From Nocardiopsis potens DSM 45234 (GTDB taxonomy: Bacteria; Actinomycetota; Actinomycetes; Streptosporangiales; Streptosporangiaceae): DNA of 64,000 nt. Position numbers and translations under genes: made by a program. Shown here one piece after another: positions 1 to 64,000 of this stretch; within the stretch, counting starts at the first letter, position 1; every line of letters begins with the position of its first letter. The stretch covers positions 124,001 through 188,000 of the forward strand of contig NZ_ANBB01000035.1 in the NCBI RefSeq assembly GCF_000341105.1, in the 5' to 3' direction. Below the pieces are notes generated by a model. That model saw only the letters and a program-made list of their open reading frames with translations, was not told the origin of the DNA and ran no database searches.

Positions 1-59
1 TCAACACCTGGCGGTTCCAGGCGCTGGCCGACCGGACCCGCCCCGGCCGGGTGCTGTGA
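1..59 (+). CDS. 3' end of an upstream gene (partial)
   Basis: An open frame enters from the left edge and ends at a TGA at 57-59; its last residues read NTWRFQALADRTRPGRVL. It converges on the EF-G2 gene whose stop lies 17 bp further on. Too little is visible to name the product. The codon choice (G/C at third positions) fits a real coding end, but 18 residues cannot prove it. Confidence 0.4.
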   Translation, partial: NTWRFQALADRTRPGRVL

Positions 60-75
60 CCGGGGCGGCGGGCGC

Positions 76-2259
76 TCAGCCGCTCCTCGCCTCGGCCCGG
101 GCGTACTTCGCGGCCAGCTGCGGCGGCAGCGGCTCGTGCCGCAGGTAGCGGCGGCTGAACGTGCCGGTGCCGTGCGCGATCGAGCGCAGGTCGATCGCGT
201 AGCGGACGGTCTCCAGCCGGGGCGCCTCCGCGCGGATCAGGGTGCGGCCGCCCTCCACCGGCTCGCTGCCCACCACCCGGCCGCGGCGGGACGACAGGTC
301 GTTCATCACCGCGCCCATGTAGTCGTCGGCGACCAGCACGGACAGCTCGTCGAACGGCTCCAGCATGGACATGGAGCCCTGCTCGGCGGCGTCCCGCAGC
401 GCCAGCCGGCCCGCCTTCTGGAACGCCATGTCGGAGGAGTCCACCGAGTGGGACTTGCCGTCGTAGAGCGTCACCCGGATGTCCACGATGGGGAAGCCGG
501 AGTCGCCGCCGGACTCCATCTGGGCGCGCACCCCCTTCTCCACCGACGGGATGAACTGGCGCGGCACCACCCCGCCGACCACCTTGTCCACGAACTCCAG
601 CCCGGATCCGGAGGGCAGCGGCTCCACCTTGATCCGGCAGATGCCGTACTCGCCGTGGCCGCCGCTCTGCTTCACGTTGCGGCCGAACCCCTGGGCCGGG
701 ACGGAGAACGTCTCCCGCAGCGGGATGCGCACCTCCTCGGTCTCCACCGGCACCCCGTACCGACCGGACAGCCGGTCCAGCGCCACGTCCTGGTGCGCCT
801 CCCCGGTGCACCAGAGCACCATCTGCCCGGTCTCGCCGTTCACCTCCACCCGCAGCGCGGTGTCCTCGGCGGCCAGCCGGGCGACCGCCTGGGAGAGCTT
901 GTCGTCGTCGGCGGCGGAGGCGGCGCGCACCGCGATCGGCAGCAGCGGCTCCGGGAACGGCCAGGGCCGGATCAGCAGCGGCCGGTCCCGGTCGGAGAGC
1001 GTGTCCCCGGTCTCGGCCGGGCCGAGACGCGCCACCGCCCCGATGTCGCCCGCGATGACCTTCGGGACCGGGAGCATCCGCCGCCCCACCGGGACCGAGG
1101 GGGAGCCCAGCCGCTCGTCGGCGTCGCGCTCGGCGCGGCCCCGGTCGGCGTCGCCCCGCCCGGCGATGTGCACCGGCAGGTCGGGCCGGAGCGTCCCGGA
1201 GAAGACCCGGACCAGGCTCACCCGGCCCACGTAGGGGTCGCTGATGGTCTGCACCACCTCGGCCAGCAGCGGCCCGTCCGGGTCGCACTCCAGCCCGGTG
1301 ACCGGGCGGCCGCGCAGGTCCTCCACCTCCGGCAGCGGGCGCTCCAGCGGGGAGGGGGTGGCGCGCGGCAGCTCGTCCAGGAGCTCGGCGACGCCGACCC
1401 CGTGCGCGGGCGAGACGGCCAGCACCGGGTGGAGCCCGCCGCGGGCGACCGCGGTCTCCAGGGAGGAGACGAGCGTCTCCGGGGAGAGCTCCCGCCCCTC
1501 CATGTAGGCCTCCATCAGGGCCTCGTCCTCGCTCTCCTGGATCACCTCCTCGATCAGCGCGTCGCGCAGCTCCGCGACCCGCTCGGCGGCCCCCTCCGGC
1601 ACCGGCCCGTCGGTGGAGACCGGGCCGGGCGCGCCCCCGGCCGCGGGCCGGGTGTAGTCGTAGAACCGCCGGGAGAGCAGGCCGGCCAGGCCCTCCAGGA
1701 CGCGGTCGTCGCCCTCGCCGCGGAAGACCGGCAGGTAGGCGGGGACCACGCCGGCGCCGAACACCTCGCGGCACCGGGCCACCGTCTCCTCGAAGTCCGC
1801 CCGCGGGTGGTCGATCCGGGAGACGGCGACGGCGCGCGGCGTGCCCGCGGCGGCGCACTCCTCCCACAGCATCCGGGTGCGCGCGTCCACCCCGTCCAGC
1901 GCGGAGACCACGAACAGCGCCGCGTCGGCCGCGCGCAGCCCGGCGCGCAGGTCGCCGATGAAGTCGGCGTAGCCGGGGGTGTCCACCACGTTGAGCTTGA
2001 GCCCGGCGGCGTCGATCGGCGCGACGCTCAGGTTGACCGAGCGCTTCTGCCGGACCTCCGCCTCGTCGTAGTCGCCGACGGTGGTGCCCTCCTCCACGGA
2101 TCCGGCGCGGGTGGTGGCGCCGGAGGCGTGCAGCAGGGCCTCCAGAAGGGTCGTCTTGCCGGCACCGGTGGGGCCGACCAGCACCACGTTGCGGATGTCC
2201 GCGGGCCGGGCGGCCTCGGGAGCCCTGCCGGTGGTCGCTTGACCGGATTTGTCCGCCAT
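76..2259 (-). CDS. Elongation factor G-like GTPase (EF-G2 type)
   Basis: 727-residue translational GTPase of the EF-G superfamily. The P-loop GPTGAGKTT is at about residues 29-37, the G3 motif DTPG follows, and domains II to V continue to the C-terminus (GGVVPRQFIPSVEKG in domain IV, EPVEGGRTLIRAEAP in domain V). The G4 motif reads SRID instead of NKxD, as in the divergent actinobacterial EF-G2 paralogues, so this is probably not the housekeeping fusA. Its cellular role is not well defined. The ATG at 2259 is preceded by AAGGAAGG about 9 nt upstream. An in-frame ATG 23 codons further upstream has no ribosome site and precedes the region conserved in the family. The gene stands alone, divergent from the CPBP protease gene. 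Confidence 0.9.
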   Translation of the reverse strand: MADKSGQATTGRAPEAARPADIRNVVLVGPTGAGKTTLLEALLHASGATTRAGSVEEGTTVGDYDEAEVRQKRSVNLSVAPIDAAGLKLNVVDTPGYADFIGDLRAGLRAADAALFVVSALDGVDARTRMLWEECAAAGTPRAVAVSRIDHPRADFEETVARCREVFGAGVVPAYLPVFRGEGDDRVLEGLAGLLSRRFYDYTRPAAGGAPGPVSTDGPVPEGAAERVAELRDALIEEVIQESEDEALMEAYMEGRELSPETLVSSLETAVARGGLHPVLAVSPAHGVGVAELLDELPRATPSPLERPLPEVEDLRGRPVTGLECDPDGPLLAEVVQTISDPYVGRVSLVRVFSGTLRPDLPVHIAGRGDADRGRAERDADERLGSPSVPVGRRMLPVPKVIAGDIGAVARLGPAETGDTLSDRDRPLLIRPWPFPEPLLPIAVRAASAADDDKLSQAVARLAAEDTALRVEVNGETGQMVLWCTGEAHQDVALDRLSGRYGVPVETEEVRIPLRETFSVPAQGFGRNVKQSGGHGEYGICRIKVEPLPSGSGLEFVDKVVGGVVPRQFIPSVEKGVRAQMESGGDSGFPIVDIRVTLYDGKSHSVDSSDMAFQKAGRLALRDAAEQGSMSMLEPFDELSVLVADDYMGAVMNDLSSRRGRVVGSEPVEGGRTLIRAEAPRLETVRYAIDLRSIAHGTGTFSRRYLRHEPLPPQLAAKYARAEARSG

Positions 2260-2306
2260 GCTTCCCAACCTTCCTTCGAGCGCCGTTGTGATCTGCGGCA
2301 CTCTCC

Positions 2307-2335
2307 ACCGTCGCCCGCCGCGGCGCATATCACAA
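2307..2335 (-). promoter_or_regulatory. Possible promoter of the EF-G2-like gene
   Basis: Read on the minus strand, TTGTGA (2335-2330) is followed after 17 bp by GACGGT (2312-2307), a reasonable -35/-10 pair. The -35 half is also one arm of the inverted repeat TTGTGAT...ATCACAA (2286-2292 and 2329-2335), which could be a regulator site. Only the pattern supports it. Confidence 0.3.
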
Positions 2336-2549
2336 GGGGTGATCGGCCGCGCGCGCGGGACCGCCCGCAGGGGCGGCCCGGTCCGCCCCTGCGGCTGCGG
2401 TGATCCGGTGCGGCGGCGGGAGCGCGGGGATCCGGGCGGGCCGCGCCGGCCCCGGGCGTGTCCGGTCCGCGCGGGCCGCGCCCCGCGGCCTCCCGGGCGG
2501 TTCGACCGGAATGTGCGTCGCGGCCGTCCGCATCTCCTAGGCTGTGGCC

Positions 2550-3836
2550 GTGCCGTGGTCCGAGAGCATTCCTCAGTTCAGTCTCGTCGCGACGATCCTC
2601 GGGGTCGTGCTGCTGCTGTACGCCGCGATCGGCGAGCCGCTGCTCGGCCGCACCGCCTACCGGCGGGTGGACCGGCGCCGCGACGAGGACCCCCGCGCCC
2701 TGGTCCGGTTCTACCTGCTGACCATGGGCGTGCAGTGGGGATGGGCCGTCGCCGTCGTCGCGATCCTGCTGCTCTCCCCCGATCTGACCGCCGCCGACCT
2801 GGGCCTGCGCGCCCCCTCGGCGTTCGGGCCGCTGATCGCCGCGGTGCTCGGCTTCGCCCTGGCGCTGCTGGTGATCTGGCTGCTCACCCGGGACGGAAAG
2901 CGCTCCTCGGCGCGCCGGGTGCCCACCCTGTCCCCCTCCTACGAGCCGGGCGGGGCGACCATCTCCCGGCTGGCGCCGCGCAGCCGGACCGAGCGCCGCA
3001 CCGCCCTCGGCCTGGCGGTCACCGCCGGCGTCTGCGAGGAGCTGGTCTACCGGGGCCTGTTCACCGCGCTGGGCGTGGGCCTGGGCCTGCCGCTGTGGGC
3101 CGCGGCGGTGCTGTCCTGCCTGCTGTTCGCGCTGGCCCACCTCTACCAGGGCTGGTGGGGCCTGGTCGGCCCCGGCCTGCTGGGCGCCCTGCTCATGGTC
3201 CTCTACCTGGGCACCGGCAGCCTGCTCTTCCCGGTCCTGCTGCACATCGCGATCGAGGCGCGGTCGCTGCTGCTCACCGGGCGGGGGCGGAGGCACGCCG
3301 GGCGCGGCCGGCGCGGACGCGGGGGCCGGCGGGACGGCGGACCGGACCCCGACCCGCGGGACGCCGACCGCGAGGACGGCGGGCACGACGAATACGACGA
3401 ATACGACGGGTACGAGGACGCCGCCCGCGGCGCCGATCGGGACCTCCCCGAGCACGGCGGGGACGCCGGCCGCCGGGGCCCCGACGGGTACGGCGGCCCC
3501 GCGGAGCCGGACCGGTACCCCGGGCCGGAGGAGCACGGCGGGCGGCGCCCCTCCGACACCGCCCCCGAGGGCATCCCGGTCCCCGGAGGCGCCCCGACCC
3601 AGGCCTTCCCGCCGCCCCCGGGGCCGCAGGGGCCGCCGCCTCCGCCGCCCGGGCACCGGCCGCAGCAGGGCCCGCCGGCGCACCACCGGCCGCCGCAGGC
3701 GCCGCCCCCGGGGTACCGGCTCCCGCAGGGCCGCCCCCCGCAGGGCCCGCCCGGGCCGCCTCCCGGGGGCTTCCCGCCCCCGCCCGGACCGGAGCGGGGC
3801 GGCCGCCCCGGCCCGCTGGACGGCCCGCCCTACTGA
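2550..3836 (+). CDS. CPBP-family intramembrane metalloprotease with proline-rich tail
   Basis: 428-residue membrane protein of the CPBP (Abi/CAAX-protease) family. Hydrophobic segments fill roughly residues 10-240. The family motif EELVYRG is present (E163, E164, R168 by this start) and the second motif HLYQG supplies H197; together they form the predicted metal site. After residue 245 the sequence becomes a cytosolic, low-complexity tail rich in Asp/Gly and then Pro/Gly/Gln (GPPPPPPGH-like runs), about 180 residues long, far beyond the catalytic domain. There is no Shine-Dalgarno site. TAGGCT at 2538-2543 is 6 bp from the GTG at 2550, so a leaderless transcript is likely; GTG at 2544 is the alternative start. 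The substrate is unknown. Confidence 0.85.
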   Translation: MPWSESIPQFSLVATILGVVLLLYAAIGEPLLGRTAYRRVDRRRDEDPRALVRFYLLTMGVQWGWAVAVVAILLLSPDLTAADLGLRAPSAFGPLIAAVLGFALALLVIWLLTRDGKRSSARRVPTLSPSYEPGGATISRLAPRSRTERRTALGLAVTAGVCEELVYRGLFTALGVGLGLPLWAAAVLSCLLFALAHLYQGWWGLVGPGLLGALLMVLYLGTGSLLFPVLLHIAIEARSLLLTGRGRRHAGRGRRGRGGRRDGGPDPDPRDADREDGGHDEYDEYDGYEDAARGADRDLPEHGGDAGRRGPDGYGGPAEPDRYPGPEEHGGRRPSDTAPEGIPVPGGAPTQAFPPPPGPQGPPPPPPGHRPQQGPPAHHRPPQAPPPGYRLPQGRPPQGPPGPPPGGFPPPPGPERGGRPGPLDGPPY

Positions 3837-3859
3837 CCCGCCGCGCCCGCCCCGCGCCG

Positions 3860-3922
3860 CTCTCCGCGCCGCCGTCTCGACCGGCATCGAGGTGGCGGCA
3901 ACGCCGAGACCGGCGCGGAGAG
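3860..3922. repeat. Inverted repeat downstream of the CPBP gene
   Basis: CTCTCCGCGCCG at 3860-3871 is matched by its complement at 3911-3922, and the arms extend inward (GTCTCG against CGAGAC) with a 2-nt bulge. It lies between the CPBP stop and the next gene start and could form a long hairpin acting as a terminator for the first gene. No U-tract follows. Confidence 0.5.
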
Positions 3923-3993
3923 GTACTGCCCCTACCTCCGGACACCTGCCCGCCCCCCGGCAGCCGGAGGGCGGGATCGGGCAGGATGGTGGG

Positions 3994-4800
3994 GTGACTG
4001 ATACATCGTCCGGAATCAGCGTCCGGGAGCGCCCCGAGCGCCGGCGGCTCACCACGATCGACGGGGTCGGGATCGACTCGGTCCTGATCCGAGGGAGAGG
4101 CGGGGAGCGGCGCTCGGCCGTGGCGGTCGCCAACGGCTTCACCGGTTCCTGGCGGAGCAAGGACACCCGGATGATCGCCCGGCGGCTGCTCCCCGTCGCG
4201 GACGTCCTCCTCTTCGACTTCCGCGGGCACTACGACTCGGGCGGGGCCAGCACGGTCGGCAACGACGAGGTGTACGACCTCGACGCGGCCGTCCGGCACC
4301 TGCGCGGGCTGGGCTACGGCGACGTGTCCACCCTCGGCTTCTCCATGGGGGCGGCGGTCACCCTGCGGCACGCCGGCGCGTTCGGCGGGGTGAGCGCGGT
4401 GGTCGCGGTGAGCGGGCCGAGCCGCTGGTACTACCGGGGCACCCGGCGGATGCGGATGCTGCACTACGGGGTGGAGCGCCCGGTCGGCCGCTGGTTCCTG
4501 CGCACCGCCCGCAACGTCCGGGTGACCGACCGGGCCTGGGACCCGGTCCCGCCGGACCCCACCGAGCTGGCCGCCTGGATCGCGCCGGCCCCGCTGCTGG
4601 TGGTGCACGGCGACGCCGACTCCTACTTCCCGCTGGAGCACCCGAGGCGGATCTACGAGGCCGCCTCCGAGCCCAAGGAGCTGTGGATCGAACCGGGCAT
4701 GGGCCACGCCGAGCGGAGCATGACCCCGGAGCGGGCCGACCGGATCGCGGCCTGGCTGGAGGCCAACCGGGCCGCCCCCGAGGCTCCGGCGGAGGGCTGA
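3994..4800 (+). CDS. Alpha/beta hydrolase
   Basis: 268-residue protein with the alpha/beta hydrolase fold. The nucleophile elbow is GFSMG (S117), the acid is in HGDAD (D207 or D209) and the base is in GMGHAE (H238). FDFRGHYDSGG is the usual oxyanion-side strand and loop. No signal peptide or membrane segment, so probably cytosolic; its substrate cannot be read from sequence. GTG at 3994 is chosen because CAGGAT lies 6 bp upstream in the leaderless arrangement seen elsewhere in the window and because the residues before it are non-conserved in style. A start 34 codons upstream is possible but has no ribosome site. Confidence 0.8.
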   Translation: MTDTSSGISVRERPERRRLTTIDGVGIDSVLIRGRGGERRSAVAVANGFTGSWRSKDTRMIARRLLPVADVLLFDFRGHYDSGGASTVGNDEVYDLDAAVRHLRGLGYGDVSTLGFSMGAAVTLRHAGAFGGVSAVVAVSGPSRWYYRGTRRMRMLHYGVERPVGRWFLRTARNVRVTDRAWDPVPPDPTELAAWIAPAPLLVVHGDADSYFPLEHPRRIYEAASEPKELWIEPGMGHAERSMTPERADRIAAWLEANRAAPEAPAEG

Positions 4801-4859
4801 CGCCCGGCCGAGGGCCGCGGAGTGCACCTGCCGCCGGACCGCCGGAATCCGGCCTGCCG

Positions 4860-4907
4860 CTCCTGCGGCCCGGTCCTCCGGCGCGCCGGAGGACCGGGCC
4901 GCAGGAG
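4860..4907. terminator. Perfect 48-bp palindrome, bidirectional terminator
   Basis: Two 24-bp arms with no spacer (CTCCTGCGGCCCGG... mirrored exactly) lie between the convergent hydrolase and coiled-coil genes. No T-run on either side, so it is the U-less hairpin type common in actinomycetes. A second hairpin follows 100 bp later. Confidence 0.7.
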
Positions 4908-5005
4908 GAGCCCGCGGTCGGCTGCGCCGCGCACACCGGGGCCGAGGAGCGGCGCTCGGAGCGGCTGCGGCGAGCACCGGAGCCGGTCGCCGGAGCCGAT
5001 ACGGG

Positions 5006-5040
5006 TCGGGCGCGGCGGCCGCTCCGGCCGCCGCGCCCGA
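5006..5040. terminator. Second hairpin between convergent genes
   Basis: TCGGGCGCGGCGGCC (5006-5020) pairs perfectly with 5026-5040 around a 5-nt loop. It is just past the stop of the minus-strand gene ending at 5078, so it fits as that gene's terminator and backs up the palindrome at 4860. Confidence 0.65.
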
Positions 5041-5077
5041 GAGGACGCACGGGCCCGCCGGGGCGGGCCGCACACCG

Positions 5078-6088
5078 TCAGAAGGACGAGATGTGCACGT
5101 GGTCGTAGTGGTTCTGGGTGACGCTGCCGCGGTCCTCCATGGGCTTCCAGCCCGCGCCGGGGTTGCGGCTGTCCCAGATCTTCTGCTCCCAGATGACGTA
5201 CTTGACGCCCAGCCGGTCGGCGTTGGCCTTGGCGTACTCGGCGACGTCCCAGCCGATCTGCTGGTTGCCGCCGCTGGGCATGGCGCCGCCGGCGCTCATC
5301 ATGAAGTCGCAGGCCTGGCCGGTGCCGTGGTCGTCGGCGCTGGAGCGCACGCAGCCGACCTCGTAGGGCAGTGAGAAGTTGGCGATGATCTCGTCGCGGA
5401 TGGCGGCCATCCGCGGGGTGGCGCCGTCGAAGCCCCAGCCCTTGAGCCGGTCCGGGACCGGGCCGCCGCCGGTGCCGCCACCGCCGCCGCCGCCGGACGA
5501 GGAGTCGTCCGCGGGCTCGGGCACCTGCTCGGCCTCGTAGCGCTCGATGCGCTCCTTGATCTCGTCCTGCTTGTCCTCCAGCTCGTCGACGATCTCCTTG
5601 GCGTCGTCGAGTTTGGAGTCGGCCTCCTTGGCGGCCTTCTTCAGGTCGGCGCGGCTCTCGGTGAGGGAGAGCAGCCGCTCGCCGTTGTTGTGCGAGATCT
5701 GGCCGGCCAGGGCGGCGCTGTCCAGGGTGTCCTCGGGGGAGGAGCTCATCACCACTTCGAGGGCGGGATCGATCCCGCTGCCCTTGTACTGGGCCGCGGC
5801 GAGCTCGGAGACGTCGCCGCGGGCGCTCTCGTAGGCCTTCTCGACCTTCTCGAGGCGTTCGTCGGCCTTGTCCGCCGCGGCCTTGGCCTCCTCGTAGACG
5901 ACGAGCTCGCCGTCCAGCTCCTCGGCGAGCTTCTCCGCCTTGGAGTTGAGCTCGTCGAGCGAGGGTTCGTCCTCGTCGGCGTAGGAGGCCGGGGCGGCGA
6001 ACAGGAGGAGGGCCGCGGCGGCGGAGCCGATCACGGCGGAGGCCGCCGGGCGCGCCCGGCGGGAGGAGGGTCTGCTGTATCGAGTCAC
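5078..6088 (-). CDS. Secreted coiled-coil protein with M15-like C-terminal domain
   Basis: 336 residues. An N-terminal signal peptide (Arg-rich start, then a hydrophobic stretch ending in PASYA-D, cleaved near residue 37) is followed by a long charged coiled coil (about 45-190) like the leader region of NlpC/P60 and RipA-type proteins. A Gly/Ser linker (SSSGGGGGGGG) comes next, then a domain of about 125 residues ending at the C-terminus. That domain has DHGTGQACD and, near the end, NHYDHVHIS. The spacing HxxxxxxD...HxH is that of zinc peptidases of the M15/VanY type, so a cell-wall peptidase or wall-binding role is inferred; it resembles the ARB-07466-type C-terminal domain. The GTG at 6088 has GGAGA 8 nt upstream. 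Confidence 0.75.
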   Translation of the reverse strand: MTRYSRPSSRRARPAASAVIGSAAAALLLFAAPASYADEDEPSLDELNSKAEKLAEELDGELVVYEEAKAAADKADERLEKVEKAYESARGDVSELAAAQYKGSGIDPALEVVMSSSPEDTLDSAALAGQISHNNGERLLSLTESRADLKKAAKEADSKLDDAKEIVDELEDKQDEIKERIERYEAEQVPEPADDSSSGGGGGGGTGGGPVPDRLKGWGFDGATPRMAAIRDEIIANFSLPYEVGCVRSSADDHGTGQACDFMMSAGGAMPSGGNQQIGWDVAEYAKANADRLGVKYVIWEQKIWDSRNPGAGWKPMEDRGSVTQNHYDHVHISSF

Positions 6089-6252
6089 GTGGGGTTTCTC
6101 CGTGGAACGGGACCAGAGGGCCTCGCCCGGAAGGATCGAGGAGGGAGGGGCGCGTGATGCCTGGGGGGCCACGCGATACCCCGCCACACCATACGTGATC
6201 CGCTCGTTATCCGCCTAGCGACTCATCATCTTTTATCCAGAAACGGGACAAG

Positions 6253-6807
6253 TCACGACAAACCGCCGAAGGCGCTGGGCAGCCGGGAGGGGGCCGGCGC
6301 CGGCGCCTCCGCGCCCAGGAACCAGGAGGATTCCCGCACCGCGCGCAGGGCGTCGCGGCGCGTCTCCCGGTCCAGCCGGTCCAGGTAGAGCATCCCGTCG
6401 AGGTGATCGGTCTCATGCTGCAGCGCGCGCGCCATCAGGCCGGAGCCGCGCAGCACCACCGGCTCGTTCCGCTTGTCCACCCCGGTCACCACGGCGTGCA
6501 TGGCGCGCTCGGTCGGGTACCACAGGCCCGGCACCGACAGGCAGCCCTCCTCGCCGTCCTGCTTCTCCTCGGAGAGCTCGGTGATCTCGGGGTTGATCAC
6601 GTAGCCGATCCGGCCGTCCACGTTGTAGCTGAAGGCGCGCAGCCCCACCCCGATCTGGGTGGCGGCGACCCCCGCGTGGCCGGGGGCGTCCACGGTGTCC
6701 AGCAGGTCCCGCACGAGCCGGTCGGTATGCGCGTCGAAGCGGGTGATCGGCGTGGTGGGGGCGGTGAGGACGGGATCGCCGAAGCGGACGATGGGGCGCT
6801 TGCTCAT
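6253..6807 (-). CDS. def: Peptide deformylase
   Basis: 184-residue Fe/Zn hydrolase that removes the formyl group from the initiator methionine of nascent proteins. All three family motifs are present: GHAGVAATQIG (motif 1), EEGCLS with metal ligand C89, and HETDH with ligands H131 and H135 and catalytic E132. A Pro/Ala-rich tail of about 20 residues follows the domain. The ATG at 6807 has no Shine-Dalgarno site; TAGGCT lies 7 bp upstream on the minus strand, so the message is probably leaderless. Many actinomycetes carry several deformylase genes, so this need not be the only one. Confidence 0.95.
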   Translation of the reverse strand: MSKRPIVRFGDPVLTAPTTPITRFDAHTDRLVRDLLDTVDAPGHAGVAATQIGVGLRAFSYNVDGRIGYVINPEITELSEEKQDGEEGCLSVPGLWYPTERAMHAVVTGVDKRNEPVVLRGSGLMARALQHETDHLDGMLYLDRLDRETRRDALRAVRESSWFLGAEAPAPAPSRLPSAFGGLS

Positions 6808-6858
6808 GGCCCACAGCCTAATGCGGGCCGGACCCCGGCCGGTGCGGTCCCGCGGGGC

Positions 6859-7668
6859 TCAGGCGGCCTGCGGCTCCAGGGCGTCGTCGATGACCATCTC
6901 GATGTAGTCCAGGGCCGCGCGGCGCCGCTCCAGCGTGCTGTCGAACAGCGACGGCGCCTCGCTGCCGCGGCGCACCCGGAGGCACTCGTTGACGATCCGG
7001 TGCCAGCGCTCCGGGAAGGTGTGCAGCGCGTAGACCCCGGCCCCGGACTTCGAGGTGATCTCGCAGGTGCGCAGGGTGAAGTGGAGCCGGCTGACGCTCA
7101 GCACGCTCCACGAGGGGGCCAGCGACCCCAGCGCCGCCAGGCCGCGCGGGGTGAGCAGCCGGCCGGCCTTGGCCCGCCAGCGGCGCCACTGCTCCTCCAG
7201 GTTCCCCAGCGACCAGGTGCGCAGGCTCTCCGGGCGGTCCCAGACGGCCAGCTCGGAGGGGTGCGGGCCGCGCACGGCCACGCCCCGCTCGGCCAGCACG
7301 TGCCAGGTGATCGGGTTGAGCTCGGCGCGGGAGGAGGAGCGGTAGCGCCCGCCGACGACCGCGGCCACCGGGGCGCACTCGTCCGGGCTGCGCACCAGGT
7401 CCTCCCAGGTGAGGTGGATCCCGTTGAACTGGGGGCGGGGGACGCGGGCGCGGGTGGCGGCGTGCGCGCGGCGCAGGGCGGCCCGGTCGGTGCCGGACAG
7501 CGGGCGGGAGGCCACCACGACGAAGTCCACGTCGCTGGCGTGCGGGCGGAAGTCCCGGAGGGCGACGGAACCGGTCAGGTAGAGCCCGTCGACCAGGCCC
7601 GGCGCTTCGACGTCCGCGTTCCGCAGGAAGGTGTCCGCGACCTCTCGGACGCGCGGGTCGATCGCCAT
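6859..7668 (-). CDS. Nucleotidyltransferase, ANT(3'')-like fold
   Basis: 269-residue protein with the nucleotidyltransferase signature GSVALRDF...SDVDF (G33, S34, D46, D48), the metal-binding DxD pattern of DNA polymerase beta-like enzymes. The region after residue 120 is helical and resembles the C-terminal DUF4111 domain of aminoglycoside adenylyltransferases. The family also includes many chromosomal genes of unknown substrate, so resistance should not be assumed. The ATG at 7668 has GGAG 9 nt upstream. It lies 51 bp upstream of the deformylase gene on the same strand and may be co-transcribed with it. Confidence 0.75.
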   Translation of the reverse strand: MAIDPRVREVADTFLRNADVEAPGLVDGLYLTGSVALRDFRPHASDVDFVVVASRPLSGTDRAALRRAHAATRARVPRPQFNGIHLTWEDLVRSPDECAPVAAVVGGRYRSSSRAELNPITWHVLAERGVAVRGPHPSELAVWDRPESLRTWSLGNLEEQWRRWRAKAGRLLTPRGLAALGSLAPSWSVLSVSRLHFTLRTCEITSKSGAGVYALHTFPERWHRIVNECLRVRRGSEAPSLFDSTLERRRAALDYIEMVIDDALEPQAA

Positions 7669-8537
7669 CAGGTACTACTCCACTCTGCGTTGCGGGGCGG
7701 GGGGAGGCGCGGGGCCTTCGGCCGGCCCCGCGGGCGCGCGGTGCCGGACCGGGATCGGCGCCGCGCCGACCCCTCGTCGTCGGCACCAAGTCTGTGCGGC
7801 TCGACCCGGGATCGCAAGTGATCAGAGCCCATCGGCGTTCTGTCTCCCCACGTCAGGGGGTGTGCGGGGGTGGGCGCGGGGTGGTGCGGGCTCCCTTGAC
7901 GCCGGACTCGCCGCTCTGCTAAGGGCGCCGGCGGGTCCGAGGCTCCGGTGCATGGTACGTCCCCGACCTGGAATGGGTCACCCGCGGGATTGCATGAAGG
8001 GAAATGCGCAAAAAACGGCACCGGCGAATGCACGATCGGCGCGGTTTTCCGTATCGCGGGTTTTCCGCGACACGCGGCCGGTGGTGATTCGGAGCGTTAT
8101 GAAAACTGCGGAACCGGGTATTCTTGCTGCCTCTGATGCGTTGCCGGAGCGTCCCGGGGCGCGGGGGAGCCGGAGTTCTGCAGAGAACTCGCCCCCGTCC
8201 GCCGGAGCCCTTCCCCGGGCTCCGGTGCGAATGCGCCGCCGGCGTTCCTCCGGCCCCCCGGAAGTCCATTGGAGGAAGAGTGGCGAAGACGACCCCCGAG
8301 GAAAGCGGAAAATCGCCCGCGATGTGCTTACCATTGCCTTGGCCTCCCTTTACCTCCCGCGGACCCTGGTCGGGGCGGGGGGTTCCGGGCTGATCCCGCC
8401 GGGCCCTCCGGCGGGCGGTGCGGCCGCGCCGGCCGCGCGGAATCGCCCGGTAAAGCCGATCGGATTTCCGGAAAGGTTCCGCAGCGCCGGTGAGTCGCGC
8501 CTGCGCCGCGAGTTTCCCCGCGTGTAACACCAGGTCA
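7669..8537. other. Long intergenic region, partly AT-richer than its surroundings
   Basis: About 870 bp between divergent genes. The part from about 7,970 to 8,350 has runs such as GCAAAAAACGG and GTTATGAAAACTG that are unusual for this genome. No conserved protein is recognised on either strand; one short frame with a ribosome site is listed separately. The region may hold regulatory sequence or a decayed insertion. Confidence 0.5.
8280..8393 (+). CDS. Possible small ORF, 37 codons
   Basis: GTG at 8280 preceded by GGAGG at 4-nt spacing opens a frame starting MAKTTPEESGKSPAM and ending with TGA at 8391-8393. The second half is Pro/Trp-rich and not convincing. The +1 frame over the same DNA gives a more protein-like, amphipathic stretch (IARDVLTIALASLYLP), so a frameshifted remnant is also possible. 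No family recognised. Confidence 0.25.
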   Translation: MAKTTPEESGKSPAMCLPLPWPPFTSRGPWSGRGVPG

Positions 8538-8565
8538 TTGAAGTGAAACCATCGGCCCCTAGGGT
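8538..8565 (+). promoter_or_regulatory. Sigma-70-type promoter of the CbiX-like gene
   Basis: TTGAAG (8538-8543), a 16-bp spacer and TAGGGT (8560-8565) precede the gene at 8616 and predict a leader of about 45 nt. The hexamers and spacing are good for the principal actinobacterial sigma factor. Confidence 0.55.
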
Positions 8566-8615
8566 CAGCCGCATGTCCGGGCCGATGTCTGAAGGCGATT
8601 GCCGAGGAGGCGGAT

Positions 8616-9290
8616 ATGGTCCCCACGATGGTGCTCGTTGCCGACGATAAGCAGGACGCCCGGCGCGGGGAATCCCTGCGGGAACTGGCGGACGCGGTCG
8701 CGGCGCGGCGCGAGGCCCCGGTCGTCTCCGCCTTCGGCTCCGCCGCCGAGGTGCAGGCGGTGCTGGACCTGGTCGACGGCCCCAAGGTGCTCACCCCGGC
8801 CTACGTCGCCGGGGGCGACGTCGCCAGCGCCGAGCTCTTCTCCGGCCTCCGGTCGGACGACCGGGCCGGCGTGTGCGCCACCGACCCGCTGGGCGCGGTC
8901 CCCTCGATCGTCGCCGACCTGGCCGGCCGCCTCGCCGACAAGGGGTGGGCCCCCGGCGACGGCGTGGTGCTGGCCGCCGACGGCGGCACCGGGCAGGCGG
9001 AGCGCCAGGCCGTCGCGGACGTGGCCCGGATGCTCAGCCGCCGGCTCGACTCCCCGGTGCAGGTGGGCTACCTGAACTCGTGGGCGCCGACCGTGGCCGA
9101 CGCGGTCGACCGGGTGCGCCGCGGCGGCCGCCGGGTCGCCATCGGCACCTGGCGGCTGGTCGAGGACGGCGACCACGAGCGGCTCCGGGAGCTCGGCGCC
9201 GCGGTCACCGCCCCGCTGTGGCCCGCCGACATCGTGGTGGACACCCTGCTCGCCCGGCACCGGGCGGCCAAGGCGCGGCTGGCCGCCTGA
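8616..9290 (+). CDS. CbiX/SirB-like chelatase family protein
   Basis: 224-residue cytosolic protein of the sirohydrochlorin chelatase/CbiX family, which inserts Co or Fe into sirohydrochlorin. Two similar halves are visible: an N-terminal beta-alpha unit starting MVLVADDKQD with LTPAYVAGGDVA, and a second half with GYLNSWAPTVADAVD. The classical HGS motif at the start is replaced by ADD, so catalytic activity is doubtful and a non-enzymatic or altered role is possible. GAGGAGG lies 5-9 nt before the ATG at 8616. No other cobalamin or siroheme genes are nearby. Confidence 0.65.
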   Translation: MVPTMVLVADDKQDARRGESLRELADAVAARREAPVVSAFGSAAEVQAVLDLVDGPKVLTPAYVAGGDVASAELFSGLRSDDRAGVCATDPLGAVPSIVADLAGRLADKGWAPGDGVVLAADGGTGQAERQAVADVARMLSRRLDSPVQVGYLNSWAPTVADAVDRVRRGGRRVAIGTWRLVEDGDHERLRELGAAVTAPLWPADIVVDTLLARHRAAKARLAA

Positions 9291-9299
9291 ACCGGCGGA

Positions 9300-9338
9300 C
9301 GGCGGAGGGGCGGCGCCGATCGCGCCGCCCCTCCGCCG
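9300..9338. terminator. Bidirectional hairpin terminator
   Basis: A 17-bp stem (CGGCGGAGGGGCGGCGC mirrored at 9322-9338) with a 5-nt loop, between the convergent CbiX-like and copper ATPase genes. No U-tract. Confidence 0.7.
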
Positions 9339-9366
9339 GGTCCGCGGCCCCGCCGGGCCGCCCCGC

Positions 9367-11505
9367 TCACCTCCAGGGGCGCAGGTCCACCCGGCGCAGC
9401 AGCTGGGCGTTGAGCGCCACCACGATGGTGGACAGGCTCATCAGCACCGCCCCCACGGCCGGCGGGAGCACGAACCCCACCGGGGCCAGCACCCCGGCCG
9501 CCAGCGGCACCGAGACCAGGTTGTACCCGGCGGCCCAGACCAGGTTCTGCACCATCTTGGTGTAGCTCGCGGCGGACAGGATCCGTACCGACAGCACGCC
9601 TCGCGGGTCGTCGGAGGCGAGCACCACCCCGGCCGACTCGATGGCCACGTCGGTGCCGGCGCCGATCGCCATCCCCACGTCGGCGCGGGCCAGGGCCGGG
9701 GCGTCGTTCACCCCGTCGCCGACCATCGCCACGGTCCGCCCCCGCTCCTGCAGGGTGCGCACCACCTCGTCCTTCTGCTCCGGCCGGACCTCGGCGAACA
9801 CCTCGTCCACGCCCAGCTCGGCGGCGACCGCGTCGGCCACGCTGCGCGCGTCGCCGGTCACCATGGCGACCCGGACGCCGCGCTCGTGCAGGCCGCGGAC
9901 GGCCTCGGCCGACTCCGGGCGGACCTCGTCGGCCAGTGCCAGGGCCCCGGCGATCGCGCCGTCCGCGACCACGTGCAGCACCGTCGACCCGGCCTCCCGC
10001 CAGGCGGCGGTGGGCCCGGACAGCTCGGCCGGCTCGTCCAGGCCCAGGTCGGACAGGAGCCCCGGGCCGCCCACCGCGATCTCGGCGCCGTCCACCGCGG
10101 CCCGCACGCCGCGGCCGGTCTCCGAGCGGAAGTCCTCGGCCTGCGGGACCGGGCCGCGCTCGCGGGCGGCGCGGACGATCGCCCGGGCCAGCGGGTGCTC
10201 GGAGTCGGACTCGGCGGCGCCGGCCAGGGCCAGCACCCGGTCGGTGGTCCAGCCGTCCGCGGCGGCCGCGGAGGAGACCGCGGGGCGGCCCTTGGTCAGG
10301 GTGCCGGTCTTGTCGAACAGCACGGTGTCGACCAGCCGGGTCCGCTCCAGGGCGAGGCGGTCCTTGACCAGGATGCCGGCCCGCGCCGACTTGGCGGTGG
10401 AGATCGACACGACCAGCGGGATGGCCAGGCCCAGGGCGTGCGGGCAGGCGATGACCAGCACCGTCACCGTCCGGGTGACCGCGTCGGTCGGGCTGCCCAG
10501 GGCGGCCCAGGCGGCGGCGGTCAGCACGCCCGCGGCGAGCGCGAACCAGAACAGCAGCGCCGCGGCCCGGTCGGCCAGGGCCTGCGCGCGGGACCGGGAC
10601 TCCTGCGCCTCGGAGACCAGCCGCCGGATGCCGGCCAGCGCGGTGTCCTCGCCGACCGCGTCCACCAGCACCCGGATCGAGGAGTCGGTGGCCACGGTGC
10701 CCGCGACCACCCGGGCGCCGGACCCGCGGGAGACGGTCCGCGACTCGCCGGTGATCATCGACTCGTCCATGGCGGCGCGGCCCTCGGAGACGGTGCCGTC
10801 GGCGGGCACCCGCCCGCCGGAGCGGACCAGCACGGTGTCGCCGGCGCGCAGCTCGGAGACGGGCACCGGGACGGCTCCGCCGTCCGGGCCGATCCGCTCG
10901 GCGGTGTCCGGGAGCAGCGCGGCCAGCGCCTCCAGGGCGCCCGAGGCCTGCCCGAGGGCGCGCATCTCCAGCCAGTGGCCGAGCAGCATGATGGCGACCA
11001 GGAGCACCAGCTCCCACCAGAAGTCCAGCTCCATGCCGACCACGCCGAGCGAGGCGAGCAGGCTGGCGCCGAAGGCGACGGAGATCGCCATCGCGACCAG
11101 GGTCATCATCCCCGGCCGGCGGGACCGCAGCTCGGAGACGGCCCCGGAGAGGAACGGCCAGCCGCCGTAGCCGAAGACCACGGTGCCCAGCACCGGCGGG
11201 ACCCAGGCCAGCGCGCCCGGAACCTGGTAGCCGAACCAGCCGGCGATCATGTGGCTGGTCACCACGACCGGGGCGGCGAGCAGCAGGCTCCACCAGAACC
11301 GGGTGCGGAACATCGCGGCGTGGTCCCCGTGCCCCGCGTGCCCGCCGTGGCCCTCGTGCCCTCCGTGCCCCGGATGGCCTTCGTGCTCCGCGTGGCCCTG
11401 GTGGCCGGTGTGCTCGGCCTGCTCCGCGTGCCCGGCGTGCGGGCGGTCGGGCGCGGACCCGTGCGCCCCGCCGTGTCCGGCGTGCCCGTCGTGTTCGGAG
11501 ACCAT
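9367..11505 (-). CDS. copB: Copper-transporting P1B-type ATPase with His-rich N-terminus
   Basis: 712-residue P-type ATPase that should export copper across the membrane. The N-terminus has no CxxC heavy-metal domain. It carries 17 histidines within residues 5-62, mostly as HxGH-type repeats, a likely metal-binding tail. The transmembrane CPH motif (C354-P355-H356) places it in the CopB-like subgroup. The phosphorylation site is DKTGT (D398), with TGES in the actuator domain and GDGVNDAPAL in the hinge. The ATG at 11505 has AGGAGG at 9-nt spacing. A CsoR-like palindrome sits 50 bp upstream, suggesting induction by copper. The DUF305 and DUF6153 genes lie directly upstream on the same strand. 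The symbol reflects subgroup, not proven orthology. Confidence 0.9.
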   Translation of the reverse strand: MVSEHDGHAGHGGAHGSAPDRPHAGHAEQAEHTGHQGHAEHEGHPGHGGHEGHGGHAGHGDHAAMFRTRFWWSLLLAAPVVVTSHMIAGWFGYQVPGALAWVPPVLGTVVFGYGGWPFLSGAVSELRSRRPGMMTLVAMAISVAFGASLLASLGVVGMELDFWWELVLLVAIMLLGHWLEMRALGQASGALEALAALLPDTAERIGPDGGAVPVPVSELRAGDTVLVRSGGRVPADGTVSEGRAAMDESMITGESRTVSRGSGARVVAGTVATDSSIRVLVDAVGEDTALAGIRRLVSEAQESRSRAQALADRAAALLFWFALAAGVLTAAAWAALGSPTDAVTRTVTVLVIACPHALGLAIPLVVSISTAKSARAGILVKDRLALERTRLVDTVLFDKTGTLTKGRPAVSSAAAADGWTTDRVLALAGAAESDSEHPLARAIVRAARERGPVPQAEDFRSETGRGVRAAVDGAEIAVGGPGLLSDLGLDEPAELSGPTAAWREAGSTVLHVVADGAIAGALALADEVRPESAEAVRGLHERGVRVAMVTGDARSVADAVAAELGVDEVFAEVRPEQKDEVVRTLQERGRTVAMVGDGVNDAPALARADVGMAIGAGTDVAIESAGVVLASDDPRGVLSVRILSAASYTKMVQNLVWAAGYNLVSVPLAAGVLAPVGFVLPPAVGAVLMSLSTIVVALNAQLLRRVDLRPWR

Positions 11506-11552
11506 GGCCGGTTCCCTCCTTCGAAGCGTTTCCGCGTTTCCGACGCTGCCTT

Positions 11553-11572
11553 TATACCCCTAGGGGGTATAT
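11553..11572 (-). promoter_or_regulatory. CsoR-like copper operator
   Basis: ATACCCCTAGGGGGTAT (11554-11570) with further A/T at the ends is a near-perfect palindrome of the form bound by the copper-responsive repressor CsoR in actinobacteria. It lies 48 bp upstream of the copper ATPase start, in the right place to overlap its promoter. One G-tract is longer by one base than its partner. Confidence 0.7.
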
Positions 11573-11659
11573 GGATGTCAAGGGGACGCCCCGGTGAGAC
11601 GCGCATCGCACCGGGGCGCCGGCCGGACCGGGGGCAGGGGTCCGGAGGCGGGGCCGGGA

Positions 11660-12292
11660 TCAGTGGCCGGAGTGCTCCCCGCCGCTCTCCCCGCCCCCGT
11701 CCTCGGAGGCGGGGGCCTCGGAGGGCTCGCCGAGCAGGCCGCGCATCTCGGAGATCTCCGCCTCCTGCGCCTCGACCACGGCGGTGGCCAGCTCGGTCGC
11801 CTCGGCGCTGACCCCCTCGTCGAGCTGGGCCTGGGCCATGTCCACCGCACCCTCGTGGTGCTCGATCATCTGCTCCAGGAAGAGCTCGTCGAAGGCGTCG
11901 CCCTCGGCGGCCTCCAGCTCGGCCAGCTGCTCTTCGGTGAGCATGCCGTCCATCTCGTGGTCCATCTCGGCCTCGGGGTCCTCGCCCCACTCCTCCAGCA
12001 TCGAGGTGAGCTGCTCGATCTCCGGCCCCTGGGCCTTCTCGATCCGCTCGGCCAGGTCGCCGACCTCGGGACCGGACCGGTCCTCGGCCAGCTCGGCCAT
12101 CTCCAGCGCCTGCTCGTGGTGGGGGATCATCATCCGGGCGAACATGACGTCGGCGGAGTTGAACCCGGCGGAGTCCGCCTCCTTCTCCCCGGCCTGCTCG
12201 CCGCCCTCGTCGGGGGAGCCGCCGCAGGCGCTCAGCAGCAGGGCCGAGGCCAGGGCGGCGGGCAGCAGGAAGAGGCGCTTGTTCGGTGTCAT
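11660..12292 (-). CDS. DUF305 lipoprotein
   Basis: 210-residue predicted lipoprotein. The signal peptide ends in the lipobox LLSAC-G, so the mature protein would be anchored on the outer face of the membrane. Two DUF305 repeats follow, each starting with a His-His pair (MIPHHEQALEMAELA and MIEHHEGAVDMAQAQ), plus many Met and acidic residues. DUF305 proteins are often found with copper resistance genes and are proposed to bind metal through these His/Met residues. The ATG at 12292 has AAGGA upstream; a longer frame upstream lacks a signal peptide at its start. The gene lies next to the copper ATPase. Confidence 0.85.
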   Translation of the reverse strand: MTPNKRLFLLPAALASALLLSACGGSPDEGGEQAGEKEADSAGFNSADVMFARMMIPHHEQALEMAELAEDRSGPEVGDLAERIEKAQGPEIEQLTSMLEEWGEDPEAEMDHEMDGMLTEEQLAELEAAEGDAFDELFLEQMIEHHEGAVDMAQAQLDEGVSAEATELATAVVEAQEAEISEMRGLLGEPSEAPASEDGGGESGGEHSGH

Positions 12293-12403
12293 GAAGGTTT
12301 CCGTCCTTGGCGAAGTGCGAAGAGCGCACGGCGGAGCGCCCGCCGGTGCGCGGGTGGATCTCGGGAACGCGGAAGCGGGCGGGGGCGCGCCCCCGCCGGG
12401 CAT

Positions 12404-12853
12404 CTAGATCCGCAGCACCTGCAGGGCGGAGAGGGACGGAGGGGCGGGCGGCCGCCGCACGGCCGGCGCCGGCGGGGCCTGGGCCGCCCGGAACAGGGCG
12501 GGCGGCAGGGGGGAGCGGGTGTGCGCGGCGGCGGTGGCCAGCAGCGCGGTGAGCACCGCGCCGGCCAGGGCCAGGCAGACCGAGGTCGGATCCAGCGGGG
12601 GCAGCGGTGCGCCGTCCCCGTCGGGGGAGTGGTGGCCGGACGGGGACGCCCGCCCGGCCGCCGCGTCCGGGTGGGCCGCAGGCGCGTCCGGGTGGGCCTG
12701 GGCCGCGGCCGCGGCGGGCGGTGCGCCGTGCTGCCCGTGGGACTCCAGATGGCCCAGCGTGTGCATGGCGCCGACGCCGAACAGGACGCAGAGCAGCACG
12801 AGGGCGCGGAGCCACGCCGGGGCCCCGCGGCCTGCGACCGGTCCGCGTCCCAT
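12404..12853 (-). CDS. DUF6153 family small membrane protein
   Basis: 149 residues with a hydrophobic segment near the N-terminus (ALVLLCVLFGVGAM) followed by HTLGHLESHGQH, a His- and Ala/Pro-rich middle, a second hydrophobic segment (VCLALAGAVLTALLATAAA) and a Pro-rich end. This is the layout of the actinobacterial DUF6153 family. Function is unknown. Its His content and its position beside the DUF305 and copper ATPase genes suggest a part in copper handling. TACGAT lies 6 bp before the ATG at 12853 and there is no Shine-Dalgarno site, so it is probably leaderless. Confidence 0.65.
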   Translation of the reverse strand: MGRGPVAGRGAPAWLRALVLLCVLFGVGAMHTLGHLESHGQHGAPPAAAAAQAHPDAPAAHPDAAAGRASPSGHHSPDGDGAPLPPLDPTSVCLALAGAVLTALLATAAAHTRSPLPPALFRAAQAPPAPAVRRPPAPPSLSALQVLRI

Positions 12854-13023
12854 GGCGCCATCGTAATGGGGTCGGGGGGTATAGAGCGCACGCCCCCGTG
12901 GGTAGGTCTAGACCCGGCGCCCTTCCCCCCCCCGAGGGGCGCGGGCGGCCTCCGCCGGAACCCCCTGCCGAGGAACGGCGGCGTTCCCGGGGCGCGGGCC
13001 GATCGGACTTCTAAGGTGGACCC

Positions 13024-13956
13024 ATGAGCGACCTCACAGCGCAGTTCGTCGACGACAGGCAGCGACAGCGCCTGCTACGCAGGTTCGGTACCGGCGCGGC
13101 CGGGTGGCTGGCGGGGCTGCCCGCCCTGGTGGAGTCGCTCGCCGAGCAGTGGAAGCTGACCGTGGAGGGCCCCGCCCCGCACGGCCGCACCTCGGTGGTG
13201 CTGCACTGCCGCCGCCTCGACGGCTCCCCCGCGATCATGAAGATCTCCCCCGACGCCGGCCTGGGCGTCTCCGAGGCGCGGGTGCTGCGGCTGTGGGCCG
13301 ACACCCGCCGCGTTCCCGAGGTGTGGGCGGTCGACGAGGAGCGCGGCGCGCTCCTGCTGGAGGCCATCGGCGACGGCAGCACCGTGGCGATGTGCGGCAC
13401 CGTCCCGCCGATGGCCGAGATCGGCGCCCTCATCGCCGACCTGCACTCGGTGCCGATGTCCCGCCGGGAGCGGATGGAGCTCAACCCCCTGGTCAGCCGG
13501 GTCGGCTTCCTCTTCGACATGTGGGAGCGGCGGCGCTCCGAGGGGCCGGCGGCCGAACTGGTCCCGGCGTCGCTGCTGCACCACGGGCACGCCTGGGCGC
13601 GGGCTCTGGCCAACGGCTCCGACGGGGACGACGCCGTCCCGCTCCACGGCGACCTGCACCCGGGCAACGTGCTGGACGGCGGCCCGGAGCGCGGGCTGGT
13701 CGCGGTCGACCCGCGGGCCTGCCTCGGCGACCCGGCGGCCGACGGCGTCGACTGGGTGATGTGGCGCACGCAGAGCGCCGACGCGGCGCGCCGCCGCGCC
13801 GGGGAGCTGGCCCCGGCCATGGGCGTCGCGGAGAAGCGGCTGCTGGAGTGGTGCAGCGCGTTCGCCCCGCTGTTCGCGGTGGCCTTCGCCGACCGCGGCC
13901 GCGGCGACACCCCGGAGTTCCGGATGATGATCGAGGCGGCCTCCTCCGGCCTCTGA
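13024..13956 (+). CDS. APH(6)/hydroxyurea-phosphotransferase-like kinase
   Basis: 310-residue small-molecule kinase of the aminoglycoside phosphotransferase superfamily, closest in layout to the streptomycin 6-kinase group. The N-lobe has VSEARVLRLW and ALLLEAIGDG. The catalytic loop HGDLHPGNVLDG and the metal motif VAVDPRACLGDPAAD follow. These chromosomal homologues often have no proven antibiotic substrate, so resistance to streptomycin is only one possibility. TAAGGT sits 6 bp before the ATG at 13024 (leaderless arrangement), though GGTGG could also serve as a weak ribosome site. The gene is divergent from the copper cluster. Confidence 0.8.
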   Translation: MSDLTAQFVDDRQRQRLLRRFGTGAAGWLAGLPALVESLAEQWKLTVEGPAPHGRTSVVLHCRRLDGSPAIMKISPDAGLGVSEARVLRLWADTRRVPEVWAVDEERGALLLEAIGDGSTVAMCGTVPPMAEIGALIADLHSVPMSRRERMELNPLVSRVGFLFDMWERRRSEGPAAELVPASLLHHGHAWARALANGSDGDDAVPLHGDLHPGNVLDGGPERGLVAVDPRACLGDPAADGVDWVMWRTQSADAARRRAGELAPAMGVAEKRLLEWCSAFAPLFAVAFADRGRGDTPEFRMMIEAASSGL

Positions 13957-14069
13957 CGCCCCGGCCCCGTCCGGTGCCCCCGCCCGGTGCCCCTCGCCCT
14001 GAGCGCGCCGCCCCCGTGAGGAGCGCCCCCTCGAAGAACGGACCCGGGGACACGGACGCCGCCTCTTAT

Positions 14070-14089
14070 CACAGAGTGTGTCCTCTGTG
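14070..14089. promoter_or_regulatory. Candidate operator upstream of the glycerophosphodiesterase gene
   Basis: CACAGAG and CTCTGTG form a 7-bp inverted repeat with a 6-nt spacer, 145 bp before the gene. AT-richer sequence between it and the gene (GTTTACATTTACG) looks like promoter DNA. A PHO-box was considered because the product releases glycerol phosphate, but no clean 11-bp direct repeat is visible. Confidence 0.3.
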
Positions 14090-14233
14090 CCACCCTGGGA
14101 GTCCGGAACCGGCCGCTCCGTTTACATTTACGCCTCCGGTGGGTTGTCGTTCAGCCAAGGTGAAACCGTGCGACGCACGGGCCGGGCAGCGTTCCGATCG
14201 CCCCTGCACGCACCCGCGCACTCAAGGAGACAC

Positions 14234-15334
14234 ATGCGGCGCAGCGCCACCGCACCGAAGTGGATCGCCCTCACCACCGGACTGATCAGCGCCGCGGCGC
14301 TGATCGCCCCCGCCCCGGCCGCGGCCGAGCCGGTCCGCCCCGGAGACGGGGAGCGGGCCACCGACGCCCCGTGGGTGATCGCGCACCGGGGCGCCTCGGC
14401 CTACCGGCCCGAGCACACCATGGCCGCCTACCGGCTGGCGCTGCGGCAGGGCGCCGACGTCATCGAGCCGGACCTGGTGCCCACCTCCGACGGCCACCTC
14501 GTCGCCCGGCACGAGAACGAGCTGAGCGGAACCACCGACGTCGCCGAGCGCCCCGAGTTCGCCGACCGGAAGACCACCAAGGTCATCGACGGCAAGGAGG
14601 TCACCGGCTGGTTCTCCGAGGACTTCACCCTCAAGGAGCTGCGCACGCTGCGCGCGGTCGAGCGGATCCCCGACATCCGCCCCCGCAACACCCGCTACGA
14701 CGGCAAGTACAAGGTGCCCACCTGGGAGGAGGTCGTCTCCTTCTGGAAGAAGGCGGACCGCCACCCCAAGTACGCCGGCGTGAAGCTGATCCCCGAGCTC
14801 AAGCACGGCGCCTACTTCGACTCGATCGGCCTGGACACCGAGCGGATCCTCGCCGAGTCGCTGGCCGAGCACGGCCTGGACGGCGAGGACTCCCCGGTCA
14901 TCGTCCAGTCCTTCGAGCCGGACAGCGCCCGCGAGGTCGACTCCCTGGTGGACGTCCCGGTGGTGCAGCTGATCAGCCCCTCCCAGCCCGAGCTCACCAC
15001 CCCCGAGGGCCTGGACGGGGTGGCCGAGTACGCCGACGCGATCGGCCCGGACATGCGCCTGGTGCTGCCGATCGGCGAGGACGGGCTGCCCGCCGAGCCG
15101 ACCCCGCTGGTCGGCGACGCGCACGACCGCGACCTGCTGGTCACCCCCTACACGCTGCGCAGCGAGAACGCCTTCCTGCCCGAGGGGTACCGGAAGGGCG
15201 ACGACCCCTCCGCCTACGGCGACCACCTCTCCTACTACACCGATGTCCTGGAGACCGGGGTGGACGGGGTGTTCTCGGACAGCCCCGACCACCTCCGCGA
15301 GGCCCGCGACCGGTACCTGGAGAACCAGGGCTGA
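14234..15334 (+). CDS. glpQ: Secreted glycerophosphodiester phosphodiesterase
   Basis: 366 residues. It hydrolyses glycerophosphodiesters from deacylated phospholipids (or teichoic acids) to glycerol 3-phosphate and an alcohol. A signal peptide (RRSATAPKW then a hydrophobic core ending APAAA) is followed by the GDPD TIM barrel: HRGASAYRPEHT holds the first catalytic His, IEPDLVPTSDGHLVARHE holds the metal ligands and the second His, and ELKH continues the site. The ATG at 14234 has AAGGAG at 4-5 nt spacing, which fixes the start; the open frame extends further upstream without a signal peptide. GlpD at 23,066 could use the product. A strong hairpin follows the stop. Confidence 0.9.
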   Translation: MRRSATAPKWIALTTGLISAAALIAPAPAAAEPVRPGDGERATDAPWVIAHRGASAYRPEHTMAAYRLALRQGADVIEPDLVPTSDGHLVARHENELSGTTDVAERPEFADRKTTKVIDGKEVTGWFSEDFTLKELRTLRAVERIPDIRPRNTRYDGKYKVPTWEEVVSFWKKADRHPKYAGVKLIPELKHGAYFDSIGLDTERILAESLAEHGLDGEDSPVIVQSFEPDSAREVDSLVDVPVVQLISPSQPELTTPEGLDGVAEYADAIGPDMRLVLPIGEDGLPAEPTPLVGDAHDRDLLVTPYTLRSENAFLPEGYRKGDDPSAYGDHLSYYTDVLETGVDGVFSDSPDHLREARDRYLENQG

Positions 15335-15368
15335 CCCCGGGGGCGGTGCGCCCCGGGGCCGCACGCGC

Positions 15369-15402
15369 GGAACGCCCGGCGGGACCTCCTGCCGGGCGTT
15401 CC
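15369..15402. terminator. Hairpin terminator after the glycerophosphodiesterase gene
   Basis: GGAACGCCCGGC and its exact complement enclose a 10-nt loop. It is followed at once by the larger palindrome at 15,413. Confidence 0.65.
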
Positions 15403-15412
15403 CCGCTCCGTC

Positions 15413-15480
15413 CCCGATGGTCTCGACGTTCCGGGTCTGTCAATGCACGTTGACAGGCCCGGAACGTCGAGACCATCGGG
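15413..15480. repeat. Palindromic intergenic repeat, member 1
   Basis: Two 31-bp arms (15413-15443 and 15450-15480) starting CCCGATGGTCTCGACG pair with a single T:G difference around a 6-nt loop. The outer half shares the pattern TGRTCYYGACG with palindromes at 31,409, 34,958 and 51,823, and more loosely with 38,309. It lies between the convergent phosphodiesterase and kdpE genes and would form a very stable hairpin in both transcripts. Confidence 0.8.
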
Positions 15481-15481
15481 T

Positions 15482-16171
15482 TCAGCCCTTCGCGGGCGGG
15501 CCCTTCTCGAACCGGTAGCCCATGCCGGCCTCGGTGATGAGGTGCACCGGGTGGGCCGGGTCCGGCTCCAGCTTGCGGCGCAGCTGCGCCATGTAGACCC
15601 GCAGGTAGTTGGTCTCGCTCTGGTAGACCGGCCCCCACACGTCGTGCAGCAGCCGGCGCTGGCTGACCAGCCGGCCCGCGTTGCGCGCCAGGATCTCCAG
15701 GATGTGCCACTCGGTCGGGGTGAGCCGCACCTCCTCGCCGTCCCGGACCACCCGCTTGGCGCCCAGGTCCACGGTGAAGGACTCGGTGGCCACCACCGGC
15801 GCCTCCTCCACCGGCACCGAGCGGCGCTGCGCCGCCCGGATCCGGGCCAGCAGCTCGTCCATGCCGAACGGCTTGGTGACGTAGTCGTCCGCGCCCTGGT
15901 CCAGCGAGCGCACCTTCTCGCTCGCCGAGTGGCGCGCGGAGAGCACGATGATCGGCACCGACGTCCAGCCGCGCAGCGCCTCGATCACCTCGCCGCCCTC
16001 CATGTCCGGCAGCCCCAGGTCGAGCAGGACGACGTCGGGGTGGCGCTCGGCCACCGCGCGCAGCGCCGCCGCACCGTCGGCCGCGGTGTCCACCTCGTAG
16101 CCGCGGGCCCGCAGGTTGATCCGCATGGCCCGGATGATCTGGGTGTCGTCGTCGACGACGAGAATCCGCAT
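15482..16171 (-). CDS. kdpE: KdpE-type response regulator
   Basis: 229-residue OmpR/PhoB-family regulator. The receiver domain has the acidic pair VVDDD, phosphoacceptor D51 in VLLDLGLP and the invariant Lys in TKPFG. The C-terminal winged helix ends with TNYLRVYMAQLRRKLEPDP, typical of KdpE. It would be phosphorylated by KdpD and activate high-affinity K+ uptake genes at low potassium or turgor. Its ATG shares one base with the kdpD stop (TGATG), so the two are translationally coupled. No kdpFABC genes are in the window. It lies just 2 bp from the palindrome at 15,413. Confidence 0.95.
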   Translation of the reverse strand: MRILVVDDDTQIIRAMRINLRARGYEVDTAADGAAALRAVAERHPDVVLLDLGLPDMEGGEVIEALRGWTSVPIIVLSARHSASEKVRSLDQGADDYVTKPFGMDELLARIRAAQRRSVPVEEAPVVATESFTVDLGAKRVVRDGEEVRLTPTEWHILEILARNAGRLVSQRRLLHDVWGPVYQSETNYLRVYMAQLRRKLEPDPAHPVHLITEAGMGYRFEKGPPAKG

Positions 16172-18777
16172 CAGCCGTCCTCGGTCCTTCCGGCGGGGTG
16201 CTCCTCCTCGGCACCGGAACCGCCGCCCCCATCATGGCGCGCCTGCGGCGCGGGTGCGTCCAGGGGTGCGCAGCGCGGCAGGGTGAAGACCATGGTGAGG
16301 CCGCCGCCCGGGGTGTCCTCCGGGGTGAGCGCGGCGTCCATCGCCTCGCTGAACCCGCGCGCCACGGCCAGCCCCAGCCCGATCCCGGTGCCCCGCGGCG
16401 CGTCGCCGAGCCGCTGGAACGCCTCGAAGATGCGCTCCTTGTGCGGGTCGGCCACCCCGGGCCCGTGGTCCACCACGCGCAGCTCGACCGAGTCCCCGTG
16501 CGCGCTGGCGGCGACCCGCACCGGCGGGCCGCCCGCCCGGTTGTACCGCACCGCGTTCTGCACCACGTTGGCCACCGCCCGCTCCAGCAGCCCCCGGTCG
16601 GCCCAGACCCGCGGCAGCGAGTCGGGGACGTCGACCGCGACGGTGTCCGGCGGGATCCCGATGAGGGTGGCCGGAACCACCTCCTCCAGGCCCACCTCGC
16701 GCATCTTCGGCTGCACGGTGTCGGTCTGCAGCCGGCTCATGTCCAGCAGGTTGCCCACCAGCCCGTCCAGCCGGTCGGTGGCCTCCTCGATGTTCTCCAG
16801 CAGCTCGGCCCGGTCGGTCTCGTCCAGCTCCAACTCGGTGGAGCGCAGGCTGGACACGCTGGCCTTGATCGAGGTGAGCGGGGTGCGCAGGTCGTGCGAG
16901 ACCGCGGCGAGCAGCGCGGTGCGGATCTTGTTCCCCGCGGCCTGCCGGCGGGCCAGCGCGGCGTCCCGGGCCAGCCGCTGCCGCTCCAGCGCGATGCCGA
17001 TGTGGCTGGCGAAGGCGTTGAGGAACTTGCGGTCCGAGGCGGTGATCATGTGCCCGCGCAGCGCCAGCACCAGCGAGTCGCTCACCGACACCAGGGCGTC
17101 GGCCTGCTCGGGGTCGGTGCACGGTGCCTCGCCGTAGTTCTCCACCACCTGCCAGGCGCCGTCGTCGCGCTGCTCCAGCAGGGTGACCGAGCGCTGCGCG
17201 AACGCCTCCCGGATCCGCACCATCAGCGCGCGCAGCGGCTCCTGGGAGGCGAGCACGCTGCTCGCCAGCAGCGCCAGGGTGCCGGCCTCGGAGCGGGCCC
17301 GCGCGGCCTGGATGGAGTTGCGGTTGGACAGGTCCACCACGAACGAGACCAGCAGCGCCACCAGCACGAACACCGCGAGCGCGATGGCGTTGTCGGCCTC
17401 GTTCACGGTGAGGCCGCGCCACGGCGGGGTGAACAGCAGGTTGAGCAGCAGGCTGCCCCAGAGCGCCGAGGCCAGCGCCGGCCACAGCCCGCCGACCAGC
17501 GCCACCGCCACCGTCCCGGTGAGGAAGAAGAGCATGTCGGTGGTGAGGCCGAGGGCGTCCAGCGGGGGCACCCGGAGCAGCCCGGACAGCAGCGGCGGCA
17601 GCGCCAGGGCCAGCACCCAGCCCCAGGCGACCCGGGCCCGGCCCAGGGTGCCGCGGAGCGGCGGCAGCAGCCCGCGGCCGCGCCCCACCTCCTCGTGCGT
17701 GACGATGTGCACGTCGATGTCGCCGGACTCGCGCGCCACCGTGGCGCCCACCCCGGGGCCGAACACGTACTGCCAGCCGCGCCGCCGGGAGGAGCCGAGC
17801 ACGATCTGGGTGGCGTTCACCCCGCGCGCGAACTCCAGCAGCGAGACCGCCACGTCCTCCCCGATGACCTGGTGGTAGGTGCCGCCCAGCTCGGCCAGGA
17901 GCCGCTTCTGCCGGGCCAGGTCGCGGGTGGGGCCGTGCGCGAGCCCGGAGGCGGCCACCACGTGCACCGCCATCAGGTGGCTGGGCTGCGGCTGGCCGCC
18001 GCGGGCGCGGGCGGCGATCCGCGCGGCCCTGCGGATCAGCGTCTCGCCCTCCGGGCCGCCGGTGAGCGCCACCACGATCCGCTCCCGGGCCTCCCAGGTG
18101 TGCCGGATCTGGTGCTGGCCGCGGTACCGGGAGAGCCCCTCGTCGACCCGGTCGGCCACCCAGAGCAGGGCCAGCTCGCGCAGCGCGGTGAGGTTGCCCT
18201 CGCGGAAGTAGTTGGAGAGCGCGGCGTCGATCTTCTCCGCCGGGTAGATGTTCCCGTGCGACATGCGGCGGCGCAGCGCGTAGGGCGACATGTCGCACAG
18301 CTCGATCTGGTCGGCGCGGCGGACGATCTCGTCGGGGATGGTCTCGCTCTGCCGGGTCCCGGTGATCTGCATGATCACGTCGTTGAGCGACTCCAGGTGC
18401 TGGATGTTCAGCGTGGAGACGACGTCGATCCCCGCCTCCAGCAGCTCGTCGACGTCCTGCCAGCGCTTGGCGTTGCGCGAACCGGGGGCGTTGGCCCGGG
18501 CGAGCTCGTCCACCACCGCGACCTCCGGGGCGCGCCGCAGCAGCGCCTCGACGTCGACCTCCTCGGCGGCGGCGCCCTGGTGCTCGGTGCGGAGCGGGGG
18601 GACCCGCTCCAGCCCTTCGGCGGCCGCGGCGGTCCGCTCCCGGCCGTGCTCGTCGACCAGCCCGAGGACCACGTCGGTCCCCCGGTCGCGCCGCCGCCGG
18701 GCCTCGCACAGCGCGGCGTAGGTCTTGCCCACCCCGGGGGCCGCCCCGAGGTAGATCCGCAGTCGTCCCCGTGTCAC
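16171..18777 (-). CDS. kdpD: KdpD-type osmosensitive K+ sensor kinase
   Basis: 868-residue membrane histidine kinase. Order of domains: N-terminal KdpD domain with Walker A GAAPGVGKT and the family motif STLNIQHLES (about 1-210), universal-stress-protein-like domain (about 230-360), four transmembrane helices of the DUF4118 type (about 390-490), GAF-like linker, HisKA with phosphoacceptor H628 in AVSHDLRTPLTS, and HATPase with NVVQNAVRYN and GIGLGLAVARG. Length is normal for full KdpD. GTG at 18777 is taken as start: the family always begins with G-x-L-R-IYLGAAPG right there. GACAAT 6 bp upstream suggests a leaderless message. Confidence 0.95.
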   Translation of the reverse strand: MTRGRLRIYLGAAPGVGKTYAALCEARRRRDRGTDVVLGLVDEHGRERTAAAAEGLERVPPLRTEHQGAAAEEVDVEALLRRAPEVAVVDELARANAPGSRNAKRWQDVDELLEAGIDVVSTLNIQHLESLNDVIMQITGTRQSETIPDEIVRRADQIELCDMSPYALRRRMSHGNIYPAEKIDAALSNYFREGNLTALRELALLWVADRVDEGLSRYRGQHQIRHTWEARERIVVALTGGPEGETLIRRAARIAARARGGQPQPSHLMAVHVVAASGLAHGPTRDLARQKRLLAELGGTYHQVIGEDVAVSLLEFARGVNATQIVLGSSRRRGWQYVFGPGVGATVARESGDIDVHIVTHEEVGRGRGLLPPLRGTLGRARVAWGWVLALALPPLLSGLLRVPPLDALGLTTDMLFFLTGTVAVALVGGLWPALASALWGSLLLNLLFTPPWRGLTVNEADNAIALAVFVLVALLVSFVVDLSNRNSIQAARARSEAGTLALLASSVLASQEPLRALMVRIREAFAQRSVTLLEQRDDGAWQVVENYGEAPCTDPEQADALVSVSDSLVLALRGHMITASDRKFLNAFASHIGIALERQRLARDAALARRQAAGNKIRTALLAAVSHDLRTPLTSIKASVSSLRSTELELDETDRAELLENIEEATDRLDGLVGNLLDMSRLQTDTVQPKMREVGLEEVVPATLIGIPPDTVAVDVPDSLPRVWADRGLLERAVANVVQNAVRYNRAGGPPVRVAASAHGDSVELRVVDHGPGVADPHKERIFEAFQRLGDAPRGTGIGLGLAVARGFSEAMDAALTPEDTPGGGLTMVFTLPRCAPLDAPAPQARHDGGGGSGAEEEHPAGRTEDG

Positions 18778-18890
18778 GCCTCCATTGTCGGTGATCGCCC
18801 CGCCGATCCCGGAGCCGCCGAGCGGCCCGTCGCGCCCCTCCCGGAACACGCCGGCGGCCGCCGCCCGGCCGGTGGGCGGCCGCGCCGGGG

Positions 18891-19721
18891 TCAGTGCCGC
18901 CGGGGCGGCAGCGGGGCGAAGCGGGGCGGGCGGCGCTCCAGGTAGGCGCCGACGCCCTCGGCGAAGTCGGGGTGGGCGAAGGCGCCCGGCATCAGCCGCA
19001 CCGCCTCGGCGACCGAGTCGTCCAGCCCGCTCTCCGCGGAGCGCAGCACCTGGGCCTTGATCTCGGCCAGCGAGGCGGGGGAGCACTCGGACGCCAGGGC
19101 GCGGGCGTAGTCCAGGGCGGCGGGCAGCACCTCCTCGCGCGGGCGGACGTGCTCGACCAGGCCGATCCGCTCGGCCTCGGCGCCGGTCAGCACCCGGGAG
19201 GAGAGCAGCAGGTCCATCGCCCGCCCCTGGCCGACCAGGCGGGGCAGCCGCCAGGCGACGCCGTACTCGGCGACCAGGCCGCGCCGGCTGAACGAGGTGG
19301 TGAGCTTGGCGTCCTCGGCGCAGAACCGGACGTCGGCGAAGAGCGCGACGACCAGCCCCAGCCCGGCGGCGGCGCCGTTGACCGCGGCGACCACCGGCTT
19401 GCGCAGCAGCATCGGCAGGTGCTTGGGGCGGTCGGGCTGCTCGATCCGCCCGCCCGATCCGTTCTGCACGCCGTCGCCGATGGAGGACAGCGCGTCCAGG
19501 TCGGCCCCGGCGCAGAAGCCCCGGCCGGCCCCGGTGAGCACGATCGCGCGCACCTCGGGGTCGGAGTCGGCCTCCTCCAGCAGGTCGAAGAGGCGCTCCT
19601 CCATCGCCGGGGTCCAGGCGTTGAGCCGCTCCGGCCGGTTCAGGGTGAGCACCAGCACCCCGCCGTCGAGCTCGCGCAGCACCTGCTGCTCCGGGTCGCG
19701 CTCCCACTCCGCGTCGGCCAC
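18891..19721 (-). CDS. Enoyl-CoA hydratase/isomerase family protein
   Basis: 276-residue crotonase-superfamily protein acting on acyl-CoA thioesters. The oxyanion-hole segments are visible: GRGFCAGADLDAL and NGAAAGLGL. The region SRRGLVAEYGVAWRLPRLVG is where the catalytic acid lies, with Glu in AEYG. Lengths between motifs are normal, and a helical C-terminal third follows. Which acyl-CoA it uses cannot be said. The start is a GTG at 19721 with GAGGAGG 4-5 nt upstream. The gene lies 68 bp downstream of the PP2C-like gene on the same strand; no other fatty-acid genes are adjacent. Confidence 0.88.
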   Translation of the reverse strand: MADAEWERDPEQQVLRELDGGVLVLTLNRPERLNAWTPAMEERLFDLLEEADSDPEVRAIVLTGAGRGFCAGADLDALSSIGDGVQNGSGGRIEQPDRPKHLPMLLRKPVVAAVNGAAAGLGLVVALFADVRFCAEDAKLTTSFSRRGLVAEYGVAWRLPRLVGQGRAMDLLLSSRVLTGAEAERIGLVEHVRPREEVLPAALDYARALASECSPASLAEIKAQVLRSAESGLDDSVAEAVRLMPGAFAHPDFAEGVGAYLERRPPRFAPLPPRRH

Positions 19722-19789
19722 GCCGCCTCCTCGATGCCGCTACAGACCGCTTGGTATGCGCCGATCCTACGCGGCCGGGGAGACCGGCA

Positions 19790-20686
19790 TCACCCCCGGG
19801 CGGAGCGCCGCTCCGGAGAGGGCGGGGAGGGCGGGGCGAACGCGCCGACCAGCGCGGTGGCGTCGTCGTGCGGCTTGCCCCGGACGGCACCGGGCCGGTC
19901 CCGCTCCTCGGCGCGGACCCGGTCGATGAGCGCCGCCGGCCCGGCCCCGTCCAGGAGGCCCCAGACCTCCGCCCAGCCGTACCCGAAGTACTCGGCGAGC
20001 CGGGTGCAGCCGTCGGTGAGCAGCCCGAACCGGCCGCCGCCGGGGGCGGGGTGCACCCCGGTCACCGCCTCGTGCGCCGCCCGCGGGTCGGCCCCGGCGA
20101 CCCAGAACCCGCCGGGCCGGTTCCGCATCGAGCGGACCAGCTCCCGGGAGTAGGGGCGCCCGCCGGGCAGTCGGTCGAGCCGGTCGTCGGTGACCATCCG
20201 GGGCGGCCCGCCCTGCACCGGGAGCAGCACCGCGCAGTCGGCCAGCACCAGGTACTCCAGCCCGCCGGGGACCGCGCGCACCGCGGCGAGCGCGGCCGAG
20301 GGGGAGTCCGGCCGGGACAGGTCGCAGCCGGGGCCGTGCTCCCGGCGGACCCGCCCGATCGCGGCGGCCAGCAGCTCGGGCAGTCCCGCCCGTCCCCCGC
20401 CACCACCCTCAATCGAGGCCCTCCGGGCCGGAGGCTCTCCTCCCCGTCGCCCACCGCCGCCCTCGGCCGGGGCCCTGGAGCCCGCGCTCCCCTCCGCCGC
20501 GTCCAGCTCGGCGGCGAGTGCGGCGGAGAGGCGGCCCACCAGCCAGCGCACCCCGTGCCGGCAGCCGGTGTCGGCGTCCGGCGGCTCGGTCGCCCCGTCC
20601 ACCACGAAGGCCCACCCGGGCCCCGCGGCGGCGGCGTCCTCGTTCTCTGCGCCGACGCCCTTGCGCGTCGCGAATCGGATGTCCAC
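19790..20686 (-). CDS. PP2C-like phosphatase domain protein
   Basis: 298-residue protein with the PP2C (PPM) phosphatase fold. Metal-ligand acidic residues appear in ENEDAAAA and VVDGATEP near the N-terminus, LADCAVLLP and FGLLTDGCTRL in the middle and KPHDDATAL at the end. A Gly/Arg-rich insertion of about 40 residues (around 75-115, with GGGGRRGGE and EGGGGGRAG) interrupts the fold. Its DNA is a GC-rich repeat similar to the intergenic sequence just upstream (20,700-20,800), as if the repeat had expanded into the gene. GTG at 20686 has TACCCT 6 bp upstream. It is likely cytosolic; the substrate is unknown. Confidence 0.7.
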   Translation of the reverse strand: MDIRFATRKGVGAENEDAAAAGPGWAFVVDGATEPPDADTGCRHGVRWLVGRLSAALAAELDAAEGSAGSRAPAEGGGGRRGGEPPARRASIEGGGGGRAGLPELLAAAIGRVRREHGPGCDLSRPDSPSAALAAVRAVPGGLEYLVLADCAVLLPVQGGPPRMVTDDRLDRLPGGRPYSRELVRSMRNRPGGFWVAGADPRAAHEAVTGVHPAPGGGRFGLLTDGCTRLAEYFGYGWAEVWGLLDGAGPAALIDRVRAEERDRPGAVRGKPHDDATALVGAFAPPSPPSPERRSARG

Positions 20687-20820
20687 GCAGGAAGGGTAGA
20701 AGGCCGCCCTCCCCGTCCTCCGGGCCGGGGAGGGCGGGAGAACGGGGAGGGCGGCGGAGGAGCGCTCCGGGCCGGGGAGGGGCCGGCCGGGCGGTGCGGG
20801 CCGGGGCCCGGAGCGCGGGC

Positions 20821-22404
20821 TCACTCCGCGTCGGGGATGAGCTTGCCCGGGTTGAGGATCCCCGCGGGGTCCAGGGCGGACTTGACCGCGCGCAGCGCCT
20901 CCGCGCCGAGCGGGCCGATCTCCGCGGGCATCCACGGCCGGTGGTCGGCGCCGACCGCGTGGTGGTGGGTGATGGTGCCGCCGGACGCCGCGATGGCGTC
21001 GCCCGCCGCGCGCTTGGCCCGGTCCCAGCGGGCCGCCGGGTCGGCCCCGGCCGCGGTGACCACGGTGAAGTAGAGCGAGGCGCCCTCGGGGTAGGTGTGC
21101 GACACGTGGCAGAGCACCACCGCCTTGCCCTCCGGCCCCTCCAGCGCCTCGGAGACCGCCGAGCCCACCGCGCGGTACAGCGGGAGCAGCCCGGACCAGG
21201 AGGCCGCGGTCTCCAGGGTCTCGGCGAGGATGCCCGCGGAGAGCAGGGTGTCCCGCAGGTAGGGGGCGTGGAACCGGCTGTGCCGCCAGTCGGCGACCGG
21301 CTCGGAGCCGAGCGCGGTGCCCCCCGCCGCGGCCAGCGCCGCCGCCGTGGCGGCGCGGCGCGCCTCGACCTCGCCGGCCTCCCCGTCGAAGCCGACCACC
21401 ACCAGGCAGCCGGGGGCGGCCTGCTTGCCGGAGAGGGCGGCGTTGACGAAGGTCTCGGTCTCGTCGGAGAGCCGCGCGGTGGTGGGGCGGAGCGCGGACC
21501 TGGCCAGGGTGCGCAGCGCCGCGGCCCCCTCGGCGAAGGACGGGAACGCCCACGCCTCGTCGTGCCGGGCCTGCGGGACCGGCCGGACGCGCACGGTGAC
21601 CTCGGTGATCACCCCGAACACGCCCTCCGAGCCGAGCAGCAGCTGGCGCAGGTCGGGGCCGGCCGCCGAGGCCGGGGCGCGGCCCGCCTCCAGGGTCCCC
21701 CGCGGGGTGGCCGCCTTCAGCGCCACCACCATGTCGTCGAACCGGCCGTAGCCGGAGGAGGCCTGGCCGCTGGAGCGGGTCGCGGCGAACCCGCCGATGG
21801 TCGCGTACTCGTAGCTCTGCGGCAGGTGGCCCATGGTGTAGCCGTGCGCGGCCAGCAGCTCCTCGGCCTCCGGGGCGCGCAGCCCGGCCTGGAGCACCGC
21901 GGTCCGCGACTCCTCGTCCAGCGAGACCAGTGCGTCCAGCTCGCGCAGGTCCAGCGCGACGACGGCGGAGAACCGGCCGCGCAGCGGCGCGACCCCGCCC
22001 ACCACGCTCGTCCCGCCGCCGAACGGGACCACCGCGACGCCCTGCTCGGAGCAGGCCCGCAGCACCGCCTCGACCTCGTCGTGGCCGGCCGGGAAGAGTA
22101 CCGCGTCGGGCGCGTCGGGAACCGCGCCGGAGCGCATCCGCAGCAGGTCGGGGGTGCTCTTGCCGGCGCTGCGCCGGAGCCGGGCGGCGTCGTCGGTGCG
22201 CAGCCGGGCGCCGTCGCCGCCCAGCGCCGCGGTGAGCGCCGCGCGCGCCTCCCCGGTCAGCGCGGAGGGCGGCAGCCGCACCTCGGACTCGGCCACCGGG
22301 GGCAGGTCGCGCAGCTCGGCGCCGAGCGCCTCGGCGATCAGCGCGCGCACCGGTTCGGAGAGCGGCTCGGCGCGGGACGGGTCGCCCCAGGCGAACCAGG
22401 ACAT
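20821..22404 (-). CDS. FAD-binding oxidase, alkyl-DHAP synthase-like
   Basis: 527-residue flavoenzyme of the vanillyl-alcohol-oxidase/PCMH family, resembling alkyldihydroxyacetonephosphate synthase, which exchanges the acyl chain of acyl-DHAP for a fatty alcohol in ether-lipid synthesis. The FAD-binding segments are VVPFGGGTSVVGG and GHLPQSYEYATIGGF...SSGQASSGYGRFDDM, and the active-site His cluster is THHHAVGADH near the C-terminus. Start chosen at 22404 because family members begin M-x-W-x-AWGDP. An ATG at 22440 adds 12 residues; neither start has a clear ribosome site. It is divergent from a TetR gene that is coupled to glpD. Whether it makes ether lipids or is a general 2-hydroxyacid-type oxidase is open. 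Confidence 0.8.
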   Translation of the reverse strand: MSWFAWGDPSRAEPLSEPVRALIAEALGAELRDLPPVAESEVRLPPSALTGEARAALTAALGGDGARLRTDDAARLRRSAGKSTPDLLRMRSGAVPDAPDAVLFPAGHDEVEAVLRACSEQGVAVVPFGGGTSVVGGVAPLRGRFSAVVALDLRELDALVSLDEESRTAVLQAGLRAPEAEELLAAHGYTMGHLPQSYEYATIGGFAATRSSGQASSGYGRFDDMVVALKAATPRGTLEAGRAPASAAGPDLRQLLLGSEGVFGVITEVTVRVRPVPQARHDEAWAFPSFAEGAAALRTLARSALRPTTARLSDETETFVNAALSGKQAAPGCLVVVGFDGEAGEVEARRAATAAALAAAGGTALGSEPVADWRHSRFHAPYLRDTLLSAGILAETLETAASWSGLLPLYRAVGSAVSEALEGPEGKAVVLCHVSHTYPEGASLYFTVVTAAGADPAARWDRAKRAAGDAIAASGGTITHHHAVGADHRPWMPAEIGPLGAEALRAVKSALDPAGILNPGKLIPDAE

Positions 22405-22457
22405 TTCAGGGACACGGGACGCGGCCCGGCGGTTGCTCATGCCGTACAGTTTTACAC

Positions 22458-23069
22458 ATGACGTCAAGACGTAACGTTGAAGACGAGATCCTCGACGCGG
22501 CGCGCGCCTGCGTCGAGGCATTCGGCGTCCGCCGCACCACCCTCACCGACGTGGCGCGCCGGGCCGGGGTCAGCCGCCCCACCGTCTACCGCCGCTGGCC
22601 CGACGCCGACTCGCTCGTCGCCGACCTGCTCACCCGGGAGATGGTCGCGCTGCTGGGCGGCGCCGCCCGGGACCAGGGCGGCCGGAGCGCCCGCGAGCAC
22701 CTGGTGGAGCAGGTCGAGAGCGTGCTGCGCGCCTCCCTGGCGCACCCGCTGTTCGCCAAGATCGTCGACAACGAGCCGGAGACGCTGGCCACCTACGCCT
22801 TCCAGCGGCTCGGCACCAGCCAGTTCGCGGTGCTCGACCTGCTCCGCCCGCAGATCGAGGCGGGCCAGGCCGACGGGTCGGTCCGGGACGGCTCCCCGGA
22901 GGTGCTCTCCCGCATCGTGCTGCTCACCGTGCAGAACCTGGCGACCTCCCGCCGCCTGGCCGAGGACCTGATGGACACCGACGCGCTGGCCGCCGAGGTC
23001 CGCGCCCTGCTGCACGGCTACCTCGCCCCGGGCGGGGCCGCCGAGCAGGCCGCGGGGGAGGGGCGATGA
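22458..23069 (+). CDS. TetR-family regulator
   Basis: 203 residues. The N-terminal helix-turn-helix reads ILDAARACVEAFG...LTDVARRAGVSRPTVYRRW, the classic TetR DNA-binding domain; the remainder is an all-helical ligand/dimer domain. TACAGT lies 7 bp before the ATG, so it is probably leaderless. The start region also contains ATGACGTCAAGACGT, with a GACGTC palindrome that could be its own operator between it and the divergent flavoenzyme gene. Its stop overlaps the glpD start (ATGA). Position suggests control of both neighbours in response to a lipid-related ligand; this is inference. Confidence 0.9.
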   Translation: MTSRRNVEDEILDAARACVEAFGVRRTTLTDVARRAGVSRPTVYRRWPDADSLVADLLTREMVALLGGAARDQGGRSAREHLVEQVESVLRASLAHPLFAKIVDNEPETLATYAFQRLGTSQFAVLDLLRPQIEAGQADGSVRDGSPEVLSRIVLLTVQNLATSRRLAEDLMDTDALAAEVRALLHGYLAPGGAAEQAAGEGR

Positions 23070-24610
23070 CCGGGGCGGACGGAGGACCGCGCACCGCGCT
23101 CACCGCGGAGCGGCGCGAGGCCGACATCGCCGCGCTGGCCGACGGCGCACCGGTGGACCTGCTGGTCGTCGGGGCCGGGGTGACCGGCGCCGGCGCCGCC
23201 CTGGACGCGGCCGCGCGCGGCCTGTCGGTGGCCCTGGTGGAGCGGGGCGACCTGGCGCACGGCACCAGCCGGTGGAGCTCCAAACTGGTCCACGGCGGGC
23301 TGCGCTACCTGGCCCGGGGGCAGTTCGGGGTGGCCTACGAGAGCGCCCGCGAGCGCGACGTGCTGATCGGCACCACCGCCCCGCACCTGGTGCACACCAT
23401 GCCGATGGTGCTGCCGCTGCACCCGGCGGTGGGCGGCGTCCAGGCGGCCGCGGTCCGGGCCGGCATGGGCATGGGCGACCTGCTGCGCACCGCGGCCGGC
23501 ACCGACCCGCGCACCCTGCCCCGGTCGCGCCGGCTGAGCGCGGCGCAGACCGCCCGGCTGCTGCCCGGCGTGCGCACCGCGGGGCTGCGCGGCGGCATCC
23601 TCTCCTTCGACGGGCGGCTCACCGACGACGCCCGGCTGGTGGTCGCCCTGGCGCGCACCGCGGCCGGCCGGGGGGCCCGGGTCGCCACCCGGTGCGAGGC
23701 CGAGCGGATCGGCGGCGACGGGGCCCTGCTGCGCGACCGGCGCACCGGCCGCCGCTTCGAGGTGAGCGCTCGCGCGGTGCTCAACGCGACCGGGGTCTAC
23801 GCCGGGGAGCTGGTGCCCGAGGTGCGGCTGCGGCCCAGCCGGGGCACGCACATCGTGCTCCGCGAGGAGGCGGTGGGGCGGCCCCGGGCGGCGATGACCG
23901 TGCCGATCCCGGGCACCCTGAACCGGTTCGCCCTGGTGCTGCCGCAGGGGGACGGCCGGGTGCTGGTCGGGCTGACCGACGAACCGGTCGACGGGCCGCT
24001 GCCGGACGTGCCCGAGGTGCCCGAGTCCGACGTGGAGTTCCTGCTCGGCACGGTCAACGAGGTGCTCGGCACCGCGCTGGACCGGTCCGACGTGGTCGGC
24101 TCCTTCGCGGGGCTCCGCCCGCTGCTGGACGCCGGCGAGGAGGACAGCGCCGACCTGTCCCGGCGGCACGCGGTGATCCGCTCGGCCGACGGGGTGCTCA
24201 CCGCGGTCGGCGGCAAGCTCACCACCTACCGGAGGATGGCCGCCGACGCGGTGGACGCGGCGGTGCGCTCCGCCGGGCTGCGCGCCGGGCCGTGCACCAC
24301 CCGGGCGCTGCCGCTGGTCGGCGCGGCCCCGAGGGGGGTGCTGGACGCGGTCGACGCGCCGCGCCGGCTGGTCGCCCGGTACGGCACCGAGGCGCCCGAC
24401 GTCGTCGCCCTGGCCGGCGGGGACCCGGAGCTGCTGCGCCCGGTCGCGGCCGGGATCACCCCCGCCGAACTGCTCTTCGCGGTCGCCCGGGAGGGCGCCC
24501 TGGACGCCGGGGACCTGCTGGACCGCCGCACCCGGATCGGCCTGGTTCCGGCCGACCGCAGGACCGCGCTCCCCTGGGCGGAGGAGGCCCTCCGCCGCGC
24601 AGGCGGCTGA
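23066..24610 (+). CDS. glpD: Glycerol-3-phosphate dehydrogenase (GlpD/GlpA type)
   Basis: 514-residue FAD enzyme oxidising sn-glycerol 3-phosphate to dihydroxyacetone phosphate at the membrane with quinone as acceptor. The dinucleotide fold is LLVVGAGVTGAGAALDAAARG, followed by ERGDLAHGTSRWSSKLVHGGLRYL, the GlpD signature. A C-terminal domain of about 120 residues, starting near GKLTTYRRMAADAVDAA, completes the usual length. Its ATG overlaps the TetR stop by 4 bp. Together with the divergent AGPS-like oxidase, this makes a group centred on DHAP. It may receive glycerol 3-phosphate from the secreted phosphodiesterase at 14,234. A strong terminator hairpin follows. Confidence 0.92.
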   Translation: MTGADGGPRTALTAERREADIAALADGAPVDLLVVGAGVTGAGAALDAAARGLSVALVERGDLAHGTSRWSSKLVHGGLRYLARGQFGVAYESARERDVLIGTTAPHLVHTMPMVLPLHPAVGGVQAAAVRAGMGMGDLLRTAAGTDPRTLPRSRRLSAAQTARLLPGVRTAGLRGGILSFDGRLTDDARLVVALARTAAGRGARVATRCEAERIGGDGALLRDRRTGRRFEVSARAVLNATGVYAGELVPEVRLRPSRGTHIVLREEAVGRPRAAMTVPIPGTLNRFALVLPQGDGRVLVGLTDEPVDGPLPDVPEVPESDVEFLLGTVNEVLGTALDRSDVVGSFAGLRPLLDAGEEDSADLSRRHAVIRSADGVLTAVGGKLTTYRRMAADAVDAAVRSAGLRAGPCTTRALPLVGAAPRGVLDAVDAPRRLVARYGTEAPDVVALAGGDPELLRPVAAGITPAELLFAVAREGALDAGDLLDRRTRIGLVPADRRTALPWAEEALRRAGG

Positions 24611-24635
24611 CCGACCGATCTCCCTTGACGACACC

Positions 24636-24666
24636 CGCGCCCGCCGGAGCCCCTCCGGCGGGCGCG
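24636..24666 (+). terminator. Terminator of the tetR-glpD operon
   Basis: Perfect 14-bp stem (CGCGCCCGCCGGAG) with a CCC loop, 26 bp after the glpD stop. Confidence 0.75.
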
Positions 24667-24781
24667 CGCTTTCCGCCCGGGCCCGCGTGTCCGCCCCGCG
24701 GATCCCGGCGGTCCCGGCGGGCCTGGCTGGACCGCCCGAGCGGCCGCCGCCCGCTCCGAGTGCTCCGGGAACCCGTTGCCC

Positions 24782-24808
24782 TTTTGTTCTATGTTGGCTA
24801 TAACAAAT
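24782..24808 (+). promoter_or_regulatory. AT-rich palindromic operator/promoter of the ABC operon
   Basis: TTTTGTTCTAT and CTATAACAAAT form an imperfect inverted repeat in an AT-rich patch 27 bp upstream of the ABC ATPase start. YtrA-subfamily GntR regulators, one of which is encoded in this operon, bind AT-rich palindromes in their own promoters, so this is the likely operator. Confidence 0.5.
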
Positions 24809-24834
24809 AGGAGAGAGCGAATAGAGGAGGCTCC

Positions 24835-25566
24835 ATGGCCCGGACCGCGCACACCGTCGCCGTTCGATCCCTCACCAAGTCCTTCGGGGACGTCCGCGCT
24901 CTCCGCGGACTCTCCTTCTCGGCGCCGCCGGGGTCCGTCACCGGGCTGCTCGGGCCGAACGGGGCGGGCAAGACCACCGCGCTGCGCTGCCTGCTCGGCC
25001 TGGTCAGACCCGATTCCGGGCAGGCCGAGATCGGCGGCCGCCGCTACGCCGCCCTGCCGGACCCGCCGGCGGCCGTCGGCGCGTCACTGGACGCCGCGGC
25101 GGCGCACCCGGCCTGGACCGGCCGCCGCCACCTGGAGATCTACCGGCGCGCGGCGGGCGCCCCGGCCCGGCGGGCCGCCGAGGTGCTGGAGGAGGTCGGC
25201 CTCACCGCCGCCGCGGACCGCCGGATCGGCGGCTACTCCACCGGGATGCGCCGCCGGCTCGCCCTGGCCACCGCCCTGCTCGGCGACCCCGGGGTGCTCG
25301 TCCTGGACGAGCCCGGCAACGGACTCGACCCCGCCGGGGCGGCCTGGCTCCGCGGCTTCCTGCGGGCCCGCGCCGCCGCCGGCGGCACCGTCCTGGTCTC
25401 CAGCCACCTGCTCGCCGAGATCGGGCAGACGGCGGACCGGGTGGTGGTCATGGACCGCGGCCGGGCCCTCGCGGAGGGGACCCTGGCCGAAGTGGCCGGA
25501 GAGCACGGCCTGGAAGCGGCCTTCCTTGCGCTGACCGGGGCCGGAGCAATGGAGGTGCCGCAGTGA
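24835..25566 (+). CDS. ABC transporter ATP-binding protein
   Basis: 243-residue nucleotide-binding subunit. Walker A is GLLGPNGAGKTT, the signature loop is YSTGMRRRL (in place of LSGGQ, as in drug/bacitracin-type exporters), Walker B is VLVLDEPGNGLDP and the H-loop is SSHLLAE. Only one ATPase is encoded, so it should dimerise with itself and power the permease encoded next. The ATG has AGGAGG 5-6 nt upstream. The gene ends inside the permease start (GTGA overlap). Operon with permease, GntR and DUF5808 genes points to an envelope-stress or peptide-antibiotic type export system; substrate unknown. Confidence 0.92.
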   Translation: MARTAHTVAVRSLTKSFGDVRALRGLSFSAPPGSVTGLLGPNGAGKTTALRCLLGLVRPDSGQAEIGGRRYAALPDPPAAVGASLDAAAAHPAWTGRRHLEIYRRAAGAPARRAAEVLEEVGLTAAADRRIGGYSTGMRRRLALATALLGDPGVLVLDEPGNGLDPAGAAWLRGFLRARAAAGGTVLVSSHLLAEIGQTADRVVVMDRGRALAEGTLAEVAGEHGLEAAFLALTGAGAMEVPQ

Positions 25567-26357
25567 CCAGGCTCATCGGCGTCGAGTTCGCCAAGTTCTT
25601 CGCCACCCGCACCTGGATGTGGACCGGGGCGCTGCTCGCCGCGGCCGCCTTCGGGATGACCGCGGTCGTCGGGATCGCCGGGCCGACCGGCACCCCGCCG
25701 CTGCCCGGCCCGGACACCGAGGACGGGCTGGCCGTCGCGATCGGGATGTCCGGCATGCTCGTCATCGTCCCGGCGCTGGTCGGCCTGACCGCGATGACCG
25801 GCGAATACCGGCACGGGACCGCCGTCCCCACCTTCCTCGCCGCCCCGCGCCGGTGGCGCGTGGTCGCCGCGAAGCTGGCCGCGTTCACCGCGATCGGCGC
25901 CGGCTACGGGGCGGTCGCCGCCGCGGCCGGCGGCGCCGGGATCGCCCTGGCCTGCGCGGTGCTCGGCGTCCAGCCGGCCGCCGGCACCGCAGCGATCGCC
26001 GCGGGCCTGGCCCGGGCGGCGCTGGCGATCACCGTCTACACCCTGATCGGGGTCGGCTTCGGCGCGCTGGTCCGCAACCAGCTCGCCGGGCTGGCGGTCC
26101 TCGGCGGGTACCTCTACTTCATCGACCCGATGCTCTCCTTCTTCCCGGTCCTCGGCCCGCTCCAGCCCTTCCTGCCGCGCGGCGCCACCGACGGCCTCAC
26201 CGGCTTCGGCGCGCTGGCCGAGCGGGTCGCCGCCGAATCCGGGATCGCCGCCCCCGACCTGCTCGCGCCGGGCCCCGCGGCCCTGGTCCTGCTCGGCTAC
26301 GCGCTGCTCGCGGCCGCCGCCGCGGTCGCCCTGCCGGTCCGCAGGGACGTGGTCTGA
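25563..26357 (+). CDS. ABC transporter permease
   Basis: 264-residue membrane protein with about six transmembrane segments. It starts VTRLIGVEFAKFFATRTWMW, the usual ABC-2 permease opening (cytosolic helix before TM1). The GTG at 25563 overlaps the ATPase stop by 4 bp, so the two are translationally coupled. Gly/Ala-rich helices are typical of bacterial ABC-2 exporters. The stop is followed by 81 bp before the GntR start. Confidence 0.88.
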   Translation: MTRLIGVEFAKFFATRTWMWTGALLAAAAFGMTAVVGIAGPTGTPPLPGPDTEDGLAVAIGMSGMLVIVPALVGLTAMTGEYRHGTAVPTFLAAPRRWRVVAAKLAAFTAIGAGYGAVAAAAGGAGIALACAVLGVQPAAGTAAIAAGLARAALAITVYTLIGVGFGALVRNQLAGLAVLGGYLYFIDPMLSFFPVLGPLQPFLPRGATDGLTGFGALAERVAAESGIAAPDLLAPGPAALVLLGYALLAAAAAVALPVRRDVV

Positions 26358-26438
26358 TGAGGAGCGCACCGGTGCCGCGCGGATGCGATGCTGAAGGCCC
26401 GACCCAGCGTCCGACCGGCCCCGACGGAGGGGAGATCC

Positions 26439-26852
26439 GTGATCCTCAGCATCGACCTCGGCAGCGAGGTTCCGATCTACCAGCAGCTCCGCGACCGGGT
26501 GGTCGAGGCCATCGCCTCGGGCGAGCTGCGGGAGGGCAGCCGGCTCCCGGCGGTCCGGCAGCTCGGCGCGGACCTGGGGATCAACTTCCACACCGTGAAC
26601 AAGGCCTACGACCTGCTGCGCCGGGAAGGGCTGCTGCGGGTCAACCGGAAGACCGGCGCGGTGATCCAGCGCGACCCCGGCTCCGGGCCGCCCGGCCCCG
26701 GCTTCGCACCGGACTGGGAGACCCGGCTGGGCACCCTGCTGGCCGAGGCCGTCGCGCACGGCGTCCCGGCAGAGGAGGTACTGGAGCGCTGCCGGGGCCG
26801 GCTGACCGGATTCACGGCCGGTACGGAGGAAGAGGCCCGCAGTGGAGGATGA
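26439..26852 (+). CDS. GntR-family regulator, YtrA subfamily
   Basis: 137 residues. The winged helix runs from VPIYQQLRDRVVEAI through LPAVRQLGADLGINFHTVNKAYDLLRREG, the GntR signature. There is no large ligand domain, only a short helical tail, which is the hallmark of the YtrA subgroup. It is expected to repress the ABC operon it belongs to, by binding the AT-rich palindrome at 24,782. GTG at 26439 is chosen because GGAGGGGAG ends 4 nt before it; an ATG 17 codons upstream has no ribosome site. Confidence 0.88.
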   Translation: MILSIDLGSEVPIYQQLRDRVVEAIASGELREGSRLPAVRQLGADLGINFHTVNKAYDLLRREGLLRVNRKTGAVIQRDPGSGPPGPGFAPDWETRLGTLLAEAVAHGVPAEEVLERCRGRLTGFTAGTEEEARSGG

Positions 26853-27191
26853 GGCGCCAGGACGCCCGCCCGGAGGAGCGCCCGGCGGCGGCGCCCCGGG
26901 GACCCCGCGGACGCTCTCCGGAGGTTCCGGACGGCGGATTCCGCCCCGCCCCGGCCCCGGAGGGGGTGCCGGGCCTCTGCCCGGAGCGCCCGGCGGCGCT
27001 CCGGGGGCCCCGGGGCCGGCTTCCGGTGGGGCCGGGCGGCGGCCTCCGCCGCACGCCCGGCCTCGGAGAGAGGACCGCGCCCGGCTCCGGGCCTTCGATG
27101 CGGTTGAACCGGGGCGGGGGCCGGCCTCCGGGGCGCGGCCTTCGGCGCGCCCCGGGTGCCGCCCCGCCGACGTTCCGAAAGAGGTGACGTG
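26853..27191. other. GC-rich low-complexity spacer
   Basis: About 340 bp of Gly/Pro/Arg-coding simple sequence between the GntR and DUF5808 genes, rich in GCCCGG and CCCCGG hairpin motifs. Open frames run through it on both strands but they have no recognisable domain, no ribosome site and collagen-like composition, so I see no gene. Confidence 0.6.
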
Positions 27192-28358
27192 GTGATCTGG
27201 ACCTGGACGCCGCTGATCGCCGCGGTGGCGGTCGCGGCCACCGCGCTGATGCTCGCCGCGCCCGGCATGGGGCGTGCGACGCTGCCGTTCGGGGTGCGCA
27301 TCCCGCCGGACCGGGTCGGCGACCCCGCGGTACTGGCGGCCCGGCGCGGCTACCGGACCGCGACGCTGCTGCTCGGAGCGGTGCTGCTCGCGCTCGGCGC
27401 GGCGGCCCTCCCGGCCGCCGGCCCGACCGCCGCGATGGGAGCGGTCGCCGCCGCCGGGGTCGCCGGCCACCTCGCGCTCCGGGTGCGCGGGCACCGCGCG
27501 GTGGCCGCCGCGAAGCGGGAGGGCGACTGGTACCGCGGACTGACCCAGGCCGTCGCCGTCGACACCGGGCTGCGCACCGACCCGGTCCGGTCGCCGTGGG
27601 CGCTGCTGCTCCCCTCCTGGGCGCTGGTCGCGGCGACCCTCACCGCCGGGCTGCTGCTCTACCCGGACCTCCCCGCCGAGCTGACCGTCGCGGTGGAGCA
27701 CCAGGGCGGCGAGCGGCTGGTGCGCACCGTCGAGACCACCCCGTTCAGCGCGTTCGCCGCGGTGTTCGGCCAGATCGCCGCGGCGGTCCTGGTCCCCGCC
27801 GCGTTCGCGGCGGCGCTGCGCTCCCGGCCGGACATCGACGCGGCCTCGCCGAAGCGGGACGCCGAGCGTTACCGGCGGTTCCTGGTGATCGCCGGCCGGT
27901 GCACGGCCGGCGCGGTCTTCGGCGCGGTGCTCTGCCTGGCCGGGGTGGCCGCGCTGACCTGGACCGGGCGGATGACCGACGGCCCGCTGGTGGTGGCGGC
28001 CCTGGCCCCCGGCCTGGTCGCGGTGGCGCTCTGCTCGGCCGTCCCGATGCTGCTCGGCCAGGGCGGACGCCGGCTGCGGGCCGAGGTCCCGGAGGCCGAG
28101 ACCGGCCTGGTGCAGCGGGACGACGACCGGTTCTGGCGGCTGGGCGGGCTGGTCTACGCCAACCGGGAGGACCCGGCGGTGCTGGTCCCGGAGCGCGCCA
28201 TGGGCGTCGGCTGGACGCTCAACCTGGGCAGCCCGGTGGTGCTCTGCATCGGCGCGGGCCTGATCGTCCTCCTGGCCGGCGGAGCCGCGGCGGCGGCCGC
28301 GGGGATGCTCTCCCTCCCCGGCGGCGCCGACTTCTACGGCTGGAAATGGGAGCCGTGA
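27192..28358 (+). CDS. DUF1648/DUF5808 family membrane protein
   Basis: 388-residue protein with about eight hydrophobic segments. Early FGVRIPPDRVGDPAV is a DUF1648-like feature. The region DDRFWRLGGLVYANREDPAVLVPER...GVGWTLN near the C-terminus is the conserved DUF5808 motif. Such proteins are regularly encoded beside YtrA-type GntR regulators and ABC exporters in Gram-positives and are thought to act in the same envelope response. Two GTG codons are adjacent (27189, 27192); the second has the better 7-nt spacing from AGAGG. The gene is last in the operon. Confidence 0.75.
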   Translation: MIWTWTPLIAAVAVAATALMLAAPGMGRATLPFGVRIPPDRVGDPAVLAARRGYRTATLLLGAVLLALGAAALPAAGPTAAMGAVAAAGVAGHLALRVRGHRAVAAAKREGDWYRGLTQAVAVDTGLRTDPVRSPWALLLPSWALVAATLTAGLLLYPDLPAELTVAVEHQGGERLVRTVETTPFSAFAAVFGQIAAAVLVPAAFAAALRSRPDIDAASPKRDAERYRRFLVIAGRCTAGAVFGAVLCLAGVAALTWTGRMTDGPLVVAALAPGLVAVALCSAVPMLLGQGGRRLRAEVPEAETGLVQRDDDRFWRLGGLVYANREDPAVLVPERAMGVGWTLNLGSPVVLCIGAGLIVLLAGGAAAAAAGMLSLPGGADFYGWKWEP

Positions 28359-28814
28359 GCCCGCTGCCCGGCCTCTGCCGGGTCCCCGGGGCGCGGCCGC
28401 GCGGCCTTCCCGGGGCGCCGGTGCCCACGGCGGGAAACGGGAACCGCGGGCGCGGCCGGTCCGCCTCCGGGGCGGACTCCGCCGGTGGTCCGGCGGTCCC
28501 GACGGCCGGAAGGCGGCCCCGGGGGCGGGGCCGGCGGGAGGGCGGAGCCCTGGTCGGTCCGGTGCTCTTCCGGCCGGTGGCGACGGCGACGGTCTTCGCT
28601 CCCGGCGCGGGGAGCCCGCGGCGGAGCCCGGCCGGAACAGGCGCGCCATCCGCGTCCGGCCCGCCGGCCTGCCCGACGGCGACCGGCGCGGTCCAGCGCG
28701 CCGCCCACCGGCCGCCGTACTCCGCCGGGGAGAGCAGGTCCGGAGCGCTTCGCAGTGCCCGTTCCGGCCCCCGGCCGGGGCCGGGCGCGGATCGCCGGGG
28801 ATCTCCGGGCCGGG
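28359..28814. other. GC-rich intergenic region between convergent genes
   Basis: 456 bp of simple GC-rich sequence with several potential hairpins. Two short blocks on the minus strand encode similar peptides (LPAVGTAGPP and FPAVGTGAPG), hinting at an internal repeat. No gene, RNA or insertion sequence recognised. Confidence 0.5.
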
Positions 28815-29711
28815 TCAGCGTTTGCGGGTGCCCGGGAGTACTCCGGCGGCCAGGACGGCGTCGCGGAGCGGGGCGGCGAGTTCGGCCAGGCGGGCGGTGG
28901 CCTCGGCGCCGAGGGCGGTGAAGGCGGGGACCGAGAGCTCGTCGGTCCGCCGCTCCAGCTCCTCGCGGAGCTCCCGGCCCGCGTCGGTGAAGACCGGGGA
29001 CTCGGGGTCGCCGCCGGGCGCCACCAGGCCGCGGTCGGCCAGCCGGTCCACCGCGCCGGCCCAGTCCCGCTCGCTCCACCACCGCGTCTTCCGCAGCACG
29101 GGCGCCTTGTACGGGCCGGCCGCCACATGCGTCACCAGGGCCTCCACCGGGCCGATCCCGGCCTGCGCCAGCAGCGCGACGTGGCCGTCCCCGCGGAACT
29201 CGCGGATCAGCGTCGCGGCGTGCCACAGCGCCAGGTGCGCGCCGCCCTCCGGCCAGTCCAGGTCCGCGTGGCCGGCGTAGAGCGGGCGGCCGTGCCGGTG
29301 CCCCGCGGCGCCGAGCACGGCGGTGCGGGCCAGCTCCGCGGCCTCCGCCAGGCCGGGGGAGCCGAGCAGGTCCGGGCCGAGCGCCGCGGCCAGCGCCCGG
29401 TCGGCGATCCCGAACCGGGCCCGGACCACCTTCTCCGGCGGCGCGGTGCCCCACACCTCCGGCAGCACCGAGGCGACCAGCTCCGGGTTGAAGTTGTAGA
29501 ACGCGGCGGCGACCGGGCCCGGCCCCACCGCGCCCATCGGCGCCGAGCGGGAGGCGAAGTAGGCGGCACCGTTCCCGGTCTCCAGGCCGATCTCGGCGTA
29601 TCCGGGCTCCGCCTCGGGGGTGAAGTAGACCAGGGCGTGCAGTGGTTCCAGGACGGACCAGGCGGTGCGGGCCAGTTCCGCGGAGACGGCTCCGCCGCTC
29701 TTCTCCGGCAT
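28815..29711 (-). CDS. SCO6745/SalK family protein
   Basis: 298-residue cytosolic protein of the actinobacterial SCO6745 family. The N-terminal half has the family pattern TAWSVLEPLHALVYFTPEAEPGYAEIGLETGNGAAYFASRSAPMG, and FYNFNPELV follows. The C-terminal half contains WSERDWAGAVDRLADRGLV and looks like a MarR-type winged helix. Function is unproven; some relatives sit in antibiotic clusters. The ATG at 29711 has GGAG about 6 nt upstream. The gene is divergent from the carboxylesterase gene. Confidence 0.8.
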   Translation of the reverse strand: MPEKSGGAVSAELARTAWSVLEPLHALVYFTPEAEPGYAEIGLETGNGAAYFASRSAPMGAVGPGPVAAAFYNFNPELVASVLPEVWGTAPPEKVVRARFGIADRALAAALGPDLLGSPGLAEAAELARTAVLGAAGHRHGRPLYAGHADLDWPEGGAHLALWHAATLIREFRGDGHVALLAQAGIGPVEALVTHVAAGPYKAPVLRKTRWWSERDWAGAVDRLADRGLVAPGGDPESPVFTDAGRELREELERRTDELSVPAFTALGAEATARLAELAAPLRDAVLAAGVLPGTRKR

Positions 29712-29893
29712 GGGGGGCTCCGTTCGCTCAGGGCGGGATCGGGAACCGGGCGGCCCCCGGCTCCGCTCCCCGGAGCATACCGAGCGGTCTTGTCCGGAGC
29801 CGGTCAGCGGGGGGCCGACCGCCCTATTGACACCGGTTCCGCGGCTCCGTAGGACGGGGAGGACCGGTAGCCGGGGACGAAGAGGGAGCGGCC

Positions 29894-31381
29894 ATGCAGC
29901 CCGTGGTGGACACCGATGCCGGGCCCGTGCGCGGCTCCCTGCGGGACGGGGTGGCCGCCTTCAAGGGCGTGCCCTATGCCGCGCCCCCTGTGGGAGCGCT
30001 CCGCTTCCGGCCGCCCCGGCACCCCGCCCCCTGGGACGAGCCCCGGGACGCCACCCGCCCCGGCCCCACCGCCCCGGTACCCCCGCCGGAGCCCGGCCCC
30101 CGCATCCTCCCCGACCACCGGGTCCCCGGCGACGACTGCCTCAACCTCAACGTGTGGACGCCCGACCCCGGCCCGGCCGGGCTCCCGGTCCTGGTCTGGC
30201 TGCACGGCGGCGGCTTCGCCACCGGATCCGGCTCGCACCCGCTCTACGACGGCTCCGCCCTGGCCCGCTCCGGCGCCGTGCTGGTCACCGCCAACTACCG
30301 GCTCGGCGCCGAGGGCTTCGCCCTGCTCGACGGGGGCACCGCCAACCTCGGCCTGCTCGACCAGATCCACGCCCTGGAATGGGTCCGGGACAACATCGCC
30401 CGGTTCGGCGGCAACCCGCACCGGGTGACCGTCTTCGGGCAGTCCGCGGGGGCGATGAGCGTGATCACCCTGCTCTCGCTGCCGCGAGCCCGGGGCCTGT
30501 TCGTCCGGGCCGTCGCCCAGTCCGGGGCCGGGCACCACGTGCACCCGGTGGAGGACGCCCGCGCCGTCGCCGCGGAGCTGGCCCGCCGCGCCGGCGCGGC
30601 CGCGCCCACCCCCGAGGCGCTCGCCGAGGCCGCCCCGGACCGGGTGCTGGCCGCGCAGTCCTCCATCAGCGCCGAGTTCGCGGCCGGCGCCGACCCGGCG
30701 GTCTGGGGCGAGCGGCTGGCCGTGCCCGGGACGCTGCCGTTCGCCCCCGTGGTCGACGGCGGTCTGGTCACCCGGCGCCCCATCGACGGGCTGCGCGCGG
30801 GCGAGGGGGCCGGCGCCGACCTCATGGTCGGGACCACCGCCGAGGAGTTCCGGGTCCTGCCGGTGCCCGGCGGCGGGAACGGCGCGACCTCCGACCGGCA
30901 CGTCGCCGCGGGCGCGGCCGGGTTCGGGCTGGACGCCAAGGCGGCCGCGGTGTACGCGGCGGAGCACGGCGGCCGGGCCGGGGACGCGCTGACCGCGCTC
31001 TACGGCGACGCGGTCTTCCGGATCCCGGCCTACCGGGTGCTGGAGGCGCGGGCCAGGGTGGGCGTCCGGGTGTTCGCCTACGAGTTCGGCTGGCGCTCCC
31101 CGGTCGCCGGCGGGCGGCTGGGCGCCTGCCACGCGGTGGAGGTGCCGTTCCTCTTCGGCACCCTGGACACCGCCCCCGCCCTGGTCGGCGAGGACCCGCC
31201 GGAGGAGCTGGGCGAGCGGCTCCGCTCGGCCTGGCTCCGCTTCGCCCGCACCGGCGAACCGGGCTGGGAGCCGTGGAACCAGGAGCGCCGCCCGGTCTGG
31301 CGGTTCGACTCCCCGGAGTCCGCCCTGGTGGAGGACCCCGGCGCGGAGACCCGCCGGCTCTGGGAGGGCCGCCGCCTCTGA
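29894..31381 (+). CDS. Type-B carboxylesterase
   Basis: 495-residue serine hydrolase of the carboxylesterase/lipase type B family. FKGVPYAAPP is the family opening, DDCLNLNVWTP is signature 2, LHGGGF is the oxyanion loop and FGQSAGA carries the nucleophile S184. The catalytic His is H413 in GACHAVEVPFLFG. No signal peptide, so cytosolic. The N-terminus fits the family exactly at the ATG, with GAGGGAG 5-8 nt upstream. The gene is monocistronic, with the interrupted palindrome and inserted repeat element just downstream. Confidence 0.92.
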   Translation: MQPVVDTDAGPVRGSLRDGVAAFKGVPYAAPPVGALRFRPPRHPAPWDEPRDATRPGPTAPVPPPEPGPRILPDHRVPGDDCLNLNVWTPDPGPAGLPVLVWLHGGGFATGSGSHPLYDGSALARSGAVLVTANYRLGAEGFALLDGGTANLGLLDQIHALEWVRDNIARFGGNPHRVTVFGQSAGAMSVITLLSLPRARGLFVRAVAQSGAGHHVHPVEDARAVAAELARRAGAAAPTPEALAEAAPDRVLAAQSSISAEFAAGADPAVWGERLAVPGTLPFAPVVDGGLVTRRPIDGLRAGEGAGADLMVGTTAEEFRVLPVPGGGNGATSDRHVAAGAAGFGLDAKAAAVYAAEHGGRAGDALTALYGDAVFRIPAYRVLEARARVGVRVFAYEFGWRSPVAGGRLGACHAVEVPFLFGTLDTAPALVGEDPPEELGERLRSAWLRFARTGEPGWEPWNQERRPVWRFDSPESALVEDPGAETRRLWEGRRL

Positions 31382-31443
31382 CCGGCTCCCCGCCCCGCCC
31401 CCGGTGATCCGATGACCTTGACGTCGCGGCCCCGCCAGAGCGC

Positions 31444-32506
31444 TTGTCGTCAAGTGGTCGTTGCAACGAGGAGAACGAGGAAAAAGAGCAAAACGAGGAA
31501 AACGAGGAACTCGGGGAGGGGCGAAGAACGGGAGGTGCCCCACGGGGTGAGGGTTCAAGCGGGCGGCGACGGCGGCGGTGGGGGACCGGCTGGTCGGTCG
31601 GGTGCGGCGTCTCGCGGAGTGCAGGTTCAAGCGGGCGGCGACGGCTGGGAGGGGGACCGGCTGGTCGGTCGGGCGCGGCAGAGCGGGTGGGGCCGGCCGG
31701 GGCGGCGGGTTCGCCGTTCCCGCGTCGCCCGGGCGCCGGGGCCGACCGCCTCTGAAACCGCCGCACCTCTCTGACCTGAGTGAATACGCAGGGTGATGGC
31801 GGGCTGGGGCGCCCTGCACACCGCGAGAGCACCCCGGTGATTCCTGGGCGCGCATCCCGGCCCTGATGGGCCCTCCAAGAGCCCGAACGGGGCTGATCGG
31901 GTCGGTGATCGGGGGTTCGAGCCGCCCGCAAGGCCGGAAGGCAGGCGACCGGAGCCCGGGAAGAGCAGGAGTGGGGGCGAGATGTCGCTTTTGTTCTCCC
32001 GGGAGGCCTCACTTGGCCACTCTGTGTAATCGACAGGGGATAGTCGGGGCTCTGGGGGCTTACTACTCGCTGGTAGATGGCATCGGGGTGCCGCGGAGGT
32101 GCGCAGGGCGCGCCCGCCCCTCCTGCTCTCGCCGCCGGTTCGAGCCCTGGCTCCGTGGGGTGCCGTACCCGGGTGAGGCCTGCGCCCCGTCCCCGCCGCT
32201 GCCGTCGCCGCCGGCTTGAACCTTCGCTCCGTGGGGCGCCGCACCCGGGCGACTCCCGATGCCCCCGCCCCTCCTGTCCCCGCCCCTCCTGTCCCCGCCC
32301 CTCCTGCTCTCGCCGCCGGTTCGAGCCCTGGCACCGTGGGGTGCCGTACCCGGGTGAGGCCTGCGCCCCGTCCCCGCCGCTGCCGTCGCCGCCCGCTTGA
32401 ACCTGCACTCCGTGGGGCGCCGCGCCTGACCGACCAGCCGGTCCCTTCCTGCCCTCTGGTGTGCGGTGTTGCAGCGGTGTCGCAGTGGTGCCGCAACGGA
32501 AACCGG
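31444..32506. mobile_element. Inserted repeat element, copy A
   Basis: 1,063 bp flanked by the 7-bp direct repeat AGAGCGC (31437-31443 and 32507-32513). The left part holds purine-rich sequence (GAGGAAAACGAGGAA) and then two units of about 72 bp starting GGTTCAAGCGGGCGGCGACGG (31552 and 31624). A core follows (about 31,760-32,110), which is shared with the second copy at 43,760-44,110. The right part (32,126-32,430) holds the same units in reverse orientation. No terminal inverted repeat of the insert and no transposase is visible, so if mobile it is non-autonomous. Open frames in it shift between copies. Confidence 0.6.
32126..32394. repeat. 181-bp-period tandem duplication within copy A
   Basis: The block beginning CTCTCGCCGCCGGTTCGAG at 32126 recurs almost unchanged at 32307. 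Between them lies a 16-bp tandem repeat (CCCCTCCTGTCCCCGC, about 2.5 copies at 32,268-32,310). This is recent expansion of the right-hand array. Confidence 0.75.
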
Positions 32507-32566
32507 AGAGCGCCCGCTCTGACAGGACCGCAGCGTCGAGGTCATCGGGGGCGGGGCCGGTCCGGG

Positions 32567-33064
32567 TCAGGAGCGGTGGGCGGCTCCGGCGGAGGCGCGG
32601 CGGCGGGCGTCCTCGATGGCCTCCAGGGCCGCCGCGCGGTCCTGCCAGCCGCGGACCTCCGAGCTCTTCCCGGGCTCCAGCCGCTTGTAGATCTCGAAGA
32701 AGTGGTTGATCTCCTGGCGCTGGAACTCCGGCAGGTCGCGCAGGTCACGGATGTGCTCCACGCGCGGGTCGCCGGCCGGCATGCACAGCACCTTGGCGTC
32801 CGGGCCCTTCTCGTCGCGCATCCAGAACACCGCCACCGGGCGGACCCGGACCACGCAGCCGGGGAAGGACGGCTGCTCCAGCGCGACCATGGCGTCCAGC
32901 GGGTCGCCGTCCTCGGCCATCGTGCCGGGGAAGAACCCGTAGTCGGCCGGGTACTGCGTCGAGGTGAACAGGGTGCGGTCGAGCCGGATCCGCCCGGTCC
33001 GGTGGTCCATCTCGTACTTGTTCCGCGACCCCTGCGGGATCTCCACCACCATGTCGAGGTTCAT
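32567..33064 (-). CDS. ppa: Inorganic pyrophosphatase (family I)
   Basis: 165-residue soluble Mg-dependent enzyme hydrolysing pyrophosphate to two phosphates, pulling biosynthetic reactions forward. EIPQGSRNKYE and YPADYGFFPGT are present, as is the signature EDGDPLDAMV with metal ligands D52, D54 and D57. The length matches bacterial family I. ATG at 33064 is chosen because MNLDMVVEIP is the conserved family start; a frame 12 codons longer exists upstream. CAGCGT sits 6 bp before the ATG, a weak leaderless-type -10. The gene lies 50 bp downstream of poxB's stop on the opposite side, same strand. Confidence 0.95.
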   Translation of the reverse strand: MNLDMVVEIPQGSRNKYEMDHRTGRIRLDRTLFTSTQYPADYGFFPGTMAEDGDPLDAMVALEQPSFPGCVVRVRPVAVFWMRDEKGPDAKVLCMPAGDPRVEHIRDLRDLPEFQRQEINHFFEIYKRLEPGKSSEVRGWQDRAAALEAIEDARRRASAGAAHRS

Positions 33065-33113
33065 GGGGCCACGCTGCCCTGTCGCACCCCGCCGGGACAA
33101 GGGGGCGGGCCCG

Positions 33114-34853
33114 TCAGGGCCGGGGGATGTTGCGCAGGTTGGACCGGGCCAGCTCGATCATGGAGCCCACGCCGCCCTCCAGCACGCTCCGGCCGGCCGA
33201 CAGCGCGAACCCCTTGACCTGGTCGGCCTTGATCCGCGCCGGGATGGACAGCGCGTTGGAGTCGGTGACCAGCTCGACCAGGGCGGGCCCGTCCGCGGCG
33301 AGCGCGTCGGCGAGCGCGCCGCGCACCGCCCCCGGGTCCTCCACCCGCACCGCGGGCAGCCCCACCGCGCGGGCCACCGCCGCGTAGTCCACCGGCGGGT
33401 GGTCGGTGCCGAAGGCGGGCAGCCCGTCCACCATCATCTCCAGCTTGACCATGCCGAGCGAGGAGTTGTTGAAGACCACGACGGTCACCGGCAGGTCGTT
33501 CTGGCGCACCGTGATCAGCTCGCCGAGCAGCATGCTCAGCCCGCCGTCGCCGGAGAGCGAGATCACCCGGCGGCCGCCGCCGGCGAACGCCGCGCCGATC
33601 GCGTGCGGCAGCGCGTTGGCCATGCTGCCGTGGGTGAACGAGCCGATGATGCGGCGCCGCCCGTTCGGCGTCAGGTACCGCGCCGCCCACACGTTGTTCA
33701 TCCCGGTGTCCACGGTGAACACCGCGTCCTCGGGGGCCTCCTCGTCCAGCAGCCGGGCCGCGTACTCCGGGTGGATCGGCCGGTGGTGCTCGATGTCGTG
33801 GGTGTAGGCCTCCACCACCCGGGACAGCGCGCGCTCGTGCCGGCGCAGCATGTCGAAGAGGAAGTCCTCCGGGTGCGGCCGGTCCAGCAGCGGCAGCACC
33901 GCCTCCAGGGTGGCGCCGACGTCGCCGTGCACCGCCAGTTCCAGCGGGGTGCGCCGGCCCAGCCGGCGGGCCTCCCGGTCCACCTGCACGGTCGACCTGC
34001 CCGGCAGGAACTCGTCGTAGGGGAAGTCGCAGCCGAGCATCAGCACCAGGTCGGCCTGGTGCAGCGCGTCGTGGCAGGCCCCGTAGCCGAGCAGCCCGAT
34101 CATGCCCACGTCGAACGGGTTGCCGTACTGGATCCACTCCTTGCCGCGCAGGCTGTGGCCGACCGGGGCGTTCAGCGCGTCGGCCAGCGACAGCACCTGG
34201 TCCCGGGCCCCGCGCACGCCCGCGCCGCAGAACAGCGCGACCTTCTCCGCCCCGTTGAGCAGCCGGGCCAGGTCGTGCACTGCCGCCGGGTCGGGGTGGA
34301 CGGTGGCCGGGCCGACGCACGGCACGGCGTGCCCGGTCGGTTCCTCCGCCGAGGCGGCCGCCACGTCGCCCGGGAGCACCAGCACCGACACCCCGGGCCC
34401 GCCCAGCGCGTGCTGCACCGCGATCCGGGCCAGCCGCGGCATCCGGGCGGCCTGCCCGATCTCCGCGGTGAAGTCCGCGGCCTCGGCGAACAGCGCCTCC
34501 GGGCGGGTCTCCTGGAAGTACCCGGTGCCGAGCTGCCGGGAGGGGATCTGCGAGGCCAGCGCCAGGACCGGGGCGCCGCTTCGCCGCGCGTCGTAGAGCC
34601 CCTGCACCAGGTGGGTGTTGCCCGGCCCGCAGGAGCCCGCGCACACCGCGAGCCCCCCGGTGAGCTGGGCCTCGGCCGCCGCGGCGAACGCCCCGGCCTC
34701 CTCGTTGCGGACGTACACCCACTCCAGGTCGCCGCTGCGCCGCACGGCGTCGACCACCGGGTTGAGGCTGTCGCCCACCACCCCGTAGATCCGCCGCGCC
34801 CCGGCCTCGCGGAGCACCTGAACCAGCTGGTCTGCGATCCGTTCCCGCGCCAT
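33114..34853 (-). CDS. poxB: Pyruvate dehydrogenase (quinone), PoxB-like
   Basis: 579-residue thiamine-diphosphate flavoenzyme, predicted to convert pyruvate to acetate and CO2 with electrons passed to membrane quinone. The activating Glu is in RNEEAGAFAAAAEAQL, the ThDP motif is GDGGLSMLLGELIT...NNSSLGMV, and a central FAD/DHS-like domain spans about 190-340 (NGAEKVALFCGAGVRG). The C-terminal end resembles the lipid-binding tail region of PoxB. Other ThDP oxidases or decarboxylases are less likely given the overall match. TAACGT lies 6 bp upstream of the ATG, suggesting a leaderless message. The adjacent ppa gene has its own short upstream gap. Confidence 0.88.
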   Translation of the reverse strand: MARERIADQLVQVLREAGARRIYGVVGDSLNPVVDAVRRSGDLEWVYVRNEEAGAFAAAAEAQLTGGLAVCAGSCGPGNTHLVQGLYDARRSGAPVLALASQIPSRQLGTGYFQETRPEALFAEAADFTAEIGQAARMPRLARIAVQHALGGPGVSVLVLPGDVAAASAEEPTGHAVPCVGPATVHPDPAAVHDLARLLNGAEKVALFCGAGVRGARDQVLSLADALNAPVGHSLRGKEWIQYGNPFDVGMIGLLGYGACHDALHQADLVLMLGCDFPYDEFLPGRSTVQVDREARRLGRRTPLELAVHGDVGATLEAVLPLLDRPHPEDFLFDMLRRHERALSRVVEAYTHDIEHHRPIHPEYAARLLDEEAPEDAVFTVDTGMNNVWAARYLTPNGRRRIIGSFTHGSMANALPHAIGAAFAGGGRRVISLSGDGGLSMLLGELITVRQNDLPVTVVVFNNSSLGMVKLEMMVDGLPAFGTDHPPVDYAAVARAVGLPAVRVEDPGAVRGALADALAADGPALVELVTDSNALSIPARIKADQVKGFALSAGRSVLEGGVGSMIELARSNLRNIPRP

Positions 34854-34957
34854 GGCGCCACGTTAGGAGCGGCGGCCCGGCTCGGGGGAGCCGGACCGCC
34901 GCGCCCCGCCGAGGTTTTCCCGCGGCTTTGCCTCGGCGCCCCGCCCTCTCCTCCCGA

Positions 34958-35014
34958 TGATCTTGACGTTGCGGGGTATCAGGGCGCTCTGTCACCCCCG
35001 CAACGTCAAGATCA
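34958..35014. repeat. Palindromic intergenic repeat, member 3
   Basis: Perfect 19-bp arms: TGATCTTGACGTTGCGGGG (34958-34976) and its complement (34996-35014), with a 19-nt centre that contains the self-complementary AGGGCGCTCT. It lies between the stop of the gamma-glutamyltransferase gene and the start of poxB; on the minus strand it is just upstream of poxB's neighbour, so it could terminate nothing but read-through from ggt in the other sense. Confidence 0.8.
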
Positions 35015-35033
35015 ACGCCTGCGGGAAGGGCGG

Positions 35034-36812
35034 TCAGCGGCCGACCGCGTACCCCTGCATGCCGCGCGGGTTGGCGCCGGCCCGCAGCACCCCGGTCTCC
35101 GGGTCGCGGGCCACCGCGGAGAGCCGGCCCAGCGACCACGGGTCGGAGACCACCACCCGGTGCCCGCGCCGGCGCAGCTCGGCGATGGCCCGCTCGCCGA
35201 TCCGCTCCTCCACGACCAGCTCGCCGGGGGAGATCTCGCGCGGGAAGAACGACCCGACCAGCGCGTTGGTGTGGAACATCGGCGCGTCGATCGCCCGCTG
35301 CAGGTCCATCCCGCCGTGCACCAGGCGGAGGAAGAAGGTGAGCGACCACTGGTCCTGCTGGTCGCCGCCGGGGGTGCCGAGCGCCATCACGCCCTCCCCG
35401 CCCCGGGTGACCAGGGTGGGGGTGAGCGTGGTGCGCGGCCGCTTGCCCGGGGCGACCACCCCCGGCGAGCGCGGGTCCAGCCAGAACATCTGCCCGCGGG
35501 TGCCCAGCGGGAAGCCGAGCTCGGGGATCACCGGCGAGCTGGCCAGCCAGCCGCCGCTGGGGGTCGCCGCGACCATGTTGCCCGCGGCGTCCACCACGTC
35601 CAGGTGGCAGGTGTCGCCGCGCTGCGTCCCGGTGCGGTCCACGGTCGGCTCGCCGCCGGTCCGGTCGGCGCCGGGCGAGGTGCCGGCCTCGGCGGCCTCG
35701 GGGATGAACGGGGCACGGCCGCCCGGGGCGCCGGGGCGCAGCTCCAGCGAGGCCTCGGCGCCGACCAGCGCGGCGCGCTCGGCGGCGTAGCCGGGCGAGA
35801 GCAGGGCCTCCAGCGGCACGTCGGCGAAGCGCGGGTCGGCGTAGTGCGCGTCCCGGTCGGCGAAGGCCAGCTTCGCCGCCTCGGTCACCAGGTGCGCGAA
35901 GTCCGCGGAGAGCACGTCGGCGTCGCCGGTGCCCAGCGCCTCGGCCAGCCGCAGCTGCTGCAGGAAGACCGGCCCCTGCCCCCACGGCCCGGTCTTGTGC
36001 ACGGTCAGCCCGGCGTAGTCGGCCCGCACCGTCTCCTCGTACCCGGCGGACCAGCCGGCCAGGTCGTCGGCGGTGAGCAGGGCCCGCTGCGGCTCGCCGG
36101 TGCCGGAGGGGACCGGGCGGGAGCAGAACGCGGCGATCGCCTCGGCGACGAACCCCTCGCGCCACACCCGGCGCGCCGCGTCGATGACCGCCTCCCGGCC
36201 GCCGCCGGCCGCCTCGGCCTCCTCGACCAGCCGCCGGTAGGTGCCGGCCAGCGCCGGGTTGCGGTGCATGCTCCCGGCCTCCGGCACCCGGCCGCCGGGC
36301 AGCCAGAGCGCGGCGGAGGAGGGCCACGGCCCGGTGAAGACCTCCCGCACCTCGGCGACCTTGGCGGCGATCTGCGGCAGCACCGGGTAGCCGCCGCCGG
36401 CGTAGCCGATCGCCGGCTCCAGCAGGTCGCGCAGCGGCAGCGTGCCGTGGTCGCGGGCGAGCAGCAGCCAGGCGTCGAAGGCGCCGGGGACCGTGGCCGG
36501 CAGCACCCCGCTGCCGGGGATCCGGTCCATCCCGGCGAACGCCTCCGGGGAGGCGGCGGCCGGCGCCGGGCCCTGGCCGCACAGCACCACCGGCTCCCCG
36601 CCCGCGGGTTTGAGGATGATCGGCACCTCGCCGCCGGGGCCGTTCAGGTGCGGCTCCACCACCTGGAGGGTGAAGCCCATCGCCACCGCGGCGTCGAACG
36701 CGTTGCCGCCGCGCTCCAGTACGCCCATGCCCACGGCACTGGCGATCCAGTGCGTGGAGGCGGCCATCCCGAAGGTGCCGCGCAGTTCGGGTCTGGTGCT
36801 GAACTCGGCCAT
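35034..36812 (-). CDS. ggt: Gamma-glutamyltransferase
   Basis: 592-residue Ntn hydrolase that cleaves gamma-glutamyl bonds (glutathione or other gamma-glutamyl compounds) and matures by self-cleavage. The large-subunit region has AMGFTLQVVEPHLNGPGGE and GPWGQGPVFLQQLRLAE. The cleavage/nucleophile Thr is T401 in GDTCHLDVVDAAGN, and the small subunit has SGGWLASSP and GGDQQDQWSLTFFLRLVHGG. No signal peptide is present at the chosen ATG (36812), so a cytosolic enzyme is predicted. The frame extends upstream, but the family begins at this Met-rich region. Actinomycetes use mycothiol rather than glutathione, so the natural substrate is uncertain. Confidence 0.88.
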   Translation of the reverse strand: MAEFSTRPELRGTFGMAASTHWIASAVGMGVLERGGNAFDAAVAMGFTLQVVEPHLNGPGGEVPIILKPAGGEPVVLCGQGPAPAAASPEAFAGMDRIPGSGVLPATVPGAFDAWLLLARDHGTLPLRDLLEPAIGYAGGGYPVLPQIAAKVAEVREVFTGPWPSSAALWLPGGRVPEAGSMHRNPALAGTYRRLVEEAEAAGGGREAVIDAARRVWREGFVAEAIAAFCSRPVPSGTGEPQRALLTADDLAGWSAGYEETVRADYAGLTVHKTGPWGQGPVFLQQLRLAEALGTGDADVLSADFAHLVTEAAKLAFADRDAHYADPRFADVPLEALLSPGYAAERAALVGAEASLELRPGAPGGRAPFIPEAAEAGTSPGADRTGGEPTVDRTGTQRGDTCHLDVVDAAGNMVAATPSGGWLASSPVIPELGFPLGTRGQMFWLDPRSPGVVAPGKRPRTTLTPTLVTRGGEGVMALGTPGGDQQDQWSLTFFLRLVHGGMDLQRAIDAPMFHTNALVGSFFPREISPGELVVEERIGERAIAELRRRGHRVVVSDPWSLGRLSAVARDPETGVLRAGANPRGMQGYAVGR

Positions 36813-37080
36813 CTGGACGGGGGTCCCTTCCGCTCGGGGGACGGCGGGGGCGCCCCCGCCGTGTGCCGTGCACAACATACGCCCGGTGCCGGCGGGGCCC
36901 CAGGGCTTCCGGTGGCGGCCGGGATCGGCGGGTCGGCCGTCCGGAAACCGGTCTGGAACCCCCGGATCGGACGGCCCGGAACCCGCATGCCAGGGCCTCC
37001 GCAGGCGGGGACGTCCGGCCTCTTCCTTGCCGGGGGCCCAGTCGTTAGCGTTGCGAATTGTCAGCGATTGAAGGAGTTCG

Positions 37081-38298
37081 ATGGCAACCGTCCGAAACGT
37101 CCCGGACATCCTCTCCCCCGAGTTCGCGGCGGACCCCTACTCCGCCTACCGGATCATGCTGGAGGAGGCCCCGCTCTTCTGGCACGAGGCCACCCGGAGC
37201 CACATCGTCTCCAGGTACGAAGACGTCGCCCGCGCCTTCAAGGACCCCGTCTTCACCACGGAGAACTACGTCTGGCAGCTGGAGCCGGTGCACGGGCGCA
37301 CCATCCTGCAGATGAGCGGGCGCGAGCACGCGGTGCGCCGGGCCCTGGTCGCCCCCGCCTTCCGCGGCAAGGAGCTGGAGGAGAAGTTCCTGCCGGTGAT
37401 CGAGCGGAACGCGCGCGAGCTCATCGACGGGTTCCGCGACAAGGGCTCGGCCGACCTGGTGCACGACTTCGCCCGGCACTTCCCGATCAACGTCATCGTG
37501 GACATGCTCGGCCTGGACAGGGCCGACCAGGGCCGGTTCCAGACCTGGTACACCGCGATCATCGCCTTCCTGGGCAACCTCTCCCAGGACCCGGAGGTCG
37601 CCGAGGCCGGACTGCGCACCCGGGAGGAACTGGCCGCCTACATGCTGCCGATCATCCGGGAGCGCCGCGCCGCCCCCGGCGACGACCTGCTCTCCGCGCT
37701 GTGCACGGCGGAGGTCGACGGCACCGCGATGAGCGACGAGGACATCAAGGCCTTCTGCAGCCTGCTGCTCGCCGCCGGCGGGGAGACCACCGACAAGGCC
37801 ATCGCGAGCATCTTCAAGAACCTGCTGGAGCACCCCGAGCAGCTGGAGGCGGTCCGCGCCGACCGGAGCCTCATCCCGCAGGCCTTCGCCGAGACGCTGC
37901 GGTACAGCCCGCCGGTGCACATGATCATGCGCCAGCCCTCGGAGGACGTCGAGCTCAGCACCGGCACCGTGCCCGCCGGGTCCACGCTGACCTGCCTGAT
38001 CGGGGCGGCCAACCGGGACCCGCGCCGGTTCTCCGACCCGGACTCCTTCAACGTCCTGCGCGAGGACCTGCCGACCCGCACCGCGTTCTCCGCCGCCGCC
38101 GACCACCTGTCGTTCGCGCTGGGCCGGCACTTCTGCGTGGGCGCGCTGCTGGCCAAGGCCGAGGTCGAGATCGGCGTGGACCGGCTCCTGGACGCCATGC
38201 CGGAGGTGCGGATCGCCGACGGCGCGGCCCCGGCCGAGCAGGGCGTGTTCACCCGCGGCCCGGAGTCGCTCCCGGTCCGGTTCACCCCGGCGGACTGA
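37081..38298 (+). CDS. Cytochrome P450
   Basis: 405-residue soluble bacterial P450 with all standard motifs: I-helix AAGGETTD (acid-alcohol pair E235-T236/T237), K-helix ETLRYSPP (E271, R274) and the heme loop FALGRHFCVG with ligand C352. It needs ferredoxin and a reductase, none of which is encoded next to it. The substrate cannot be predicted. AAGGAG lies 4-5 nt upstream of the ATG. The gene is convergent with the conservon P450, and the two share the palindrome at 38,309 as their 3' boundary. No biosynthetic genes surround it, so it could be a stand-alone oxygenase. Confidence 0.93.
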   Translation: MATVRNVPDILSPEFAADPYSAYRIMLEEAPLFWHEATRSHIVSRYEDVARAFKDPVFTTENYVWQLEPVHGRTILQMSGREHAVRRALVAPAFRGKELEEKFLPVIERNARELIDGFRDKGSADLVHDFARHFPINVIVDMLGLDRADQGRFQTWYTAIIAFLGNLSQDPEVAEAGLRTREELAAYMLPIIRERRAAPGDDLLSALCTAEVDGTAMSDEDIKAFCSLLLAAGGETTDKAIASIFKNLLEHPEQLEAVRADRSLIPQAFAETLRYSPPVHMIMRQPSEDVELSTGTVPAGSTLTCLIGAANRDPRRFSDPDSFNVLREDLPTRTAFSAAADHLSFALGRHFCVGALLAKAEVEIGVDRLLDAMPEVRIADGAAPAEQGVFTRGPESLPVRFTPAD

Positions 38299-38308
38299 GG
38301 TCCCCACT

Positions 38309-38402
38309 CCCCGTTGATCTTGGACTTATCGACCGGTCCCGGTCTGCAGGCCTGTGCCGGTGAGCGGTCCCGGACCGGTCGATAAGTCCAAGATCAACGG
38401 GG
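38309..38402. repeat. Palindromic intergenic repeat, member 4
   Basis: Perfect 31-bp arms (38309-38339 and 38372-38402) starting CCCCGTTGATCTTGGAC, with a 32-nt loop, between two convergent P450 genes. It starts 11 bp after one stop and ends 18 bp before the other, an ideal bidirectional terminator. It shares TTGATCTTG-GAC with the other palindromes, but its inner arm (ACTTATCGACCGG) is different. Confidence 0.85.
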
Positions 38403-38419
38403 GTAGGGATCGGTCCGGC

Positions 38420-39649
38420 TCAGACGCCGGAGACGTAGGCCGGGGTGAACGCCACCGGCAGCGCCTCCAGGCCCCGCATCCACAGCGACGGGCGCCAGAC
38501 CAGCGACTCGGCCGGCACCGACAGGGCCAGGTCCGGCAGCCGGTCCAGCAGCACCTCGATGGTGGCGCCGGCGATGATCTCGGCGACCTCCGGGGCGGGG
38601 AACGGGCAGCCGTGCTCGCCGTGCCCGAACGACATGTGGGCCCGGTTGCCCATCAGGTCCGAGTCGAGCGAGAGGCTGCCGTGCGGGTCGGCGTTGGCCG
38701 CGGCCAGCCCCAGCACCAGCATGTCGCCGGCGCGGATCCGCCGCCCGGCGAGCAGCGTGTCGCGCACCGCGAACCGGCCGATGAAGTTCTGCGTCGGGGT
38801 GTCGTGCCAGAGCACCTCGTTGAGCGCCTGGCCGACGCTGCCCCGGCCGCCGGTCAGCGTCATCGAGAACCGGTCGTCGGTGAGCATCAGCCGGATCGAG
38901 TTGCCGATCCAGTTGGCGGTGGGCTGCTGCGCCGCCGCGGTGACCACCAGCAGGTCCTGCACCACCTCCTCGTCGGCCAGCCCCGACGGGTGGGAGAGCA
39001 GGTGGGAGGGGACGTCGGAGCCGGGGTTGCGGTGCTTCTCGGCGACCAGCCGGCCCATCGACTCCTGCACCCGCATGTAGGCCGGGATCGCGTCCGGGCC
39101 CACGTCCAGCGAGATCGCCACGTCCCGGACCAGCTGCGGCGCCTCCGCCTCGGACATGCCGAACATCTTGGCCACCGCCAGCAGCGGGATCTGCTGGGCG
39201 AACTGGGCCATCAGCTCGGCCTCGCCGCTGCCGGCGAACCCGTCGACCAGCCGGTCGGCGATCCGCTCGCAGTGCAGCCGCAGGTCGAACTGGTCGACCG
39301 AGGAGAGCGCGTCGCCGATCGCCCCGGCGCGCCGCCGGTGCTCGTCGCCCTCGGTGAACATCACCGACGGGTTGTGCATCACGTAGGGCAGCAGCGGCCA
39401 GTCCTCGGGCACGTGCTCCCACTGGTTCCACCGCCGGGTGTCCCGGGCGAACAGCTCGTCGTCCCCGGTGACCTGGTGCACCTCCCGGTACCCGGTGACC
39501 AGCCAGGCCGGCAGGTCGCCGTCGAGCAGCACCGGGACCACCGGGCCGTGCAGCCGGCGCATCTCGGCGTAGAGCGCGGAGGGGTCCTGCTCGAACAGGG
39601 CCCCGTGGAACGGGACCCGCTCCTCGGCGGAGGGGGCGTCAGCGGTCAC
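38420..39649 (-). CDS. cvnE: Conservon cytochrome P450 lacking ExxR (CvnE, CYP157-like)
   Basis: 409-residue P450. The heme loop is SFGHGEHGCPFPA with ligand C348. The K-helix has EVLW (E278 to W281) where the invariant ExxR should be. The I-helix reads AAAQQPTAN, with Gln replacing the usual acid before Thr. Loss of ExxR is known for the CYP157 family, whose members are encoded in Streptomyces conservons, so this is a natural subgroup and not a damaged gene. GTG at 39649 overlaps the cvnD stop (GTGA), confirming co-translation. Its reaction is unknown; it may act as a redox or ligand sensor for the GTPase system. Confidence 0.9.
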   Translation of the reverse strand: MTADAPSAEERVPFHGALFEQDPSALYAEMRRLHGPVVPVLLDGDLPAWLVTGYREVHQVTGDDELFARDTRRWNQWEHVPEDWPLLPYVMHNPSVMFTEGDEHRRRAGAIGDALSSVDQFDLRLHCERIADRLVDGFAGSGEAELMAQFAQQIPLLAVAKMFGMSEAEAPQLVRDVAISLDVGPDAIPAYMRVQESMGRLVAEKHRNPGSDVPSHLLSHPSGLADEEVVQDLLVVTAAAQQPTANWIGNSIRLMLTDDRFSMTLTGGRGSVGQALNEVLWHDTPTQNFIGRFAVRDTLLAGRRIRAGDMLVLGLAAANADPHGSLSLDSDLMGNRAHMSFGHGEHGCPFPAPEVAEIIAGATIEVLLDRLPDLALSVPAESLVWRPSLWMRGLEALPVAFTPAYVSGV

Positions 39650-40245
39650 GATGCGGCCTCCCGGGCGGCGGTCAGCGTGTAGAGGTGGTCCACGAGCGAG
39701 ATCAGGACCTCCTTGGCGGAGGGCCGCTCGCGGACGTCGCAGTCGACCACCGGGACGTCCGGGCCGAGCGAGAGCGCCTCGCGGACCTCGTCGTGGGTGT
39801 GCGCGGGCGCCTCGAACCGGTTGAGCGCCACGATGAACGGGACGCGGTTGTGCTCCAGCCGGTCGATGGCGTACCAGGAGTCCTCGATGCGCCGGGCGTC
39901 CACCAGCACCACCGCGCCGAGCGTCCCGGCGAACAACCGGTCCCACAGGAACCAGAACCGCTCCTGGCCGGGCGCACCGAACAGGTAGAGCACCAGCCGC
40001 TCGTCCAAGCTGATCCGGCCGAAGTCGAAGGCGACCGTGGTGGTGCTCTTGTCCTGCACCCCGCCGGTGCTGTCGATGCCGACGCCGGCCTGGGTCATCA
40101 CCTCCTCGGTGCTCAGCGGCCGGATCTCGCTGACGGAGCGGACCATGGTCGTCTTGCCCACTCCGAAGCCGCCGACGATGACGATCTTGGCGCCGTCCGC
40201 CGCGGTGGCCGCCAGCGGTGTGCGCTCAGAGCTTGGCGAGTCCAA
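39646..40245 (-). CDS. cvnD: Conservon small GTPase (CvnD)
   Basis: 199-residue Ras/MglA-like GTPase. The P-loop is GGFGVGKTT (K31), the switch region includes STTTVAFDFGRI, G3 is LFGAPGQERF and G4 is ALNRFE (N-x-x-D/E variant). It is the signalling output of the conservon, presumed to cycle on a membrane-associated complex with CvnA-C. Start is TTG at 40245, overlapping cvnC by 20 bp: the product then begins MDSPSSE, as family members do, and no ATG or GTG lies between it and the P-loop. GAAGGTG precedes it. The stop overlaps the cvnE start. Confidence 0.92.
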   Translation of the reverse strand: MDSPSSERTPLAATAADGAKIVIVGGFGVGKTTMVRSVSEIRPLSTEEVMTQAGVGIDSTGGVQDKSTTTVAFDFGRISLDERLVLYLFGAPGQERFWFLWDRLFAGTLGAVVLVDARRIEDSWYAIDRLEHNRVPFIVALNRFEAPAHTHDEVREALSLGPDVPVVDCDVRERPSAKEVLISLVDHLYTLTAAREAAS

Positions 40246-40582
40246 CGAGCACCTTCTTCAGGAATTCGGAGTCGGGGGTGTGCACCGCGGCGCCGGCGGA
40301 GGACGGGTGCCGGGCGGAGACCCGGCCGGTGTCGAGCAGGTCGGTCAGCAGGATCCGCACCACGCTCACCGGCAGCTCCAGCTCGGCGGAGAGCTCCACC
40401 ACCGACGTCGGGCGGTGGCAGATGCGCAGGATCCGCACGTGCTCGGACTGCATGCCGGGGACCGGGTCGGACTCGCTCACGAGCAGAGTGACCAGGTCCA
40501 GCCCCGCCTCGCCGGCGCGGCTGCGCCCGCCGGTGACGGTGTAGAGCCGGTCCGGGTCCTCGCCGTCGATGATCCGCCTCAT
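40226..40582 (-). CDS. cvnC: Conservon DUF742 protein (CvnC)
   Basis: 118-residue protein of the DUF742 family. It has LYTVTGGR near the N-terminus and a winged-helix-like centre (HVRILRICHRPTSVVELSAELELPVSVVRILLTDLLDTG). In the conservon model it bridges the roadblock protein and the GTPase. The ATG at 40582 overlaps the cvnB stop (ATGA), and its 3' end overlaps the cvnD TTG start. Translational coupling across all these genes suggests fixed stoichiometry. Confidence 0.92.
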   Translation of the reverse strand: MRRIIDGEDPDRLYTVTGGRSRAGEAGLDLVTLLVSESDPVPGMQSEHVRILRICHRPTSVVELSAELELPVSVVRILLTDLLDTGRVSARHPSSAGAAVHTPDSEFLKKVLVGLAKL

Positions 40583-40989
40583 GCCGTCGGGGCGGAGCTG
40601 CGCGGGGCGGCGGTCAGGAAGGCGCCGATCTGCTCGATCAGCCCCTCCATGTTGTGCCCGATCAGGCCCACGTCGGAGTCCTCCGCGGCGATCAGCGCCA
40701 GGTGCGCGCCCTCGCCCGCGTCCACGATGAACAGGATGCCGCCGTGGAACTCGGTCATCGAGTTGCGCACCCCGCCGGAGCCGTCGCCGAACTCCACCGA
40801 CGCGCCGTGGGCGAGCGCCTGGACCCCGGCGGCGATCGCGGCCAGCTGGTCGGCCTGGTCGACGGCGAGGGCGGAGGTGTGGCAGAGCTTGAGGCCGTCC
40901 CGGGAGAGCACTAGCGCGTGCCGTGCGCCCGGGGTGTCGTCCACCAGGCCCTGGAGGAGCCATTCGAGGTTCGAATCAGTGGTGTCCAT
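40579..40989 (-). CDS. cvnB: Conservon roadblock/LC7 protein (CvnB)
   Basis: 136-residue roadblock/LC7-domain protein (LEWLLQGLVDDTPGARHALVLSRDGLKL at the start, then an alpha-beta core with GGILFIVDAGEGAHLALIAAED). Roadblock proteins commonly act as partners or GAP-like regulators of small GTPases such as CvnD. It follows cvnA after 70 bp and is coupled to cvnC by an ATGA overlap. Confidence 0.93.
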   Translation of the reverse strand: MDTTDSNLEWLLQGLVDDTPGARHALVLSRDGLKLCHTSALAVDQADQLAAIAAGVQALAHGASVEFGDGSGGVRNSMTEFHGGILFIVDAGEGAHLALIAAEDSDVGLIGHNMEGLIEQIGAFLTAAPRSSAPTA

Positions 40990-41059
40990 CGGGGTTCGGG
41001 GGCCGGGGCGGCCCCCCGCTCCAATCTGGTCGTCCGGTACGGCGGGGGGATCGGCGGGC

Positions 41060-42625
41060 TCAGTCGCCGGAGGGGTCGGTCCGCCCCTGGCGGAAGGCGC
41101 TGAACCGCTGCCCCATGCCGGGGCGGGGGCGGCCGGCCTCCGGCTCCCGGGCGGGCTGGGGCGCGGGAGCGGACCGGAGGGTGCCGCCGCGCGGCCGCTT
41201 CGGCAGCGGGCGGCGCAGGGGCGCCGGCTCGGCGGCCTCCGGCGCGGGCTCCGGGGGCGCCTGCGGCACGGCGGGCTTGGGCGCGGGCGGCTCCGCGGCG
41301 GGGGCCTGTGGCACCGGCCCCGTGGCGGCGGGCGCCGGAGGGGCCTGCGGGGTGGCGGGCTTCGCGTGCCTGGCGGCGGGCGGGGGAGCGGAGGCGGTCC
41401 GGGCGGCGGGCCGGTCCGCGAGCGCGGTGCCGGGCGTACCGCCGGGGGCGGTGCCGAGCGGCCGGGCGGTGGGCGCCGGCAGCGGGTCGACCTCGGCCGG
41501 GCCGATCAGGTGGTTGGGGATGCGCAGCACCACGCCGATCCCGCCGCGCGAGGACGGCCGGAAGTACACGTCCAGCCGGTGCTTGCGGGCCAGCCGGCCG
41601 ACCACGGCCAGGCCCAGCCGGGTGCCGGGCAGCCGGGTCAGGTCGAACGGCTCGGTGCGCGACACCGCGCGCTCGGCGCGGGCCAGCGCCTGCGGCTTCA
41701 TGCCCAGGCCGCTGTCCTCCACGGTGATCACCGCGCCGTTGTTCAGGTCCTCGACGTAGACGTGCACCTCTTCGGAGGGGGCGGAGAAGCGCGTCCCGTT
41801 GTCCATCAGCTCGGCGAGCGCGTGCATCACGTCCTCGGCGGCGTACCCGGCGATCGCCGAGCGGCTGGCGGAGTGCACCCGGATCCGCTTGTAGGAGCTG
41901 ATCCGGCCCATCGCGCCGCGCAGGATGCTCTCCATCCGGATCGGCTTGGTCCAGCGCCGGCCGGTGCGCGCGCCGGTGAGCACCGCGATGCTGTCCGCGA
42001 GCCGGCCGATCTGCGCGGTGTTGTGGTCCACCTGCATCACGTCGCCGAGCATGTCCTCGGGGCAGGCGTTCTCGATCTCGCGCAGCTCGGCCAGGGTGAG
42101 GGTGGCCAGCGCCTGCACCCGGCCCGCCGCGTTCGCGCAGGCCGCGGTGGCCGCGGCGCGCTGCCGCTCGCCCTGGGAGATCTCCTGGACGAGGAGCCGG
42201 AGCAGCCGCCCGTGCGCCTCCTCGGCCGGCCGCGGGGCCTCGGCGAGCACCGTGTCGGCGGTCGCCCCCTCGCGGAGCCGGGCCACCGCGGCCGGAAGCA
42301 CCTCGTCGGCGAGCGAGGCGAGCTCGGCGCGGGCGGCGTCCAGCCGGGATGCGGCCTCGTGCAGCCGCTCCCAGGCGCGGTGCGCCTCGTCCTCGGCGAG
42401 GAGCGCCTCGCCGGTGCGCCGGACCGCGATGTAGACGGCGGCGCCGAGCAGGGCGGTGGTCAGCCCGGCGGCCACCGCCACCGGCACCCGGCCGGCCTGG
42501 GGGAGGGCGAGCACCGCCCAGCTCCACAGTCCGCCGACGACGACCACCGCGGCCGCCGCGGCGAGAACCGCCCAGAGACCGGCCCACCGTCCGCCGCGTT
42601 CCGCCGCGGGTACTGCTTCCGACAT
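41060..42625 (-). CDS. cvnA: Conservon sensor histidine kinase-like protein (CvnA)
   Basis: 521 residues. Two N-terminal transmembrane helices (about 14-34 and 46-66) enclose only a very short external loop, so it senses membrane or cytosolic cues. A helical region follows, then an ATPase domain with ELMDNGTRFSAP (N box) and VEDSGLGM (G1 box). The region with the dimerisation helix carries VDHNTAQIGRL in place of a standard H-box with following DLRTPL. The last 130 residues are a Pro/Ala-rich disordered tail. It heads the cvnABCDE operon. ATG at 42625 has AGGAA about 10 nt upstream. Confidence 0.9.
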   Translation of the reverse strand: MSEAVPAAERGGRWAGLWAVLAAAAAVVVVGGLWSWAVLALPQAGRVPVAVAAGLTTALLGAAVYIAVRRTGEALLAEDEAHRAWERLHEAASRLDAARAELASLADEVLPAAVARLREGATADTVLAEAPRPAEEAHGRLLRLLVQEISQGERQRAAATAACANAAGRVQALATLTLAELREIENACPEDMLGDVMQVDHNTAQIGRLADSIAVLTGARTGRRWTKPIRMESILRGAMGRISSYKRIRVHSASRSAIAGYAAEDVMHALAELMDNGTRFSAPSEEVHVYVEDLNNGAVITVEDSGLGMKPQALARAERAVSRTEPFDLTRLPGTRLGLAVVGRLARKHRLDVYFRPSSRGGIGVVLRIPNHLIGPAEVDPLPAPTARPLGTAPGGTPGTALADRPAARTASAPPPAARHAKPATPQAPPAPAATGPVPQAPAAEPPAPKPAVPQAPPEPAPEAAEPAPLRRPLPKRPRGGTLRSAPAPQPAREPEAGRPRPGMGQRFSAFRQGRTDPSGD

Positions 42626-43389
42626 AGATTCACGTTCCTAGCGTCCGGCTTTGGAGGCGTTGAAGGCACAGTGGAGCCCTGGAAGCGGGAGAACAGGCTG
42701 GCTCCGCGGCCGGGTGCGCCGCGAAGCGCACCCCGGCCCGCCGAAAACCGCAGGTCGATGAACGACCGCAGACCGGGACGGCGGCGGTCGGGCGCCACAT
42801 GGCCCGTTCGTCACCGTTCGTGCGCACCTTACGGCATGCGCTCACGTTTCGTCATCTCCTGTGCGGCAGGGGTTTTCGGAACGCGAGCGGGGCGATCCCG
42901 GGACGAATACCACCCGACCCGGAGGAAGGGGGAACGGGATACCGGGGCATTTCCCGCCCCCTGGAAGAAAGAGGACGGATCCGAGGGGGCGGCGGGCGTC
43001 CGCCACCCCTTCAGGAGGCCGGGAAGAACAGTGGTTCCTCCCCATTCCCACCGTCCGTTCCTCGAGGCAGAGGAGGTGCCCCGGCCCACCCGCCCCCGCC
43101 GGGCCGCGGTGTCCGGCGTTCCGGCCCCCGAGGCTCTGCGGGGGGCCGCGGACCCGGTGTGATCTTCGCCGCACTGACGGTATGCGGCGGGCGGAGAGGG
43201 CGACGGCCCCATGGCCGGCCTCTCCGGTTCATTGCCGTTGATCGAATCTCAGCGTTCCTCTCGCCGACCCTCTTCCTGCTTCACCGACCGTCGCCGGCTC
43301 CGAAGAGCGAAGTCTCACGCGGTCTCCGCGAGGCGTTTCTCCTCTCCCGGCGACTTCCCGGCGAGGGCTCGCATGTCGCCAGGCCGACC
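42626..43389. other. Intergenic region upstream of the conservon
   Basis: About 760 bp. It should contain the conservon promoter on its left side, but no clear -10/-35 pair was found. A hairpin (GCCGGGTGCGC, 6-nt loop, GCGCACCCCGGC at 42,709-42,737) lies in the predicted cvnA leader. CGTTCGTCACCGTTCGT near 42,807 is a short direct repeat. No protein-coding gene is convincing on either strand. Confidence 0.5.
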
Positions 43390-44400
43390 GGCGAGCAGGC
43401 GGCGACGGCGGAGGTAGGGGCGGAACCGGGCGCTCCGGCCGGGCGCGGCGCCTCGCGGAGTGAAGGTTCAAGCGGGCGGCGACGGCGGGGAGGGGCACCG
43501 GCCGGTCGGTCGGGTGCGGCGCCCCACAGAGCGAAGGTTCAGACGGGCGGCGACGGCGCCGGTAGGGGCGGGGCGAGGGTGGTCGCCCGGGCGCGGCGCC
43601 CCACGGGGCGGAGGTTCAAGCAGGCGGCGACGGCGGGGAGGGGCACCGGCCGGTCGGTCGGGTGCGGCAGAGCAGGTGGGGTGGTCGGGGAGGGCAGGGG
43701 GCGGCGGGTTCGCCGCGCCCGCGTCGCCCGGGCGGCGTGGCCGGCCGCTCCGGAAACCACTGCCCCTCTCTGACCTGGGTAAATACGCAGGGTGATGGTT
43801 GGGTGGGGTGCCCTGCGCACCGCGAGAGCACTCCGGTGATTCCTGGGCGCGCATCCCGGGCCGGATCAGCCCCCGAGAGGCCCGGATGGCCCTGATCGGG
43901 CCGGTGATCGGGGGTTCGAGCCGCCCGGAAGGCCGGGAAGCAGGGGGCCGGAACCAGGGTAGGGGCGGCGCGGGGGGCGAGATGTCGCTTTTACTCCCCG
44001 GGAGGCCTCGCTTTGGCCACTCTGGGTAACCACCGAGGGGGTAATGGGGGCTTCGGGGCTTACTACTCGCTGGTAGATGTAATCGGGGTGCTCCCGCGGT
44101 GTGCAGGGCTCGCCCGCCCCCGCCGCGAACCCGGCATAGGGGATAAGGCCCCTGGCGGGCGCGGGCGGGCCGCCCCGCCGCCGGCGCCGCCCCGCCCATT
44201 CCCGCCTTCGCTGCCCGTCTTGGCCTTCGCTCTGCGGGGCGCCGCGCCGGACCGACCGGCCGGTCCCCCTGCCTGCCGTCGCTGCCTGCTTGAACCCCGG
44301 CCCCGTGGGGCGCCGCGCCCGGGTGAGGAGCCCGGCCCCGCCCATTCCTTTGCCGTCGCCGCCGGTTTGAGCCTTTGCTCCGTGGGGCGCCGCGCTGGAC
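43390..44400. mobile_element. Repeat element, copy B
   Basis: Second copy of the element inserted at 31,444. Left array: units starting at about 43,393, 43,464, 43,537 and 43,613 (GGTTCAAGCGGGCGGCGACGG type, 72-76 bp each). Core: about 43,760-44,110, aligned with copy A with few gaps. Words identical in both copies include TTACTACTCGCTGGTAGATG (32,060 and 44,060) and GGGCGAGATGTCGCTTTT (about 31,975 and 43,975). Right array (about 44,210-44,400): units in reverse orientation. It lies between the conservon upstream region and the DUF397 gene. No direct repeat at the ends was found, and the palindrome arms that flank copy A are absent. Confidence 0.6.
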
Positions 44401-44759
44401 CGCCCGGCCGGGTCTGCGCCATCCAAGCGGGTGGGATGCGGCGCGCGGCGACGGTGGAGAGCACGTGGTCGAACGGCCCTTGCCCGGGAGCGCCGGCCGC
44501 GCCGGGGGCGGTCACTTGCCGGGGTCCTGGCCGTCGTCGTGGGGGATGTCTTCGTTGCCGTGCCTGTTCACCGGGGCCTCCTTCTGTCGACCGTTTTGAA
44601 GGTGACCCGTTGGTCGCGGTGGGGCCGGTTCTCAGAGAAAGAATGTTTCCATCCCGCATAAGGGGGATGGAGAGCACGGGCAGTCGTCGGCCCTCAGCGT
44701 GGACGACTCTCGCGTGTTCTTTCAGGAACGGCTGAACGCGGTCACGTAGAAGATGCGAG
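44401..44759. other. Intergenic region before the DUF397 gene
   Basis: About 360 bp. It holds one small minus-strand frame with an excellent ribosome site (listed separately), and the inverted repeat CCATCCC-GCATAAGG-GGGATGG at 44,649-44,670, which could be an operator for divergent transcription. No XRE-type regulator gene, the usual partner of DUF397, is present. Confidence 0.5.
44512..44571 (-). CDS. Possible 19-residue small protein
   Basis: GTG at 44571 is preceded by AAGGAGG with a 5-nt spacer, one of the best ribosome sites in the window. The frame encodes MNRHGNEDIPHDDGQDPGK and ends in TGA at 44512-44514. It is hydrophilic, with no signal peptide or Cys. It may be a real small protein, a leader peptide, or the intact 5' end of a gene whose remainder was lost to the adjacent repeat element. 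Confidence 0.35.
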   Translation of the reverse strand: MNRHGNEDIPHDDGQDPGK

Positions 44760-44942
44760 ATGCCTGATATTCCCCATCGCAAGTTCCATAAGAGTAGCTA
44801 CAGCTCCGGCAAGCAGGAGAACTGCGCCGAGGGGGCCACGACCTTCGTCCGCGACACCCGGAACCGCAGCGCCGGGTACTCGTCCGTCCCGGACCGTGAG
44901 CGGTGCGCTTTCCTGGAAGCCCTGAAGAAGGACGGCATCTAG
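44760..44942 (+). CDS. DUF397 domain protein
   Basis: 60-residue protein with the DUF397 pattern: KFHKSSYSSGKQENCAEGA, then VRDTRNRSAGYSSV and a C-terminal FLEALKKDGI. In Streptomyces, DUF397 proteins such as the BldB/WhiJ-linked ones pair with an XRE-family DNA-binding protein encoded just upstream. No such partner is in this window. The ribosome site before the ATG is weak (GAAGATGCGAG). A terminator hairpin follows 17 bp after the stop. Function unknown; regulatory partner role inferred from family context. Confidence 0.85.
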   Translation: MPDIPHRKFHKSSYSSGKQENCAEGATTFVRDTRNRSAGYSSVPDRERCAFLEALKKDGI

Positions 44943-44958
44943 GGACTCCTGGACAGCG

Positions 44959-44990
44959 GGAGGCCCCCAGTGTGCGGGCTGGGGGCCTCC
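44959..44990 (+). terminator. Terminator of the DUF397 gene
   Basis: GGAGGCCCCCAG and its exact complement enclose an 8-nt loop, 17 bp after the DUF397 stop. Confidence 0.75.
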
Positions 44991-45138
44991 GTCGTGCATA
45001 CCCGATGTATTTTCCACCGGGAGCGTGCTCCCTGGGGCCTGCGACCCAGGTGTCGGATCCGGTCATGGGCCGGCGGGGAGGGGCTGGGGCCGGCGGCCGG
45101 GTCGGAGCCGGGCCGTGGTCAGGGCCCCGGGCGTCTCA

Positions 45139-45537
45139 CTAGTCCTTGAAGGACCTCAGGCTGACCTCGGCCGATCCCGGCTTCCACGGGGTCTCGAAGC
45201 TCGACTGCCCGTTCTTGGAGCCCGCGTAGTAATAGTATTCCGCCGTGGACCTGCTGAATCCCACGGTGGCACGGAGATAGATGTTGTTGGACCTGGTGTC
45301 GACGACGACACCCTCCACCATCTGGTGCTTGGTTCCGTTGATGGTCTTCGTGCAGACGCCGTACTTCAGGTACCCCTCCCCTGCGATCGACTTCCTGAAG
45401 CCGCCCTTGCAGGTGGCTCCGGCCGCGGCCACGCTGTCGGCCGCCGCCTCGTCGGCGGCTGCGGGGGCGGGGACGAAGAGGGCGAGCGTCGCCGCCGCTC
45501 CGATGAGGGCGGAAGCGAATTTCCCTTTGGACGGCAT
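45139..45537 (-). CDS. Small secreted protein of unknown function
   Basis: 132 residues. Signal peptide: Lys-rich start, hydrophobic ALIGAAATLALFVPA, cleavage near PAAA-D. The mature part has two cysteines (ATCKGG and GVCTKT), possibly a disulfide, and a Tyr-rich stretch (AEYYYYAG). The predicted beta-rich domain resembles small secreted actinomycete proteins, but no named family is recognised. GGAGAACC precedes the ATG at 45537. Base use is slightly less GC-biased than in neighbouring genes, and with the nearby repeat element this may be accessory DNA. Confidence 0.75.
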   Translation of the reverse strand: MPSKGKFASALIGAAATLALFVPAPAAADEAAADSVAAAGATCKGGFRKSIAGEGYLKYGVCTKTINGTKHQMVEGVVVDTRSNNIYLRATVGFSRSTAEYYYYAGSKNGQSSFETPWKPGSAEVSLRSFKD

Positions 45538-45931
45538 TTCCGGTTCTCCTCTGATTTAAGGGGCGCCGGTGATGCTAGCCGAGGTGTCCGGCGGTGGGTA
45601 ACGACTTCGACCTCGGTTTGAACATGCAGGTCGCAGGTGGTTTTCCGGGAAATCCGGGGAAGCGGTGAATCCGCGCGGCCGTTCTCCGTGATCCCCGGGG
45701 GTGAGCCTTTTCGTCCCGGGGTGCCGACTCGGCGGAACCGCCCCCGGCGCAGGGGTCTCCGGTGCGGGACGGCGGCCGGGGAGCCCGGGCGCGGGGGGAT
45801 TCCGAGGACTCTTCCGGCGCGTCCGCCTTCGCGCCGGCGGAGGCCGGTACGGGGGAGCGCGGGAAAAGGAAAACCAGCGGGTGCCGAAGCATCACCGCTG
45901 GTCATTGTGCGACCCGGGAAGGTCGCGAATG
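45538..45931. other. Intergenic region before tRNA-Arg
   Basis: About 390 bp. It should contain the promoter of the secreted protein (minus strand) and the 3' flank of the tRNA. Nothing else is recognised. Confidence 0.5.
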
Positions 45932-46003
45932 TGCCCCCTGCAGGATTCGAACCTGCGCACACGGCTCCGGAGGCCGTTGCTCTATCCCCTGAGCTAAGGG
46001 GGC
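45932..46003 (-). tRNA. tRNA-Arg(CCG)
   Basis: Minus-strand cloverleaf: acceptor GCCCCCT pairs with AGGGGGC, D-arm GCTC/GAGC, anticodon stem ACGGC/GCCGT with loop CTCCGGA (anticodon CCG), T-arm GCAGG-TTCGAAT-CCTGC, discriminator A. CCA is not encoded. It decodes CGG, a frequent codon here. It lies next to a gene derived from arginyl-tRNA synthetase. Confidence 0.97.
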
Positions 46004-46114
46004 TCGCTGTGATCACTACTCTAACAGGGTCCGGAGGGTGGATCGTCCGTCTTTCCCGGGCCGGATCGGGGGAACCCCGGCGGGGAGGCGGGGCGCCGCG
46101 TTAGTCTCACGGCC

Positions 46115-46495
46115 GTGGGTGAAGCATTGGCGCGGGTGCTGGTGGTCGACGACAACGAGGTGATCAGGCAGCTCATCGCGGTGAACCTGCAGCTCGAGGG
46201 GTTCGAGGTGCATACGGCCGTGGACGGGCGGGACTGCCTGGAGCGGGCCGCCGAGGTGCGGCCCGACGTGATCACGCTGGACGTGATGATGCCCCGGCTG
46301 GACGGGTGGGTGACCGCGACGCGGCTCCGGGAGAGCGAGGAGACCCGGGGCGCCAAGGTCGTGCTCATCACCGCCCGGGCGCAGAGCGAGGACCTGCGCC
46401 GCGGCGAGGAGGTCGGCGCGGACGCCTACCTGACCAAGCCCTTCGACCCGACCGAGCTCATCGGGACCGTGCGCGAGCTGGCCGGGCTGGCCTGA
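46115..46495 (+). CDS. Stand-alone response regulator receiver protein
   Basis: 126 residues, a single CheY-like receiver domain: acidic pair VVDDN, phosphoacceptor D56 in ITLDVMMPRLDGW, Thr in ITARAQ and Lys in TKPFDP. No output domain, so it would act through protein contacts; no kinase is adjacent. TAGTCT (46102-46107) lies 7 bp before the GTG at 46115 with no Shine-Dalgarno site: a leaderless message. The stop overlaps the next start (TGATG), coupling it to the ArgRS-like gene. Confidence 0.9.
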   Translation: MGEALARVLVVDDNEVIRQLIAVNLQLEGFEVHTAVDGRDCLERAAEVRPDVITLDVMMPRLDGWVTATRLRESEETRGAKVVLITARAQSEDLRRGEEVGADAYLTKPFDPTELIGTVRELAGLA

Positions 46496-47625
46496 TGCCC
46501 CTCTCCGCCGCCGCGCCCCGGGCCGCCACGCCCTGGGGGATCGACGCGCTGCTCCGGGCGGCCGCCGCCGAGGCGCTGGGCGCCGACCCCGCCGCACTGC
46601 CCTGGACCGACCCGCGCCGCCTCCCCGGCCGCCCCGGAAGGTTCGCCTCCGCCGTCGCGCTGCGGGCCGGGGCCCCCGGCGGCGCCGACGCGGCCGCCGC
46701 CCGGATCGCCGCCGCCCTGCGCGCCCTCCCCGAGGTCGCCGCGGCCGAGGCGCCGGGCCGCGGCATGGTCGCCCTCGAACCCCGCCCCGACGCCCTCGCC
46801 GCCCTGGTCCCCGCCGCCTGGAACGGCGCCGCCTACCTCACCGGCGGCGCCCGGCACGCGCTGCCCGCCGAGGACGAGGACGGCTGGGCCCGCTCCGACC
46901 TGGCCGCCGCCCCTTCCCTCGGGCGCGCCCGCGCGCTCGCGCGCGAGGACGCCCGGCGCCGCATCGCGCTGGCCGCGCGGGCCACCGAGGGGGCGCCCGG
47001 CCCCCGGCCCGAACCCGCCCCGCCCCGCCCCGCCGAGGCGGACTGGCGCGAACCCGCCGCCGACCGGCCGCCCGCCGCCGGGGAGGCCGCCCGGCTGCTG
47101 GCCGCGGTCGGCGAGTCCGCGGCGCGGATCGCGTTCTGCCGGGCCGCCTCGGAGAGGCCCCGCCCCGGCGAGGTCACCGGCCCGGGCCTGCCGGCCGAGC
47201 CCGCACCCGAGGCCCCCGGCGCCTGGGCCCGGTACACATGGGACAACCCCGCCTTCGCCGTCCGCTACGCGCACGCCCACGCGGTCGCCGCCCGCGGCTG
47301 GGCCGAGCAGGCCGAGCGGGCCCGCACCGGAACCCCGCCCGCCCCCGGCCCGGACTGGCGCGCCCCGCTCGGCGGTCCCGCCGCCGACCTGGTCGGGGCC
47401 CTGTTCGACGGCCCCGGCGCGGTCTCGGCGGCCGAGCGGCGTGGGCAACCGCATATGCTGGTCAGATACCTGGAGGGACTGGCCGCTTCCTACCATGGAT
47501 GGGCGCGGTCCCGCGATGCGGTGCGAGGCCCCGCGGCCGACGCGGTCGCGCTGTGCTCCGCCGCGTCCGGGGTGCTCGGGGCGGGCCTCGCCCTGCTCGG
47601 TGCGTCCGCGCCCACAAGGCCGTAG
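46495..47625 (+). CDS. ArgRS-derived protein lacking the catalytic domain (DALR domain)
   Basis: 376 residues. The N-terminal 95 residues match the additional domain of arginyl-tRNA synthetase in pattern ([10 protein letters not shown]..., [37 protein letters not shown]). The C-terminal 150 carry the DALR anticodon-binding domain ([29 protein letters not shown]). Between them is an Ala/Pro/Arg-rich linker of about 120 residues with no HIGH or KMSKS motif and no Rossmann core. It cannot charge tRNA but may still bind tRNA-Arg, whose CCG gene lies 490 bp away. In mycobacteria this position before lysA holds a complete argS. The ATG overlaps the response-regulator stop. Confidence 0.8.
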
Positions 47626-47695
47626 GCGACCGGCCCCGCCCGGCGGCCGCCGCCGACCCGCCGTCCGACGAACGAACAGCCGAGAGCCGCAGCCC

Positions 47696-49087
47696 ATGAG
47701 CCGTTACGCCCACCCCGCAGGTCCGCGCCACGCCGACGTCCTCCCCGAGGACCACCCGCCGGCGCCGCCCGAGGACATCCACGAGCTCGACCCCCGGGTG
47801 TGGCCGGGCAGCGCGCAGCGCGTCGGCGGCGAGCTCACCATCGGCGGCGTCGGCGCCGACACCCTGGCGGCCGAGTACGGCACCCCGCTGTTCGTGCTGG
47901 ACGAGGCGGAGTTCCGTCGCCGCGCCCGGGACTACAGGGAGGCCTTCGGCGACATCGGCGCCGACGTCTACTACGCCGGCAAGGCGCTGCTCACCAAGGC
48001 CGTCGCCAAGTGGGTGCACGAGGAGGGCCTCAAGCTCGACGTGTGCAGCGGCGGCGAGCTCACCGTCGCGCTGGCCGCCGGCTTCCCCGCCGCCGACCTC
48101 GGCATGCACGGCAACAACAAGTCCGAGGCCGAACTGGTCCGCGCCCTGGAGGCCGGGGTGGGCCGGATCGTGGTGGACTCCTTCGACGAGATCGACCGGC
48201 TGGAGCGGCTGGCCGCCGAGCGCGGCCTGAAGCCGTCGGTGCTGGTGCGGGTCACCACCGGCGTGGAGGCGCACACCCACGAGTTCGTCGCCACCGCGCA
48301 CGACGACCAGAAGTTCGGCCTGGCGCTGAGCACCGGCGCCGCCGACCGCGCGGTGCGCCGGCTCATCGACTCCCCGCACATCGAACTGGTCGGGCTGCAC
48401 TCGCACATCGGCTCGCAGATCTTCGACACCGCCGGCTTCGAGGTGGCGGCCCGCCGGGTCACCGAGTTCCTCGCCCGGATCCACGGCGAACTCGGCGTCA
48501 CCCTGTCCGAGCTGGACCTCGGCGGCGGCCTGGGCATCGCCTACGTCCCCGGCGACGCTCCGCTGACGCCCAAGGCCATCGCGGAGAACCTGATCTCCAT
48601 CGTCAGCCGGGAGTGCCGGGCCGGCGGCCTGCCGGTGCCGCGGATCGCGGTCGAGCCGGGCCGCGCCATCGCCGGCCCCGCCGGGGTCACCCTGTACCGG
48701 GTCGGCACGGTCAAGGACGTCGAGGGCATCCGGACCTACGTCAGCGTGGACGGCGGGATGAGCGACAACATCCGCACCGCGCTGTACGGCGCCGAGTACA
48801 CCTGCGTGCCCGCCTCCCGGGTGAGCGGTGCCGAGCCGATGCTCTCCCGCCTGGTCGGCAAGCACTGCGAGAGCGGCGACATCATCGTCAACGACCTCTA
48901 CCTCCCCGGCGACCTGCGCCCGGGCGACCTGGTCGCGGTGGCCGCCACCGGGGCCTACTGCTACTCGATGGCCAGCAACTACAACCACCTCCCGCGCCCG
49001 GCGATCACCGCGGTGCGCGACGGGGCCTCGCGCACCATCGTGCGCAGGGAGACCGAAGAGGACCTCCTCCGCCTCGACGAGGGCTGA
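47696..49087 (+). CDS. lysA: Diaminopimelate decarboxylase
   Basis: 463-residue PLP enzyme for the last step of lysine synthesis, meso-diaminopimelate to lysine. The PLP Lys is K96 in [10 protein letters not shown]. The fold-III signature includes [16 protein letters not shown] and EPGRAI, and the substrate-binding Cys motif is CESGD with YLPGDL. A longer frame runs upstream, but ATG 47696 begins at the usual family N-terminus. The ribosome site is weak (GAGAG). It heads the lysA-hom-thrC-thrB series of aspartate-family genes. Confidence 0.96.
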
Positions 49088-49149
49088 TCCGGGGCCGAGG
49101 GCCGACGACAGAACGCAGGAACCGTGAGAGAAGTGGGAGTCACCCCCCT

Positions 49150-50451
49150 ATGGCGATGAAGGTGGCGCTGCTCGGATGCGGCGTTGTGGGTGCTGAGGTC
49201 GTACGCCTGCTCCAGGAGCAGGCCGGCGAGCTGGCCGCGCGCATCGGCACGCCCGTCGAGGTCGGCGGGATCGCGGTGCGCAGGCTCGGCCGGGCCCGCG
49301 GCACGGGGATCGACCCCGAGCTGTTCACCACCGACGCCATGGCGCTGGTCACCCGGCCCGACATCGACCTGGTGGTCGAGGTCATCGGCGGCATCGAGCC
49401 GGCCCGGTCGCTGATCCTGGCCGCGATCAAGAACGGCAAGTCGGTGGTGACCGCGAACAAGGCGCTGCTCGCCGAGGACGGCGCGGCCATCCACGACGCC
49501 GCCCGCGAGGCCGGGGTGGACGTCTACTACGAGGCCGCGGTGGCCGGCGCCATCCCGCTGCTCCGCCCGCTGCGCGACTCGCTCGCCGGCGACCGGGTCA
49601 AACGGGTCATGGGCATCGTCAACGGCACCACCAACTTCATCCTGGACCGGATGCACACCCAGGGCGCCGGGTTCACCGAGTCCCTGGAGGAGGCGCAGGC
49701 GCTCGGCTACGCCGAGGCCGACCCCACCGCGGACGTGGAGGGCTTCGACGCCGCCGCCAAGGCCGCCATCCTGGCCCGGCTGGCCTTCCACACCCGCCGG
49801 GTGACCGCCGCCGACGTGCACCGCGAGGGCATCACCGGGGTCACCGCCGGCGACATCGCCAGCGCCGAGGCGATGGGCTGCGTGGTCAAGCCGCTGGCCA
49901 TCTGCCAGCTCTCCGAAGACGGCTCCTCGGTCGGCGTCCGGGTGCACCCGGCGATGCTCCCCCGGGAGCACCCGCTGGCCACCGTCGGCGGCGCCTACAA
50001 CGCGGTCTTCGTCGAGGCGGAGTCGGCCGGCCGGCTGATGTTCTACGGCGCCGGGGCCGGCGGGGCGCCCACCGCCAGCGCGGTCCTGGGCGACCTGGTC
50101 GCGGTGGCGCGCAACCGGCTCTCCGGCACCTCGGTCGCCGAGGGCGGCCACGACACCGGCCTGCCGGTGCACCCGATGGGCGACACGGTCACCCGCTACC
50201 ACCTGGCCCTGGACGTCGCCGACCGGCCGGGCGTGCTGGCCCGGGTCGCCGAGGTGTTCGCGGAGAACCACGTCTCGATCAAGAACGTGCGCCAGGAGGG
50301 GCACGGCGACGACGCCCAGCTGGTGCTGGTCAGCCACCCGGCCCCGGACTCCGCGCTGGACGCCACCGTGCGCCGGCTGCGCGCGCTGGACACGGTGCGC
50401 AGCGTCGCCAGCGTGATGCGGGTCGAGGCGTTGGGCAACAGCGCCGACTGA
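49150..50451 (+). CDS. hom: Homoserine dehydrogenase
   Basis: 433-residue NAD(P)H-dependent reductase making homoserine from aspartate semialdehyde, the branch point to threonine and methionine. It begins KVALLGCGVVGAEVV (dinucleotide fold), has GIVNGTTNFILDRM and EADPTADVEGFDAAAK (catalytic domain), and ends with an ACT domain (DVADRPGVLARVAEVF) that is expected to bind threonine for feedback control. Two Met codons are close (49150, 49156); GGGAG is about 11-13 nt upstream. A strong hairpin follows the stop, so thrCB probably has its own promoter. Confidence 0.96.
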   Translation: MAMKVALLGCGVVGAEVVRLLQEQAGELAARIGTPVEVGGIAVRRLGRARGTGIDPELFTTDAMALVTRPDIDLVVEVIGGIEPARSLILAAIKNGKSVVTANKALLAEDGAAIHDAAREAGVDVYYEAAVAGAIPLLRPLRDSLAGDRVKRVMGIVNGTTNFILDRMHTQGAGFTESLEEAQALGYAEADPTADVEGFDAAAKAAILARLAFHTRRVTAADVHREGITGVTAGDIASAEAMGCVVKPLAICQLSEDGSSVGVRVHPAMLPREHPLATVGGAYNAVFVEAESAGRLMFYGAGAGGAPTASAVLGDLVAVARNRLSGTSVAEGGHDTGLPVHPMGDTVTRYHLALDVADRPGVLARVAEVFAENHVSIKNVRQEGHGDDAQLVLVSHPAPDSALDATVRRLRALDTVRSVASVMRVEALGNSAD

Positions 50452-50456
50452 CCCGC

Positions 50457-50496
50457 CCCGGCCGGTCCCGGCGCCGCCGCGCCGGGACCGGCCGGG
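50457..50496 (+). terminator. Hairpin after hom
   Basis: CCCGGCCGGTCCCGGCGC pairs exactly with 50479-50496 around CGCC, 5 bp after the hom stop. It could end the lysA-hom transcript or attenuate read-through into thrC. Confidence 0.7.
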
Positions 50497-50734
50497 GGAG
50501 GGCCGGTGAACCCCGGGTCTCGGCAGGTGAGACGGGTGGGCCCGATTAACCCGACTCCGCCTCCGGGGCCTAGAATCGAGGTCGGCGAGGGAACGCGGGC
50601 GTGCGCAGGCGCCGCCCGGGACCGGTCCCCGCCCTCCGCAGCACATCTGCAGCACGTCTGCACCGGCGCGTCGGGCGCCCCGCACCGCGGGCAGGCCCGG
50701 CGCCGGGCCGTCCACCAGCGCGAAAGGTCCTGTC

Positions 50735-51799
50735 GTGAGCATGGCACGGGCGTGGCGAGGGGTCGTCGAGGAGTACCGCGACCGGCTTCCCGTCACGGCG
50801 AACACCCCGGTCGTCACCCTTCTCGAGGGGGGCACGCCGCTGGTACCGGCCACCCGGGTCTCCGAGCTGACCGGGTGCGAGGTCTTCCTCAAGGTCGAAG
50901 GGCTCAACCCCACCGGTTCGTTCAAGGACCGCGGCATGACGATGGCCATCACCAAGGCCGCCGAGGACGGCGCCAAGGCGGTCATCTGCGCCTCCACCGG
51001 CAACACCAGCGCCAGCGCCGCGGCCTACGCGGTGCGCGCCGGGATGACCTGCGCGGTCCTGGTCCCGCAGGGCAAGATCGCGATGGGCAAGCTCGCCCAG
51101 GCCCTGGTGCACGGCGCCAAGCTGCTCCAGGTCGACGGCAACTTCGACGACTGCCTGGAGCTGGCCCGCAAGCTCTCGGTGGACTACCCGGTGGCGCTGG
51201 TCAACTCGGTCAACCCGTACCGGCTGCAGGGCCAGAAGACCGCCTCCTTCGAGGTGGTCGACGCGCTCGGCGACGCCCCCGACGTGCACTGCCTGCCGGT
51301 CGGCAACGCCGGCAACATCAGCGCCTACTGGATGGGCTACAAGGAGTACGCCGCGGACGGGCCCGCCACCCGCACCCCGCGCATGTTCGGCTTCCAGGCC
51401 AGCGGCGCCGCGCCGATCGTGGACGGGGCCCCGGTGCGCCAGCCGCGCACCATCGCCACCGCGATCCGGATCGGCAACCCCGCCTCCTGGAAGCTGGCCG
51501 AGGACGCCCGGGACGCCTCCGGCGGCGCCATCGACTCGGTCACCGACCGGCAGATCCTCTCCGCCTACCGGATGCTCGCCGCCGAGGAGGGCGTCTTCGT
51601 GGAGCTCGCGTCGGCGGCCAGCGTCGCCGGCCTGCTCCAGGCGGTGGAGGCCGGCGCGATCGAGCGCGGCAGCCGGGTGGTGTGCACCGTCACCGGCAAC
51701 GGCCTCAAGGACCCGGACTGGGCCCTGGCCGGCGCCTCGGCGGCGACCACCGTGCCGGTGGACGCGCACGCCGCGGCCTCCGCCCTCGGCCTGGCCTAG
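50735..51799 (+). CDS. thrC: Threonine synthase
   Basis: 354-residue PLP enzyme turning O-phosphohomoserine into threonine. The PLP Lys is K64 in [22 protein letters not shown] binds the phosphate and [14 protein letters not shown] binds cofactor phosphate. This is the short, mycobacterial-type threonine synthase. The GTG at 50735 has AAAGG 7 nt upstream. A TAGAAT hexamer at 50571-50576 could be the -10 of a thrC promoter, with a leader of about 155 nt, though no good -35 is visible. thrB follows after 135 bp that contain a palindromic repeat. Confidence 0.96.
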
Positions 51800-51822
51800 A
51801 ACGCCGGGGAGGCCCTCCCCGC

Positions 51823-51887
51823 CCGGTGGTCCCGACGCGGCGGCCCCGCCAGGGCGCCCTGCCCCGCCGCGGCGTCGAGACCACCGG
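51823..51887. repeat. Palindromic intergenic repeat, member 5
   Basis: Outer arms CCGGTGGTCCCGACGC (51823-51838) and 51872-51887 pair with one mismatch. The inner region (GCGGCGG, GCCAGGGCGCCCTGCC) is also self-complementary with a small indel. It lies between thrC and thrB and shares the outer CGACG pattern and the GCCAGGGCG apex with the member at 31,409. It may trim expression between the two genes. Confidence 0.75.
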
Positions 51888-51933
51888 TGAGCAGTACCGA
51901 GAACCGCGCCCCGAGTCCGAGCGGAGACCGCGC

Positions 51934-52902
51934 ATGCCCCAGACGCGCCCCGCGGCGGTGCACGTCCGCACCCCCGCCACCAGCGCCAACCTCGGCCCGG
52001 GCTTCGACGCCCTGGGCCTGGCGCTGGCCCTGTACGACGAGGTCGAAGCCGAGATCCGCCCGGACGGCCGGACCACCGTGGAGGTGGCCGGCGAGGGGGC
52101 CGGAGAGGTCCCGCTGGACGCCTCCCACCTGGTGGCCGTCGCCTTCCGGGCCGCCTACGAGTCGGCCGGGGAGGAGCCGCCCGGCGTCGCGCTGCGCTGC
52201 CGCAACGCGGTGCCGCACGGGCGCGGCCTGGGCTCCTCGGCCTCGGCGATCACCGCCGGGGTGGCGGCCGCGGCCGCCCTGCTGGGCTGGCGCGGCGCCG
52301 ACGGCGGCCCGGACCGGGAGCGCGTCTTCCAGGTCGCCGCGGACGTCGAGGGCCACCCGGACAACGTGGCCCCGTGCGTGTTCGGCGGCTTCACCGTCTC
52401 CTGGCGGGAGGGGGAGCGCTGGCGCGCGCTGCCGATCGCCCCGTCTGGCCGGTTGCGGCCGATCGCGTGCATCCCCGAGGAGCGGCTCTCCACCGATGCG
52501 GCCCGGGGGCTGCTCCCCGCGGAGGTGCCGCACGCCGACGCGGCGTTCAACGCGGGGCGCGCCGCGCTGCTCGCCGCGGCCGTTTCCGGCCATCCGGAGC
52601 TGCTGCTGGAGGCCACCGAGGACCGGCTGCACGAGCATTACCGGAGCCCGGCGATGCCGGAGAGCGCGCGACTCGTCTCCGAGCTGCGTGACCAGGAACG
52701 CCTTCCGGCCGTGGTCTCGGGGGCGGGGCCGACCGTATTGGTGTTCGGCGTCGAGCCCGAAAACCCCTCGGATGCGGGCGATGCCGGGCAAATCAGTGCG
52801 GGCATCGCTGATTCGATTCGAGCCCGAACGGGTACTGGATGGCACATACGCCCCTTAAAAATCGATCCGGCCGGGGTACGGATCACTTCTCCCCGTTCAT
52901 AG
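51934..52902 (+). CDS. thrB: Homoserine kinase
   Basis: 322-residue GHMP kinase that phosphorylates homoserine with ATP. Opening PATSANLGPGFDALGLAL, ATP loop PHGRGLGSSASAITAG and VVSGAGPTVLVF near the C-terminus are all present. The ATG at 51934 has GGAGA 6-8 nt upstream; the frame extends far upstream but only as a shadow of thrC. The last 60 bp and the region beyond are distinctly less GC-rich, marking the start of the rho regulatory region. Confidence 0.95.
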   Translation: MPQTRPAAVHVRTPATSANLGPGFDALGLALALYDEVEAEIRPDGRTTVEVAGEGAGEVPLDASHLVAVAFRAAYESAGEEPPGVALRCRNAVPHGRGLGSSASAITAGVAAAAALLGWRGADGGPDRERVFQVAADVEGHPDNVAPCVFGGFTVSWREGERWRALPIAPSGRLRPIACIPEERLSTDAARGLLPAEVPHADAAFNAGRAALLAAAVSGHPELLLEATEDRLHEHYRSPAMPESARLVSELRDQERLPAVVSGAGPTVLVFGVEPENPSDAGDAGQISAGIADSIRARTGTGWHIRPLKIDPAGVRITSPRS

Positions 52903-52939
52903 ACCTGAGTCGAGGAATAGCTGTGGGCTCCGGTGATGT

Positions 52940-53338
52940 TAGGCTGGTCGTAGCACCAGATGCCCCGTTGCGGGGCGTGTGCTCATCCGCCACAGGGTCC
53001 TCCGCACCGACACCGCTCGTCGGCAACGCCGCACCAGCGGGGTCCGAGGTGGCCGCTGTGTCGAGCTCACGTCGCATCCGTGGCTCTGCCCATCCCACCG
53101 AGGCAGGTTTCCCGCCCGGCGAGAGCGACAGGACGGTCCACGGGAAGCACCACCGAGCTCAACGCCCCGACGTCTGGCTGTACCCAGAGCCCGCCGCGAT
53201 TGGGTAAGGGCGCCATCCGACGGTTCCCGACATCCAGGTGGGGCATGCCCGACCCGGCCCAGGCCGGTTCGCACCACCGGGCCGTCCGTTCACCTAGAAG
53301 ACAAACGGCACGAGCCCGCTCCTTGGGAAGGACCCTTA
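52940..53338 (+). promoter_or_regulatory. rho promoter region and long leader
   Basis: TAGGCT at 52940-52945 is a good -10 with no clear -35. From there to the rho GTG is a leader of about 390 nt. It contains the small hairpin GCCCCG-TTG-CGGGGC (52962-52976) and C-rich, G-poor stretches of the kind Rho loads on. rho genes are commonly autoregulated through their leaders, so attenuation here is plausible. No conserved gene lies in the leader, although an open frame overlaps it. Confidence 0.45.
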
Positions 53339-55234
53339 GTGAGCGACACCACCGAACTCCACACGGACGCGGCGGTCAGCAAGAACGACACCCCCACCGC
53401 GCCCGGTGCGGGATCCGGCGACGCCGCTGCACCGGCCAAGACCTCACCGGCCCGCGGCCGGGCCCAGTCCGGCGCCACCGGGCTGTCCGCCCTGAAGCTG
53501 ACCGAGCTGCAGCGGCTCGCCTCCAGCCTGGGCATCACCGGTACGGGGCGCATGCGCAAGAGCGACGTCATCGCCGCGATCGAGGCCAAGCAGGGCGGTC
53601 CGGTGGCCGCGCCGCAGCCGGCCAAGAGCGCGAAGTCCGCCGGAAAGCGGACCGCGGCCGATAAGGTCGAAGAGCCCGCCACCGAGCCCGCCGCCGCCAA
53701 GGCGGACAAGGGCGAGGCCGACGAGCAGGCCGAGCGCACCGACAAGCGCGGCCGGCGCACCTCCCGCAAGCGCGGCGAGGAGGCCGGCGGCGAGCCGGGC
53801 ACGGACGCGACCGAAACCTCTACCTCCGCGAGCAGCGTGACCAAGACTTCCAACACCTCCCAGAAGAGCGGCTCCGACGCACAGCAGCAGTCCGGCCGGT
53901 CCGGCCGCGACCGCCAGCGCAACCGCCGCAACCGCAACCGGGACGAGGGCGACGCCCAGCCGCAGCAGCAGGACTCCGGTCCCCAGCAGCAGGGCGGCGG
54001 CCGGGGCGGCGACGACGACTCCGGCGGCGGCCGCCGCCGCGGCCGCAGGCGCGACCGCCGGGACCGCCGCGGCGGCCGCGACCGCCAGGACAACGAGCCG
54101 GTGATCAGCGAGGACGACGTCCTGCTGCCGGTCGCCGGGATCCTCGACATCCTGGACAACTACGCCTTCGTCCGCACCACCGGCTACCTCCCCGGCGCCA
54201 ACGACGTCTACGTCTCGCTGGCCCAGGTGCGCAAGCACGGGCTGCGCAAGGGCGACGCGATCACCGGCGCCGTGCGCCAGCCCCGCGAGGGCGAGCGCCG
54301 GGAGAAGTTCAACGCCCTGGTCCGGCTGGACACCATCAACGGGATGGCGCCCGAGCAGGCCCGCAACCGCGCCGAGTTCTCCAAGCTGGTCCCGCTCTAC
54401 CCGCAGGACCGCCTCCGCCTGGAGACCGAGCCGAACGTGCTGACCACGCGGATCATCGACCTGGTCGCCCCGATCGGCAAGGGCCAGCGCGGCCTGATCG
54501 TCTCCCCGCCCAAGGCGGGCAAGACCATGGTGCTGCAGGCGATCGCCAACGCGATCACCGAGAACAACCCCGAGTGCCACCTCATGGTCGTCCTCGTCGA
54601 CGAGCGGCCCGAAGAGGTCACCGACATGCAGCGCACGGTCAAGGGCGAGGTCATCCACTCGACCTTCGACCGGCCGGCCGAGGACCACACCACCGTCGCC
54701 GAGCTCTCCATCGAGCGCGCCAAGCGCCTGGTGGAGATGGGCATGGACGTGGTGGTCCTGCTGGACTCGATCACCCGCCTGGGCCGCGCCTACAACCTGG
54801 CCGCCCCGGCCAGCGGCCGGATCCTGTCCGGCGGTGTCGACTCGACCGCGCTCTACCCGCCGAAGCGGTTCTTCGGCGCGGCGCGCAACATCGAGAACGG
54901 CGGCTCGCTGACCATCCTGGCCACCGCGCTGGTGGAGACCGGCTCGCGGATGGACGAGGTGATCTTCGAGGAGTTCAAGGGCACCGGCAACATGGAGCTC
55001 AAGCTCAACCGGCAGCTCGCGGACAAGCGCATCTTCCCCGCGGTGGACGTGGACGCCTCCTCCACCCGCAAGGAGGAGATCCTCATGTCCAGCGAGGAGC
55101 TCGCCATCATCTGGAAGCTCCGCCGGGTGCTGCACGCCCTGGACACCCAGCAGGCGCTGGAGCTGCTGCTGGAGAAGATGAAGGACACCAAGAGCAACAC
55201 CGAGTTCCTGCTCCAGGTGCAGAAGACCACCTGA
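53339..55234 (+). CDS. rho: Transcription termination factor Rho
   Basis: 631-residue hexameric RNA-dependent helicase. The Rho N-terminal helical domain is at about 45-85 ([18 protein letters not shown]). A basic, Gln/Gly/Arg-rich low-complexity insertion runs from about 90 to 255, the hallmark of actinobacterial Rho. The RNA-binding cold-shock domain ([20 protein letters not shown]) and the ATPase core follow, with Walker A SPPKAGKT (K395), Q-loop [10 protein letters not shown] and R-loop [15 protein letters not shown] at 53339 is chosen for GGAAGG 7-8 nt upstream. A hairpin with a T-tract ends the gene. Confidence 0.97.
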
Positions 55235-55256
55235 CCGGCGGGGGCGCGTGCGCTCC

Positions 55257-55282
55257 GGGGCGGCTCCTGCGGGGGCCGCCCC
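55257..55282 (+). terminator. Intrinsic terminator of rho
   Basis: GGGGCGGC and GCCGCCCC enclose a 10-nt loop and are followed by TTTA. It starts 22 bp after the rho stop. Confidence 0.65.
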
Positions 55283-55362
55283 TTTACGTTTCCGGCGGCA
55301 CCGGCTTACCATCCTCGGGCGCCTGTATACCGTGTACTCCACCCCCCCCGGGAGCGCCGCGG

Positions 55363-57168
55363 ATGGACGGAACGGCCCTGCTCGCCCTGCTCGCACTGGC
55401 CCCGATCGCCGTGGTCGGCGTCCTCCTGGTCGGCCTCCGGATACCGGCCAAGTACGCCATGCCCGCCGGGTACGCGGTGGTCGTCGCGCTCGCCGTCGGG
55501 GTATGGCGGGTGGAGTGGGCCGCGGTGGCCGCCTCCACCGTGCAGGGCCTGATCCTCGCCGCCGGCCTGCTCTACATCATCTTCGGCGCGCTGCTGCTGC
55601 TCGCCACGCTCACCCAGAGCGGCGCCATCCGCACCATCCGGGCCACCTTCACCGGGATCAGCCCGGACCGCCGGGTGCAGGCGGTCATCATCGGCTGGCT
55701 GTTCGGCGGCTTCATCGAGGGCGCCTCCGGGTTCGGCACCCCGGCCGCCGTGGTCGCCCCGCTCCTGCTCGCCCTGGGCTTCCCGGCGATGGCCGCGGTC
55801 ATGGTGGGGCTGGTGATCCAGTCCACCCCGGTCAGCTTCGGCGCGGTCGGCACCCCGATCCTGGTCGGCGTGGCCGGCGGGCTCACCGGCACCCCGGAGG
55901 CCGAGGCGCGCGCCGCGGAGACCGCGGGCGGCTTCGCCGGGATGATCGACGCGATCGGGCTGCAGACGGTGCTGCTGCACGCGGCGGTCGGCACACTGGT
56001 CCCGGTCTTCCTGTGCGCCCTGCTGACCGGCTTCTACGGCGGCCGGCGCAGGTTCTCCGACGGGCTGGCGATCTGGCCGTTCGCGCTCTTCTCCGCGCTG
56101 GCCATGGTGGTCCCCTCGGTGCTCTACAACGCCTTCCTCGGGGTGGAGTTCACCTCGCTGCTCGGCGGCCTCACCGGCCTGCTGATCGTGCTCGCCGCCG
56201 CCCGCGCCGGGTTCCTGGTGCCCAGGACCGCCTGGGACTTCCCGCCGCGCGAGCGCTGGGAGGCGCGGTGGAGCGGGCGGCTCGCCCCCGGGGACGGGGA
56301 GGACGGCGCCGGAGAGGCGCCCCGGATCGGCCTGCTGCGCGCCTGGAGCCCCTATCTCATCGCGGCCGGGCTGCTGGTCGCCACCCGGCTCATCGGGCCG
56401 CTCAAGGAGCGCCTGGAGGCCGTGCGGATCGGCGCCGAGGGGCTGTTCGGCACCTCCATCGGCGAGGCGGTGCAGCCGCTGTACTCGCCGGGCGGCGTCT
56501 TCATCCTGGTCTGCCTGCTCACCTACGGCCTGCACCGGATGGACCGGAAGCGGATCGCCGCCTCCTGGCGGACCGCCGGCGGCCAGCTGGCCGGCGCCGC
56601 CGTCGCGCTGCTCTTCGCGGTCCCGCTGGTGCGGGTCTTCATCAACAGCGGCCCGGAGTTCTCCGCCGGGGGCCCGGAGTCCATGCCGCTCACCCTGGCC
56701 GGGGAGGCCGCGGCCCTGGCCGGCGGGGCGTGGCCGCTGTTCGCGCCGTGGATCGGCGCGCTCGGCGCCTTCGTCGCCGGCAGCAACACCGTCTCCAACC
56801 TCATGTTCTCGCTGTTCCAGTTCTCCACCGCGGAGCAGATCGGCGCCGCGCCGGAGACCGTGGTCGCCGCCCAGGCGGTGGGCGGCGCCGCGGGCAACAT
56901 GATCACGGTGCACAACGTGGTGGCCGCCTCCGCGGTGGTCGGGCTGCTCGGCCGGGAGGGCGACCTGATCCGGCAGAGCGCGATCCCGCTGCTGTACTAC
57001 CTGACCGCCGCCGGGGCCCTGGCGCACCTGGCGGTGTATGGCGTGGGTCTCACTCCGGGCGCCGCGGTGCTCGCCGCGCTGCTGCTGGTGCTCACCGCGG
57101 CGGCCTGGGCGGCGCGCCGGCGGGACGCGGCCGAGGCGGTCCGGGCCCAGGCCGGGGGCGGTTCCTGA
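55363..57168 (+). CDS. lldP: L-lactate permease family transporter
   Basis: 601-residue integral membrane protein with about 13-14 transmembrane helices, of the LctP/LldP lactate permease family, which imports lactate (or glycolate) with protons. Diagnostic stretches: [38 protein letters not shown], and near the end [14 protein letters not shown] and [22 protein letters not shown] at 55363 has GGGAG 8 nt upstream. A palindromic patch (TGTATACCGTGTAC at 55,324-55,337) just upstream could be an operator, but no regulator gene is adjacent. No lactate dehydrogenase is nearby. It interrupts the otherwise conserved rho-rpmE neighbourhood. Confidence 0.9.
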
Positions 57169-57277
57169 GCGGACCCCGCGAACCGGGGCGGAACGCGCGG
57201 CAGGCCCGTGAAGGCAGGGACTCTTACCCGCGCTTCGGTTCGCCAAAACCGGGGTTCCGTGCTTCCATTCGGCTGGT

Positions 57278-58537
57278 ATGGACTTCAAGAGGTGGGCCGC
57301 GACCGGGGGTGCGGCGGCGCTCGTGGCCGCCGCCGCGATCGTCGCCGTCAACGTCCCCTGGGGCGGTGAGGGGGACGCCACCGAGTCGACCGATGCGCGC
57401 CCCGCCCCGCCCCCCGACCCGCCGGACATCGGCGCGGAGCGCCGGATCGAGCTCCAGCGCGCCCTCAACGAGGTGGTCGTGCAGGGCTCCAGCGGGGCCG
57501 TCGCCGAACTGGTGGAGCGGAACGAGGGCGGCTCGGACGTCTGGAACGGGGTGGCCGGCGTCGCCGACCGGGAGCGCGGCACCCCGGTCGACCCCGACGC
57601 GCACTTCCGCATCGCCAGCCTGTCCAAGCCCTTCGTGGCCGCCACCGCGCTCCTCCTGGTGCAGGACGGCAGCCTGGAGCTGAGCGACACCCTGGAGGAC
57701 ATGCTCCCCGGGGTGGTGGAGGGCGGTCAGCAGATCACCCTGCGCATGCTGCTCAGCCACACCAGCGGGCTGTACAGCTACAACAAGGACATGCCCAGCG
57801 TGGTGGCCGACCCGGAGCGGAGCTGGACCCCCGAGGAGCTGGTGGAGGTCTCCCAGCGGCACCGGCCGGTCTTCCCGCCCGCCACCGACGTCGAGTACTC
57901 CAACACCAACTACGTGCTGGTCGCGATGGCCATCGAGCGGGTCACCGGGCGCCCCTACGCCGAGGCGGTGCAGGAGCGGGTGATCGAGCCGCTCGGCCTG
58001 GAGGACACCTCCATCCCGTTCGACTCGGAGATGCCCGAGCCGGTGCTGCGCGCCTACACCCGCTCGCACGGCTCCATGGTGGACATCACCGAGTTCAACC
58101 CCACCCGGTGGTACGGCACCGCGCAGGTGGTCTCCACCGTCGGCGACCTCAACCGGTTCTGGCGGGCGCTGCTCGACGGCGAACTGCTCGACGAGGAGAT
58201 GCTGGAGCAGATGCTCACCGTCCAGGCCGAGCAGGAGAACGGCTACGGCTACGCGCTCGGCCCGCGCTCCTACACCCTGACCTGCGGCGAGCAGGTGTGG
58301 ATGCACCCGGGCAACATCCCGGGGTCGCGCACCTGGACGGTGCACGGCGACGACCGCGACTTCACCCTGTTCCAGGCCCGCTCCGCCAAGGACCCGGACC
58401 CGCCCGCCTGGGCCATGATCGAACTGGCGATGTGCCCGGAGGAGGCGCCCGCCGAGCCCGAGCCCTCACCGAGCACCGGCGACTACCCGGGCGAGGACGT
58501 CGCCGGCACCGGCCGGGGCCAGGACGGCGGAAAGTAG
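57278..58537 (+). CDS. Serine hydrolase, beta-lactamase/DD-peptidase fold
   Basis: 419 residues. An N-terminal hydrophobic segment (AALVAAAAIVAVNVPW) acts as signal or anchor. The class C beta-lactamase/D-Ala-D-Ala peptidase fold follows: SxxK motif ASLSK (catalytic Ser and Lys), YSN as the second motif, HTSGLYSY typical of the family, and HPGNIPG in place of the KTG/HxG box. The C-terminal 35 residues are Pro/Glu/Gly-rich and probably disordered. Substrate may be peptidoglycan stem peptides or small esters. The upstream sequence holds no clear Shine-Dalgarno site. Confidence 0.85.
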   Translation: MDFKRWAATGGAAALVAAAAIVAVNVPWGGEGDATESTDARPAPPPDPPDIGAERRIELQRALNEVVVQGSSGAVAELVERNEGGSDVWNGVAGVADRERGTPVDPDAHFRIASLSKPFVAATALLLVQDGSLELSDTLEDMLPGVVEGGQQITLRMLLSHTSGLYSYNKDMPSVVADPERSWTPEELVEVSQRHRPVFPPATDVEYSNTNYVLVAMAIERVTGRPYAEAVQERVIEPLGLEDTSIPFDSEMPEPVLRAYTRSHGSMVDITEFNPTRWYGTAQVVSTVGDLNRFWRALLDGELLDEEMLEQMLTVQAEQENGYGYALGPRSYTLTCGEQVWMHPGNIPGSRTWTVHGDDRDFTLFQARSAKDPDPPAWAMIELAMCPEEAPAEPEPSPSTGDYPGEDVAGTGRGQDGGK

Positions 58538-58566
58538 CCGGTCGGGGAAGAACCGGCGGTCGGTTC

Positions 58567-58596
58567 TTGTTCGCAGGTCTGGCAGACTGGTAGGGG
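58567..58596 (+). promoter_or_regulatory. Possible rpmE promoter
   Basis: TTGTTC (58567-58572), an 18-bp spacer and TAGGGG (58591-58596) precede rpmE by 170 bp. A small hairpin CCTGCC-CTGT-GGCAGG (58606-58621) lies at the start of the predicted leader. Confidence 0.35.
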
Positions 58597-58765
58597 AAGG
58601 AACCTCCTGCCCTGTGGCAGGGGCGCGCCCGGTCCGACGACCACCGCGGTACCGGTTCGCGCACGCCGCTCACCCGCCCCTCCGCGCGTCGAGGGGGCGA
58701 CCCGTGCCCAGCGTTCCTTCCCAGCGGCGTGCGTCCGGCGACCGCACTTGTCAAGAGGAGAACAC

Positions 58766-58975
58766 GTGAAGGCCGACATCCACCCCGAGTACGTCGTCAC
58801 CCAGGTGACCTGCACCTGCGGGAACAGCTTCGTCACCCGCAGCACCAAGGCCGACGGCTCGATCCGCACGGACATCTGCTCCGCCTGCCACCCGTTCTAC
58901 ACGGGCAAGCAGAAGATCATGGACACCGGCGGCCGGGTGGCCCGCTTCGAGAAGCGTTTCGGCAAGCGCAAGTAG
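58766..58975 (+). CDS. rpmE: 50S ribosomal protein L31, zinc-binding type
   Basis: 69-residue ribosomal protein. Zn-ribbon cysteines: C16 and C18 (CTC) with C38 and C41 (CSAC), so this is the zinc-containing C+ form used when zinc is sufficient. It ends in the basic [12 protein letters not shown] at 58766 with GAGGAG 5 nt upstream sets the start; an ATG six codons upstream is inside the ribosome site region. It precedes prfA as in other actinobacteria. Confidence 0.96.
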
Positions 58976-59084
58976 CGCCCGCCGCAGCGGCGCCGGCCGC
59001 GCGCCTCTCCGGCGGCGCGCGGCACGGCGCCGCAGTGCATCCGCGCATCCGATTGGACACCACCTCGACGGGGACTGACGAAAC

Positions 59085-60152
59085 GTGAAGCTGGACGACC
59101 TCCTGGGCGAGTACTACGAGCTGGAACAGCAGCTCGCCGACCCCGAGGTGCACGCCGACCAGGCGCGCGCCAGGAGCCTGGGCAAGCGCTACTCACAGCT
59201 CACCCCGATCATCGCCGCCTACCGCGAGCTCAACCAGGTGGAGAGCGACATCGAGGCGGCCCGCGAACTGGCCGCCGAGGACGCCTCCTTCGCCGAGGAG
59301 GCCGACCGGCTGGCCGACGAGGCCGAGCGGCTCACCGAGCGGCTGCGGGTCCTGCTCGTCCCGCGCGACCCGGCCGACGACAAGAACCTCATCATGGAGG
59401 TCAAGGCCGGCGAGGGCGGCGAGGAGTCCGCGCTGTTCGCGGGCGACCTGGTCCGGATGTACCTGCGCTACGCCGAGCGCCGCGGCTGGAAGACCGAGGT
59501 CATCGACTCCACCGCCTCCGACCTGGGCGGGTACAAGGACATCACGATCGCCTTCAAGAACAAGGGGACGCCCGAGCCGGGCGAGGGCGTCTGGCCCAAC
59601 CTCAAGTTCGAGGGCGGCGTGCACCGGGTGCAGCGCGTCCCGGTCACCGAGTCCCAGGGCCGGATCCACACCTCGGCCGCCGGCGTGCTGGTGGTGCCCG
59701 AGGCCGAGGAGATCGACGTCGAGATCAACGACAACGACCTGCGGATCGACGTGTACCGCTCCTCCGGCCCCGGCGGGCAGAGCGTGAACACCACCGACTC
59801 CGCGGTGCGCATCACCCACATGCCCACCGGCATCGTGGTCTCCTGCCAGAACGAGAAGAGCCAGCTCCAGAACAAGGAGCAGGCGATGCGGATCCTGCGC
59901 GCCCGGATCCTGGCCGAGGCCCAGGCCACCGCGGACGCCGAGGCGCAGGCCGAGCGGAAGAGCCAGGTCCGCACGGTCGACCGGTCCGAGCGGGTGCGCA
60001 CCTACAATTTCCCGGAGAACCGCATCTCCGACCACCGAGTCGGCTACAAGGCCTACAATCTCGACCAGGTCCTCGACGGCGACCTGAGCGGCGTGCTGCA
60101 GGCCCTCATCGACGCCGACACCAAGGAAAGGCTGGAGCAGGCCCAGTCATGA
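59085..60152 (+). CDS. prfA: Peptide chain release factor 1
   Basis: 355-residue class I release factor for UAA and UAG. The peptidyl-hydrolysis loop is [16 protein letters not shown] (G230-G231-Q232) and the stop-codon recognition motif is P-V-T in [15 protein letters not shown], the RF1 type. N-terminal coiled coil and [14 protein letters not shown] complete the usual order. GTG at 59085 fits the family start. prmC, whose product methylates the GGQ glutamine, overlaps its stop by 4 bp (ATGA), a tight functional pair. Confidence 0.97.
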
Positions 60153-61006
60153 ACTTCCTGCTCGACGAAGTCGCGCGGGCCACGCTTCGGTTGGCCGAGG
60201 CGGGCGTGGACTCGCCCCGCACCGACGCCGAGGAGCTGGCGGCGTTCGCGCACGGCGTTCGTCGAGGAGAGCTGCACCAGGTCGCCGACTCCGACTTCGA
60301 CGCGCTGTACTGGGAGTGCGTGGCGCGCCGCGCCGCCCGGGAGCCGCTGCAGCACATCACCGGCCGCGCCTACTTCCGCTACCTCGAACTCCAGGTCGGC
60401 CCCGGCGTCTTCGTGCCGCGCCCGGAGACCGAGATCATGGTCGACTGGGCGATCGAGACGCTGCGCGCCATGGACGTCGCCGACCCCCTGGTGGTGGACC
60501 TCGGCACCGGCTCCGGCGCCATCGCGATCTCCATCGCCCAGGAGGTGCCGCGCTCCCGCGTGCACGCGGTGGAGCTGGAGGAGGAGGCGCTGGCCTGGGC
60601 CCGGCGCAACATCGAGGCCACCGGCCACGGCGACCGGGTCACCGCGCACCGCGGCGACATGCGCACCGCGCTCCCGGAGCTGGACGGCCGGGTCGACCTG
60701 CTGATCAGCAACCCTCCCTACGTGCCCACCGAGGACGCCCCGGTCATCCCGCCCGAGGTCCGCGACCACGACCCGGCGTCGGCGCTGTGGTCCGGCAAGG
60801 ACGGCCTGGACATGATCCGCGCCCTGGAAGGGGTGGGCCGCCGGCTGCTGCGGCCCGGCGGGGCGATGGCCATCGAGCACGGCGACGGCCAGGGCATCGA
60901 CATCCCCCGGCTCTTCCCCGAAGAGCTGGGCTGGCGCGACGTGCGCAACCGCAAGGACCTGGCCCGCAGGGACAGGTTCGTGGTGATGCGCCGCGCCGAC
61001 GACTGA
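60149..61006 (+). CDS. prmC: Release factor glutamine methyltransferase
   Basis: 285-residue SAM-dependent enzyme that N5-methylates the glutamine of the GGQ loop in RF1/RF2. N-terminal helical domain with [13 protein letters not shown], then [12 protein letters not shown] motif [14 protein letters not shown] and catalytic NPPYVP. It is translationally coupled to prfA. Confidence 0.95.
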
Positions 61007-61061
61007 CACGGCGGAGCGACACGGCGGCCCGGCGGCCGCCTTCGAGAACGGGGTGACATCC

Positions 61062-61970
61062 GTGAGCCGCAGCTACGACTGCGCCGACGACGAGGCGCGC
61101 AGGGACGGGATCGCCGACGCGGCGTCCACCGTGCGCAAGGGCGAGCTGGTGGTCCTGCCCACCGACACGGTCTACGGGATCGGCGCGGACGCGTTCAGCC
61201 CCGCCGCGGTGGCCTCCCTGCTGAAGGCCAAGGGCCGCGGCCGGGACATGCCCCCGCCGGTGCTGGTCGGGTCGGTGCGCGCCGCGCACGCGCTCATCGA
61301 GGACCTGGGCGGGCACGGCCAGGACCTGATCGACGAGTTCTGGCCCGGGCCGCTCACCATCGTCTGCCGGGCCACCCCGAGCCTCTCCTGGGACCTGGGC
61401 GACACCCAGGGCACGGTGGCGGTCCGGATGCCGATGCACCCGGTCGCCATCGAGCTGCTCAAGGAGACCGGCCCGATGGCGGTGAGCAGCGCCAACCTCT
61501 CCGGGCGGCCGGCCGCGACCCGGGCCGAGGAGGCCGCGGAGCAGCTCGGCGACTCGGTCTCGGTCTACCTGGACGGCGGCCTGTGCGAGGGCGGCGTCCC
61601 CTCCACCATCGTCGACCTCACCTACGCGGTGCCCCGGGTGCTGCGCTCCGGCGCCATCCCGATCGAGCGGCTCCGCGCGGTCTGCGGCACCGTCATCGGC
61701 GAGGCCAAGCCGCGCCGCCGCCCCGACCCGGAGCCCGAGGCCGAGCCGGAGAACGCGGAGGGCGGGCCCGAGCAGGGCGCCGCCGCGGAGGCCGGGGACG
61801 GCGCGCAGGGCGCGGCGGACAGCGCCGGAACGGACTCCGGGAAGGACGCCGGGACGGACGCCCCGGCCGTGTCCGCGGAGGCCCCCGAGCGGGGCGACGC
61901 GGCGGCGGAGGGGCCGGAGAGCGGCCCCGGCGGGGAGACCGGGGAGCCCTCGGCGCGGCGGAGCGAGTAG
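61062..61970 (+). CDS. tsaC: L-threonylcarbamoyladenylate synthase
   Basis: 302 residues. It makes threonylcarbamoyl-AMP from threonine, bicarbonate and ATP for the t6A37 modification of ANN-decoding tRNAs. The YrdC/Sua5 core covers about 1-205: LPTDTVYGIGADAF, LLKAKGRGRDMPPPVLVGS, AVRMPMHPVA and SSANLSGRPA. The last 85-90 residues are a Glu/Ala/Gly-rich, strongly acidic tail without a Sua5 C-terminal domain, so this is a TsaC-like core with a disordered extension. GTG at 61062 gives the family start (SRSYDCADDE) and has GGGGTG 6 nt upstream; GTG 61053 is the alternative. Confidence 0.93.
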   Translation: MSRSYDCADDEARRDGIADAASTVRKGELVVLPTDTVYGIGADAFSPAAVASLLKAKGRGRDMPPPVLVGSVRAAHALIEDLGGHGQDLIDEFWPGPLTIVCRATPSLSWDLGDTQGTVAVRMPMHPVAIELLKETGPMAVSSANLSGRPAATRAEEAAEQLGDSVSVYLDGGLCEGGVPSTIVDLTYAVPRVLRSGAIPIERLRAVCGTVIGEAKPRRRPDPEPEAEPENAEGGPEQGAAAEAGDGAQGAADSAGTDSGKDAGTDAPAVSAEAPERGDAAAEGPESGPGGETGEPSARRSE

Positions 61971-62083
61971 GGTGCCGGGAGTCCGGGGGAGTGCTAGTTT
62001 CGGGGGACCCGAAGATCCCCGCCGATGCGCGCGGCGGCCCGCGAGCCCGCGCGCGACGTCCGTGAAAGGCCACCGGTCACGCC

Positions 62084-63271
62084 GTGCGTGAGTACGCGCT
62101 CACCTTCGTCATCGCCGTGGCGGTCACCTATCTGCTGACCCCCTTCGTCCGGAGAGCGGCGATCGCCGTCGGCGCGGTGCCCCCGGTCCGGGACCGGGAC
62201 GTGCACACCGAGCCGATCCCGCGGATGGGCGGCATCGCCATCTACGGCGGCTTCGCCGCCGCGATGCTGATCTCCGCGCAGCTCCCGCACCTGCAGGAGG
62301 TCTTCCGCACCGACACCGCGAAGATCTGGTCCGGGCTGCTCCTGGCCGGCGGGCTGATCACCGTCATCGGCATCATCGACGACCGGTGGGGGATGGGCCC
62401 GGTGCCCAAGCTGGCCGGGCAGACCGCGGCCGCGGGCATCCTGGTCGCCCAGGGCGTGCAGCTGCTCTGGCTGCCGCTGCCCGGGATGCAGCTCTCGCTC
62501 GGCCCGTGGCTGGGCGCGGTGCTGTCGGTGCTGCTCATCCTGGTCACCATCAACGCGGTGAACTTCGCCGACGGGCTGGACGGGCTGGCCGCCGGCATCG
62601 TGGCGATCTCCGCGATGGCGTTCTTCGCCTACTACTACGTGGCCGCGGTGGACCGCGGGTTCGAGCGGCAGTCCTACCCGGCGATGATCGCGATCATCCT
62701 GGTCGGGGTCTGCATCGGCTTCCTGCTGCACAACTTCAACCCGGCCCGGGTGTTCATGGGCGACACCGGCTCCATGCTGCTCGGCCTGCTGCTGGCCTCC
62801 ATCACCATCTCGGTCACCGGGCTGTTCCTGCCGGACCGCGAGGCCGCGGCCGCCGGCGGGATGAGCGGGTTCCACTCCCTGGCCGCGTTCCTCCCGGTGC
62901 TGCTCCCGCTGCTGGTGCTCGCGCTGCCGCTGGCCGACCTGGTGCTCGCGGTGGTCCGCCGCACCCTGGCCGGCAAGTCGCCGTTCGCCCCGGACAAGAA
63001 GCACCTGCACCACCGGCTGCTGGAGCTGGGGCACTCGCACAAGCGCGCGGTGCTGCTGATGTACCTCTGGGCGGCGATCATCGCGTTCGCCTCGGTGTCG
63101 CTCTCGGTGCTGGACTCGCCGCTGATGGTGCTGACCGTGACCGTGCTGGTGGCCGCCTGCGCAGTGGGACTCATCACGCTTCCGCGGCTGCGCCGGCGGG
63201 CGCTCCGGCGCCGGGCCGCAGAGCTCCGCGCCACCGGATCCGAGCAGGCCGAAGGGGGGACCGGCGGCTGA
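62084..63271 (+). CDS. wecA: Polyprenyl-phosphate GlcNAc-1-phosphate transferase (WecA/Rfe-like)
   Basis: 395-residue polytopic enzyme with about 11 helices, of the MraY/WecA family. It transfers GlcNAc-1-phosphate to decaprenyl/undecaprenyl phosphate to start wall-linked polymers. Motifs: DDRWGMGPVPKL, NAVNFADGLDGLA, FNPARVFMGDTGSM and the WecA-specific KKHLHHRLLELGHS. Position after sua5 and before the atpI-like gene matches rfe in mycobacteria. GTG at 62084 has only a distant AAAGG. A C-terminal basic tail (RLRRRALRRRAAE) is cytosolic. Confidence 0.93.
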   Translation: MREYALTFVIAVAVTYLLTPFVRRAAIAVGAVPPVRDRDVHTEPIPRMGGIAIYGGFAAAMLISAQLPHLQEVFRTDTAKIWSGLLLAGGLITVIGIIDDRWGMGPVPKLAGQTAAAGILVAQGVQLLWLPLPGMQLSLGPWLGAVLSVLLILVTINAVNFADGLDGLAAGIVAISAMAFFAYYYVAAVDRGFERQSYPAMIAIILVGVCIGFLLHNFNPARVFMGDTGSMLLGLLLASITISVTGLFLPDREAAAAGGMSGFHSLAAFLPVLLPLLVLALPLADLVLAVVRRTLAGKSPFAPDKKHLHHRLLELGHSHKRAVLLMYLWAAIIAFASVSLSVLDSPLMVLTVTVLVAACAVGLITLPRLRRRALRRRAAELRATGSEQAEGGTGG

Positions 63272-63491
63272 GCGGAGTGTGAACTTCTGTGCTCCGCAGG
63301 GGGCGATTCCGGACTTCTCCGGGGGGTGGTGTCGGTGCACGCAGAACACCCCATACCCTGGAGTAGCACCCGGATCCGGACATCCTGAACACAGGTAAGC
63401 TGTGCGTAAAGGACTCCCGGATCGGGGGCCGAAATCCTTGTGATAGCTTTCACGAGCAAGCACCCCACTGAACACCGACCGGAGCTCAGCC

Positions 63492-63953
63492 ATGCAGGAA
63501 CACGACGCCCGGATCCTCCGCGGCGCCGCGATTCCCACCGCCCTGACCGGCCTCGTCGCGATGGCCGTCGGCTTCGCCTTCGCGGGGCTGCACGGGCTGC
63601 TCGGGGGAGTGTTCGCAGCGCTGCTCGTGCTGGGCAGCTTCGCGGTGTCCGCCTATGTGATCGCGTGGACGGGTGAGCGCAGCCCGCAGCTGATGCTGCC
63701 GGTGGCGTTCCTGGTCTACACGACCAAGATCGGCATTCTCGTGGTGGTCCTCCTGGTCTTCGGGGGGTCGACCGCGTTCGACCACACCGCCTTCGCGTTC
63801 TCCGCGCTGGCCTGCATCGTCGCCTGGCTCGGCGGGCAGGCCGTGGCGAGCAAGCGGGTCAAGCAGTTCTACGTGGAACCCGATCCGCAGCCCGCCGCGG
63901 AGCCCGAACGCGAAGGGGAGCAGACCGCCGCGTCGCCCGGGGAACAGCGGTGA
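63492..63953 (+). CDS. AtpI-like membrane protein preceding the ATP synthase operon
   Basis: 153 residues, four predicted transmembrane helices (about 12-32, 36-60, 67-90 and 98-118) and a hydrophilic, acidic C-terminal tail. Size, topology and position between wecA/rfe and the expected atpB match the poorly conserved AtpI-type proteins of actinobacteria, thought to assist c-ring assembly or Mg2+ handling. GGAG lies 7 nt before the ATG. The 220 bp upstream contain AT-richer DNA (CAGGTAAGCTGTGCG near 63,390 and TTGTGATAGC near 63,438), where the atp operon promoter probably lies. Confidence 0.75.
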   Translation: MQEHDARILRGAAIPTALTGLVAMAVGFAFAGLHGLLGGVFAALLVLGSFAVSAYVIAWTGERSPQLMLPVAFLVYTTKIGILVVVLLVFGGSTAFDHTAFAFSALACIVAWLGGQAVASKRVKQFYVEPDPQPAAEPEREGEQTAASPGEQR

Positions 63954-64000
63954 CCCCCCTCCCCAGGGGGGATGTGCAAACGATTATCACCAACTGCTAT
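63954..64000. other. Right edge, leader of the next gene
   Basis: CCCCCC-TCCCCA-GGGGGG forms a small hairpin, followed by AT-rich sequence running off the edge. By gene order atpB should start just beyond, but no start is visible here. Confidence 0.4.

Follow-up and report, generated by a model that had tools for sequence, protein, structure and literature searches.

A non-coding composite repeat that may have entered the apex of REP-like palindromes in a Nocardiopsis-type genome

Several insertion sequences that target REP palindromes have been described in bacteria, namely IS1397, ISKpn1, IS621, ISPa11, ISPpu9 and ISPpu10 (Tobes and Pareja 2006, PMC1525189), and they constitute the closest parallel to the composite repeat reported here, in that multicopy extragenic palindromes appear as preferred insertion sites. 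In contrast to these insertion sequences, the composite repeat possesses facing tandem arrays and a core predicted to be structured, most of its copies lie outside palindromes and it encodes no transposase, for which reason we do not consider it a member of that group. A second point of reference is provided by bacterial MITEs (reviewed in PMC10969869), which are likewise non-coding, multicopy and intergenic and the inverted ends of which may have a counterpart here, whereas the composite repeat is about 0.8-1.7 kb long, combines a conserved core with variable arrays, shows no target duplication and is often devoid of its ends. The palindromes themselves resemble REP/BIME sequences in being numerous (an estimated 14-19 per Mb), short, intergenic and near-perfect, and differ from them in their length of 64-70 bp and in the absence of a spacer at the apex. 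Such a length exceeds that of the REP units in the literature, and the palindrome-targeting elements known to us carry their own transposase.

The window analyzed here is a 64,000-nucleotide stretch (G000:C35:124001-188000) of a 6.9-Mb draft actinomycete genome, termed G000, the named relatives of which are Nocardiopsis chromatogenes, N. suaedae and N. endophytica. Copy A of the composite repeat occupies the gap between two convergent genes, coding for a carboxylesterase (29894-31381, plus strand) and ppa (32567-33064, minus strand). Its insert of about 1.07 kb is flanked by two palindrome halves (type A arms) of 34 nt each, at 31409-31442 and 32515-32548, which are 82% complementary to each other. 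Every coordinate of the preliminary description proved correct. The flanks have an inverted-similarity score of 24.5, while 2000 dinucleotide shuffles averaged 9.4 and never exceeded 16.5, ruling out a chance origin of the match. Read on the plus strand, the insert comprises a Y-type end linker (31444-31533) with AACGAGGAA-like 9-bp tandem repeats, two forward units of about 72 bp (31534-31679), a conserved core of about 338 nt (31753-32089), reverse-orientation units on the minus strand (32113-32434), in which a 141-bp stretch occurs twice with 94% identity, and an X-type end linker (32446-32514) with extra bases private to copy A, GGAGAGCG, ahead of CCCGCTCTG. An inner inverted repeat is found around the core, with a 39-nt left arm at 31801-31839 and its partner at 32081-32119. 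No gene was found in copy A, and the open reading frames of the core copies are mechanical only. The tandem repeat of the Y linker, located at 31465-31518, is purine-rich and varies in length from copy to copy.

At least 58 core copies, copy A included, are present in a 1.2-Mb sample of G000 that was picked mostly around such copies. Forward units lie to the left of the core in 58 of 58 copies, and reverse units follow closely on its right unless the copy is truncated at a contig end or by an insertion sequence. Farther outward the linker types X and Y occur, which are nearly always followed by a half-palindrome. Only nine unit matches are distant from any core, eight of them at contig ends. 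The cores are all about 313-346 nt long and non-coding, and none of them showed a transposase, an absence that counts against insertion into palindromes. The preliminary description had reported no inverted ends, which holds for copy A taken alone and not across copies, as the outward ends of X (..GTGTTGCAACGGGCACTGGAAACCACC) and Y (..CGTTGCAACGGCCACTTGACGACAAG) have GTTGCAACGG.CACT in common; the remnants of these weak ends in copy A are GTTGCAAC at 31460 and GTTGCAGC at 32468. With regard to terminal inverted repeats of the MITE type, the palindrome arms could qualify as well as the X and Y ends, and they are present on both sides in ten copies only. The window holds a second copy (43451-44388, plus strand), the ends of which lack half-palindromes. 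A DNA search with the core in 299 genomes of the family returned matches only in G000 and in a sister genome, G002, none were found in plasmids and viral contigs, and a literature collection searched for comparable Nocardiopsis repeats yielded nothing relevant. Two further differences between these genomes were observed: about 93 bp at 24681-24774 of the window correspond in G002 to a 1.26-kb element copy (L191:15787-17044), and the orthologous elements L125:10002 and L211:17547-17870 have cores in opposite orientations, an arrangement that core inversion through recombination of the facing arrays would be expected to produce.

The core is plausibly a structured RNA, as judged from its predicted folding. 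On the plus strand, the consensus fold of the G000 cores has an energy of -92.6 kcal/mol, versus -65.7 +/- 4.4 for shuffled columns, and that of the G000 and G002 cores combined reaches -40.6 versus -18.8 +/- 4.5, whereas the minus strand folds near its shuffled values; moreover, a hairpin at alignment columns 70-96 has paired changes. Assignment of the core to a known RNA family was rejected, since the Rfam 15 covariance models returned only a tRNA at gathering score across the whole window and matches at chance level near copy A.

The palindrome family to which the arms of copy A belong, as the preliminary description had correctly recognized, comprises 22 intact members in the G000 sample, a count that rests on our own filter. 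They are near-perfect and mostly 64-68 bp long, with private variants present on both sides, and share a 12-bp apex, which reads CAGAGCGCTCTG or departs from it without a change in length; L168:1926-1989, for instance, is a perfect 64-bp palindrome. Two intact members lie in the window, at 15413-15480 and, in imperfect form and without a counterpart in G002, at 34954-35017. A palindrome of type B, with extra apex sequence, is located at 38309-38402; in its stem, a T-A pair and a G-C pair distinguish it from its G002 ortholog, a double change that is compensatory. About ten intact palindromes were found in the 730-kb sample of G002 and none in 138 kb from four other relatives, and their gain and loss between G000 and G002 is fast.

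Of the 113 element ends, 30 have an outward half-arm no more than 200 bp away, as opposed to 1.6% of random intergenic points (an enrichment of about 16-fold). Ten copies, eight from G000 and two from G002, have halves on both sides, and all ten join them at the apex, so that a fixed position within extragenic palindromes is found for this subset. Linkers X and Y each adjoin arms of types A and B at the same apex point. Furthermore, both halves of copy L147 carry a rare GCGTTG variant, also found in the intact palindrome L145:3605-3668, and both halves of copy A carry GGTCATCG. The excess of half-arm ends, the apex joins to several palindrome subtypes and the variants common to both halves all support insertion into palindrome tips, which we consider likely for the composite-repeat family. 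As for copy A itself, we put at roughly one in two the probability that it is a decayed member of this family, inserted at the apex of a REP-like palindrome. The palindrome would have come first; the composite repeat would later have entered its apex, splitting it into the present halves and bringing along its own weak inverted ends, Y on the left and X on the right, through the action of an enzyme supplied from elsewhere in the cell. In about half of the G000 copies neither end has a palindrome, and this counts against such a process, although loss of ends with time can explain such copies: G002 L173 has X and a half-palindrome on its left side, which its G000 ortholog L113 lacks.

The preliminary description had gone further, proposing a transposition into a hairpin tip that duplicated 7 bp of target. 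While the apex junctions, the enrichment and an orthologous palindrome described below support the hairpin tip, the duplication is rejected at the family level. AGAGCGC does flank copy A on both sides, precisely at 31437-31443 and 32507-32513, and these are its only occurrences in 31301-32700; joining 31409-31436 to 32507-32548 yields CCGATGACCTTGACGTCGCGGCCCCGCCAGAGCGCCCGCTCTGACAGGACCGCAGCGTCGAGGTCATCGG. It recurs, however, in none of the nine other two-sided copies, where direct repeats spanning the junction reach no more than 3-5 nt, and 90 mismatched left-right pairs used as a control gave repeats of 3-6 nt and, once, of 8. A 7-bp duplication also needs an original apex CAGAGCGCCCGCTCTG, and neither this sequence nor any apex of the form CAGAGCG-NN-CGCTCTG, including the CAGAGCG-CC-CGCTCTG that had been rebuilt for copy A, occurs in the 22 intact G000 palindromes. 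Hence, that exact model appears highly improbable. X ends elsewhere read GGAAACCACC followed by CGCTCTG, whereas copy A reads GGAAACCGGAGAGCGCC followed by CGCTCTG, which marks the right AGAGCGC as a private addition; more likely, the X end was altered locally, and the adjacent CGCTCT may have served as template. No consistent direct repeat of the kind left by MITEs was found at the junctions of the ten two-sided copies, which again counts against insertion, and comparison of these junctions with CAGAGCGCTCTG suggests that any duplication would not have exceeded some 2-4 bp (CG or GCGC), as opposed to 7.

An uninterrupted palindrome at the copy A site of relatives had been expected as confirmation of the insertion, and the full insert in all of them as its contradiction. 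Neither the palindrome nor the element is present at this site in G002, G003, G004 or G005: the two genes abut in the last three and are separated in G002 by about 495 bp of unrelated sequence, while G001 has apparent insertion-sequence debris. Both expectations failed in the genomes compared. The same double absence is seen in G002 at L159, L138, L163 and L147, and in G000 at the site of the G002 two-sided copy L179; at L143, G002 has unrelated gene sequence. The lack of both palindrome and element in the sister genome, at copy A as well as at most other two-sided loci, counts against tip insertion. On the other hand, the two-sided copy L121 faces, between the same genes of G002, an uninterrupted palindrome (L202:14646-14707), and the G002 region orthologous to L144 has an imperfect type B palindrome, both of which count in its favor. 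The L121 ortholog is suggestive, not proof, of a putative insertion, given that an estimated 2.7% or so of the intergenic gaps in the G002 sample would hold an intact palindrome and one match among nine loci would arise by chance with a probability of about 20%.

The homology between copy A and G002 ends at about 31399 and restarts at about 32547-32549, that is, at the outer edges of the halves, and it breaks likewise at L163 (16505/17945) and on the right side of L121 (10954). These breaks would be expected if the halves were the terminal inverted repeats of the element itself, the 64-bp palindromes being miniature derivatives with the two ends joined, and if 31409-32548 had arrived together. 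The relatives devoid of both parts and the regular succession of linker and half-arm agree with such an origin, as does the similarity of the arms, which by plain score is not higher within copies than between them (p = 0.30). When rare variants are weighted, p = 0.083 is obtained, and copy A, L138, L163 and L179 rank first of ten. The halves of a perfect palindrome that had been split would be expected to match, and neither value is significant; arm similarity is weak support for insertion and leaves a real gap in its case. Yet the halves, joined as found, would give CAGAGCGCGCTCTG in place of the 12-bp apex CAGAGCGCTCTG of intact palindromes; a single linker joins arms of both types; and the near-perfect symmetry of intact palindromes, private variants included, is difficult to reconcile with two joined ends. 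Taken together, we regard a common arrival of halves and insert as a serious rival to tip insertion, though a less probable one.

Insertion into a pre-existing palindrome has also to be weighed against the rapid turnover of the intergenic regions in which the copies reside. Many loci differ between G000 and G002 by a complete replacement of their intergenic sequence, and the arms differ in type between the orthologs L113 and L173, a locus at which both genomes have the element. In G002, the X linker and half-palindrome at the left of L173 are nearly identical to those at the right of L179, even in the bases just outside the arm. All three observations could be accommodated if palindromes and repeats merely accumulated, recombined and converted between gene ends, with no single insertion event, but in ten two-sided copies the join lies without exception at the apex and involves the same linker ends, which makes such mosaic growth unlikely.

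The cores of dispersed copies have evidently been homogenized within each genome. Where G000 and G002 share an element locus, the flanks are mostly 84-97% identical and the orthologous cores only 63-80%, while G002 cores at different loci (L177/L178, L180-L183) are 95-100% identical over about 700 bp, with an identity that fades outward into the arrays and with differing outer arrays and flanks. These near-identical cores are consistent with gene conversion, which was preferred to fresh transposition because the identity fades gradually and because several of the loci have G000 orthologs in which an element is already in place. The exception is the pair L139:9701-10339 and L172:9666-10156, with a core identity of 92% and flanks of 94-95%; both are split by apparently the same insertion sequence, and an interrupted copy seems to have escaped further overwriting. 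Overwriting blurs the original junctions and weakens the arm comparisons.

We tentatively propose, with the separate parts standing as graded above, that the composite repeat represents an undescribed, multicopy family of non-coding and RNA-structured elements so far known from two close Nocardiopsis-type genomes, which would settle at the apex of long, perfect palindromes, its copies subsequently overwriting one another's cores by gene conversion. Since copies get overwritten, divergence cannot date sequence inside such repeats. If the proposal is true, a non-coding element with a palindrome-seating habit and dozens of copies would make it possible to test how insertions are drawn to hairpin tips and which forces lie behind the rapid replacement of sequence among dispersed copies.
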